From: Gammaproteobacteria bacterium
GTDB lineage: Bacteria; Pseudomonadota; Gammaproteobacteria; BMS3Bbin11
Assembly: GCA_013150915.1 (NCBI GenBank)
Contig: JAADJE010000055.1
Coordinates: 1 to 50,404 of the forward strand
Length of the DNA: 50,404 nt
Direction: 5' to 3'
The notes below the pieces were generated by a model. That model made no database searches. It was not told the origin of the DNA and worked only from the letters and a program-made list of their open reading frames with translations. Below, in pieces: positions 1-50,404 of this stretch (its first letter is position 1; every line of letters begins with the position of its first letter). Made by a program: the position numbers and the translations under genes.

Positions 1-51
1 AAAGTTGAAAGTTGAAAGTGATAAGCAGGATCAAAACTAACGCATCCAAAA

Positions 52-75
52 ATCGCGCCGAGGCGGCGCTCCTAC
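52..75 (-). repeat. REP-like GC palindromic repeat
   Basis: ATCGCGCCGAGGCGGCGCTCCTAC. Confidence 0.85.
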
Positions 76-111
76 TTCATTCTGTTTGAGGTTTTGACTT
101 TCCTTTCAGCT

Positions 112-948
112 TTAATCTGCCTTCCCCCCCGTTACCCGATCATTCCCGCCATAGTCTTTTTTGGTGAATATTTCTTTAAAGCCTACATGGCCTAGCAACC
201 TGCTTACGGCTCTTGCCTGGTCATAAGCATGCTCCAGTAACAAAAAACCACCGGGCTTCAAATGCGATACACTGTCAGGGATGATCTGTCGGATGGCATC
301 CAGCCCATCACTCCCAGAAATCAGTGCATGCTCAGGTTCAGCAGGCAGATCGCCCTGCTTCAGATGGGGATCGTCCGCAGGAATATAGGGAGGATTGCAG
401 ACGATCATTTCGAATAAGCTGCTTTTTATCGGCTGCAGCCACGAGCCCGCGGCAAAACTGATATTTTTGGTGCCCTGTAAACGGGCGTTTTCCTCTGCGA
501 TGACCAGGGCAGCCATTGATAGATCCGTAGCGGTAATTTCACACTGCGGACGCTCCCGTGCGAGGGCAAGGGCAATGGCGCCGCTGCCTGTTCCGAGGTC
601 GGCAATCTGCCACCCGGCATCGGCCGGTATCCGCAGCAGGGCCTGTTCGACCAAGCATTCGGTATCCGGTCTCGGAATTAACACCTCTGGCGATACTTTC
701 AGGTCCATGTCCCAGAAGCCTCGGCTACCGGTGATGTAGGCCAGTGGTTCGCCCGCTATTCTACGTTTTAGCGCCGAGTCAAATTGCAGACAGTGCTTTT
801 CCGACAGCTCTTCATCGGGATGGATACCTTGATAACTGCGGCTGATTCCACAGGTTTCAGCCAGTAATAATTCGCTTTCCAGTCTGGCTTCAGGTCCAGT
901 CAATTTTGACCGGGCTTTGGTAAGTATTTCGAGAATGGTGGGCGTCAT
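112..948 (-). CDS. prmC: Peptide chain release factor N5-glutamine methyltransferase
   Basis: NPPYIP motif and SAM-binding DLGTGSGAIALALA; adjacent to prfA. Confidence 0.95.
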   Translation of the reverse strand: MTPTILEILTKARSKLTGPEARLESELLLAETCGISRSYQGIHPDEELSEKHCLQFDSALKRRIAGEPLAYITGSRGFWDMDLKVSPEVLIPRPDTECLVEQALLRIPADAGWQIADLGTGSGAIALALARERPQCEITATDLSMAALVIAEENARLQGTKNISFAAGSWLQPIKSSLFEMIVCNPPYIPADDPHLKQGDLPAEPEHALISGSDGLDAIRQIIPDSVSHLKPGGFLLLEHAYDQARAVSRLLGHVGFKEIFTKKDYGGNDRVTGGKAD

Positions 949-958
949 TGTGAATTAA

Positions 959-1041
959 TCGCGCCTGGGGCGGCGCTCCTACAGGAGGGAGGGGGTATCG
1001 TCCACATGGCGACTAGCAGGCGCGCCGCCCTCGGCGCGAGA
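959..1041. repeat. REP-like inverted doublet
   Basis: TCGCGCCTGGGGCGGCGCTCCTAC then AGGCGCGCCGCCCTCGGCGCGAG. Confidence 0.85.
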
Positions 1042-1085
1042 GAGACTGAAAAGAGGTTTAACAAAAAATAAAACCCGTGTGTATT

Positions 1086-2174
1086 TCATCTCGAATCACT
1101 CAACTCCGCCAACAACTCCGCCTGATGTTCGGTTACCAGTGGTTCGATGAGCATATCCAGATCACCGGCCATCAATTCGTCAAGTTTGTAGAGCGTCAGG
1201 TTGATGCGGTGGTCGCTTACCCTGCCCTGTGGGAAGTTGTAGGTACGGATACGCTCTGATCTATCACCGCTACCGACCAGGGATTTTCGTGTTTCGGCCT
1301 GTTCGGCCTGCTGCGCACTCTGGATCTGATCCAGCAATCTTGACTGTAGCACACTCATCGCGCGGGCCTTGTTTTTGTGCTGGGAGCGTTCATCCTGACA
1401 TTCGACGACCAGACCGGTGGGCAGGTGAGTGATGCGAACAGCTGAATCGGTCTTGTTGACGTGCTGGCCGCCTGAACCGGATGCACGGTAAGTGTCGATG
1501 CGCAGGTCACCGGCACCAATCTCTATCTTATCCACTTCATCAGCTTCCGGCATGACGGCAACCGTACAGGCCGATGTATGCACACGGCCCTGGGTTTCGG
1601 TCTGCGGGACGCGCTGTACACGGTGAGCACCCGACTCGAATTTGAGACGAGAATAGACACGCTTGCCGCTGATTCTTGTGATGATCTCTCTGTACCCACC
1701 GTGGTCGCCATCGCTGTGGCTCAACACCTCAATTTCCCAGTGGTTTTTTTCTGCGTAGCTGCTGTACATACGGAATAGATCACCGGCAAACAGGGCGGCT
1801 TCATCCCCCCCTGTACCGGCCCGAATTTCAAGAAATACGTTACGCTCATCATTGGGATCTTTGGGCATCAACAGAATACGTATCGCCTCCCTATGCTGCT
1901 GCATAGACTGCTCCAGGCCCCTGATCTCCTCCACTACCATTTCACGCATCTCGCTGTCCTCATCATCAAGCATCTGGCGTGCCGTATCGAGATCTATTTT
2001 ACTTTGTTGCCATTGATGGTACCGCTCTACCACGGGGGATAATCCCGCCATCTCTACCGACAATTGCCGGAACTGATTCTGATCAGCCGCTACGGCTGGA
2101 TCAGCCAGCAGGGCATGGATTTCTTCCAGGCGCTGGCTCAGGTGGTCGAGTTTGCTGGTGATTGAATTTTTCAT
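1086..2174 (-). CDS. prfA: Peptide chain release factor 1
   Basis: [22 protein letters not shown] (GGQ motif); hemA-prfA-prmC order. Confidence 0.97.
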
Positions 2175-2188
2175 GAACCCCTCTATTT

Positions 2189-2267
2189 GTAGGAGCGCCG
2201 CCCTCGGCGCGATTTTCTAATAATTATTAATTTCAGAAGCAATCGCGCCGGGGCGGCGCGCCTACAA
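2189..2267. repeat. REP-like inverted doublet between prfA and hemA
   Basis: GTAGGAGCGCCGCCCTCGGCGCGAT (2189-2213) and ATCGCGCCGGGGCGGCGCGCCTACA (2242-2267). Confidence 0.9.
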
Positions 2268-3509
2268 TCCAAACAATCGTTTCGCCGCCTCGATAACATT
2301 TTTGTCCGCCACCAGGCCCGCCTCTTTCAATGCGGCGGTCGGGGTGTGGGTGTATTTGTTGGTTAATGAGCGGGCAAGTGTTTCGATAACGACTTCAGGG
2401 CTTTCTCCGCTAGCCAGTAAGCGCAGGGCTTTATCCAGTTCGGCCTGGCGTAACTGGTCGGCGTTTTCCCTTAGCGCACGTATCATCGGTACGGCATCGA
2501 GTGATTTCAGCCAGTCGACGAAGTGACCAACCTGCAGCTCAATAATTTTTTCGGCTTCCTCTGCGGCTTCACGGCGCGACTGAAGATTCTCATCGATCAC
2601 ATTTTGCAGATCGTCAACGGTGTATAGAAAAACATCGCTCAATTCACTGACCTCTGCCTCGATATCCCGGGGAACGGCGAGGTCGACCATGAATATTGGC
2701 CGGCGGCGGCGTTTTTTTAATGCCTGTTCAACAGCGCCCTTGCCAAGTATTGGCAACTGGCTGGCGGTAGATGTGATAACGATATCTGCATCGTGCAGAC
2801 GTGATGGCAATTCAGCCAGGGTAATCGCTTCGCCATTGATTAGTTCGGCCAGTTTCTGCGCCCGATCAATAGTACGGTTGGAAACAATGATATGTCCAAC
2901 CCGCTGTTGCGACAGGTGTTGTGCCGTCAATTCGATGGTCTCACCGGCACCGATCAACAATACTGTTTTCTGTGACAGATCGGTAAAAATCTGTTTCGCC
3001 AATTTGACCGCCGCATAGGCCACGGACACGGCGCTGGCACCGATCTGGGTATCCGTGCGAACCTGTTTGGCGACGGAAAAGGTATGCTGAAATAACTGGT
3101 TTAGCAGCTTGCCTGTAACACCTGTCTTGTGTGCAGTAGCAAAGGCCTCTTTCATCTGACCGAGAATCTGCGGCTCACCAAGCACCATGGAATCGAGTCC
3201 ACTGGCGACCCGAAAGGCGTGTCGTACGGCCTCATCACCCGGGTTGCGATACAGATAAGGTTCGATATCATCGGTATTAAGCCGGTGGTAATCACAGAAC
3301 CATTCAACCAGACTATTTTCATTTGCCTGTTCATGACTGCAGTAAATTTCGGTACGATTGCAGGTTGAGAGTATCGTGGCTTCACGCGCTCCACCGGTAT
3401 CAGTGATATCTGCTAACGCGGTCACCAGGGAATCGGGGGCGAACGCCGTCTGCTCGCGAAGTTCCAGCGGTGCGGTTTTGTGGTTGATGCCAAAGTTGAA
3501 CAGGTGCAT
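2262..3509 (-). CDS. hemA: Glutamyl-tRNA reductase
   Basis: N-terminal GINHKTAPLELREQ and STCNRTEIYC catalytic motif. Confidence 0.97.
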   Translation of the reverse strand: MHLFNFGINHKTAPLELREQTAFAPDSLVTALADITDTGGAREATILSTCNRTEIYCSHEQANENSLVEWFCDYHRLNTDDIEPYLYRNPGDEAVRHAFRVASGLDSMVLGEPQILGQMKEAFATAHKTGVTGKLLNQLFQHTFSVAKQVRTDTQIGASAVSVAYAAVKLAKQIFTDLSQKTVLLIGAGETIELTAQHLSQQRVGHIIVSNRTIDRAQKLAELINGEAITLAELPSRLHDADIVITSTASQLPILGKGAVEQALKKRRRRPIFMVDLAVPRDIEAEVSELSDVFLYTVDDLQNVIDENLQSRREAAEEAEKIIELQVGHFVDWLKSLDAVPMIRALRENADQLRQAELDKALRLLASGESPEVVIETLARSLTNKYTHTPTAALKEAGLVADKNVIEAAKRLFGL

Positions 3510-3586
3510 GATGACTATGTTATTTTGTGCCTACATTTTCAGGAAAGAACCGAACATTGTCTCTTGTTAGAAGAATCTGTCAAGCC

Positions 3587-5335
3587 ATGTCATCGTTTAC
3601 ATTGCTTGCCTCGCTATTACTTGTCTCTGCCACACTGACCTCCTGTGGCAATAATTCTGTCAAAAAGTACCCTGCTGCCGTAACGGTAAAAGAACCCGTT
3701 CAGACTAAAACTAACGCAGGAACCGAACCGAAGAACCTGCCTGATGTCGAGCTCACCGCCGACCTGATGTACAAACTACTGCTGTCCGACATTGCACGCC
3801 AGCAGAACAACAATGATCTTGCGCTGGCCGCCCTGGTCGATGCGGCGACTGAAACACGCGACCCCCGACTGGCTGCCCAGGCAACCCGCCTGGCCGTAAT
3901 TTCGTCTCAGTATGGCACGGCTATTCAAATGGCCAAACTGTGGCTGGAACTGGTACCGGATGACATCGATGTCCACCAGACCATAGGAAATCTTCTCGTC
4001 GTTGAAAAACAGCCAGAACGAGCTTTGGCACATTATAGCAAAGCTCTGGCTTTAACAGACGAAAAAAACCGCAGTCTGATTCTAAAGCAAATAAGCGGTA
4101 CCCTGGTTCGTTACAGCAGCCCGCAACAGGCCCTTGAATTAATCGAAAAGCTGACAACTGAATACCCCGGCTCAGCCGATGTCGCACTGGCCCTCGCCAG
4201 CGCCGCCAGCAAGCTCAAAGAATATGACATTGCGACCACGGCTATAGAACGTGCCCTATCACTCGACCCCAACAACTACAACGCCGCTTCGTTTAAATTC
4301 GGGCTGTTGCTGCTCAATAAAAAAGCTGGCGAGGCCGAGCAGTTTGCCAACAGCTTTCTGAAAAAACATCCCACAGCCATTCTACTTCGCATGGCGCTGG
4401 CCAGGCACTATCTGGAGGCTAACAAGCTTAAACAGGCAGAAAAGGAATATCTGTTAATATACAAGCAGGATAAAACCTCCATCATTGCGCCGATGGCGCT
4501 GGCACTGATACGGATCGACAGCAATAAACTGGACGATGCAACGGTATACCTGCAAAAGGTCCTGCTGCTGCAACCAAGCAATGATCTGGCCCGCCTTTAC
4601 CTGGGCGATATCACAGCACAGCAGAAAAAACTTGATGCGGCTATCCAGTGGTACCGCTCTGTTACTGAGAAAGGGCAACTGTTTAAAGCGCGGCTGCGTC
4701 TGGTCGATGTCATCATGCAGCGAGACGGTGTCGATGCAGCTATGCGTGAACTTGAAGCCTTACACGCAGAGACCCCCAACCAACAAGTAGACATTACCCT
4801 GCTACAGCACGACCTGCTGCTAGAGGCCGGGCGTGAAAAAGAAGCACTACAGATCGTCAATACCGCCCTTGCCGATAGCCCGGATGACCTGGATCTACTT
4901 TATGCCAGAGCTATGATTGCTGCTCGTCGAGGGGATATTCCTGGCCTGGAAAAAGACTTGAAACACCTCCTTAAAATTGAACCCAACCATGCGCAGGCCC
5001 TGAATGCCTATGGTTTTACCCTGGCAGACCTGACGGATCGTTATAAAGAGGCCTATTCATTCATTAAGGCGGCACTGAAACTAAAGCCAGGCGACCCGTT
5101 TATCCTCGACAGTATGGGTTGGGTCGAATACCGGATGGGCAATTACAGTGCAGCCGAAGACTATCTACGCAAAGCACTGGCTAAACGAAATGACGCAGAG
5201 ATCGCCTCCCACCTTGTTGACGTCCTGCAGGATGCCGGTAAGGCGCGTGAAGCGAGAAAGGTCTGGACAAAAGCGAATAAGGATTTCCCGGGGAATGAGA
5301 AGTTGCAGGCGGTTGGTGAAAAATTACAAAAGTAA
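3587..5335 (+). CDS. TPR-repeat lipoprotein upstream of lolB
   Basis: Multiple TPR-like repeats; internal start at 3587 gives a signal peptide with lipobox LTSC (MSSFTLLASLLLVSATLTSC). Confidence 0.85.
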   Translation: MSSFTLLASLLLVSATLTSCGNNSVKKYPAAVTVKEPVQTKTNAGTEPKNLPDVELTADLMYKLLLSDIARQQNNNDLALAALVDAATETRDPRLAAQATRLAVISSQYGTAIQMAKLWLELVPDDIDVHQTIGNLLVVEKQPERALAHYSKALALTDEKNRSLILKQISGTLVRYSSPQQALELIEKLTTEYPGSADVALALASAASKLKEYDIATTAIERALSLDPNNYNAASFKFGLLLLNKKAGEAEQFANSFLKKHPTAILLRMALARHYLEANKLKQAEKEYLLIYKQDKTSIIAPMALALIRIDSNKLDDATVYLQKVLLLQPSNDLARLYLGDITAQQKKLDAAIQWYRSVTEKGQLFKARLRLVDVIMQRDGVDAAMRELEALHAETPNQQVDITLLQHDLLLEAGREKEALQIVNTALADSPDDLDLLYARAMIAARRGDIPGLEKDLKHLLKIEPNHAQALNAYGFTLADLTDRYKEAYSFIKAALKLKPGDPFILDSMGWVEYRMGNYSAAEDYLRKALAKRNDAEIASHLVDVLQDAGKAREARKVWTKANKDFPGNEKLQAVGEKLQK

Positions 5336-5341
5336 TTTTTC

Positions 5342-5421
5342 TGTAGGCGCGCCGCCCCGGCACGATAAAATGGCTCACCTGCCTGAAAGACCCTTATCGC
5401 GCCAAGGGCGGCGCGCCTGCA
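5342..5421. repeat. REP-like inverted doublet overlapping the lolB start
   Basis: TGTAGGCGCGCCGCCCCGGCACGAT (5342-5366) and ATCGCGCCAAGGGCGGCGCGCCTGCA (5396-5421). Confidence 0.9.
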
Positions 5422-6017
5422 TTTTGTTGCTGTTGGCTACTGCTCTGCTGTCAGCCTGCGCCGGCAAACCTGTTAAGAAAGAGCCCCCTCCCGACTGGCA
5501 GACGAAACAAGCTGCTCTCGCGAAAATCAACAGCTGGAAAATGCACGCGCGTATTGGCCTGCGCGGGACAGACCGAAACGGCAGCGCCTCTCTGATATGG
5601 CTTGAAACCCCCGAACGACGTAGTCTACGTCTGCTGAGCCCGCTAGGTGGTGGCCTGATATTGCTGCAACAGGATGCTACAGGGGCCTCTATACAGGACA
5701 GCAAGGGCAGGGTCTGGCATGGGCAAGACGCCGGGGAACTGATCTATCGCGTCACTGGCTGGCAAATTCCTGTCTCCGGTCTACGCTGGTGGTTACTGGG
5801 CCTGACCGAGCCCGGCAGCAAAGCTGAATCCACCGTAGATGCTGACCATCACCTGGTACGTGTCCGGCAAACCGGCTGGAAGGTGTCCCTGGATAAATAC
5901 ACTCGTTTCGGTGCGCACGAACTGCCGACATCGATTGTTTTTGAAACAGTGGCCGCTCGGAAGGATGCGCGGTATATTCGGGTCAAAGTTATCGTTAAGA
6001 ACTGGGTGATAGATTGA
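5370..6017 (+). CDS. lolB: Outer membrane lipoprotein LolB
   Basis: Lipoprotein signal MAHLPERPLSRQGRRACILLLLATALLSAC; WLLGL and lolB-ispE-prs context; start placed after the upstream stop codon. Confidence 0.85.
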   Translation: MAHLPERPLSRQGRRACILLLLATALLSACAGKPVKKEPPPDWQTKQAALAKINSWKMHARIGLRGTDRNGSASLIWLETPERRSLRLLSPLGGGLILLQQDATGASIQDSKGRVWHGQDAGELIYRVTGWQIPVSGLRWWLLGLTEPGSKAESTVDADHHLVRVRQTGWKVSLDKYTRFGAHELPTSIVFETVAARKDARYIRVKVIVKNWVID

Positions 6018-6064
6018 GGTTTCAAGATAAATGATGAAAGAAACTTAAAACTTGAAACAGACCA

Positions 6065-6892
6065 ATGCTAACCCTCCCCGCCCCTGCCAAGCTAAACCTG
6101 TTCCTGCATGTCACGGGACGTCGTGCTGATGGCTACCATGAATTGCAGACGGCGTTTCAGTTTCTTGATTTGCAGGATGAAATTACGCTTTCTACCCGCC
6201 CGGATAAACAAATTCGGCGTCTGACCCACTGGGCTGATGTGGCGGAAGGGGATGACCTGATGGTCAAAGCAGCGCATTGCCTCGCTGATTGTACCGGGGT
6301 GTCGACCGGGGTGGATATCGGTATTGAAAAAAATATTCCGATGGGTGCCGGACTGGGTGGCGGCAGCTCGGATGCAGCCACGGTTCTTTGTGGTTTGAAC
6401 CGCCTGTGGGGTCTCGATTTATCGAAGGATCAATTGGCCAACATCGGCCAGACACTCGGGGCTGATGTGCCGGTTTTTATTCACGGTCATGCAGCATGGG
6501 CTGAGGGAACTGGCGATAAGCTGACTTCGATAATGCCGACCGAAGATCTTTACCTGCTGATTGTGCCGCCGGTGCACGTCTCTACTGCAGAAATTTTCAG
6601 TCATCCCGCATTGACACGCGATAGCTCGCCAATCAGAATAACCGACTTTCTTGGAGGGAAAGGTCATAATGATCTCGAAGCGGTGGTCAGACAGGAATAT
6701 CCCGACGTCGATAAGGCCATGAACTGGCTGCAACAATTCGACAGGGTACGGATGACAGGAACCGGCGCGGGTGTATTTATTACGATAGAGTCGCCCGACA
6801 AAGCGGAAAAAATTGTGCAACAGGCCCCTGCCAGCTGGCAATGCTTTGTTACGCAGGGTTTGAATTCAAGCCCGCTGTATGATCAATTTTGA
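6065..6892 (+). CDS. ispE: 4-diphosphocytidyl-2-C-methyl-D-erythritol kinase
   Basis: GHMP kinase motif PMGAGLGGGSSDAATVL; N-terminal PAPAKLNLFLHVTGRRADGYHELQT. Confidence 0.97.
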   Translation: MLTLPAPAKLNLFLHVTGRRADGYHELQTAFQFLDLQDEITLSTRPDKQIRRLTHWADVAEGDDLMVKAAHCLADCTGVSTGVDIGIEKNIPMGAGLGGGSSDAATVLCGLNRLWGLDLSKDQLANIGQTLGADVPVFIHGHAAWAEGTGDKLTSIMPTEDLYLLIVPPVHVSTAEIFSHPALTRDSSPIRITDFLGGKGHNDLEAVVRQEYPDVDKAMNWLQQFDRVRMTGTGAGVFITIESPDKAEKIVQQAPASWQCFVTQGLNSSPLYDQF

Positions 6893-6903
6893 ACTTTACG
6901 AAA

Positions 6904-6978
6904 TGGGGTGTAGCCAAGCGGTAAGGCACTGGATTTTGATTCCAGCATGCACAGGTTCGAATCCTGTCACCCCAGCCA
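6904..6978 (+). tRNA. tRNA-Gln (anticodon TTG)
   Basis: TGGGGTG/CACCCCA acceptor stem, TTG anticodon loop, GGTTCGAATCC T-arm, encoded CCA. Confidence 0.95.
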
Positions 6979-6999
6979 TCATTAAATGGGAGCAGGCCT

Positions 7000-7947
7000 T
7001 TGCCAAACGATGAGATGATAATCCTTTCAGGTTCGGGTAACCCCGAACTCAGCAAAGAAGTCTGCCAATTCCTGGATGTGCGTCTGGGCAAAGCCGTCGT
7101 CGACACCTTCAGTGACGGTGAAATTCAGATTGAGATACTGGATAACGTACGTGGTCGGGATATTTTCATTTTACAGTCGGTCTGTCCCCCCAGTAACGAC
7201 AATTTGATGGAATTACTCCTGTTGATTGATGCCTGTAAACGCTCGGCAGCCGGCCGCATCACCGCCACCGTTCCCTATCTTGGTTATGCACGACAGGATC
7301 GACGGCCTCGCTCACAACGTACACCGATCTCTGCACGCCTGGTGGCTGACATGATCTCCCGTGCCGGTGCCAACCATGTCTTAACCGTCGATATCCATGC
7401 AGACCAGATCGTCGGTTTCTTCGATATTCCAACCGATAATATCTACGCCCTGCCAGTGCTGCTCGGTGATGTCTGGCGTCACAGCGATGACAGTCTGATG
7501 GTCGTCTCGCCCGATGTCGGCGGTGTAGTCCGCGCCCGTGCACTGGCCAAGCCGCTGGTGGCGGATCTCGCTATTATTGACAAACGCCGTCCAAAAGCCA
7601 ATGTCGCCAAGGTAATGAATATAATCGGTGATGTAGAAGGGAGAAACTGCGTCATCATCGACGACCTGGTCGATACGGCGAATACCCTCTGCGAGGCAGC
7701 TGGCGCACTGAAGGCACGCGGTGCCAGTCGGGTTTCCGCCTGCTGTACCCACCCTATCCTCTCCGGTTCCGCTGTCGAACGCATCACCTATTCCGAACTG
7801 GATGAGCTGGTCGTCACCAATACCGTACCGCTGTCAGAGGAGGCGGCACGCTGCAATAAAATCCGCCAGCTGAGCATCGCCGAGCTACTGGCTGAAACCA
7901 TGCGCCGGATATATAGCCAGGAATCGGTTAGTTCGTTGTTTTATTGA
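7000..7947 (+). CDS. prs: Ribose-phosphate pyrophosphokinase
   Basis: [38 protein letters not shown] (PRPP loop); start TTG 7000 or ATG 7015. Confidence 0.96.
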
Positions 7948-8031
7948 CTTCAGTGTTCAGTGTTCAGTGTTCAGATGGATGGTAATTTTACTGAAAACTA
8001 AAAACTAAGGATTATTTTCCATGGAGGGAAA

Positions 8032-8391
8032 ATGGCATATCAGAGTTTTGAAGAACTTGTAGTATGGAAGAAATCTTTCCGTCTTGCTGTCACCGTATAT
8101 AGAGAATTCAAACCTTGCAGAGATTATGGGCTGAAAGACCAAATAACGCGTGCAGCAGTATCGATTCCGTCTAATATTGCAGAAGGTTCAGAGCGTGAAT
8201 CTACTCGTGAATTTATTCGGTTCCTCAATTTCTCAAAAGGCTCAGCAGCAGAATTAAGAACACAGATTTATATTGCCAAAGAAATATGTCTAATTAGCCC
8301 GGCCACTGCGAATTCTATCAATCAGGAATTAAAACAAATATCTTCAATGCTTCACGGTCTTGTGAAATCACTGAAAAGTCAGCTTATCTAA
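8032..8391 (+). CDS. Four-helix-bundle protein, 23S rRNA intervening-sequence (S23) family
   Basis: FEELVVWKKSFRLAVTVY, RAAVSIPSNIAEGSER, EFIRFLNFSKGSAAELRTQ signature. Confidence 0.92.
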   Translation: MAYQSFEELVVWKKSFRLAVTVYREFKPCRDYGLKDQITRAAVSIPSNIAEGSERESTREFIRFLNFSKGSAAELRTQIYIAKEICLISPATANSINQELKQISSMLHGLVKSLKSQLI

Positions 8392-8504
8392 CAACTGAAC
8401 ACCAAAAGCTGAACACTGAAAACTATTTTTTGCTATACTCGCCGCCTTTTTCCCGGGCTGGTCGCGGTCCGGGTTGTTTAAAATGACAAAATGGGGGATT
8501 CCTG

Positions 8505-9176
8505 ATGTCTAACAGTCATACTATTATCGCCGAAATGCGTGATGTGCGGGGTACGGGTGCGAGCCGCCGCCTGCGTCGTGCCGGCAAGATTCCAGCCGTT
8601 CTTTATGGTGCAGGAAAAAAGACTGTCGTGCTCTCTTTGAACCACAACAGCCTGCACCATAACCTGGAAGACGAATCTTTTCACAGTTCTATTCTTACCG
8701 TGGAAATTGAGGGCAAAAAAGAAAAAGCCATTCTGCGTGACGTACAGATGCACGCCTTCAAGCAGCTGATTATGCATATTGACCTTCAGCGAATCAGCGC
8801 CAAAGACAAGATTCACATGAACGTGCCTTTCCATTTCACGGGTGGCGAAGATGCCCCTGGCGTCAAGGTTGAAAGCGGTATTGTCTCGCATCTTATGACC
8901 GAACTGGAGATCATCTGCCTACCCGCCGACCTGCCGGAATTTATTCCCATTGATATATCTGGCCTGAACCTTGGTGATTCTATTCACCTTAGTGAAATCA
9001 CCCTGCCGGACAGTGTTGAATCTACCATCCAGACCCACGGCGGTGATGACCTGGCCGTGGTCACAATTGTGGCCGTTCGTGGCACCAGTGAAGATGAAGA
9101 AGAAACAGAAGCTGAAGAGGGTGAAGAAGTAACGGGTGAGGAGTCCGATACTGAAACGGCCGAGGATAGCGAATAA
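8505..9176 (+). CDS. rplY: 50S ribosomal protein L25/Ctc with acidic C-terminal tail
   Basis: RGTGASRRLRRAGKIPAVLYG; two-domain Ctc length; glutamate-rich tail. Confidence 0.95.
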   Translation: MSNSHTIIAEMRDVRGTGASRRLRRAGKIPAVLYGAGKKTVVLSLNHNSLHHNLEDESFHSSILTVEIEGKKEKAILRDVQMHAFKQLIMHIDLQRISAKDKIHMNVPFHFTGGEDAPGVKVESGIVSHLMTELEIICLPADLPEFIPIDISGLNLGDSIHLSEITLPDSVESTIQTHGGDDLAVVTIVAVRGTSEDEEETEAEEGEEVTGEESDTETAEDSE

Positions 9177-9185
9177 GCCTGGCTT

Positions 9186-9767
9186 ATGACCCGTCGCATC
9201 AGTCTGATCGCTGGCCTCGGGAACCCCGGTCAGCGTTATGTCGACACACGCCACAACGTGGGCTTCTGGTTTGTCGAGGAGCTGGCAAATCGCTTTCACG
9301 GTAACTGGCGTGATGCGTCTCGTTTTAAATCACGTGTCTGTGAGATTACCATCAGCGGCGAACGTACCTGGCTGCTGGCACCACAGGATTTTATGAATCA
9401 CAGTGGCACATCCATTGCCACGTTTGCCCGCTATTACCACATTGATATCAAGCAAATTCTGGTCGCCCACGATGAGCTGGATTTATTGCCCGGCCGTGTC
9501 AAGCTCAAACTGGGCGGCGGGGCAGCCGGCCATAACGGCCTGCGCGATACCACACAGCATCTCGGCAGCCCGGATTATCTGCGCCTGCGGCTGGGTATCG
9601 GCCACCCCGGTAAACAAAGTGCGGTGGTCAATTTTGTGTTAAAACGTCCACCGGAAGCCGAGAGGGCGCTGATCCAGTCCGCAATTGAACACAGCGCTGA
9701 TCACATTGAGGATATTCTCAAGGGTGACATACAGGCCGCCATGAACGCCCTGCACACGCGTTTATAG
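9186..9767 (+). CDS. pth: Peptidyl-tRNA hydrolase
   Basis: AGLGNPGQRYVDTRHNVGFW; HDELDLLPGRVKLKLGGGAAGHNGLR. Confidence 0.97.
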   Translation: MTRRISLIAGLGNPGQRYVDTRHNVGFWFVEELANRFHGNWRDASRFKSRVCEITISGERTWLLAPQDFMNHSGTSIATFARYYHIDIKQILVAHDELDLLPGRVKLKLGGGAAGHNGLRDTTQHLGSPDYLRLRLGIGHPGKQSAVVNFVLKRPPEAERALIQSAIEHSADHIEDILKGDIQAAMNALHTRL

Positions 9768-9859
9768 TTGAAAGTTGAAAGTCAATTACGAGTGTGACCT
9801 GGCAATCTTGGTGTTTCGGGTTTTAAATGCTTTCACCTAGCTAACAGGATAGAGATTAC

Positions 9860-10951
9860 ATGGGTTTTAAATGCGGTATCGTCGGGTTGCCTAACGTCGG
9901 CAAGTCCACTCTGTTCAACGCACTGACTCGCGCTGAGATTCAGGCCGAGAACTATCCTTTCTGTACGATCGAACCGAATGTCGGCATCGTTGAAGTCCCT
10001 GATCCCCGTCTCGACAAACTGGCGACCATTGTTAACCCGCAAAGGGTACTGCCGACAACGATTGAATTCGTCGATATTGCCGGTCTGGTTGAAGGCGCGT
10101 CAAAAGGTGAGGGCCTGGGCAACAAATTCCTCGCTCATATTCGTGAAGTCGACGCCATCGTCCAGGTAGTACGCTGCTTCGAGGACGAGGGCATCACTCA
10201 CGTCGCAGGAAAGATCGATCCCCTTTCTGATATCGATGTCATTGCAACAGAGCTGGCACTGGCCGATATGGATACTACGGAAAGGGCACTGGCCCGCGCA
10301 CAAAAAATGAGCAAGGGGGGTGATAAGGACGCTTTGAAAGAAGCCGCCGTACTGGAAAGGGTCAGCAACCACCTCGACCAGGGGTTGCCGGTACGCTCGC
10401 TGGCGCTGGATGAAGACGAAAAGACGATACTCAAACCCTTGTGTCTGATGACCATCAAGCCTACGCTGTATGTCCCGAACGTCGATGACACTGGCTTTGA
10501 AAACAATCCCCTTCTTGATGCCGTCGTTGATCGGGCAAAAGCAGAAAATGCCGAGGTAGTCCCTGTTTGTGCAGCCATCGAGGCCGAACTGGTGGAAATG
10601 GATGAAGCCGAAAGAAAAGAGTTTCTCGATGATATGGGCCTGGATGAACCCGGCCTCGACCGCGTTATCCGTGCCGGCTACAAACTGCTACACCTGCTCA
10701 CCTACTTCACCGCAGGTGAAAAAGAGGTCCGTGCCTGGACCGTACGCGCCCACTCCACTGCCCCACAGGCTGCCGGGATTATTCATACGGATTTTGAGCG
10801 TGGCTTTATCCGTGCCGAAACCATTGCTTATGATGACTTTGTCGAGTTCAATGGTGAACAGGGCGCGAAAGAACACGGGAAACTAAGACTGGAAGGGAAG
10901 GATTATGTTGTTCAGGATGGGGATGTGATGCATTTCAGGTTTAATGTGTAA
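9860..10951 (+). CDS. ychF: Redox-regulated ATPase YchF (Obg family)
   Basis: [52 protein letters not shown]. Confidence 0.97.
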
Positions 10952-11067
10952 AAGCAGTTGAAAGTTTAAAGTTGAAAGCAAGATCAAGAACTCAAACTTT
11001 TGAGCTTTGAGCTTTCAACTTTCTTTTCCCCCTTAAATACAGTACATTCCCCTCCCCCAAATACATG

Positions 11068-11143
11068 GCAATGTAGCTCAGCTGGTTAGAGCACAGCATT
11101 CATAATGCTGGGGTCGGTGGTTCAAGTCCACCCATTGCTACCA
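11068..11143 (+). tRNA. tRNA with CAT anticodon (elongator tRNA-Met most likely)
   Basis: GGCAATGTAGCTCAGCTGGTTAGAGCACAGCATTCATAATGCTGGGGTCGGTGGTTCAAGTCCACCCATTGCTACCA. Confidence 0.92.
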
Positions 11144-11149
11144 TTTTTT

Positions 11150-11190
11150 AACCCCCCCCTGTCAGATCTGTTTGTGGGGGTTTTTTATTG
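11150..11190 (+). terminator. Rho-independent terminator after tRNA-Met
   Basis: C-run / GGGGG stem followed by T6. Confidence 0.75.
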
Positions 11191-11285
11191 CTGTTCACCC
11201 CCTTAAAACTACCGTTGCTCCGCTATTTCGTGACAATTCAAAAATTTGTACCAGACTTAGCGTCAATGGAGACCTGACGGCGCCT

Positions 11286-11981
11286 ATGAGCATGTTACGT
11301 AACTTAATCCTTTCGCTATTTCTGGTTACAGCCCTCTCGTTGAGTCTGTCCACAAACGCTGACAGCTTTAGCCTGCAACGCTTTGACATTGACGGTGTAC
11401 GTATTGGGGACAGTCAGAATCAGTTTTTACGGGGTATGGTGCGAAACTTTCCCGCTAAAGGAAGCTCAGTCAAACGGACAATCAAATCCTCACTGCTGTA
11501 CACAAACCCGGTCAGTTGCCAGGCAAGGACTACGGGGATTACGCGCTGCAGCGGTAAATTTGCGGAAATGAAACAGCCGGTCAAAGGCAGACAGAAAGAA
11601 TTCTTCACTTATCGCGATGTTGTCGCTGACTTTAATCAAAACAATGAACTGGCTTTCCTGTCGACCATCACAACAACCCGCTACAACGATGGAAAAACCT
11701 GCCTGAAAGCACTGTCTGAATTTTATCAACGTGCTACGGATAAAACTGAAAAACCGCTGGTTATCTATCCGCGTAATCAACTGGATATCTATTATATAAA
11801 GATCGATGAACAACCCTTTGCCACTCGCATGCTGGGAAAACTGGACAGTGCTTTTTCCATGGTCTGGCAAAAAAAGCGTAATGACTGGTCACAATTTTAC
11901 AGTGTTGATTTTGGCTGCCGGGCCAGCGGGTATATGGTTGTGAATACGACGTTATATGATCAGGTTAAAAATCAGTCTTAA
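11286..11981 (+). CDS. Exported protein of unknown function
   Basis: Signal peptide MSMLRNLILSLFLVTALSLSLSTNADS; no recognised family. Confidence 0.7.
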   Translation: MSMLRNLILSLFLVTALSLSLSTNADSFSLQRFDIDGVRIGDSQNQFLRGMVRNFPAKGSSVKRTIKSSLLYTNPVSCQARTTGITRCSGKFAEMKQPVKGRQKEFFTYRDVVADFNQNNELAFLSTITTTRYNDGKTCLKALSEFYQRATDKTEKPLVIYPRNQLDIYYIKIDEQPFATRMLGKLDSAFSMVWQKKRNDWSQFYSVDFGCRASGYMVVNTTLYDQVKNQS

Positions 11982-12077
11982 ATTCCCCGCTCCAGGTTTC
12001 AAGGCAAAGGATTAAGGTCTCAACCTCGCAACAGACTCTCTTTTATCCCACCCTTAAACACCGTCATCTGCGTGCGG

Positions 12078-14344
12078 TCATCGCCTTAAAATGCCGGACA
12101 GTTTGTGCGTTACGCGGTAGGACGGTGAAGTCTTGATAGTAAGGAGTTCTTCCTCACGTGACTTCAGCGTCTGTTCAAGTTCGTTAATCTGCTTCAGTAT
12201 CTCGTTTTTATCCTTTCGCCATGCAGAAAATTCCTGCCTCAGGCCATCGCGTACGATTCCATATTCTTCACTGTGCGGCCAGTCCATTTCTATTTCCACA
12301 TGAAGGTTTTCTGTGGCATCGGTCAACCGGCATTCAAGGTGTGGATCACGGTCATGTGCCATAAAAACGGTACCCTTACTGTTAACGAAGACACTGATCC
12401 CTTTAGCGTTAAAATGTTCCGCGATGGCCTGCGCTGAATGAAGCCCCAGCAGTAATTTATCCCCTGCGCGCGCAATTCTAATCGATAAAGATGGAAGTAA
12501 CCTTCACGCTCTGCCGGATCGAAACGCAGCAGGCTGCCGGCGGCCAGCGGCACCGGGATATCGAATGAAAGTTGTTGGTGATCAGACCCCAGTACCGCTG
12601 TGGCCTTGATGCTGTTTTGTTCTGAACAATGCTCATTCGGCTGCGCCCAGTATAAACGGGGATAAAACAGTGTCTCGCCGCTACCGGCCTGTGGCACAGT
12701 CTCCAGCAGTCGGCTGATCAGCTCGTCCTGGCCGACGGTTCCTATGGCGGCCTGAAATCGATCTTCCATGGCGGCGTAGCCTTCAAGCTTGCCAGAGAGG
12801 GCAAGACCCATTTGTTTGAAACTGGAAATCAGATACTCACGAATGCTGCTCCAGCCATTGCTGTCGAATAAAGGGGCGAACTGTCGGCTATTGCCATAGA
12901 CAAACCAGAACAGTGCGCGAAACAGGATAAACTCCGTCGTTGTTTTTTCATCCAGCTGCCATTCACGGTCGAAGCTATGGTAGTGGCCTGTTGGATCAAC
13001 AATGATATTGAAGGGCAGGATATCGAGCATATCTTTCGACTCAGGATGGTTTACCGCATACTTTTTAAGAAATTCGTAATAGGCCTGATACAGGGTAATT
13101 AAACGTTGCTGATCCTGCCAGATCATCAGCGTCTGCAGCCAGTCATCTGCCAGCAGCCTGCCCGTCAGGTAGTCTTCATCGATACAAATCTGCTGTAATC
13201 CAGATGCGGCGGTATTTTTGTTTTCAGCACAGCCCAACTTTTGCTTGCGGACTCTCTTTTCATCGCGACGTTTGCGCGTAGTCGTGCGAAATTCAGCTTT
13301 GCGTTGTGAGCCGGTAAAATGGGCAAAATCAAAGGCGGCAATTTTGTCTACCGACGCGTTATCGCGGCCGGCAACGATCAGATAGGCGTTAGCAAATTTG
13401 AGAAGACTGCCGTTTTGAACACAGGCCTGCCAGAAAAGATATTCGTCAAAGTCGCTGTTTAGGGCGCGCAGGTAATCACGTGACACGGAACCACGCAGGT
13501 GTGTCGCGGCTGAGGGATCATTGAGAAATTCCTCATGCAGCACAACCGTCGGTATTTTGTAGTCCGGGAAGGGTGCCAGGAAAACGTTACTGTTGTACCC
13601 TGCATCATCAAGTATGCTGAGCCATTCAGCATGGTCATAGGTACGTATGCCTGCGCTGTCCAGATAGCGGTGTACACCAATATAGGGAACACCGTAGTGA
13701 TCCTCGCTGGCCCCCATCAGATACTTCAGGCCAAGGCGATTCTCGATTGCTGTGATGACTACACCGTCAGGCAGGAGGCTTTCCTGCACAGCCGCGAGGA
13801 TCTCCAGTACCGCAGCACGATCATCGGCCGCACCGGGACAAAATCGTCTGGCATACTCAAGCACCCCGATCAGGAATACCGCGTCATAGGTCTGCTTCGG
13901 CAGTTTAAGCTGATTGAAGTTGGCATTAACTATGTTGATATTGTCCAGACCCCTGCAGCGGGAATGGGCAATGCCTGCACGCCGGAAGCTGCCCTCTATG
14001 GCTTCGACGTGCTTTCCCTGCTCTGCCAGATAACGGGAAATAGCGCCGCAACCACAGCCCAGTTCAAGGACATTTTCAAGGCCGGACAAATCCAGTGCCC
14101 GCAGCAGGTGTGCCCGTTTTGTTGTCAGATGATATTCTGAAGGCCAGTCATGTATATGGCTTTCCAGTTCTGCTGATGTGGAGCTGGTATCCGCTGCATT
14201 GGCAATAATTTTTTTAACATAGGATTCTTCATCATCGCCATCTGAATAGGTAAAATCATCCTGTACATCGGCGCCCGGTAAATGCCAGAGGCCGGATGTT
14301 GCCTGCTCGAGTTTGTTTTCAGTAATTAGCCTGGAAGCCGTCAT
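12078..14344 (-). pseudogene. SAM-dependent methyltransferase-domain protein (surface polysaccharide type), apparently frameshifted
   Basis: 12323-14344 has NVLELGCGCGAISRYLAEQG motif; continuation in another frame (12078 to about 12475) reads ...GDKLLLGLHSAQAIAEHFNAKGISVFVNSKGTVFMAHDRDPHLEC...SPSYRVTHKLSGILRR. Confidence 0.7.
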
Positions 14345-14518
14345 ATATCCTATCCTGTCAAAAGCAATCGAACGATAGCATATAAAACCATTTTACGTGT
14401 TATGGGTTACGATTTTCCGTTAAACGTAATACGTAACACATGCTTTAAACTTGCTGATCTGCCCCCGAAATGGAATATTATGCTATTACGCAAATGATGC
14501 ATTGCAACTGGAGAAATA

Positions 14519-15598
14519 ATGTCTACCGAACTACGCGAAATCCGTATCAACCCAATCGTACCGAGTGAATCGGTATTAGTCGCTACGGCACGCGGTAATC
14601 GCCCGAAAAAAGCCGAAGAACTGGCACCAAGAGATTCACGCCCCTATGTTGCCACCTGCCCCTTCTGCCGAGGGAATGAAGACAAGACACCTCCGGGCAT
14701 TCAGGCTTTACCGGATGATGAGAACTGGGAGATTCGTATCGTCGAAAACCTCTACCCTGTCCTTGGAGATGACCGTGAACAACCTGATCTCAACCTCGGC
14801 CTGCAACAGACAATAGACGGTTATGGCCGCCATGAGGTAATCATCGACAACAGCAACCATGGCATAGCACTCCATGAAATGACTAACGGCCATATCGCGT
14901 TGTTGCTCAGAACCTACCGGGATCGCATGCAGGTATTGTATGAGGCTGATGATCGCTTACGTTATGTGCTGGCTTTCAAAAACTTCGGCCCGGCAGCCGG
15001 TGCCAGCATCCCACATACTCATTCACAAATGATTGCACTGCCCATCGTACCGGATAACGTGCAGGCAGAAGTCGATCACTCGCACAACTATTATGAAAAG
15101 CATCATAACTGCGTTTTCTGCTCATTGATTGACGAGGCGCTAACCTTTGAGACGCGGATCTATGACCGTGAATCCGGTGAAGTCAGGCGACAGATCGATG
15201 TCGGTCAGTATGTCATCGAGCGGGGAAATAAATTTATAGCTATCAAGCCCTTTGCCAGTCGTTATGAGTGGGAGATACATATCCTGCCAATGTCCCACCA
15301 GGCCGATTTCAAGAATACCACGGATGAAGACATGGCGGATTTTGCTGCCGTGCTAAAACGTACCATGGCAAGACTGGATGCCGTACTCGGCGGGGTACAG
15401 TACAACTACTTCCTGCATTCCATCCCGCATAACCGCCGCTTCGAGGAAAATATACCCAGCTACCACTGGCATTTGGAAATCACACCAAGAACATCAATCC
15501 CAACCGGCTTCGAACTTGGCTCAGGACTGTTCGTCAACACCATCAGCCCGGAAGAAGCAGCGCAACAGTTGAGGAATGTGGCACTGTCGCAGGAATAG
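14519..15598 (+). CDS. galT: Galactose-1-phosphate uridylyltransferase
   Basis: CPFCRGNED zinc site; AGASIPHTHSQMIALP; HIT-like HWHLEI. Confidence 0.93.
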   Translation: MSTELREIRINPIVPSESVLVATARGNRPKKAEELAPRDSRPYVATCPFCRGNEDKTPPGIQALPDDENWEIRIVENLYPVLGDDREQPDLNLGLQQTIDGYGRHEVIIDNSNHGIALHEMTNGHIALLLRTYRDRMQVLYEADDRLRYVLAFKNFGPAAGASIPHTHSQMIALPIVPDNVQAEVDHSHNYYEKHHNCVFCSLIDEALTFETRIYDRESGEVRRQIDVGQYVIERGNKFIAIKPFASRYEWEIHILPMSHQADFKNTTDEDMADFAAVLKRTMARLDAVLGGVQYNYFLHSIPHNRRFEENIPSYHWHLEITPRTSIPTGFELGSGLFVNTISPEEAAQQLRNVALSQE

Positions 15599-15629
15599 TA
15601 TTCAAAAGGCCAAAACATTTACTTCATTC

Positions 15630-15774
15630 ACCACAGAGAACACGGAGGTCACAGAGCTTCCCCAGTGTTTGGTGCTCGTGATCGCAATGCGTCAAGACGT
15701 AAACATCTATAGAAAATACAGGTAAGATTGAAAAAACAAAAAATTTCCTCTGTGACCTCCGTGTCCTCTGTGGT
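15630..15774. repeat. Inverted-pair intergenic repeat (CCACAGAG..CACGGAGGTCACAGAG family)
   Basis: ACCACAGAGAACACGGAGGTCACAGAG at 15630-15656 and CTCTGTGACCTCCGTGTCCTCTGTGGT at 15748-15774. Confidence 0.9.
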
Positions 15775-15792
15775 AATAAACTTTTTTCTGTT

Positions 15793-16197
15793 TTAAATCT
15801 CCACCAGACCCTTCAGTACCATATCGGTGAAACTGACTATTCCTACTACCTGGCCATTCTCCACCACCGGTGAACGGGACAGGCCGAAGCGATCGAAAAG
15901 TCTTGCCGCATAACGGATATCCATATCCGGGTCGACGGTGACGATAGGTTTTGACATAACCTCATAGACGTTGACCCGTTCGGGGGCCCTGTCCTGTGCC
16001 AGTACCTTACGTGCAATATCAGAAATCAGGACCATGCCGTATTCATCATTTTCATCACGCTTCTCAACGATCAGTGACTTGTTCTCCAGGTATTTCATTG
16101 CCTTCATTGCCTCCTGCACACTCATCATGCCATCAACAATGTCAAATTTATGCTTCATTACATCACGAACGGTGATGCGTTTTCTTCCCGTTTTCAT
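15793..16197 (-). CDS. CBS-domain protein
   Basis: Two CBS motifs (TVRDVMKHKFDIVDGMMSVQEAMKAM; VNVYEVMSKPIVTVDPDMDIRYAARLF). Confidence 0.92.
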   Translation of the reverse strand: MKTGRKRITVRDVMKHKFDIVDGMMSVQEAMKAMKYLENKSLIVEKRDENDEYGMVLISDIARKVLAQDRAPERVNVYEVMSKPIVTVDPDMDIRYAARLFDRFGLSRSPVVENGQVVGIVSFTDMVLKGLVEI

Positions 16198-16544
16198 ATC
16201 TGCTCCTCCACGGCTTCACTCAATTCCTCAATTTGCTTTGCAACACCTACTGCATCTTCAACATCAATCTGAAAGGCGATACCTGAGCCCGGATCCTTTT
16301 CAAATCCGGCAACATCGGATATTTTTTCAATTATAGCCCTGCTCATGTGTTCCTCAACCAAAAATAGCAGAACATCGCGCTGTGTCTCCAATGACAGACC
16401 AAAGAAAGTTTTGGTTTTTTCCAATCCTTCGCCACGGGCATTATTAATGACCGTTGCACCCGTCGCACCGGCTTCTCTGGTAGCATCCATGACAGCATCG
16501 GTCTTACTGTCCTTAACAAATGTAATAATTAGTTTAAAATGCAT
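16194..16544 (-). CDS. P-II family (PII-like) signalling protein
   Basis: MHFKLIITFVKDSKTDAVMDATREAGATGATVINNARGEG; end AFQIDVEDAVGV; overlaps CBS gene by 4 bp. Confidence 0.85.
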   Translation of the reverse strand: MHFKLIITFVKDSKTDAVMDATREAGATGATVINNARGEGLEKTKTFFGLSLETQRDVLLFLVEEHMSRAIIEKISDVAGFEKDPGSGIAFQIDVEDAVGVAKQIEELSEAVEEQI

Positions 16545-16546
16545 GT

Positions 16547-18139
16547 TTACTCTCCTGCTATTAGCTTTTTACTGCGAAATTCCGAAATCTGAGCATAGGT
16601 CATAACACTGATAATCGGGAACAGACTGGCAAAGGCGATCAGGCCAAAACCATCAATCAATACACTGCGACCGGGGATGGTAGCGGCCAGCCCAAGGCCC
16701 AGAGCCGCTACCAGTGGCACCGTTACGGTTGAGGTGGTCACACCGCCGGAATCAAAGGCCAGTGGAATGATCATACGTGGTGCAAAAAATGTCTGTATAA
16801 CCACGATGATGTACCCAACAATAATGAAATTCTCCAGCGGCATACCACTAATGATTCGGTAAACACCCAGCGTTATACCAAAAGCAACACCGATGGCGAC
16901 CGCAATGCGCAGGCCCCAGATACTGATGGTGCCACCGGATATTTCTTCTGCCTTTATCGCCACAGCAAGCAATGCGGGTTCTGCTATGGTCGTGCTGAAA
17001 CCTATCATAAATGCAAAAAGATACACCCAGTAATAATCATGCCAATCCAGGGCATCAATATGGCCGCCGCTACCGGCGAGAAATGCCGGGTCAGTCAGCT
17101 GTGCAGCCATTAGTTTACCTATCGGGAATAAGGCCATTTCCAGGCCCAATAAAAATAGCGCGAGCCCACCTATTACAAATGCAAAACCTGCGATAAGTCG
17201 CTGAGGATGGTTTACACGCTGGCGTATAATAAGTATCTGAAAAAATAAAATTACCGCAATGATCGGTAAGACATCCCGTACGGTTCGTGACAGAGAGATA
17301 AATAACTCTTTAATAATTCCCGGGTTACCGGCCTGTTGAACTACCTGGGCTATTGCCTGACTCTGCGTACCACTGCACTGTGGCTGCTGCCACAACCAGC
17401 CTGCTTCCCCTACGATACCGAAGAGCAATACGAAGATTATCGGTAGCAACGAAGCAAAGGCGATGAGGCCAAACCCATCCAGCATGGGACTGCGTCCCTT
17501 GATGGAGGCGGCAAGCCCGACACCCAGTGCCGCCACCAATGGAACGGTTATGGTGGATGTCGTCACACCACCGGAATCATAGGCAATACCAATAATGCTC
17601 TCCGGCGCAAAAGCGGTCACTATAACAACAAGAATATAACCGGCAATAATCAGGTACTGGATCGGCCAACCACGGATGATCCGCATCACACCAAGCATAA
17701 TGGCCAGGCCGACGGAAACCGCAACAGTCAGTCGCAAACCAAACGCATAGCTTTCCATCGCCTCAATATTATTACTGATAACACAGCCTGCCGCCGCAAC
17801 TTTCGAGGCCTCTTTTGCGACGGCAATCAGGGCTGGCTCGGCGATGGTAGTCCCTATCCCCAGGGCAAAAGCAAACCCGAGCAAACCCAGTGTACTGCCC
17901 TTCCCGGCAAAGTCATGGGCCATGTTGTTGCCCACAGGAAACAGCCCTGTTTCAAGGCCAAAAACGAAGAAGGTAAGGCCCAGGACAACCAGGAAGGCAC
18001 CGGAAAGTATATTGAACAAGCCATCCACCGGCTGCTGCAATATCAGCAGTTGAAAAAATGCAATAACCAGGAATACGGGTGCAAGATCCCGAAGGCTGTC
18101 GAGCATAGAGGAGGAAAATATTCGCAGGATTTTTTTCAA
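16547..18139 (-). CDS. DUF1538-type integral membrane protein with duplicated halves
   Basis: [25 protein letters not shown] and [25 protein letters not shown] repeated; two TTIAEPAL motifs. Confidence 0.88.
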
Positions 18140-18312
18140 TGCATGCCTCTTATACTACCTGCCTGGTATCAGGTCTTTATCCTGCTGCCCGTTGGCCAGT
18201 CGACAGGTATATGGCATCTGTGTTGTCCTCTTACATTTTTTTGATACTGCGTATGATATATCAAATGGTTTTTTTATTGTGCTGACGCATGGATGAAGGC
18301 AATAACCAACCC

Positions 18313-18461
18313 CTGTAGGAGCGCCACCCTCGGCGCGCTTATTTTTGGCAATGGATGCGGGATAAAAGATTTGGAACCTGGATTTTTTTAATCCTTTATC
18401 CTTCGTCACAAATCCTTGATCATTTTTTGAAGAAAACATCGCGCCGAGCGACGCTCCTACA
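18313..18461. repeat. REP-like inverted doublet with about 100-bp spacer
   Basis: CTGTAGGAGCGCCACCCTCGGCGCG (18313-18337) and ATCGCGCCGAGCGACGCTCCTACA (18438-18461). Confidence 0.85.
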
Positions 18462-18526
18462 AATTCTTTCAGCTTTCATCCAGAAACCTGATACATAATA
18501 TCTTTCTTTTCGTAGGGGTGGCCCGC

Positions 18527-19291
18527 CTACTGCTCAGCCTGGATCCTGCGAAGGCTCTTTACTTCAAGGCCCGCTTCATCAGCAAGCTGCAATGCCCGCT
18601 GCAGGCGGGCTGGCGCTGAGCGACCGGTGCAGCCATGGCTAGGATCACCTTCAAAAGCGACCAGCATGGCAGCGATCAAGGCTTTGTTATCAAGCTTTTC
18701 GCCTGTTAATGCGGCTTGCAGCTGTAGCACTTCTTCTGCGACTTCAATAGTCAGTGTGCGGTGATTTTGCCACAACTCCGATACATTACCACCCACGACC
18801 AGCCCCGCAATATTCGTGGTCAGGATATACAGATTCTTACGTACCAGCTCAAACAACAATGACGCTTCTGAAGCCAGTTTAATTACCGGAATATCCAGGG
18901 CCTGCAATGCCGCACACAGCAGATCGGCATGGGGGCCAAAGACAGGTGAGGGAACAACGGGCTTTGCATCCATACCCGGTTTTTTCTCGAACCAGACAGA
19001 AATGACTGTTGGCGACTTAATACCGTGTTGTAACCAGTCACGCGGTAATAACTCATTTTGTACCAGACATAGCCTGCCGACCCAGGCCTTTGGCATGCTT
19101 TCAAGTGAGGGATGTAAATCCTTTTCCGCCACGGTCAACAGAACGGCTTCGGGGTCAGGGTACTCGTTAGCCACCTGATCAATATCATCGCTACGGTTGA
19201 CGGGGACGACAGGATGGCCTGAACGCAGCAGACCTCTTGCAAAGACCCCGCCGATCTCCCCTATACCGATGATCACTGCTGATTTTTTCAA
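18527..19291 (-). CDS. NAD(P)-binding Rossmann-fold protein of uncertain function
   Basis: TTG start with AGGAG upstream gives MKKSAVIIGIGEIGGVFARGLLRSGHPVVPV. Confidence 0.7.
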   Translation of the reverse strand: MKKSAVIIGIGEIGGVFARGLLRSGHPVVPVNRSDDIDQVANEYPDPEAVLLTVAEKDLHPSLESMPKAWVGRLCLVQNELLPRDWLQHGIKSPTVISVWFEKKPGMDAKPVVPSPVFGPHADLLCAALQALDIPVIKLASEASLLFELVRKNLYILTTNIAGLVVGGNVSELWQNHRTLTIEVAEEVLQLQAALTGEKLDNKALIAAMLVAFEGDPSHGCTGRSAPARLQRALQLADEAGLEVKSLRRIQAEQ

Positions 19292-19316
19292 TATTAAACT
19301 CCTAAGGCCCTTATTT

Positions 19317-19426
19317 CTCGCAGAGACGCAGCGCTCACCGGGAAGGCAACAGAAGGTAAAACGTAATAGCGCGGACACAGGAAATAAAAGATTTTGATTT
19401 CCCTTCGAACTCTGCGTCTCTGCGAG
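19317..19426. repeat. Inverted-pair intergenic repeat (CTCGCAGAGACGCAG)
   Basis: CTCGCAGAGACGCAG 19317-19331 and CTGCGTCTCTGCGAG 19412-19426. Confidence 0.85.
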
Positions 19427-19595
19427 ATCATATTTTTTTGATTTTTCACAAGAACTTAATTGTCCTGATATTTACCGCCTGAAGCCTACTCCGGGGAAGC
19501 AAGATATTTCTGATATTTTTAATGATTATATCTGTCGATATAGTACTAATCACGTAAAATAGGCAAATTAGTAAAGGACAATCACAAGGCTGGAA

Positions 19596-20882
19596 ATGAA
19601 AATACTTGTAGTAGGTGGTGGCGGGCGTGAACATGCACTGGCCTGGAAGTTATCCCAAACACCGGTAGCTGAAACAGTTTTTGTAGCTCCCGGTAATGCG
19701 GGTACAGGGACTGAGCCCGGGCTGGAGAACGTTTCTATCGCAGCAGATGATATTGATGCACTGGTTAAATTTGCACTGGCGCACAAAATCGACCTCACTG
19801 TCGTTGGCCCCGAACAACCGCTGGTAGCAGGCATTGTTGATCGTTTTTATGATGCGGGTCTGCGCTGCTTCGGCCCCAGTGCTGAGGCGGCGGAGCTAGA
19901 AGGCTCAAAACGGTTTACCAAGGATTTTCTTGCCCGTTTCAATATACCCACTGCGGACTACCAGTCATTTACTGAAATGGATCCGGCAATAGCTTACATA
20001 CGCGAGCAGGGAGCGCCCATTGTCGTCAAGGCTGATGGCCTGGCGGCCGGCAAAGGGGTGATTCTGGCGCAGACGGAAGAGGAGGCAATCACTGCTGTAC
20101 GAGACATGCTGGCCGGCAATGCCTTTGGTGAGGCAGGACATCGCGTCGTCATTGAAGAATTTCTTATCGGTGAAGAGGCCAGTTTCATCTGCATGATCGA
20201 TGGCCGTCATGTGCTGCCGCTGGCCACCTCACAGGATCACAAGGCCCGCGATAATGGTGATGCCGGCCCCAACACCGGTGGCATGGGCGCCTATTCACCA
20301 GCACCTGTGGTGACTAAAGAAATACATCAGCGCATTATGAATGAAGTCATCCTGCCGACGGTCAAGGGTATGAACGAACTCGGGAGACCGTATACCGGTT
20401 TTCTCTATGCCGGTATCATGATCGACGCGGACGGGACACCGAATGTGCTCGAATACAACTGCCGCTTCGGTGACCCGGAAACCCAGCCAATCATGATGCG
20501 CCTGCAGTCAGACCTGGCCTGGCTCTGCGATATGGCGCTTGACGGTAAGCTGGATAAGGTCACGGCACAATGGGATGAACGGAAGGCACTGGGCGTCGTA
20601 CTGGCGGCGGGTGGCTATCCCAACAGTTACCACAGCGGCGATATCATCGACAGCCTGCCGGAAAATACAGATGATATGCATATTTTCCATGCCGGAACAG
20701 CTAAACAGGGCGATAAGCAGGTTACCAGCGGTGGACGGGTACTGTGTGTCACGGCACTGGGCGACACCGTTACCGAAGCACAGCATCGTGCCTATGAGGC
20801 CGCCAAACAGGTGCACTGGGACAAGATCTATTACCGCACCGACATCGGCCACCGCGCGATCAGCCGGGAGTCTCTACACTGA
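19596..20882 (+). CDS. purD: Phosphoribosylamine-glycine ligase
   Basis: MKILVVGGGGREHALAWKL; GPEQPLVAGIVD; ATP-grasp motifs. Confidence 0.97.
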   Translation: MKILVVGGGGREHALAWKLSQTPVAETVFVAPGNAGTGTEPGLENVSIAADDIDALVKFALAHKIDLTVVGPEQPLVAGIVDRFYDAGLRCFGPSAEAAELEGSKRFTKDFLARFNIPTADYQSFTEMDPAIAYIREQGAPIVVKADGLAAGKGVILAQTEEEAITAVRDMLAGNAFGEAGHRVVIEEFLIGEEASFICMIDGRHVLPLATSQDHKARDNGDAGPNTGGMGAYSPAPVVTKEIHQRIMNEVILPTVKGMNELGRPYTGFLYAGIMIDADGTPNVLEYNCRFGDPETQPIMMRLQSDLAWLCDMALDGKLDKVTAQWDERKALGVVLAAGGYPNSYHSGDIIDSLPENTDDMHIFHAGTAKQGDKQVTSGGRVLCVTALGDTVTEAQHRAYEAAKQVHWDKIYYRTDIGHRAISRESLH

Positions 20883-21430
20883 AAAGAAATAACCTCCAGC
20901 AGGCATCGGAAAAACTGCATACCGGTGGCGTCATCGCCTACCCTACTGAGTCCTGTTACGGGCTAGGCTGTGACCCGAAAGATGAACAGGCCATAAAAAT
21001 GTTGCTGAAGATCAAGCACCGGGACTGGACAAAGGGCTTAATCCTGATTGCTGCTTCGGTGGAACAGCTCTATCCGTACATCGACACAAACAAATTCAAC
21101 ATCGATAAAACGGAGCCTGGCTGGCCAGGACCAATCACCTGGGTAGTGCCTGCCGCGGAGAATGTCAGCCAATATTTGCGGGGAGATCACGCTGGAATAG
21201 CTGTACGGGTAAGTGACCACCCCCTTACTGCCCTAATCTGTCGTACTTTCGATGGCCCCATTGTGTCAACCAGCGCGAATCCTGAGGGGTGTCCGCCGGC
21301 CCTGTCTGCGAGGGATGTGAGACGTTATTTCGGAGATAAAATTGACTTTATCGTTAAAGGATCGTTGGGCAGACTGAAAAAACCGACACCGATTTATGAT
21401 GTGCTGAGCGGGCTATGTTTGCGAACATAA
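20879..21430 (+). CDS. tsaC: Threonylcarbamoyl-AMP synthase (YrdC/Sua5)
   Basis: GGVIAYPTESCYGLGCDP, KGLILIAAS, STSANPEGCPP; start appears to be CTG overlapping the purD TGA. Confidence 0.87.
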   Translation: MKRNNLQQASEKLHTGGVIAYPTESCYGLGCDPKDEQAIKMLLKIKHRDWTKGLILIAASVEQLYPYIDTNKFNIDKTEPGWPGPITWVVPAAENVSQYLRGDHAGIAVRVSDHPLTALICRTFDGPIVSTSANPEGCPPALSARDVRRYFGDKIDFIVKGSLGRLKKPTPIYDVLSGLCLRT

Positions 21431-21450
21431 GTAAGGCAAAAAAATATATT

Positions 21451-21596
21451 CACTACAGAGGACACGGAGATTTAAATATTTTTGGCTTTGTTTCCTCCCG
21501 TAACGCCGCGCCGATATAATCCGTCATTGCGAGGAATAAGGATACGAAGCAAGCGTTATATGATTGTTCCTCTGTGACCTCCGTGTCCTCTGTGGT
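21451..21596. repeat. Inverted-pair intergenic repeat, same family as 15630-15774
   Basis: CACTACAGAGGACACGGAG 21451-21469; CTCTGTGACCTCCGTGTCCTCTGTGGT 21570-21596 identical to the 15748-15774 copy. Confidence 0.9.
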
Positions 21597-21606
21597 AAAA
21601 AATCTT

Positions 21607-23004
21607 TTACAGCTTTTCGAGGTCAGGCACCCCGCCAGGATTGTCTTCTACCTGTGACGCCATATCACGCAGTGCGGCCTGCAGGGCTTCTTCTATCGCG
21701 GGGTGGTAAAAGGGCATGCGAAGTAGATCAAACACGGTCAAATCCTGCTGGATACACCATGCCATGAGATGCGCCAGGTGCTCACCGTTTACGCAGAACA
21801 GCGTGGCACCCAACAGCTTGCCGGTTTTTTTATCCCCGTAGATACGAATCAGGCCCCGATTTTTAGTCATTATCAGGGCACGCCCTACCGGCGCCATTTT
21901 TATCTGACCGATAACCGTTTGCTGTTGATCAAGTTCTGACCACGGACGGCCCACAGTACAGATATTGGGATCGGTAAACGTTATTGCCAGCGGTGTTTTA
22001 CGTTTGTATGCCTGGAGGCTGTCACTGGCGGCATTGATGCCGGCAATTCTACCCTCATCACCGGCTTCATGCAGGACGGCTCGATCACCGTTTACATCAC
22101 CGGCGATGAAGACAGGCTGATCCCCACACTGCATGGTATTCGGATTGTAGAGCGGCACACCCTGCGGGTTCAACTCGATACCCAGATTCTCAAGTTTCAT
22201 TCCGGCAACATTAGGGCGGCGTCCCATGCTAAGCAATAAACTATCAACCCGTACACTATTTTCACCGGCAGTGACACGCAGGCCACCATCTTCCTCTGTT
22301 ACCTCTACCGCCTGTCCTCGCCACAGCGGAAACTCTCGCGCCAGTGTTTCAATGACCGACAGGTGAATCTCCGGATCCTCAATGCCACCGATTTGTTCCG
22401 CCATATCGATACCGGTGACATCGACATCCAGCCGTGCCAGTGCCTGACCAATTTCCAGACCAATCACACCCAGACCGATAACAGCCACAGACTCGGGAAG
22501 CTCATTGAGTTCAAAAAGGGTGTCGGTGGTGATAACACGGCCAGAAAACACCTCCCAGGCCTGTGGGATGACGGGTGTCGTACCGCTGGTAATCACTACG
22601 CTACTGAAGTTGACGGTGTCTTCACCTACACGCAGCTGCCCAGGTTTGATGAATTCTGCCTGGCCATTCATTATGTGGTCTTTCAAACGTTTGTCATTAC
22701 TGGCGAAAACACGTTCAACAAACATGTCCCGAAGTTCGCGCACGAACTCCATAACTTCTTCTTTATCGACCGACAGTTGTTCGCTACCTTCTATGCCTTC
22801 ACGTTCGAGTGCTTTACGACGATGAAAATCTTCAGCCACCTGAATAAGTGCCTTAGAAGGCATGCACCCGACCCGCGAACAGGTCGTGCCCAGTTCGCCA
22901 TTCTGAACTATCAGATAGCTTTTACCCTTGCGTATTACCTGTGATAACGCATACAGACCCGCCGATCCCGCACCGATTATGACGACATCTACATTATGTT
23001 CCAT
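21607..23004 (-). CDS. FAD-dependent pyridine nucleotide-disulfide oxidoreductase (dihydrolipoamide dehydrogenase-like)
   Basis: VVIIGAGSAGLYAL; redox-active GTTCSRVGCMPSKALI; C-terminal HPAIEEAL. Confidence 0.9.
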   Translation of the reverse strand: MEHNVDVVIIGAGSAGLYALSQVIRKGKSYLIVQNGELGTTCSRVGCMPSKALIQVAEDFHRRKALEREGIEGSEQLSVDKEEVMEFVRELRDMFVERVFASNDKRLKDHIMNGQAEFIKPGQLRVGEDTVNFSSVVITSGTTPVIPQAWEVFSGRVITTDTLFELNELPESVAVIGLGVIGLEIGQALARLDVDVTGIDMAEQIGGIEDPEIHLSVIETLAREFPLWRGQAVEVTEEDGGLRVTAGENSVRVDSLLLSMGRRPNVAGMKLENLGIELNPQGVPLYNPNTMQCGDQPVFIAGDVNGDRAVLHEAGDEGRIAGINAASDSLQAYKRKTPLAITFTDPNICTVGRPWSELDQQQTVIGQIKMAPVGRALIMTKNRGLIRIYGDKKTGKLLGATLFCVNGEHLAHLMAWCIQQDLTVFDLLRMPFYHPAIEEALQAALRDMASQVEDNPGGVPDLEKL

Positions 23005-23008
23005 ATTT

Positions 23009-23160
23009 AGGGCACCCTCTTAATCCATGAATATTCATCCCAAAGCGCCCCTCTCTGCGTTAAGGATCTTCGCAATAGCAAGGCTATTACGTGCGATCCT
23101 TGCCTTGATATGAACGATTTGGAACGCAATCTGATCTATCCAGAATTAATAGAGGTACCC
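23009..23160. mobile_element. MITE-like element, copy A (inverted relative to 44874-45032)
   Basis: About 150 bp alignable to the reverse complement of 44874-45032; termini GGGcacCCTCTTAATCC / ATTAATAGAGGtaCCC. Confidence 0.8.
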
Positions 23161-23178
23161 TTTTGTCTGTTTTAAATT

Positions 23179-23938
23179 CTATGCTTCTTTGATGGGATTT
23201 TCCGTCTGCGCCTCAACTTCATGTATACCGGCTTCAACCTTTCGTTGATCACCAAGATAGTAGCGCTTTTGTGCCTGCATGGTCTCATCCAGCTCATAGA
23301 CCAGGGGAATACCCGTGGGCATGTTAACCCTGGCAATATCTTCATCCGAGATATTTTCGATGTACTTCATCAGGGCCCGTAAACTGTTACCGTGTGCACA
23401 GATCATGACCTGTTTGTTGGCCTCTATCATTGGGCGAATAGTGCTTTCCCAGTACTCAAGCACGCGATTCAGGGTATCGTGCAAAGATTCAGTGTTCGGC
23501 AATTTATTGCCAAGATCACTGTAGCGCGCATCGTACATCGGGTGACGGGGGTCAGACCTACTCAACTCAGGCGGCCTACTCTCAAACCCCCTGCGCCATT
23601 TCTGTACCTGTTCCTCACCGTAGTTCTTAATCACTTCCTTCTTATCCATGCCCTGTAATGCACCGTAATGCCGCTCATTAAGAACCCATGATTTATCCAC
23701 AGGAACCCACATTAAATCCATGTTGTCGAGGATGATCCAGGTAGTACGAATTGATCGTTTAAGCAATGAAGTGTAGACCCGATCGAAGACAAAACCCGCA
23801 TCTTTAAGTAGTATAGCTGCCTCAGTGGCCTCTTCTATCCATCCCGCGTTCAGTCAGATCAACATCTGTCCAGCCGGTAAAACGATTTTCCAGATTCCAC
23901 ATGCTCTGTCCGTGGCGGACAAGTACTAGCCTTTTCAT
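23179..23938 (-). pseudogene. gpmA: 2,3-bisphosphoglycerate-dependent phosphoglycerate mutase, frameshifted by a 4-bp tandem duplication
   Basis: N-terminus [32 protein letters not shown] then GGATGGAT shift; remainder [34 protein letters not shown] in another frame. Confidence 0.88.
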
Positions 23939-24030
23939 TAATATTTTCTCTCTAAAAAATTCTGGAGAAGTCTAAAGCTTAACGCTTAAAGTATAAAGGG
24001 AAAAGAATACCGGTATCTCTCTTTGAGCTT

Positions 24031-26418
24031 TCAGCTTTGGGCTTTGCGTTGCCGTTCCGCTATATCCAGCCATGTCTCAATAATGGTGTCAGGACTCAGT
24101 GACAGGCTGCTAATCCCCTGTTCAACCAGCCATGCGGCGAAATCAGGATAATCCGATGGCCCCTGTCCGCAGATGCCAATATACTTATCGTGCTTCTGAC
24201 ACGCCTTGATCGCCATCAGTAGCATCTTGTAGATGGCCGGATCACGTTCATCGAACAAATGTGCCACAAGCCCTGAGTCACGATCTAGCCCCAGGGTCAA
24301 CTGGGTCAAGTCATTGGATCCGATCGAAAAACCGTCGAAATACTGCAAAAACTCCTCGGCCATTATGGCATTGGAGGGAAGCTCACACATCATTAAAATC
24401 TTCAGGCCATTTTCACCGCGGCGCAACCCATTTTCTGCCAGCAGCTCGATGATGCCTGAGGCCTCGCCCAGCGTGCGGACAAAGGGTACCATGATCTGAA
24501 TATTGAGCAACCCCATATCATTTCGAACCGACTTGAGTGCTCGACATTCCATAGCAAAACTTTCTTTAAACTGGGGTGAAAGATAACGTGCGGTACCCCG
24601 GTAGCCAATCATTGGATTTTCTTCATCGGGCTCGTAGAGTTCACCGCCCAGCAGGTTAATGTATTCATTACTCTTGAAGTCAGACAGCCGTACGATCACT
24701 GGCTGCGGGGAAAATGCGGCGGCAATGGTGGCAATGCCTTCTTTAAGTTTTCTGATATAGAATTCTACAGGGCCGTCATAGCCCGCTATTTTTTCGACTA
24801 TCTGCCGCTGCAGGTCTTCCGGTAAACGGCTGTAATTAAGCAAGGCCTGTGGGTGTACACCAATCATAGCGTTTATAATAAATTCCAGCCGCGCTAAGCC
24901 AACGCCCTGATTGGGCAGGCGTGAAAAATCAAAGGCGCGTGTTGGATTTCCGACATTCATCATCAGTTTTACCGGTACGTCAGGTAAACTATCAACCTCA
25001 TGCCTTTCCACCTCAAACGCCAGCTTCCCTTCATAGACGCAGCCCGTATCACCTTCTGCACAGCAAACGGTAAGCTCCTGCCCACTACGAATACTGTCTG
25101 TGGCATTCCCGCAACCAACGATGGCTGGAATATCCAGCTCTCGTGCGATGATTGCCGCGTGACAGGTACGGCCACCACGGTTGGTGACTATCGCCGATGC
25201 GCGCTTCATGATCGGCTCCCAATCCGGGTCGGTCATGTCGGTCACCAGCACGTCTCCAGCCTGTATCGCCTCCATCTTCGACGGATCATGGATAACCCGG
25301 GCTATCCCTCTGCCAATACGCCGGCCTATTGCCCTGCCGGTAATTAACACGGGGCCTTTCTGCTGCAGACGATAACGTATTATCACCGCACCGCCCTGCT
25401 CCCTGCTCCGTACTGTTTCCGGTCTTGCCTGCACAATATAGAGTTCGCCGTCTACACCATCAAGTGCCCACTCTATATCCATCGGTCTGCCATAGTGCTG
25501 TTCGATAGAGACGGCATGGCGAGCTAAGGCCTCGACCTGTTCATCCGTAATACAGAAGCGTTGACGGCCACTCTCATCCACCTCGATGGTGCGCACCGAC
25601 TTACCCTGTTCCGACGCGCCGGTAAAAATCATCTTGATCGCCTTTTCACCTAAAGAACGGCTGAGTATGGCCTCCTGTCCAGCTGCCAGCGCCGGTTTAT
25701 AAACAAAAAATTCATCCGGATTGACGGCGCCCTGGACCACTGTTTCACCCAGCCCCCAGGCGCCGGTGATAAAAACGGTATCGCTGAAACCACTCTCTGT
25801 GTCCAGGGTAAAAATTACCCCGGCACTGCCAATGTCACTGCGTATCATGCGCTGAATGCCTGCTGACAGCGCGACCGCCGCATGATCAAAACCCTGGTGC
25901 ACACGATAAGCGATTGCTCGGTTGCTGAAAAGTGAGGCAAATACCCGGTGGACGGCATCCAGCACGTTGCCGATGCCAGATATATTGAGACAGGTTTCCT
26001 GCAGGCCAGCAAATGAGGCCTCGGGCAGATCCTCAGCCGTAGCGGAAGAACGCACGGCAACGGCCACATTGCTGCCAAACTGTTGCTCCATCTGTCGATA
26101 GGACTGGGCAATCTCCTTCTGTAGACGCTCCCCTAAGGGGGCATCCGTCAGCCAGTATCGGATTTCATTTCCGGTTGACGCCAGCGCATTGACATCATCG
26201 GCATCAAGATCCTGCAGGCGCTGGTTGATTTTTGTATCGAGATTGTTGTCGGCTAGAAATTCACGATAAGCCTCTGCGGTGGTGGCAAAGCCCCCCGGAA
26301 CTTTTACCCCGGCAACGGACAGGTGATTGATCATTTCACCGAGCGACGCATTTTTACCGCCAACGATAGCGACATCTGCATTGCCGACTTCTTCAAGACC
26401 AACGACCCGCTTTTTCAT
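24031..26418 (-). CDS. ppsA: Phosphoenolpyruvate synthase
   Basis: [52 protein letters not shown]. Confidence 0.96.
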
Positions 26419-26434
26419 TGTCCTGTGCCTTTAA

Positions 26435-27883
26435 TTAGCCAATAGCAGGCGGTCCATCTCTCCCGCGTCGTATGGAGGGTGTATCCTTTGTTGACGGCGA
26501 AACCGGTGTTTCTATCTGAATGACCTCTGCCGGTTTGACACGCTTGCTGCCCTCGCTGTCTACCGGCTTCCGATCTATTGTGCTGAAGGGATCGGAAGTG
26601 CGCTTATCCCTGTCACCCGATCCTGGGCCTGTGCGCCGGCCATCCCGTGGCTTATTGTAACGATCTCCCTTATTCTGCCTGTTGTGTGGTGTACTTGAAG
26701 AAGGCTTCAATTCTGCCAGCATTTCTGGCTCAATTTTGCCGGACGGAATGGGCTTGCCGATAAATTTCTCGATATCCATCAAAAAATAGGCAGTGTCTTC
26801 ACAGGCAAAGGATATGGCATCACCGGATGCCCCGGCGCGTGCGGTGCGGCCAATGCGATGGACGTAATCCTCGGCATCCTGTGGTAGATCATAATTGAAG
26901 ATATGGGATACGGCAGGTATATGCAGGCCTCTGGCCGCCACATCTGTTGCCACCAAAATACTAATTTTATCATCCTTGAAATCCTGTAACAGCCTTTCAC
27001 GCTTTAGCTGTGGCACATCACCAGAGATGATCCCTGCTTTGAATCCGTTGGCGCGAAGACCATTATAGATTTTCTCGGCAACCCATTTCATATTGACAAA
27101 AATAAGTGTACGAGCGGGCTTATGTTGGTTCAACAGACCAACCAGCAACGGTAGTTTCTCCTCATTGCCCGGGTGATAGACAATCTGGGTGATTTTATCT
27201 GCAGTGACTGTTTCACTTTCGATTTTAACTTCTACCGGATCATTCATGTGCTCATAGGCCAGTTCTTCTACACGATGACTCAGCGTTGCTGAGAAAAGCA
27301 TGCTGAGGCGGTTAGCCGGCGCAGTCATTCGATGCAACAGATAACGAATGTCCTTGATAAAACCCATATCGAACATGCGGTCCGCTTCATCCAGGATCAG
27401 CACATCAAGCCGATCCAGTTTATACAGACCCTGTTTGAAGTAATCGATTAAACGACCAGGGGTGCCAACGAGAATATCGACACCATTTTCCAGCATTTTG
27501 CGCTGCGTATCATAACCCGTGCCGCCATAGATGAGCCCCAGCTTGAGTCCGGTATACCGGCCAATAACACTTGCATCCTTTTCAATTTGTATCGCCAGTT
27601 CTCGGGTAGGCGCGAGGATCAATACCCGTGGTTGGTTCTTTATTCGTTCCACATCCGGCTCTTTAGCCAACAGATGCTGGTAGGCGGCCAGCAGGAAGGC
27701 CATGGTTTTACCTGTACCGGTCTGTGCCTGTCCCGCAACATCCTTGCCAACGAGTGCATACGGCAGTGTTTCCGCCTGTATGGGTGTGCAAAACTCGAAG
27801 CCGGCCTCATTCAGTCCCTGTAACAGGGACTCATGGAGTGCAAAATCACTGAATTTTTTATCCGTAAGATGTGTCGTCGTCAT
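26435..27883 (-). CDS. rhlB: DEAD-box ATP-dependent RNA helicase (RhlB-like)
   Basis: AQTGTGKT, PTRELAIQ, DEAD, SAT, HRIGRTARAG motifs; basic C-terminal tail. Confidence 0.85.
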   Translation of the reverse strand: MTTTHLTDKKFSDFALHESLLQGLNEAGFEFCTPIQAETLPYALVGKDVAGQAQTGTGKTMAFLLAAYQHLLAKEPDVERIKNQPRVLILAPTRELAIQIEKDASVIGRYTGLKLGLIYGGTGYDTQRKMLENGVDILVGTPGRLIDYFKQGLYKLDRLDVLILDEADRMFDMGFIKDIRYLLHRMTAPANRLSMLFSATLSHRVEELAYEHMNDPVEVKIESETVTADKITQIVYHPGNEEKLPLLVGLLNQHKPARTLIFVNMKWVAEKIYNGLRANGFKAGIISGDVPQLKRERLLQDFKDDKISILVATDVAARGLHIPAVSHIFNYDLPQDAEDYVHRIGRTARAGASGDAISFACEDTAYFLMDIEKFIGKPIPSGKIEPEMLAELKPSSSTPHNRQNKGDRYNKPRDGRRTGPGSGDRDKRTSDPFSTIDRKPVDSEGSKRVKPAEVIQIETPVSPSTKDTPSIRRGRDGPPAIG

Positions 27884-27887
27884 TTAA

Positions 27888-28150
27888 GGAACCTCTGATC
27901 AATTATGCCATATCTCTGGCTTACAGGCTGACTCACAATCAAGGCACGGCTTTGAAAGCGTGCCTGGGCCGGGGCGAGAAGCTGCAACGCAGAGTGTGAA
28001 TCAGCCTGTAAGCCCCGGAGGGCGAGGCCTGAAGCGCACACCTACAGCATTGTGCTTCTTGCAAAGGACCGGGCCATTCACTACAAAGCACGCTTTATAG
28101 CTGCACGCTTCAGGTCTCGCAGAGACGTAGCATAATTGATCAGAGGTTCC
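27888..28150. mobile_element. MITE-like nested palindromic element with 21-bp perfect terminal inverted repeats
   Basis: GGAACCTCTGATCAATTATGC (27888-27908) / GCATAATTGATCAGAGGTTCC (28130-28150); inner IRs 27918-27937 / 27995-28014 and 28023-28036 / 28106-28120. Confidence 0.88.
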
Positions 28151-28280
28151 CTAATCGCAATGTTATCAGGAAATAGACCAAAGGTGGACTTGCAATAACG
28201 CCGTGATTGGGCTGAAATAGAAATCTTTATCCCCCCACTGATATTAATAAACTGGTATCCACTAAACTAAGAGGAAAGCA

Positions 28281-28607
28281 ATGAGCAATTCCATTATTCA
28301 GGTTTCTGATGATAATTTCGAGGAAGTCGTCTTACGTTCATCTGAGCCTGTGCTGGTCGATTACTGGGCAGAATGGTGTGGTCCGTGCAAGATGATCACA
28401 CCACTACTGGAAGAAATTGTGGTCGAATACGGCGATAAAATAAAGGTCACCAAGCTCAATATTGACGATAATCCGGCTACACCACCAAAATACGGTATAC
28501 GAGGAATCCCAACATTGATGCTGTTCAAGGACGGCAATGTTGAAGCGACAAAAGTGGGCGCGATGTCGAAATCACAGTTAACGGCCTTTATTGATGCCAA
28601 TTCCTGA
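28281..28607 (+). CDS. trxA: Thioredoxin
   Basis: [29 protein letters not shown]. Confidence 0.97.
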
Positions 28608-28880
28608 GAAAAAAAGACAATTCCTGGGGGAACGACTATTTTGATGTTCTTTAACGTTCAGGTTTTTAATAAATTAAAAACTTTACCTCCAGACCCCGGA
28701 GTGCTAGTCTTATACAAACATAAGGATAATCCTTAAGAAAGAATCAACGGCTCACTCGAGCACGCTCAATAGCAGCAATCAACAGCAAAACAGTACTAAA
28801 ATAAAAGAAATCTACCGGAAACTCCCGGGTTTCACTCAATCAATCCCTGGACAATAACTGTCCGCCACACACTCTCAGCT

Positions 28881-30155
28881 ATGAATCAACCTGAATCTAT
28901 TCACCTATCCGAAATTAAACGCATGACGCCTACCGACCTGGTCGAGCATGCCTCCGAACTTAAACTGAACAACATCTCCCGCATGCGCAAGCAGGATCAG
29001 ATTTTTGCGATCCTCAAAGCAGAATCAAAACGCGGCACCAAAATAGCCGGTGAAGGTGTCGTTGAAATTCTACAGGACGGCTTTGGCTTTCTACGTTCTG
29101 CCGACAGTTCCTATCTCGCCGGACCGGATGACATTTACGTTTCACCCAGCCAGATTCGCCGCTTCAGCTTACGCACTGGCGATACCATTACGGGGCAGAT
29201 CAGACCACCGAAGGATTCCGAACGCTATTTTGCCCTGCTCAAAGTCGAAACAATTAATGGCCAGCATCCCGACGAGGTCAAAAACAAGATTTTGTTCGAA
29301 AACCTGACTCCGCTGCACCCCAATAAGAGACTGCCTCTGGAACGGGAAAACGGTTCAGCTGAAGACATTACCAGCCGAATTATTGACCTTGTTGCACCGA
29401 TTGGAAAAGGGCAACGTGGTCTGATAGTTTCGTCACCCAAAAGCGGTAAAACGGTTATGCTGCAGCAAATCGCTCACGCTATTTCTAACAACAGCCCGGA
29501 TGTCGAAATCATCGTACTGCTAATCGATGAACGCCCGGAAGAAGTCACCGAGATGCAGCGCACCATTCGTGGCGAAGTCATCGCCTCAACCTTTGATGAA
29601 CCGGCGTCACGCCACGTGCAGGTAGCAGAAATGGTCATCGAAAAGGCCAAGCGTCTGGTCGAGCATAAACGTGATGTGGTGATTCTGCTGGATTCTATTA
29701 CCCGCCTGGCACGCGCTTATAACACGGTTGCACCGTCATCCGGCAAGGTATTGACCGGTGGCGTCGATGCCAACGCATTACAACGCCCAAAACGTTTCTT
29801 CGGTGCCGCACGAAATATAGAAGAAGGTGGCAGCCTGACCATCCTTGCCACGGCACTGATCGAAACCGGCTCAAAAATGGATGATGTCATCTACGAAGAG
29901 TTCAAGGGTACCGGCAACATGGAAATCCATCTCGACCGCCGTATCGCCGAACGTCGTATTTACCCGACTATCATCATCAACAAGTCCGGCACGCGACGTG
30001 AGGAATTGTTGACCGCCCCTGATGAACTGCAGAAAATCTGGCTGCTGCGAAACCTGCTACATCCGATGGACGATGTAGAAGCGGTAATTTTTATGATCGA
30101 CAAAATGAAGGCCACAAAAAATAATGCCGAATTCTTCAAATCGATGAAGGGCTAA
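28881..30155 (+). CDS. rho: Transcription termination factor Rho
   Basis: [57 protein letters not shown]. Confidence 0.98.
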
Positions 30156-30270
30156 AGAGCTCAATCAGCAATTACAACATCATGCTTGAGTTTTTAGCAG
30201 AATTTGCTATCATTCGCGCCCTTTTCCTGCAACCCGGCAAAAACACCGCATACGGTGGAGTGACAAGATA

Positions 30271-30475
30271 ATGAAGGAAGCGACGCACCCCGATTACAGC
30301 ACCATGCAGGTCACCTGCACCTGTGGTAACACATTTGAAACCCGATCCACGTTGGGCCATGATCTCAATGTCGAAGTCTGCTCCCAGTGCCATCTATACT
30401 GGCAAGCAAAAAATACTCGATACCGCAGGTCGTGTGAGTAAATTCAAGGATAAATATAGTCGCGGTAAGAAATAG
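30271..30475 (+). pseudogene. rpmE: 50S ribosomal protein L31, frameshifted
   Basis: MKEATHPDYSTMQVTCTCGNTFETRSTLGHDLNVEVCSQCH in frame, then TGKQKILDTAGRVSKFKDKYSRGKK* in the +1 frame; uncorrected frame stops at 30441. Confidence 0.88.
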
Positions 30476-30498
30476 ACCGACTTTATTTTTCTTCTGAG

Positions 30499-30530
30499 AA
30501 GGGCGCCAGTTGGTGCCCTTTTTTATTTTT
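30499..30530 (+). terminator. Rho-independent terminator after rpmE
   Basis: GGGCGCCA-GT-TGGTGCCC stem followed by T-rich tract. Confidence 0.85.
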
Positions 30531-30664
30531 TGTGCAGGCGCACGGCTGGCCTTTTCTGTTTTATTTAATTCGACAAAAAAGGAGACCACCACCCAGGTTC
30601 CAGCACAACAAAAAACCCCACCCCAAGTGTATAATACAAAGCAATTTAAACAACAAAACCACCC

Positions 30665-31528
30665 ATGAACCTTTCAACCTGCATTGAAAATGCTGCCACC
30701 CGACTTGAAACCGCCGAGGTGTTCTTTGGTCACGGTACCGATAACGCCTGGGACGAAGCGGCCTGGCTGATTCTCCATGCACTCGGCATCCCCATTAACG
30801 AAGATGCAGACCTGAATATGCTAATCAACAGCACCCAGCAAACGGCCATCAACACTCTTTTGCAACAAAGAATTGAATCTCGCAAACCGGTGGCTTATCT
30901 GACTGGAACGGCCTGGTTTGCCGGGTTGCCTTTTCATACTGCTGAGGGCGTTATCGTTCCCCGCTCCCACATTGGCGGCTTCCTGCTTGAAAGAGGGCGC
31001 CCCTGGATATCGCCACAAAAAGTAAAGCACGTCCTTGACCTGTGTACCGGCAGCGGCTGCATTGCTGTTGCCGCTGCCGTGGCATTTTCTGAAGCCAGTA
31101 TAGACGCCACTGATATTGATCCCCTTGCCCTGGCCTTAGCTGAGAAAAATATCAACGAGTACAAAATGGAAAGTCGAATTCAGCTGATCGAATCTGATAT
31201 TTTTCAGAACCTGTCAGCGGTTTACGACTTAATTCTGTCCAACCCACCCTATGTTCCTGCTGGAGAAATCAGCCATTTCCCGCCTGAATATCAGCATGAA
31301 CCTGCTGCCGCCTTCGATGGGGGTGAAGACGGTCTTAATCTTGTTCGTAAGATACTTGCTGACGCGGCACCCTTTCTTGCACCGGAAGGCCATATCGTTA
31401 TAGAAGTGGGTGAAAGCTGGACCACACTGGAACGGGCTTACCCACGTGCTGTGTTTAACTGGATCGAGACAGGTGTTGAGGATTCAGGTTTATTTATTCT
31501 GTCGCGTGAGGAACTGGAAGAATTTTAA
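30665..31528 (+). CDS. prmB: 50S ribosomal protein L3 N5-glutamine methyltransferase
   Basis: HemK-like NPPYVP; VLDLCTGSGCIAVA; second PrmC paralogue in window. Confidence 0.92.
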   Translation: MNLSTCIENAATRLETAEVFFGHGTDNAWDEAAWLILHALGIPINEDADLNMLINSTQQTAINTLLQQRIESRKPVAYLTGTAWFAGLPFHTAEGVIVPRSHIGGFLLERGRPWISPQKVKHVLDLCTGSGCIAVAAAVAFSEASIDATDIDPLALALAEKNINEYKMESRIQLIESDIFQNLSAVYDLILSNPPYVPAGEISHFPPEYQHEPAAAFDGGEDGLNLVRKILADAAPFLAPEGHIVIEVGESWTTLERAYPRAVFNWIETGVEDSGLFILSREELEEF

Positions 31529-31540
31529 ATTTACAGTAGA

Positions 31541-33283
31541 TCAAGCATCCGCAGCCTGCCCGCTACCCCCGAAAAACAGCCGCCACAACCAGCCCTCAGA
31601 AACCTTCTCTCCCGTCAGCACATAATGCAGCGCATTACGATTATTCAGAACCCAGGCAATCTCATTTCTCACCCCTTCACGCGAGCAGAACAATATCTGG
31701 TCACCGATCTGCAGCGGCTGATCCTCATTGGGCAGGCTTATCAATCTGGTGCCATCTTCATGCTCCTTGTCTTCCCTGGAGATCATCAATACCATCGACT
31801 TCAGCCTTTCCTCGCGGTCAAAATGATTTTTATTCAGGACACTCACTGTTACCTTCTCCCCCTCCGCCAGGGCGGTGACTAATGCCGGCGTCTGCTTTTC
31901 ATCAATGCCCACCCCCCAGGTATCCGGTGTCGTTTCACCGACTATCGCGATAAGCCGGCTGGCCAGCTCACAGGACCACTGGTTACCGTGGCTTTTTACC
32001 AGTTGTAAAAAGCTTGCCAGTAATGGGGCAAGAATAACCGATAGAATTTCGTGCGCAATGATATCGCTGCGTTGCATGACAATATCCAGTGATGCATTTT
32101 GAAACAGCATTTCATTGCTGCTGTGATTCTGCCGGGCAACCGTAAATAACTCTTTATTTTGTTCCTTGGCCGTGTAGACAATTGACAAATTGTTGGTGTC
32201 ATTATCCGTCCCCGCGACGATTCCTACCGCATCGGAAATTCCGGCATTTCTAAGTGTCACGGCTTCAGTCCCACGCCCTTTTATGCTGCCTTCTGGCGGG
32301 TGGGTCAGCTCGTGGTCTGACTCAATAATGCGTGTTTTTAATCCTTCAAAAGTAAGAAATCGATGAATTGCTTTCCCAAACCGACCGTAACCACACAACA
32401 ACCACAGGCCTCGCGGCGGTAGAGTCGGCTCCATCAAACGTGTGCCCGGCACCCCGGTCAGCCACTGGTTAATCAAATAGCTGCTCGGTGAATGCAGCGC
32501 CATGGCCAGACGGGAGGCAAAACTTTCAAATGGATTGACAATATAATCTGTACTAAATGAGCGCATATTAGCCTCGGCATCCAGTGACTCGACCCGGCAA
32601 ATTACATCCACAGATTTTTTCAGCAACCGGCAGCTTATCGCTATCTTCAAATTCACCTCATCTGAATCAGTCAGTGCTACGACCCCCTTACACTTAGAAT
32701 GAAATAAACCCGCTTCAATAAGCACTTTACTGTTTGAGGCATCCGCCGCCAATGATGGCACAGGATTAGGGATATCTGACATGGATAAATCATCAAGCCG
32801 ATCGCTGTTGGTTTCAATAACCACCGTACGGAATCCTCTGATATTCAAAGAATGTACCAGCAACCTGGCGGTCTCTCCATAGCCACAAATGATGAAGAAA
32901 TCTTCATTTAATCTTTTTACATTGCGGGTAAAGCGACCTTCCTCCAGTGCCCGCTTCAATAAGCTATTCTGTACCAGTGACAGGATGGCACCAATGGCGT
33001 AAACCCAGCCGATGACGGAAAGATATATGCTGATCGTGGTCCACATCCTCTGCGCCGCAGAAAATGGCTGGGGTAATTCGCCGAAGCCTATCGTCGTCGC
33101 CATGTAGCTGACAAAATATACGGCGTCGAAAAATGTCATATTCCAGCGCTGACCACTCTCATCAATACCGGGAACCAGGACAAAGCCAAGTACGGAGATG
33201 GAGTACGTTGCAATCAGCACCAACAGAGGGACACGCATGCGACGCAGAATTAATGATGAGGCCTTAGTCATTCCGATAAACAC
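31541..33283 (-). CDS. Potassium channel-like protein with TrkA-N NAD-binding domains
   Basis: Pore MATTIGFGELPQPFS; Rossmann motifs IICGYGETARLLV and LLCGYGRFGKAIH. Confidence 0.9.
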   Translation of the reverse strand: MFIGMTKASSLILRRMRVPLLVLIATYSISVLGFVLVPGIDESGQRWNMTFFDAVYFVSYMATTIGFGELPQPFSAAQRMWTTISIYLSVIGWVYAIGAILSLVQNSLLKRALEEGRFTRNVKRLNEDFFIICGYGETARLLVHSLNIRGFRTVVIETNSDRLDDLSMSDIPNPVPSLAADASNSKVLIEAGLFHSKCKGVVALTDSDEVNLKIAISCRLLKKSVDVICRVESLDAEANMRSFSTDYIVNPFESFASRLAMALHSPSSYLINQWLTGVPGTRLMEPTLPPRGLWLLCGYGRFGKAIHRFLTFEGLKTRIIESDHELTHPPEGSIKGRGTEAVTLRNAGISDAVGIVAGTDNDTNNLSIVYTAKEQNKELFTVARQNHSSNEMLFQNASLDIVMQRSDIIAHEILSVILAPLLASFLQLVKSHGNQWSCELASRLIAIVGETTPDTWGVGIDEKQTPALVTALAEGEKVTVSVLNKNHFDREERLKSMVLMISREDKEHEDGTRLISLPNEDQPLQIGDQILFCSREGVRNEIAWVLNNRNALHYVLTGEKVSEGWLWRLFFGGSGQAADA

Positions 33284-33306
33284 TCAATGAAAAGAACCAT
33301 CATCAC

Positions 33307-33684
33307 TTATTTTCTCAATGACATTGTCTCAACGACCAGCAGGACTACCGAGGTGATATTAGCCAGTAATGCTCCGGCAGAAAGTGAAACCACAATGCCG
33401 AGTACATCATTCCCCATATCAAGCATGTATAATCCTATGCCCCAGGCCACTGCAGCGGCTATTAGATGCAGGTCGGCAACCAGCGATGTGGCCAAAAGGA
33501 CGGCACCGATATGTGTTCGGTCACCGAACTTGAGAACGGTGGCAACGAGATTAACCACTATTGCCACATACAGTTCATAGACATTGTGATGCAGCGGGTC
33601 ATTCATTTCGCCAACAAAAAAACCGAAATTTACGGTCAGTGCGAGGACAATAAAGAAGGCAAATACAACTTTTTCCAGATTCAT
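33307..33684 (-). CDS. Small membrane protein, DUF6394-like
   Basis: MNLEKVVFAFFIVLALTVNFGFFVGEMNDPLHHNVYELYVAIVVNLVATVLKFGDRTHIG; hydrophobic; upstream of and co-oriented with the channel. Confidence 0.7.
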   Translation of the reverse strand: MNLEKVVFAFFIVLALTVNFGFFVGEMNDPLHHNVYELYVAIVVNLVATVLKFGDRTHIGAVLLATSLVADLHLIAAAVAWGIGLYMLDMGNDVLGIVVSLSAGALLANITSVVLLVVETMSLRK

Positions 33685-33764
33685 TTTTTTATTCCGGTCT
33701 GATTGGGCTCATGAAAGATTGTGTTCTGTTACGGCAAAGGTAGCAAGGCCCATATTTATAAACG

Positions 33765-34202
33765 TTGCACAGGAATTTTTTCTCAGCTAAGTTCACTAAT
33801 CAGGAATTCATAACATTGCAAAACGAAGATAACACAACAACCCCCTCACACATAAGTACAGATGTGAATAGATCTATGCCGGCAAACAAAATTGCACTGC
33901 CGCTCTATGAAAGCCGGCTATGGATTCGTCTGTTTGCCATCTGTTTAATCTTCTATGGCACACTGATCACGATCACTGGTATTGGTATACTTGTTGCGTG
34001 GGTTCCTATCTGGATTGGGATACTGCTGCTGCAAGCCAGTAGAACAATAAAAACCGCCTATGAAAAAAATGATGAACCGGCTTTGATGCGGTCGCTAGCA
34101 CGCCTGAAAACAATCTTTACTATCCTTGGTCTTTCCTCTGTTGTCCTGATAGTCAGCAGTCTCTATCTTGTCAACTATGCGTTTGACAAGTCTTTATTTT
34201 AG
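33765..34202 (+). CDS. DUF5362-like small membrane protein
   Basis: Two hydrophobic segments; LLQASRTIKTAYEKNDEPALMRSLARLKTIFTILG; start uncertain. Confidence 0.6.
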   Translation: MHRNFFSAKFTNQEFITLQNEDNTTTPSHISTDVNRSMPANKIALPLYESRLWIRLFAICLIFYGTLITITGIGILVAWVPIWIGILLLQASRTIKTAYEKNDEPALMRSLARLKTIFTILGLSSVVLIVSSLYLVNYAFDKSLF

Positions 34203-34227
34203 ATCGCTGCAATACCCTTATATAAAA

Positions 34228-36282
34228 ATGAACCGGCCCGTTCTCGTTTTCTGCAAGCCTGCAAGAAAAGTAACGGCGGCCTTTCTTCTACTCAGCCTGA
34301 TCCTCAGCCCACTGGGCACCGCTTCGATGACCGGGCAGCCGGGCTTTCAACTGAAAAACATTGATCAACGCGTATCGCCTGCAGATGATTTCTTTGCCTA
34401 TGCAAACGGTAACTGGCTGAAGGCAAATCCTATACCCGACAGCGAATCCCGCTGGGGGACATTTAACATCCTGCGAAAAAATAATACTCGGCAGATTCGT
34501 TACATTCTTGAGGCCGCCGCCGAAAATACACCTGCCGCCCAGGACAGTGAGATCAGAAAAATCGGTGACTTCTATGCAACAGGCATGGATCGCGACAAGG
34601 CTGATCGTCTCGGTCTTATACCACTACGTCCTGAGCTTGAAATGATAAAGGGCATCCGTAATCTTTATGATCTACAGAACACCGTGCAATATCTCCAGCT
34701 ACAAGGGGTAGATGCAATGTTTAGTCTTGGGCAAATGCAGGACTACAAGGACAGTAAGCAAATAATTGCTGTCCTTGATCAGGCTGGCCTCGGCCTGCCA
34801 GACAGGGATTATTATTTTCGTCAGGATAAAAAAACACTCGCCATCAGAAGCGCCTATCTGAAGCACCTTGCCACCCTGTTTCGCATGCTTGGTGAAAATG
34901 AAAATTCAGCAAGGGCTATTGCCAAATCTATACTCAAGCTGGAAACCGCGCTGGCTAAAGAATCGATGAGCCGCACTCAAAGGCGTGACCCCAAGGCAAT
35001 TTATCACCCCGTGCATCGCAAACAACTAAAAAAAATAATGTCCGCCTTTTCATGGAAAATCTATTTTGAAACCCTGGCGTTACAACAACTGGGCGTTATA
35101 AATATTACCAATCCCGGCTTCTTTCGCGCCCTGGATAAACTCCTTTATCAACGCCCCCTTTCCGAATGGAAAAACTACCTGCGCTGGCGCCTGCTTGCGG
35201 CGACTTCTCATGCCCTTTCAGCTCCCTTCGTTGATCAAAATTTTTCCTTCAATTCTAAATTATCCGGATCAAAGGAGATAAAACCACGCTGGCGCCGTGT
35301 GGCAGATGAAAGCAACCGTATTCTTGGTTTCGCGATTGGCCGTCTCTATGTCAGCCTGTATTTTCCAGCCTCATCAAAAAAACGCGTCATCGACATCCTT
35401 AATAATATACGCCAAGCACTCAGAACAAATCTTGAAACGCTGGCCTGGCTCGAACCGAGCACCCGACAGGCCGCCATTAAAAAGCTTGATGCCATGCGGC
35501 TTAAAATTGGCTATCCCAGAAGCTGGCGTGATTATTCCAGCTTGAAAGTTTCACGACGCTCCTACGCAAGAAATGTGCTTGAAGGCAACGCCTTTCTTAT
35601 TCGACGGGAACTCGACAAAATTGGAAGCCGTACAAATCAGAACGAATGGCTGATGTCCCCTCAATCAGTCAATGCCTATTACAACCCTTCAATGAATGAA
35701 ATTGTCATTCCCGCCGGGATACTGCAGCCACCTTTCTTTGACAGCAATGCTCCTGAGGCCCTTAACTATGGCGCGATTGGTGCCGTAATTGGTCATGAAA
35801 TATCGCATGGTTTTGATGATCAGGGACGTTTGTTCGATGCCAACGGAAATGTCACAGACTGGTGGACCAATAAAGATAAACAGGGGTTTAAAAATGCCGC
35901 AGCATGTATCACCCGGCAGTTTGAACAATATACTGTTGACGGTGATGCTCAACTTCAGGGCAAACTTGTAACCGGTGAGGCGATCGCAGACCTGGTCGGC
36001 CTGAAGATTGCCTGGCAGGCCTTTTCTGAATCTGCAGATATCAAAAAAATAAATCCTGAATTCAAGCTGCCGGAAGCCAGATTATTTTTTTTCGGCTTTG
36101 CGCATTTATGGGCGAGTTCTGCACGGCCTGCTTACCTACGAACCCGGGTACAAACCGACCCACATCCACCCGCTGAATTTAGAGTCAATGGGACATTGAT
36201 AAATTTCCCTCCCTTCACAAAAACATTTGCGCTCAAGCCCGGCGATAAACTTTATGCTAAATCACCCTGCACAATCTGGTGA
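34228..36282 (+). CDS. M13 family zinc metallopeptidase (neprilysin-like)
   Basis: GHEISHGFDDQGR (HExxH), GEAIADLVG, NPSMNEIVIPAGILQPPFF; start at 34228 gives a signal peptide. Confidence 0.93.
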   Translation: MNRPVLVFCKPARKVTAAFLLLSLILSPLGTASMTGQPGFQLKNIDQRVSPADDFFAYANGNWLKANPIPDSESRWGTFNILRKNNTRQIRYILEAAAENTPAAQDSEIRKIGDFYATGMDRDKADRLGLIPLRPELEMIKGIRNLYDLQNTVQYLQLQGVDAMFSLGQMQDYKDSKQIIAVLDQAGLGLPDRDYYFRQDKKTLAIRSAYLKHLATLFRMLGENENSARAIAKSILKLETALAKESMSRTQRRDPKAIYHPVHRKQLKKIMSAFSWKIYFETLALQQLGVINITNPGFFRALDKLLYQRPLSEWKNYLRWRLLAATSHALSAPFVDQNFSFNSKLSGSKEIKPRWRRVADESNRILGFAIGRLYVSLYFPASSKKRVIDILNNIRQALRTNLETLAWLEPSTRQAAIKKLDAMRLKIGYPRSWRDYSSLKVSRRSYARNVLEGNAFLIRRELDKIGSRTNQNEWLMSPQSVNAYYNPSMNEIVIPAGILQPPFFDSNAPEALNYGAIGAVIGHEISHGFDDQGRLFDANGNVTDWWTNKDKQGFKNAAACITRQFEQYTVDGDAQLQGKLVTGEAIADLVGLKIAWQAFSESADIKKINPEFKLPEARLFFFGFAHLWASSARPAYLRTRVQTDPHPPAEFRVNGTLINFPPFTKTFALKPGDKLYAKSPCTIW

Positions 36283-37430
36283 AGGTTTTGAACACCAATA
36301 ATTATCAATTTGACCCCAACTACTCTCTGCTGGCCCTTGCAGCACGAATAAACCCTGATGCGCAGGCTAAAAAGGCCCTGTCTCACGCTATTTCTGAATT
36401 TTCTGATTGGGATGCCCTGGTCACCGAGGCCGAAAACAATGCTATCGCGCCACTACTGTTTACCAGTCTGCGTGAAAGCGGCTCTGTTATTCCTCAGAAT
36501 GTAAAACGGAAACTCTATGCCCTGGTACAACGCCACCGGTGGGCAAATAATGCGCGGGCTAAGGCAATGGCTGAGATAGCCGAGGCCTGCGACAGAAAGT
36601 CTATCCCGCTGATCGTACTAAAAGGCTCATATCTTGCCCACAGCATCTACCCTGACCCTTCCTTACGCACGATGAGTGATATAGACTTGCTCGCCCCACC
36701 GGATAAGGCTCTGGATGTACAACAAATCCTCCGTGATCTCGGTTATACGGCCCCAGAGCATACGGGTAGCCAGTATATGTCCGGGCACCATCACCTGCCG
36801 GGCGCTCATATTCAACATGACGGCTTGCCAATTCATGTAGAAATTCATCTTGATGCACTGAGTGGTGATACTCCGGCATCGATCACAACTGAGAATCTAA
36901 CCTCCGCATTGAATGTATTTTGTGTTGATGGCACCCGCTATTTCGCCCTCGGGTATCAGGATCAACTCCGCCACCTGTTCCATCACATGTCTGAACCCGC
37001 CTCCAGGCTAAAACTTATCTGGTGTGTTGATATTGTGTATTATGCCAGCCATTTTGAAAAGGAGATTAACTGGTCTGCACTAAAAAAAAATTATCCACGC
37101 GTGATCAATGCGCTTAGGCTGGTTGATTACATTATCCCCTTGCCCGAAAATTTACGTCTACATATCCCCCCCAACCAGAGGCCGATGCCTGCAGAGACAG
37201 GTGTCAGTATATTGCCACTGAGCACAATACTGTGTGACCCCACTAAACAACGGACAAAAGAACTCCTGTCTCCACCGAACTGGTGGTTGCGACTTTATTA
37301 CGGGATTTCACCAGATGACAGTTTATTGTTAACACGCTGGGTGCGACACCCCTGGCAAGTTATGCTGTGGGTCATTCGACGAATGCGTGCGCGTTATGCC
37401 GCCTCGCTGTCCAGTAAAGGCCGCCCCTAA
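36279..37430 (+). CDS. Nucleotidyltransferase family protein (PF14907-type)
   Basis: LIVLKGSYLAHSIYPDPSLRTMSDIDLLAPPDKALDVQQILRDLGY; GTG start overlaps the M13 TGA stop. Confidence 0.85.
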   Translation: MKVLNTNNYQFDPNYSLLALAARINPDAQAKKALSHAISEFSDWDALVTEAENNAIAPLLFTSLRESGSVIPQNVKRKLYALVQRHRWANNARAKAMAEIAEACDRKSIPLIVLKGSYLAHSIYPDPSLRTMSDIDLLAPPDKALDVQQILRDLGYTAPEHTGSQYMSGHHHLPGAHIQHDGLPIHVEIHLDALSGDTPASITTENLTSALNVFCVDGTRYFALGYQDQLRHLFHHMSEPASRLKLIWCVDIVYYASHFEKEINWSALKKNYPRVINALRLVDYIIPLPENLRLHIPPNQRPMPAETGVSILPLSTILCDPTKQRTKELLSPPNWWLRLYYGISPDDSLLLTRWVRHPWQVMLWVIRRMRARYAASLSSKGRP

Positions 37431-37651
37431 TGTCTCTAAATGCTACTGATTATCGGAAATCAGGTGTGTCTTGTGGAAAATACAGCTAGATTTGACCCGT
37501 ATGGAAACGCTGAATCCTTCACAGAAACCCGTCATGGCACCCTTAGGGGCCTTTCCTGCGGGAGGCGCTTATGCCTATTCCCTGCGGTCGCGAGCACCGA
37601 AACGTGGTAATCTCTTTGGCAACGAGGTACAACGTATTTTAAACCTTTACT

Positions 37652-38134
37652 GTGTTAGATTCTAAATCCATCTCCACACCTGAAGCAACTGTCCGACGCC
37701 CCAGACTGGTTCGTGCTGACAGTCGGTTACGAAATAAATGGCTAGCCGTCGTAGTCTTCCTGGGCGTTGTGCTTACGCTACTGCTCTGGGGCTTGCCATC
37801 AGTACAGGACCGTCTGGTTCAACTGTTCTCCCACGATGCCACAGAAAACATTTTCAGGCTGCTGATTATTTTCTATTCCCTGTTCGCGATACTTGCCATC
37901 GTACTGATTACTGTCGGTATGCAGCTGATTCAGGTCGCGCGGGAAATTCAGCAAAGTAACCGCTTTCCAGCTCCCGGTATGCGTGTTATGCGTGATACCT
38001 GGGTAATAAGGGGAGGACGGGCCCTGCTTTTGTCATACCTGCTTATGGGAATAGCCGCCGCACTGATTATTACTGGCGGCATTATCCCTTTTTATTTTCA
38101 TAATTTGTTGGTGTTGTTGCTGGCATCGGGCTAA
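37652..38134 (+). CDS. Membrane protein of unknown function
   Basis: Three predicted hydrophobic segments; intact 160-aa ORF. Confidence 0.6.
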   Translation: MLDSKSISTPEATVRRPRLVRADSRLRNKWLAVVVFLGVVLTLLLWGLPSVQDRLVQLFSHDATENIFRLLIIFYSLFAILAIVLITVGMQLIQVAREIQQSNRFPAPGMRVMRDTWVIRGGRALLLSYLLMGIAAALIITGGIIPFYFHNLLVLLLASG

Positions 38135-38214
38135 GTTTTTACCCTTTCTGGGGCCTGTCTTTTATGACGACCTGGGCTTTCGAGATGTGCGGTCTGTGTC
38201 CCTGTAAAAAAACC

Positions 38215-39492
38215 TTAAAAAGATGAAAAGACAGCTTCCGCCGCATCAAGCGTGATATCAATTTCCTTCTGCCCGTGGGCAGATGAAACAAACCCGGCTT
38301 CAAAAGATGATGGCGCTAGATTTACACCCTGGCCCAGCATGCCATGAAAAAACGTATTGAACCGCTTCACATCACAGGCCATGACGTCTGCAAAACAATT
38401 TACCCGCTCGCTATCGGTGAAGAACAGACCAAACATTCCGCCGACCTGATTAAATGTCAACGCGATCCCTGCCGCCTCTGCTCGCTGCCGGATACCGCTT
38501 GCCAACCGATGTGCAGCCACTGACAAGCTATCATAAAAACCCTCTTCCTGAATATTCTCAAGCATGGCCAGGCCGGCCGACATGGCAACAGGATTGCCTG
38601 ACAGTGTCCCCGCCTGATATACCCGCCCATCGGGTGCAATTTGGTCCATCAAATCGGCCCGCCCGCCAAAGGCTCCGACGGGCAGGCCACCACCAATCAC
38701 CTTACCGAGCGTCGTGAGGTCCGGTACGACACCGTAATGTGCCTGAGCTCCCCCTAATGCCACACGAAAACCGGTCATAACCTCATCAAAGATGAGTGCT
38801 GTCCCGTATTTGTCACATAACTCGCGCATGCCCTGCAAAAAACCCGGGGCGGGTGGGATACAACTCATATTTCCGGCTACCGGCTCAACAATCACACAGG
38901 CAATGCTCCGGCCATCCGTTTGCATTACTTTGGCAAGCTGATCTAAATTGTTGTACTCCAGACTTAATGTCAGGCGGGCAAGTTCTGCCGGCACCCCTGG
39001 TGACGTCGGGACGCCCAGGGTCAGGGCACCGGAGCCGGCCTTTACCAGCAGGGAATCTGAATGGCCGTGATAGCAGCCCTCAAATTTAATTATTTTGTCC
39101 CTGCCGGTAGCGCCACGTGCCAGTCTAATCGCGCTCATTGTGGCTTCTGTACCGGAACTGACCATCCTCACTTTTTCAATTGAGGGCACCAGCTTACAAA
39201 CAAGATCCGCCATCTGTGTCTCGAGGACAGTCGGGGCGCCGAAGCCAAGTCCGGCTTCAAGCTGTTTTTTTACCGCCTCAATAACGGCTGGATGGGAATG
39301 GCCAAGGATCATCGGCCCCCAGGAGCCAACATAGTCGATATATTCTCGCCCCTCTTCATCCCACAAACGGGCGCCCGAGCCGCGCTTGAAGAATACCGGT
39401 GCGCCACCGACTGATTTGAATGCCCGTACGGGCGAATTCACGCCACCGGGAATATGTTTTGAGGCCTGCAGGAAAAGTTCTTCGTTGTTCAT
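38215..39492 (-). CDS. hemL: Glutamate-1-semialdehyde 2,1-aminomutase
   Basis: [18 protein letters not shown] site [18 protein letters not shown]. Confidence 0.97.
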
Positions 39493-40137
39493 TTACATTT
39501 TAACCTGTTCATCAAATAATGCGGCAATTTTCCTGCTGCTAAGGCGTGGATTCGGCGTTAAAAAAACACCGCTGATAACCGCTACGGCGCTGGCTCCAGA
39601 TGATATCAGAATCTCTGCATTTTCGGCTATGATACCGCCTATCGCGACTATTGGCTGTTCAAACATTTTCTTTGCCTGTTGAAGCGTTTCCAGATCAGCA
39701 GCCTTTGCCTGCGGTTTTGTGCTCGATAAGAAGAAGCTGCCGAAGGCAATGTAGTCTGCACCGTCATTGACCGCCTGCAGCGCCCGCGACAGGCTATTAT
39801 AACAGGATGCTCCAATCAGTAATCCTGGGTGACGGGCCCTTGTTTCCCTTACTGTGGCATCCTCTTTACCGCAGTGGACGCCGTCTGCATTTACTTGCAT
39901 GGCAAGTTCAGCATCATCGTTGATGATGAAGAGTGTGCCTGCGTGACTGCACATTTTACGCAATTCGGTGGCCTGCCTCAGCCGTTTTTCCTCATGACAA
40001 CTCTTATCACGGTATTGTAAAATCCGGCACCCTCCGCCCAGCACCATACGCACTTTCTCAAACAACTCTCCATCATCCAGGGTTCCGGTATCGGCAATGG
40101 CATAGAGGCCTGTAATCTTGTTTGTAAGGGGGTGCAT
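39493..40137 (-). CDS. thiE: Thiamine-phosphate synthase
   Basis: LQYRDK, NDDAELAMQVNADGVHCGKED, YIAFGSFFLSSTK. Confidence 0.93.
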   Translation of the reverse strand: MHPLTNKITGLYAIADTGTLDDGELFEKVRMVLGGGCRILQYRDKSCHEEKRLRQATELRKMCSHAGTLFIINDDAELAMQVNADGVHCGKEDATVRETRARHPGLLIGASCYNSLSRALQAVNDGADYIAFGSFFLSSTKPQAKAADLETLQQAKKMFEQPIVAIGGIIAENAEILISSGASAVAVISGVFLTPNPRLSSRKIAALFDEQVKM

Positions 40138-40149
40138 GACCTGCTTTGA

Positions 40150-40971
40150 TTAATTCGTAAACACGTCATCGTGGCAAAGACGACCGGGGATATGCTGCCC
40201 ATGGCCCGGCCTGAATCCTGCCCACAAACTATTTATAACAAACTGTTGTGCCTGTTCCAGTGCCTGTTCCATGTCCAGGCCATGTGCAACCCCTGCCGCG
40301 ATGGCTGAAGCCAGGGTACAGCCTGAGCCGTGGTATTCAAATTTCAGGCGCGGCCAGATCCATTCCCGAAGCTTTCTGCCCCGCTGATAATAGGCGTTAA
40401 TGACCTTAGTAGATTCAGCATGTGTCCCGGTGATCATACAATTACACTCGCTTAACAGCGCAGCGCAATCGTCTGCAGCCGCCTCTTTTCCCGCCAGCAA
40501 ACGAGCCTCTAAAATATTGGGTGTAATTATTGACGCAACGGGAAATAATAATTTCTTCAGTGGGACAATAAGTGAGCCCTCACTAAGCCTTTCATCGTTG
40601 TTACTGTTTATTACGGGGTCAACTATCACCTTGATTTCAGGGTGTTTCCCCAGTACCGATGACACGACAGAGATAATCTCCCTGTTTACCAGCATCCCCG
40701 TCTTCACCACAGAGGGGGACAAATCATCCAGTACGGTACGCATCTGCGCTTCGATCAAGCTTGCTTCCACCGACTGAAAACTTCTGAGCTCTACCGTATT
40801 CTGAACGGTTATTGCTGTTACTACCGGTGCCGCATGGCAGCCCATCGCTGACAGCGTCTGAATATCCGCACACAGGCCCGCCCCTCCAGAGGGATCCATC
40901 CCACCGATTACCATTACCACGGCAGGCATCGCCTTACCGGTACGCATCGTTTCGCTGTCCCGCCGCGTCAA
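40150..40971 (-). CDS. thiD: Hydroxymethylpyrimidine/phosphomethylpyrimidine kinase
   Basis: GGMDPSGGAGLCADIQT; YHGSGCTLASAIAAG. Confidence 0.94.
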   Translation of the reverse strand: MTRRDSETMRTGKAMPAVVMVIGGMDPSGGAGLCADIQTLSAMGCHAAPVVTAITVQNTVELRSFQSVEASLIEAQMRTVLDDLSPSVVKTGMLVNREIISVVSSVLGKHPEIKVIVDPVINSNNDERLSEGSLIVPLKKLLFPVASIITPNILEARLLAGKEAAADDCAALLSECNCMITGTHAESTKVINAYYQRGRKLREWIWPRLKFEYHGSGCTLASAIAAGVAHGLDMEQALEQAQQFVINSLWAGFRPGHGQHIPGRLCHDDVFTN

Positions 40972-43010
40972 TGTCCCGGCCTGAATTCATTCACAGTCCG
41001 GGCAAGCCTTTGCTGCTGTTCTTTGTGTGTATTGCCCGCATATAAAATAGCGATATAGGCCTCCGTTACTGACATTACCCGTTCCCGTAAATCCGGACGA
41101 GCCCCGATTACTCGTCGGGCGAATCTTGCCGGCCCCTCTGACGGCGATCTGACAATTCCAACGCGACACAGACGGCGGCAATATTTCTGATACTGCCGTA
41201 CAGCCGGATCAATTTTTTTTCTACGAAATAATAGCCATGCCTGAATACCGACAACCAGTGACACCAGCCCCGCCAGCAAGAATACCAGCTTACCCCAGTC
41301 CGTCTGCTGAAAACCAAACCAGCGAAGTAAGCCGTTCTGATTTTTTCTGCCATAATCGATCACCCATTTATACCAGCGGGTATTTACGCCATCCCAGAAT
41401 AATTTCACCCCCTTAATTGTTCGACTAAACAGCGTCCCCGCTAAGATTGCCTGCAACCTTTCACCCGCCACATTACCCAAGGGCTGGCCCTGTTCCATTA
41501 ACTCTCGCATTGCAGAAAAACCATATTCAATTCTTTCTGGGGCAACCGCTGAGGTTGGGTCTACTCTGACCCAGCCACTTTCATCCAGCCAGACTTCCGA
41601 CCAGGCATGAGCATCACTTTGCCTGACAATTAAGTAATCACCCCGCTCATTCCATTCCCCGCCCTGGTAACCGATAACCACACGAGCCGGTATTCCAGCT
41701 AGCCGCATCATAATGGTAAAAGAAGAGGCGTAGTGCTCACAATAGCCCCTTCGTGTATCAAGCATAAAACTTTGTACGGGTTTATCTCCCAATAACGGTG
41801 GTTGTAGGGTATAGAAAAATTCATTGTCCCGATAATAGTCAAAAACGGCCTTAATGTATGCCTTGTCACTGCCGGCCTCCCGATAAAGTTTGTCTGCCAG
41901 GCGGGTGAGCCGCGCACCCTTCACTGAACTTATGTCAAGATTTCTTTGTCGTACACCGTTAGATATCCCGGTAAATTTATACTCAATCGCGGACTTCATT
42001 TGCAATTGTAGCCGTTCACGAACTGGCTCCATGCTGCGCAAAGTCTGACCTGTCCCCCATTTAAGTTCAGCGGGCTTGCTTACCGGCATATCAAGTACAA
42101 ATATCCATTTTTGATTTGACGGTTCCTGCAATATTGAATACTCAATCAAGTCCTCTTTTTCATACCTTACTGCACCGGCAATGGCCTTCACTTGTGGGCC
42201 TTCTTTCCAAACCCCCTGTTCATATTTTTCCAGCACCAGACCACGCCAGTAGCGTTGTTTTGTAACCGGAGGAGACCTGCCGTTAAACTCTACCCTGAAG
42301 GCCACTTTTTCACTCTGGTTCAATTCATTAATGCTGCCCGGTTTCATTGTATCCGACATCCCTGTCAACCCGGCGTGGCTGTCGCTGGGCAGTCCAAACA
42401 GGCCTCCCTGCAAGCGGGGAAACAGCAGGAATAACAAGATAGCAACAGGTAGCCCCATCATGACTATGGCAGCGGCACGCTTCAGCATAGTGAATGGTTT
42501 TTGTCTGTTACGGTGGTTCAGGTACATCATAACCGTGAAAAGAACGATAATTACAACGATCAAATAGACGCCCAGCCAGAGAGATTGTGAATAGAGAAAG
42601 TTTGTCAGGACAATAAACAGACTGAGAAACACAACCAGCATGTAATCACGCAGGGTCCTTAGTTCAAGAAACTTCAGCATCGTCAATGCCACCAGCATGG
42701 CAACACCTGCATCACGCCCGAGCAGAGTATGGTAATGCTGAAAAAGAAGAAATAACACAGTGAAAATTATAACTATTCGAATAACGCTGCCGGGTGGAGT
42801 CCCGTTTGTGGTAATGATTTTGTAACGCCAGCCAAAAACAAATATCCCAAGCAGTGTAAACCATACGGGCAAACGACCCAGGTGTGGACTCACTGACAGC
42901 AAAAAGGCAATAAACAAAGAATACAGTGCCTGCCTGTCTGGCTTGATCTCCTGACCGGTACTGATATGAAATTTTTGCTTTATCAAAATAACGCTAATAT
43001 TTTCAGACAC
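40968..43010 (-). CDS. TgpA-like transglutaminase-domain membrane protein (DUF3488)
   Basis: RRGYCEHYASSFTIMMRLAGIPARVVIGYQGGEW; N-terminal transmembrane segments; next to DUF58 and MoxR genes. Confidence 0.92.
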   Translation of the reverse strand: MSENISVILIKQKFHISTGQEIKPDRQALYSLFIAFLLSVSPHLGRLPVWFTLLGIFVFGWRYKIITTNGTPPGSVIRIVIIFTVLFLLFQHYHTLLGRDAGVAMLVALTMLKFLELRTLRDYMLVVFLSLFIVLTNFLYSQSLWLGVYLIVVIIVLFTVMMYLNHRNRQKPFTMLKRAAAIVMMGLPVAILLFLLFPRLQGGLFGLPSDSHAGLTGMSDTMKPGSINELNQSEKVAFRVEFNGRSPPVTKQRYWRGLVLEKYEQGVWKEGPQVKAIAGAVRYEKEDLIEYSILQEPSNQKWIFVLDMPVSKPAELKWGTGQTLRSMEPVRERLQLQMKSAIEYKFTGISNGVRQRNLDISSVKGARLTRLADKLYREAGSDKAYIKAVFDYYRDNEFFYTLQPPLLGDKPVQSFMLDTRRGYCEHYASSFTIMMRLAGIPARVVIGYQGGEWNERGDYLIVRQSDAHAWSEVWLDESGWVRVDPTSAVAPERIEYGFSAMRELMEQGQPLGNVAGERLQAILAGTLFSRTIKGVKLFWDGVNTRWYKWVIDYGRKNQNGLLRWFGFQQTDWGKLVFLLAGLVSLVVGIQAWLLFRRKKIDPAVRQYQKYCRRLCRVGIVRSPSEGPARFARRVIGARPDLRERVMSVTEAYIAILYAGNTHKEQQQRLARTVNEFRPGH

Positions 43011-43875
43011 ACAGAGATGTGTTTTTCATCATTTGCCGGTGAAACCTTTTCCCCGGGCAGATCCAGCCCGAAACTTATTCCCTGCGCGGCGGCCTCTATC
43101 ACCCAACGAGTAAGCAGACTGATTCGATGCTCTTTATCTCCATGTGTATCATCCCAGTGAAACATCATTTCAGGCATTTCTCCCCCGAGAAAGGTCTTAC
43201 AATACAATCCCTTGCCCCTGGCATAGGTTTTCCAGTCTATGTGCTGCGGTGGATCGCCTTTCCTGAATTTTCGCAGGTCTGAATAGTCGTCATGACTATT
43301 TTTTGTCAGCGCGGGTCTCGGGCGATTCCCCGTGACCCTTGGTGGAAAATCCTGCCACTTGGCCACTTGGCGGGTTCCGGATAAACCAGTGTTTTTCTAT
43401 CAAGTCCTGTGGGTTTACTCCATGAAAATAATAGCCCCAGTGGATAGCGAGTATTCACTTGCATCGTGGGCAATGAATACCACCCCCTTTTCCTTACCCT
43501 GGTACTGCACTCAATGGTCAATACATCTCTGGCGGAAAAATCCCTACGCCGGCTTTGATCACCCTTCATATCTATACCAATATCATAACGATCGCGCTTC
43601 GACCGGTTCGAAAGAATGAGTGTGTAGCGAAGTATGTTGCCTGCAAACACAGCACTGCATGTGCCGTAGGAAATGCACAGACCTTCCAGGTTACGATGCG
43701 TATATAACATGGAGACCAATACCGTCGAGGCCAGAATAAATGTCATCATATAGGCCAACGAATTATTGTAATTCACGGCAATCAGGAGCATCGCCAGCAG
43801 TACAAATGAAAATATAATACCGTGTCGCGTCGGCAGCATATAGAGGTTTGTTCTTGAAAGGCAGAGTTCCTTCAT
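42983..43875 (-). pseudogene. DUF58 protein, frameshifted by an 8-bp tandem duplication
   Basis: N-part 43306-43875 and C-part 42983-43366 (SDLRKFRKGDPPQHIDWKTYARGKGLYCKTF); CCACTTGGCCACTTGG at 43355-43370. Confidence 0.88.
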
Positions 43876-43884
43876 GGAGCACCT

Positions 43885-44808
43885 TTAGGGTACCGGCGTA
43901 ATTTCCAGTAGCCTATCCGCAGGATTCATCCCAAGATTCATGTGGCCCTCCTGATCCATTGCCTGCGTCAGTCTATGCCCGATAACGGCCGGCAGGACAT
44001 CCTGAACATCTTCCGGTATGACATAGTCTCTCCCAGCAAGCAATGCCCAGGCCCGCGCACCACTGACCAGGTTTAACGCTGCCCTGGGCGAGATACCATT
44101 GATAAAATTTGCTGAATTTCGTGATTCCTCAACCAGATCCTGGACGTAATCCAGTAGTGCTGGCCGGGTTTTTATCAATTTCGCTTCTTGCTGCCAGATA
44201 AGTAACTCCGATTTTGTAATCACGGCCTCACATTTTGTCAGCAGTTCACGACGGTCTTCTTTTTCCAGTAAGGTTCGCTCAGAATCTCGGTTCGGGTAAC
44301 CCAGACTAATTCGCATAAAAAACCGATCAAGCTGCGACTCTGGTAATGGGAAGGTGCCACTGTGCTCTAGCGGATTTTGTGTGGCAATAACAAAAAATGG
44401 ATCCGGCAGTAAATGTGTGCATCCATCGATACTTACCTGTCGCTCTTCCATCGCTTCCAGTAGTGCGCTTTGTGCCTTGGGTGAGGCCCTGTTTATTTCA
44501 TCCGCCAGTACCACACTGGAGAAAATCGGACCCGGGTGAAAGCGAAAACTGCTGTTGGCGACTTCAAATACCGAAACCCCTGTGATATCCGCTGGGAGCA
44601 TATCACTGGTGAACTGTATACGACTAAAATTAAGACCAATCGCTTTTGCCAGTGAATGGGCAAGCAGGGTCTTCCCCATCCCGGGAAGATCCTCAATCAG
44701 TAAATGGCCCCTGGCCAGAATACAACACAGACAAAGTTCAATTTTATCTTCTTTTCCGAGAACTAATTCGTTTAGAAACCTTCTAAGTTCGTTGAATCGT
44801 GTTTTCAT
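43885..44808 (-). CDS. MoxR family AAA+ ATPase
   Basis: HLLIEDLPGMGKTLLAHSLA; LADEINRASPKAQSALLEAMEERQV. Confidence 0.95.
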   Translation of the reverse strand: MKTRFNELRRFLNELVLGKEDKIELCLCCILARGHLLIEDLPGMGKTLLAHSLAKAIGLNFSRIQFTSDMLPADITGVSVFEVANSSFRFHPGPIFSSVVLADEINRASPKAQSALLEAMEERQVSIDGCTHLLPDPFFVIATQNPLEHSGTFPLPESQLDRFFMRISLGYPNRDSERTLLEKEDRRELLTKCEAVITKSELLIWQQEAKLIKTRPALLDYVQDLVEESRNSANFINGISPRAALNLVSGARAWALLAGRDYVIPEDVQDVLPAVIGHRLTQAMDQEGHMNLGMNPADRLLEITPVP

Positions 44809-44873
44809 TTTTATCCTGCAAAATGGTATGTTTCAATTGATTTTAGCCTCGTCACGCCATATCTTCACCCTAT

Positions 44874-45032
44874 AGGGCCCCTCTATTAATTCCGGATAGA
44901 TCAGATTGCATTCCAAATCGTTCCTATCAGGGCAAGGATCGCACGGAATAGCTGGCTATTGTGAAAATTCTTAACACGGAGAGGGGGGATTGGGGATGGG
45001 GTGTGAATATTCATGGATTAATAGAGGCGCCT
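44874..45032. mobile_element. MITE-like element, copy B
   Basis: Reverse complement alignable to 23009-23160 across its length; termini GGGCCCCTCTATTAATTC / GGATTAATAGAGGCGCCT. Confidence 0.8.
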
Positions 45033-45062
45033 ATCGTTCCTCTTATTATTTATCCCTCTAAT

Positions 45063-45196
45063 ATCACTGCTGTCCCGTTAAGCTGATCTTATTTTGCTGT
45101 CGTTACCGTAGTGCTTGGGATGCAGGGAACCCAATGGGGCTGTCATACCGGGTCAAGCCCGGCATGACGATGTGGCGTTAACGGGACAGCAGTGAT
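45063..45196. mobile_element. 134-bp MITE-like element with 19-bp perfect TIRs and CTAAT flanking duplication
   Basis: ATCACTGCTGTCCCGTTAA (45063-45081) / TTAACGGGACAGCAGTGAT (45178-45196); CTAAT at 45058-45062 and 45197-45201. Confidence 0.88.
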
Positions 45197-45252
45197 CTAA
45201 TATAGACCATCGTTAAAGACTTTCGAAGCTCATTGAAGCGAAAAAAAATAAA

Positions 45253-46002
45253 ATGAAAAAAATAGTTTCCCGGTTAATCCTTATTATTGCATTTATTACA
45301 TTGAATGCCTGTGCTACGACCCCGAATAAAGAAACAGAAATACCTGTACAGCCTGCAGTATCCGACAATGCCGTGAAAACAGATCCATTCGAACGTGTAA
45401 ACAGAAGAATTTTTACATTTAACGAAAAGGTTGATAAGTTTATTCTAACGCCTTTTGCCAAGGCTTATCGAAATGTTCTACCCCGACCGGTAAGAACAGC
45501 TGTTTATAACTTCTTCTCAAATACTACCGAGGGTAGAAATCTGATCAACAGTCTATTGCAGGGAAAGCTAAACAATGCCGCCGACACTTTTTCCCGACTG
45601 TTTATTAACTCTACCTTTGGCCTGGCGGGCCTGATTGATATTGCTACACTTTCCGGGCTCGAAAGACATGTTGAAGATCTCGGACAAACCCTCGCCGTAT
45701 GGGGTTTTGGTTTTGGTCCTTATATCGTAATTCCAATTATTGGTCCTTCCAGTGGTCGCGACCTGCTTGGACTTTATAGCTATTTTTCTTATACCGACCC
45801 GCTTAGGTACCTGGATAACAGAAATGCTCGTTTTTCACTGTTAGTGCTGGATATGGTTGATACTCGTTCACGCTACCTACGTGCCTCATCGGTATTCAGC
45901 TTTGCATCACTCGACCCGTATCAATTTGCCCGCGAAAGTTATTTTCAACATCGCCTGGATTATATTTATGATGGCTCGCCTCCAATAGAAACTTACGAAT
46001 GA
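45253..46002 (+). CDS. mlaA: MlaA/VacJ family lipoprotein
   Basis: Lipobox LNAC; DPFERVNRRIFTFNEKVDKFIL; GLIDIATLSGLERHVEDLGQTLAVWGFGFGPYIVIPI. Confidence 0.95.
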   Translation: MKKIVSRLILIIAFITLNACATTPNKETEIPVQPAVSDNAVKTDPFERVNRRIFTFNEKVDKFILTPFAKAYRNVLPRPVRTAVYNFFSNTTEGRNLINSLLQGKLNNAADTFSRLFINSTFGLAGLIDIATLSGLERHVEDLGQTLAVWGFGFGPYIVIPIIGPSSGRDLLGLYSYFSYTDPLRYLDNRNARFSLLVLDMVDTRSRYLRASSVFSFASLDPYQFARESYFQHRLDYIYDGSPPIETYE

Positions 46003-46025
46003 GCGCGATTCAAGGAAAATAACGC

Positions 46026-46847
46026 ATGGCTGTTTATGCAATTGGTGACGTACAGGGCTGCTATAAATCACTTCGTAAGTTAATCAAGCTTACCGGCTTT
46101 AAATCAGCAAAAGATCAATTATGGTTTTGCGGTGATTTGGTAAATCGTGGCCCGCAATCTGCTGATGTTCTTCGCTATGTAATGGATCTCGGTGATTCAG
46201 CCATCTGTGTGCTGGGCAACCACGACCTGAACTTGTTAGCCGTCGCAAATGGCTGCCGTGAAACCAAGATTTACGACACACTGGAAAACGTCCTTAACGC
46301 AGCAGATCGTGTTGAAATGCTTGACTGGCTACGTAAGCGGCCTCTTTTTCATCGCTCAGATGAATACAGTGTCTGCATGGTTCATGCCGGGATTTATCCC
46401 TCCTGGTCAATAAAAAAGACGGAGGCCCTGGCGAAGGAGGTACAGTGTGTACTGCACAAGGACGACTACAAAAACTTCCTCAATAAGATGTATGGAAACT
46501 ACCCTGCCTACTGGGACAATACACTGCGGGGCTGGGAGCGCTTGCGCTTCATAACAAACACCATGACCCGTATGCGCTATCTGGACACCTCTGGCGCGCT
46601 AGAACTTGATCTAAAATGTGCTCCCGGAAAACAGCCCCCAGGTTTTTATCCCTGGTTTAATGTTGAGGCGAAGCGTAAGCCGTCATGGAGGGTTATTTTT
46701 GGGCACTGGTCTACCTTAGGTCTCCATTGGCAAAACAATGCGATATGTCTCGACTCAGGCTGTCTCTGGGGAGGAAAACTCACTGCTGTTCGCATCGATA
46801 AGGATGACCCCGAGTTTTTCTCCCAAAACTGCAAGGGTTCGCTGTAA
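46026..46847 (+). CDS. apaH: Symmetrical bis(5'-nucleosyl)-tetraphosphatase
   Basis: MAVYAIGDVQGCYKSLRKL; FCGDLVNRGPQS; LGNHDLNLLAVA. Confidence 0.97.
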   Translation: MAVYAIGDVQGCYKSLRKLIKLTGFKSAKDQLWFCGDLVNRGPQSADVLRYVMDLGDSAICVLGNHDLNLLAVANGCRETKIYDTLENVLNAADRVEMLDWLRKRPLFHRSDEYSVCMVHAGIYPSWSIKKTEALAKEVQCVLHKDDYKNFLNKMYGNYPAYWDNTLRGWERLRFITNTMTRMRYLDTSGALELDLKCAPGKQPPGFYPWFNVEAKRKPSWRVIFGHWSTLGLHWQNNAICLDSGCLWGGKLTAVRIDKDDPEFFSQNCKGSL

Positions 46848-46930
46848 CCCACTGATTATACTGGGTTTTTAGTCCTTGATCCTTAGTTTGCAGTTTTACG
46901 ACCTACAATCCACGACTTCACAGATTCAGA

Positions 46931-49390
<2,460 letters not shown>

Positions 49391-49454
49391 TCAGGGGTTG
49401 ATATCTGGTTTTACTGGGGTTTTTTATCTGCGCTAAGGGGCTGTCCTGTGTGAC

Positions 49455-49470
49455 TGTTTCACGTGAAACA
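49455..49470. promoter_or_regulatory. parS-type ParB binding site (perfect 16-mer)
   Basis: TGTTTCACGTGAAACA. Confidence 0.9.
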
Positions 49471-49488
49471 TGTTTTATAGTTTTCTTT
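49455..49488 (+). repeat. 34-bp inverted repeat, left arm, containing parS
   Basis: TGTTTCACGTGAAACATGTTTTATAGTTTTCTTT; exact reverse complement at 50159-50192. Confidence 0.95.
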
Positions 49489-49606
49489 TTTATTCATTTT
49501 CTTGAATTTATCCGTGTTTTTCGCCCTTTATAGGCGAGTGGCCAGAAGAAAGCGCGCCCGCATGCTTGCCCAAAATAAAAGGCATTTTGGGTCCCCTGCG
49601 ATGCTC

Positions 49607-49676
49607 GGATAAGCTGGCGGGGTGTGAACTCGGGCTACGCCCTCAGACAGGCACACCCCGAAACCCCAGCTTATCC
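49607..49676. repeat. Stem-loop-forming inverted repeat within the parS-flanked island
   Basis: GGATAAGCTGG..GGGGTGTG / CACACCCC..CCAGCTTATCC. Confidence 0.8.
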
Positions 49677-49796
49677 TGTGCTTCTCGGCAAGCCTGAACG
49701 GAATTGTAAGGTCAAAATTAACTGCAAAATCAAAGACAATATTGTAAGTGCCGGGACGGCGTTACAGGGTTTGATCCTTTCTTTTATCTTTTGAAG

Positions 49797-50135
49797 CAAC
49801 CTTCCCCTTTTGGGTTGTCGAGCACTGGAAGGCTGAGCCGGATAAAGCGCGGTGCCTGTCTGAAGGCACAGCCCGAGTACACCGTGCCCGGTTCAGACTG
49901 AAACGCTCAGAGTAGCCGTAGGCCAACACAACGGAGCGGCTTTGAACAGCCGAAGACTGGCCCGAAGGGTGAAGGTCATGGATGGCCTGAATAAATGGTC
50001 CCCTTCTTGGGCTATCGAGGACTGAAAATCTGGCCGGAAAAGTGCGGTGTACGTCTGGGCGTAGAGAGTTCCTCGTGCCCGGTTTAAGTGGAAGTATGCA
50101 GAGCAGCCGCAGGCCAATACGATGGGGGCGGTTTT
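49797..50135 (+). repeat. Two diverged direct repeats of about 130-150 bp inside the parS-flanked island
   Basis: CCCCTTTTGGGTTGTCGAGCACTG... and CCCCTTCTTGGGCTATCGAGGACTG... blocks, both continuing to CGTGCCCGGTT and AGCCGYAGGCCAAYAC. Confidence 0.75.
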
Positions 50136-50158
50136 TTGTTCGTTTCTTTTGTCCCCAG

Positions 50159-50192
50159 AAAGAAAACTATAAAACATGTTTCACGTGAAACA
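50159..50192 (-). repeat. 34-bp inverted repeat, right arm, containing parS
   Basis: Exact reverse complement of 49455-49488. Confidence 0.95.
50177..50192. promoter_or_regulatory. parS-type ParB binding site (perfect 16-mer)
   Basis: TGTTTCACGTGAAACA. Confidence 0.9.
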
Positions 50193-50203
50193 CTTCACGA
50201 CGA

Positions 50204-50404
50204 TCAAAGCCTCATCGGCATGACAATATAAACTGTTTCTTCATCCCCCGGGACACGTATAGTGCCACTACTGTTTGCATCACTGAGTAACATTTCTATC
50301 TTTTCAGAAGTTATGGCGTTCAGGGCTTCGAGCATATAACCAACATTAAAACCTATTTCTACACTGTCACCTGTATATTCAATATCAATTTCATCAAAGG
50401 CCTC
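50204..50404 (-). CDS. dnaN: DNA polymerase III beta subunit, C-terminal part (truncated by window end)
   Basis: Reverse translation EAFDEIDIEYTGDSVEIGFNVGYMLEALNAI...TVYIVMPMRL*. Confidence 0.93.
   Translation of the reverse strand, partial: EAFDEIDIEYTGDSVEIGFNVGYMLEALNAITSEKIEMLLSDANSSGTIRVPGDEETVYIVMPMRL

Follow-up and report, generated by a model that had tools for sequence, protein, structure and literature searches.

REPs of the GTAG type are mostly intergenic and lie close behind the 3' end of an upstream ORF, where they provide TAG stop codons for neighbouring genes (PMC3733652, 2013; PMC3116915, 2011). Intragenic copies have been accepted as members of these families, for example in O. 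terrae and Thauera, and they either add internal segments to proteins or form N-terminal extensions that are mostly thought to be misannotated; N-terminal REPs are viewed as mostly non-coding, since translation may begin downstream of them (PMC3733652). Another type of palindrome found within proteins is the Rickettsia palindromic element (RPE), which the passage of PMC10969869 citing Ogata (2000, 2002) describes as about 150 bp long and as occurring at varied protein sites. Proteins with an N-terminal RPE-1 are reportedly expressed (PMC3733652). In a limited look at the literature, we found no report of an RPE serving as the n-region of a signal peptide. Intragenic REPs, REP-supplied stop codons, RPEs and N-terminal REPs are already known, and the locus described here is an unusually clear case among these in-frame palindromes.

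The window analysed in this study, which spans positions 1 to 50,404 of contig JAADJE010000055.1 of a Gammaproteobacteria bacterium (assembly GCA_013150915.1), carries an inverted REP doublet between a TPR-repeat gene and lolB, with 29 nt between the two arms (Table 1). We propose, with a probability of roughly 0.78, that this REPIN replaced the native lolB start and n-region, and that both the start codon and the signal-peptide n-region are now encoded by the element. Like other GTAG REPs and REPINs, it shows a GTAG tag, a short palindromic arm, an inverted doublet with a short loop, dispersal of its family, and RAYT genes in the same genome (eight matches to PF01797, with two of three tested scoring above the NF047646 cut-off). 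Unlike them, the lolB doublet is necessarily part of a protein-coding start, and none of the RAYT genes of the source genome is flanked by the lolB-type REP family. With the intragenic GTAG REPs it shares the presence of a REP dimer in frame inside a known protein, but it differs from those described in PMC3733652 in replacing the native start and n-region, with no alternative start downstream. With the RPEs it shares the tolerance of a selfish palindrome in frame in host proteins; being an 80-bp GTAG doublet and not an element of about 150 bp, it is set apart from them as far as the description of RPEs in PMC10969869 extends.

Table 1. Features at the junction of the TPR-repeat gene and lolB (positions are those of the window)
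Feature	Position	Strand	Remarks
TAA stop of the TPR-repeat gene lying upstream (3527-5335)	5333..5335	+	native; C-terminus resembles that of relatives
Complete REPIN, 80 bp	5342..5421	+	predicted RNA hairpin -52.4 kcal/mol, z -6.9
Proximal REP arm TGTAGGCGCGCCGCCCCGGCACGAT, GTAG-tagged, GGCGCGCC variant	5342..5366	+	6 nt past the TPR stop
REPIN loop, 29 nt, carrying ATG5370	5367..5395	+	single copy in genome and genus
lolB, outer-membrane lipoprotein insertase	5370..6017	+	PF03550 4.2e-37, TIGR00548 1.9e-32
Likeliest lolB start codon	5370..5372	+	29 codons before the lipobox Cys
Distal REP arm ATCGCGCCAAGGGCGGCGCGCCTGCA, inverted, in frame as SRQGRRAC (probable LolB n-region)	5396..5421	+	
Remaining native signal peptide (h-region and LSA of the lipobox)	5425..5456	+	sister-species homology from 5425
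Lipobox cysteine codon	5457..5459	+	

The REP family to which the lolB arms belong has the GTAG-tagged consensus TGTAGGAGCGCCGCCC(T)CGGCGCGAT. A scan by regular expression overlooked divergent arms, and a sequence model was used instead. At E ≤ 0.1, this model matched 70 sites spread over more than 20 contigs of the source genome, where the dispersed family amounts to about 66 arms, and 1 to 32 sites in each of six genomes of the same genus. We infer that the family is mobile. The proximal lolB arm is identical at 24 of 25 positions to the REP at 2242-2266, and the distal arm at 23 of 24 positions to the REP at 1016-1039; such identities are far beyond chance for a 2.65-Mb genome, and both arms carry the local GGCGCGCC variant. 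They match the family model with E values of 1.1e-5 and 4.5e-5, which are partly circular because both arms are included in the model. The GTAG (GTRG) end tag is followed by an imperfect palindrome, TGTAGGcGCGCCGCCC.CGGCaCGAT, and the tag has been mutated to GCAG in the distal arm. At the sites examined there were 16 inverted "+/-" doublets, with a loop of 28 to 32 nt in 11 of them. Even with three mismatches allowed, no second copy of the lolB loop was found in the genus. This loop was also considered as a relic of the native spacer, a possibility that was rejected, its similarity to the spacers of relatives being no better than that of shuffled sequences. Because 29 nt is a typical REPIN loop length, ATG5370 most likely came with the element.

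The other REP sites examined are intergenic or lie at the ends of genes. A simple gene finder based on codon usage, which gave lolB a low score (17), was used solely to triage these other sites. Five of the examined arms supply the TAG stop codon of the upstream gene: the hemA stop (2262-2264, minus strand) coincides with the GTAG tag of the REP at 2242-2266, and the other four are at C20:3879, C20:6750, C59:33 and C98:5054. REPs near the N-termini of other genes (hisA on contig C85, a glycosyltransferase gene on C11, and ORFs on C34 and C98) were rejected as coding, the start codon following the REP in these cases. On contig C98 (L053, 1-16317), 19 REP arms are packed into the 16.3 kb surrounding polA, and some of the doublets there have near-identical loops.

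The product of lolB is LolB, as both family profiles score above their curated cut-offs (127.9 bits against 23.7 for Pfam PF03550, and 112.5 bits against 59.6 for NCBIfam TIGR00548) and an LSAC lipobox is present. The gene is essential in E. coli. From ATG5370 the frame encodes MAHLPERPLSRQGRRACILLLLATALLSAC and then the rest of LolB, up to 6017; it is also open upstream as far as 5148, and ATG5370 is most likely the start, with others possible. By inspection, the predicted signal peptide is of the Sec/lipoprotein type, with a basic n-region (R7, R11, R14 and R15), a hydrophobic h-region (ILLLLATALL) and the lipobox. The sequence-only reading had claimed both the inverted doublet and the read-through of its distal arm as SRQGRRAC within lolB; the arms are where it had placed them, and the frame is confirmed by the two profiles.

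The relatives compared were uncultured Gammaproteobacteria/Arenicellales MAGs, in six of which a lolB orthologue was found (G001, G002, G004, G005, G006 and G007); the locus was not found in the incomplete genome G003, which carries the REP family. The order of the TPR-repeat gene and lolB is kept in the relatives, and the lolB-type REPIN is absent from all six orthologues. In three genomes of the same genus, the lolB start that makes most sense is a TTG-AAA placed precisely 22 codons ahead of the lipobox Cys, with the n-regions MKIDTKLINA (G001), MKLKSKFTIV (G002) and MKFVPKFTIA (G006). The start is a TTG 19 codons before the Cys in G004 and a GTG 20 codons before it in G007; among the relatives examined, basic residues and a likely start occur 16 to 22 codons before the Cys. 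The n-region of the source LolB, MAHLPERPLSRQGRRAC, is not shared by G001, G002, G004, G006 or G007. Only six bases separate the TPR stop from the REP, which ends at 5421, and DNA of the closest relative, G002, aligns locally only from 5425 onward, three bases after that end. Because homology with G002 begins only there, the native lolB start and n-region are gone, and the insertion of the REPIN went together with the loss of the native spacer as well.

Downstream of the REP, the only candidate starts are TTG codons 11, 10 and 8 codons before the Cys (MLLLATALLSAC and shorter), which yield no basic or charged residue and would be too short for a lipoprotein signal peptide. Since there is no usable start past the REP, the distal arm is almost certainly translated, either from ATG5370 or from an earlier start. 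It lies within lolB under every viable start, so that the element is not extragenic. Misannotation of the start cannot explain this REP, because the native start is gone and nothing usable lies downstream. The distal arm is stop-free in the lolB frame, where it reads SRQGRRAC (SRRGRRSY for the family consensus), and neither of its other two frames is as basic. The frame agrees with selection for a basic n-region, but would also be drawn by chance one time in three without selection. In the lolB-type orientation, a stop in any frame occurs in only 1 of the 66 arms examined. The earlier proposal that a REP supplies the n-region of LolB is supported by the absence of a usable start past 5421, and by the finding that none of the repeat-free orthologues compared has the same n-region.

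The same reading had suggested that the palindrome also provides the initiation context of lolB, and this part was upheld only partially. ATG5370 does lie in a loop of typical length, but no Shine-Dalgarno sequence was seen before it, and in the predicted fold of the doublet RNA the AUG is at the loop edge. Opening of the stretch 5358-5383 is predicted to require 9.6 kcal/mol when the transcript extends to 5395, a cost that rises to 18.0 kcal/mol after synthesis of the whole distal arm. Such a hairpin should hinder initiation, not help it. With no Shine-Dalgarno sequence and a predicted fold of -52 kcal/mol, initiation would have to be weak, coupled or co-transcriptional, and the most economical view is one of low-efficiency initiation on nascent mRNA, or of coupling to translation of the TPR gene. 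The native TTG starts of the relatives are likewise weak. No Rfam family was found in the region 5000-6100.

The history that we propose is that: a GTAG-type REPIN may have been fixed 6 nt past the TPR stop codon; with the insertion, lolB would have lost about ten codons of its n-region, together with its native TTG start and the short spacer in front; the loop of the REPIN would have supplied the in-frame ATG; lolB would have survived by virtue of the stop-free distal arm, which would supply the basic SRQGRRAC abutting the native h-region to give a functional signal peptide; and ribosomes would initiate on the nascent mRNA while the distal arm is still to be transcribed, or through coupling with the TPR gene.

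Another possibility is that lolB has its start farther 5', at a GTG within the TPR gene (GTG5316), in which case both REP arms would be read and the signal peptide would be a long one, MKNYKSNFSVGAPPRHDKMAHLPERPLSRQGRRACILLLLATALLSAC. The frame is open, GTG5316 has an AGGCGG-like sequence a few bases in front of it, and a GTG occurs in frame at nearly the same place in G005. However, a conserved upstream GTG start was rejected, as stops intervene in G001, G002, G004, G006 and G007, and a signal peptide of 48 residues (Cys included) would be unusually long for a lipoprotein. We consider this start unlikely, and it would still lead to translation of the distal arm.

It is far less credible that the REPIN is extragenic and acts only as an RNA hairpin, either at the 3' end of the TPR mRNA or as an attenuator, with lolB starting downstream and MAHLPERPLSRQGRR remaining untranslated. 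This would match how N-terminal REPs are generally seen elsewhere (PMC3733652) and the great predicted stability of the hairpin, but a TTG 8 to 11 codons before the Cys would leave no n-region at all, unlike the basic n-regions of the relatives, which start 16 to 22 codons before it. There is also a very small chance that the insertion crippled lolB, leaving a poorly expressed or decaying gene in the source lineage, as the missing Shine-Dalgarno sequence and the strong predicted hairpin over the start might suggest. However, lolB was found as a single copy in the source genome, with its h-region, lipobox and ORF intact. For the mature part, branch values derived from pairwise NG86 distances are dN 0.060 and dS 0.311 for the source genome, and because their ratio is about 0.19, as against 0.34 on the G002 branch, lolB is not decaying and mature LolB is under purifying selection. 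A misjoin that placed a REPIN from elsewhere between the TPR gene and lolB is scarcely believable: although the assembly is fragmented (122 contigs), with short-read errors possible at palindromes, and the REPs at 1016 and 2242 almost match the arms, the loop is single copy, the flanks are unique on both sides, the gene order is that of the relatives, and the frame is open throughout the element.

Other repeats occur at this junction in the genus. A second GTAG REP family (TAGGTGCGAATTCATTCGCAC) is present in 120 copies in G002, 38 in G006 and 19 in G004, and a doublet of this family lies in the TPR-lolB spacer of both G006 and G004. In G005, a dispersed heptamer repeat, ACCGAAAACTGAAAACTG (array CCGAAAACTGAAAACTG, read as NRKLKTV), spells out the lolB n-region (L018, 1428-1546), and the near starts are limited to a GTG or a non-standard CTG, located 36 and 16 codons upstream of the Cys, respectively. 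The case for the TPR-lolB junction as a repeat-prone site across the genus is only suggestive.

Heptamer arrays of the AGTTGAA, ACTTGAA and CTGAAAA types are found in the window at 3-34, 9766-9797, 10956-10987 and 6041-6058, and they are dispersed both here and across the genus, some of them near gene starts. Other heptamer repeats near starts have been described in Beggiatoaceae (PMC4679880). A gene for a protein of the 23S rRNA intervening-sequence type (PF05635, 8032-8391) lies between inverted TTCAGTG heptamer-like repeats (7949-7992 and 8377-8420). The repeat CTCTGTGACCTCCGTGTCCTCTGTGGT is dispersed in both orientations (15627-15656, 15745-15794 and 21567-21616), and a 79-nt inverted repeat (23083-23161 and 44874-44952) is 91% complementary over a distance of 21.7 kb. 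Perfect 34-nt inverted arms at 49455-49488 and 50159-50192 each contain TGTTTCACGTGAAACA, which we take to be the parS consensus and which hints at a parAB/oriC region.

N-terminal REPs are usually dismissed as wrong start calls, but here the lolB orthologues reveal which native start was lost, with no substitute downstream. The locus is probably a clear-cut case in which a mobile-type palindrome has taken over both an initiation site and a targeting signal, and it makes it possible to test how a start codon can be used when it sits in the loop of so stable a hairpin. More tentatively, and with some doubt on our part, the lolB 5' end could be a recurrent landing site within this genus, at which unrelated dispersed repeats become start and n-region (the REPIN here, the heptamers in G005, and possibly the second REPIN family in G004). 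If this is true, mobile palindromes would find in signal-peptide n-regions a niche in which they are generally tolerated, one that would fit GC-rich distal arms that are stop-free and encode mostly neutral-to-basic peptides.
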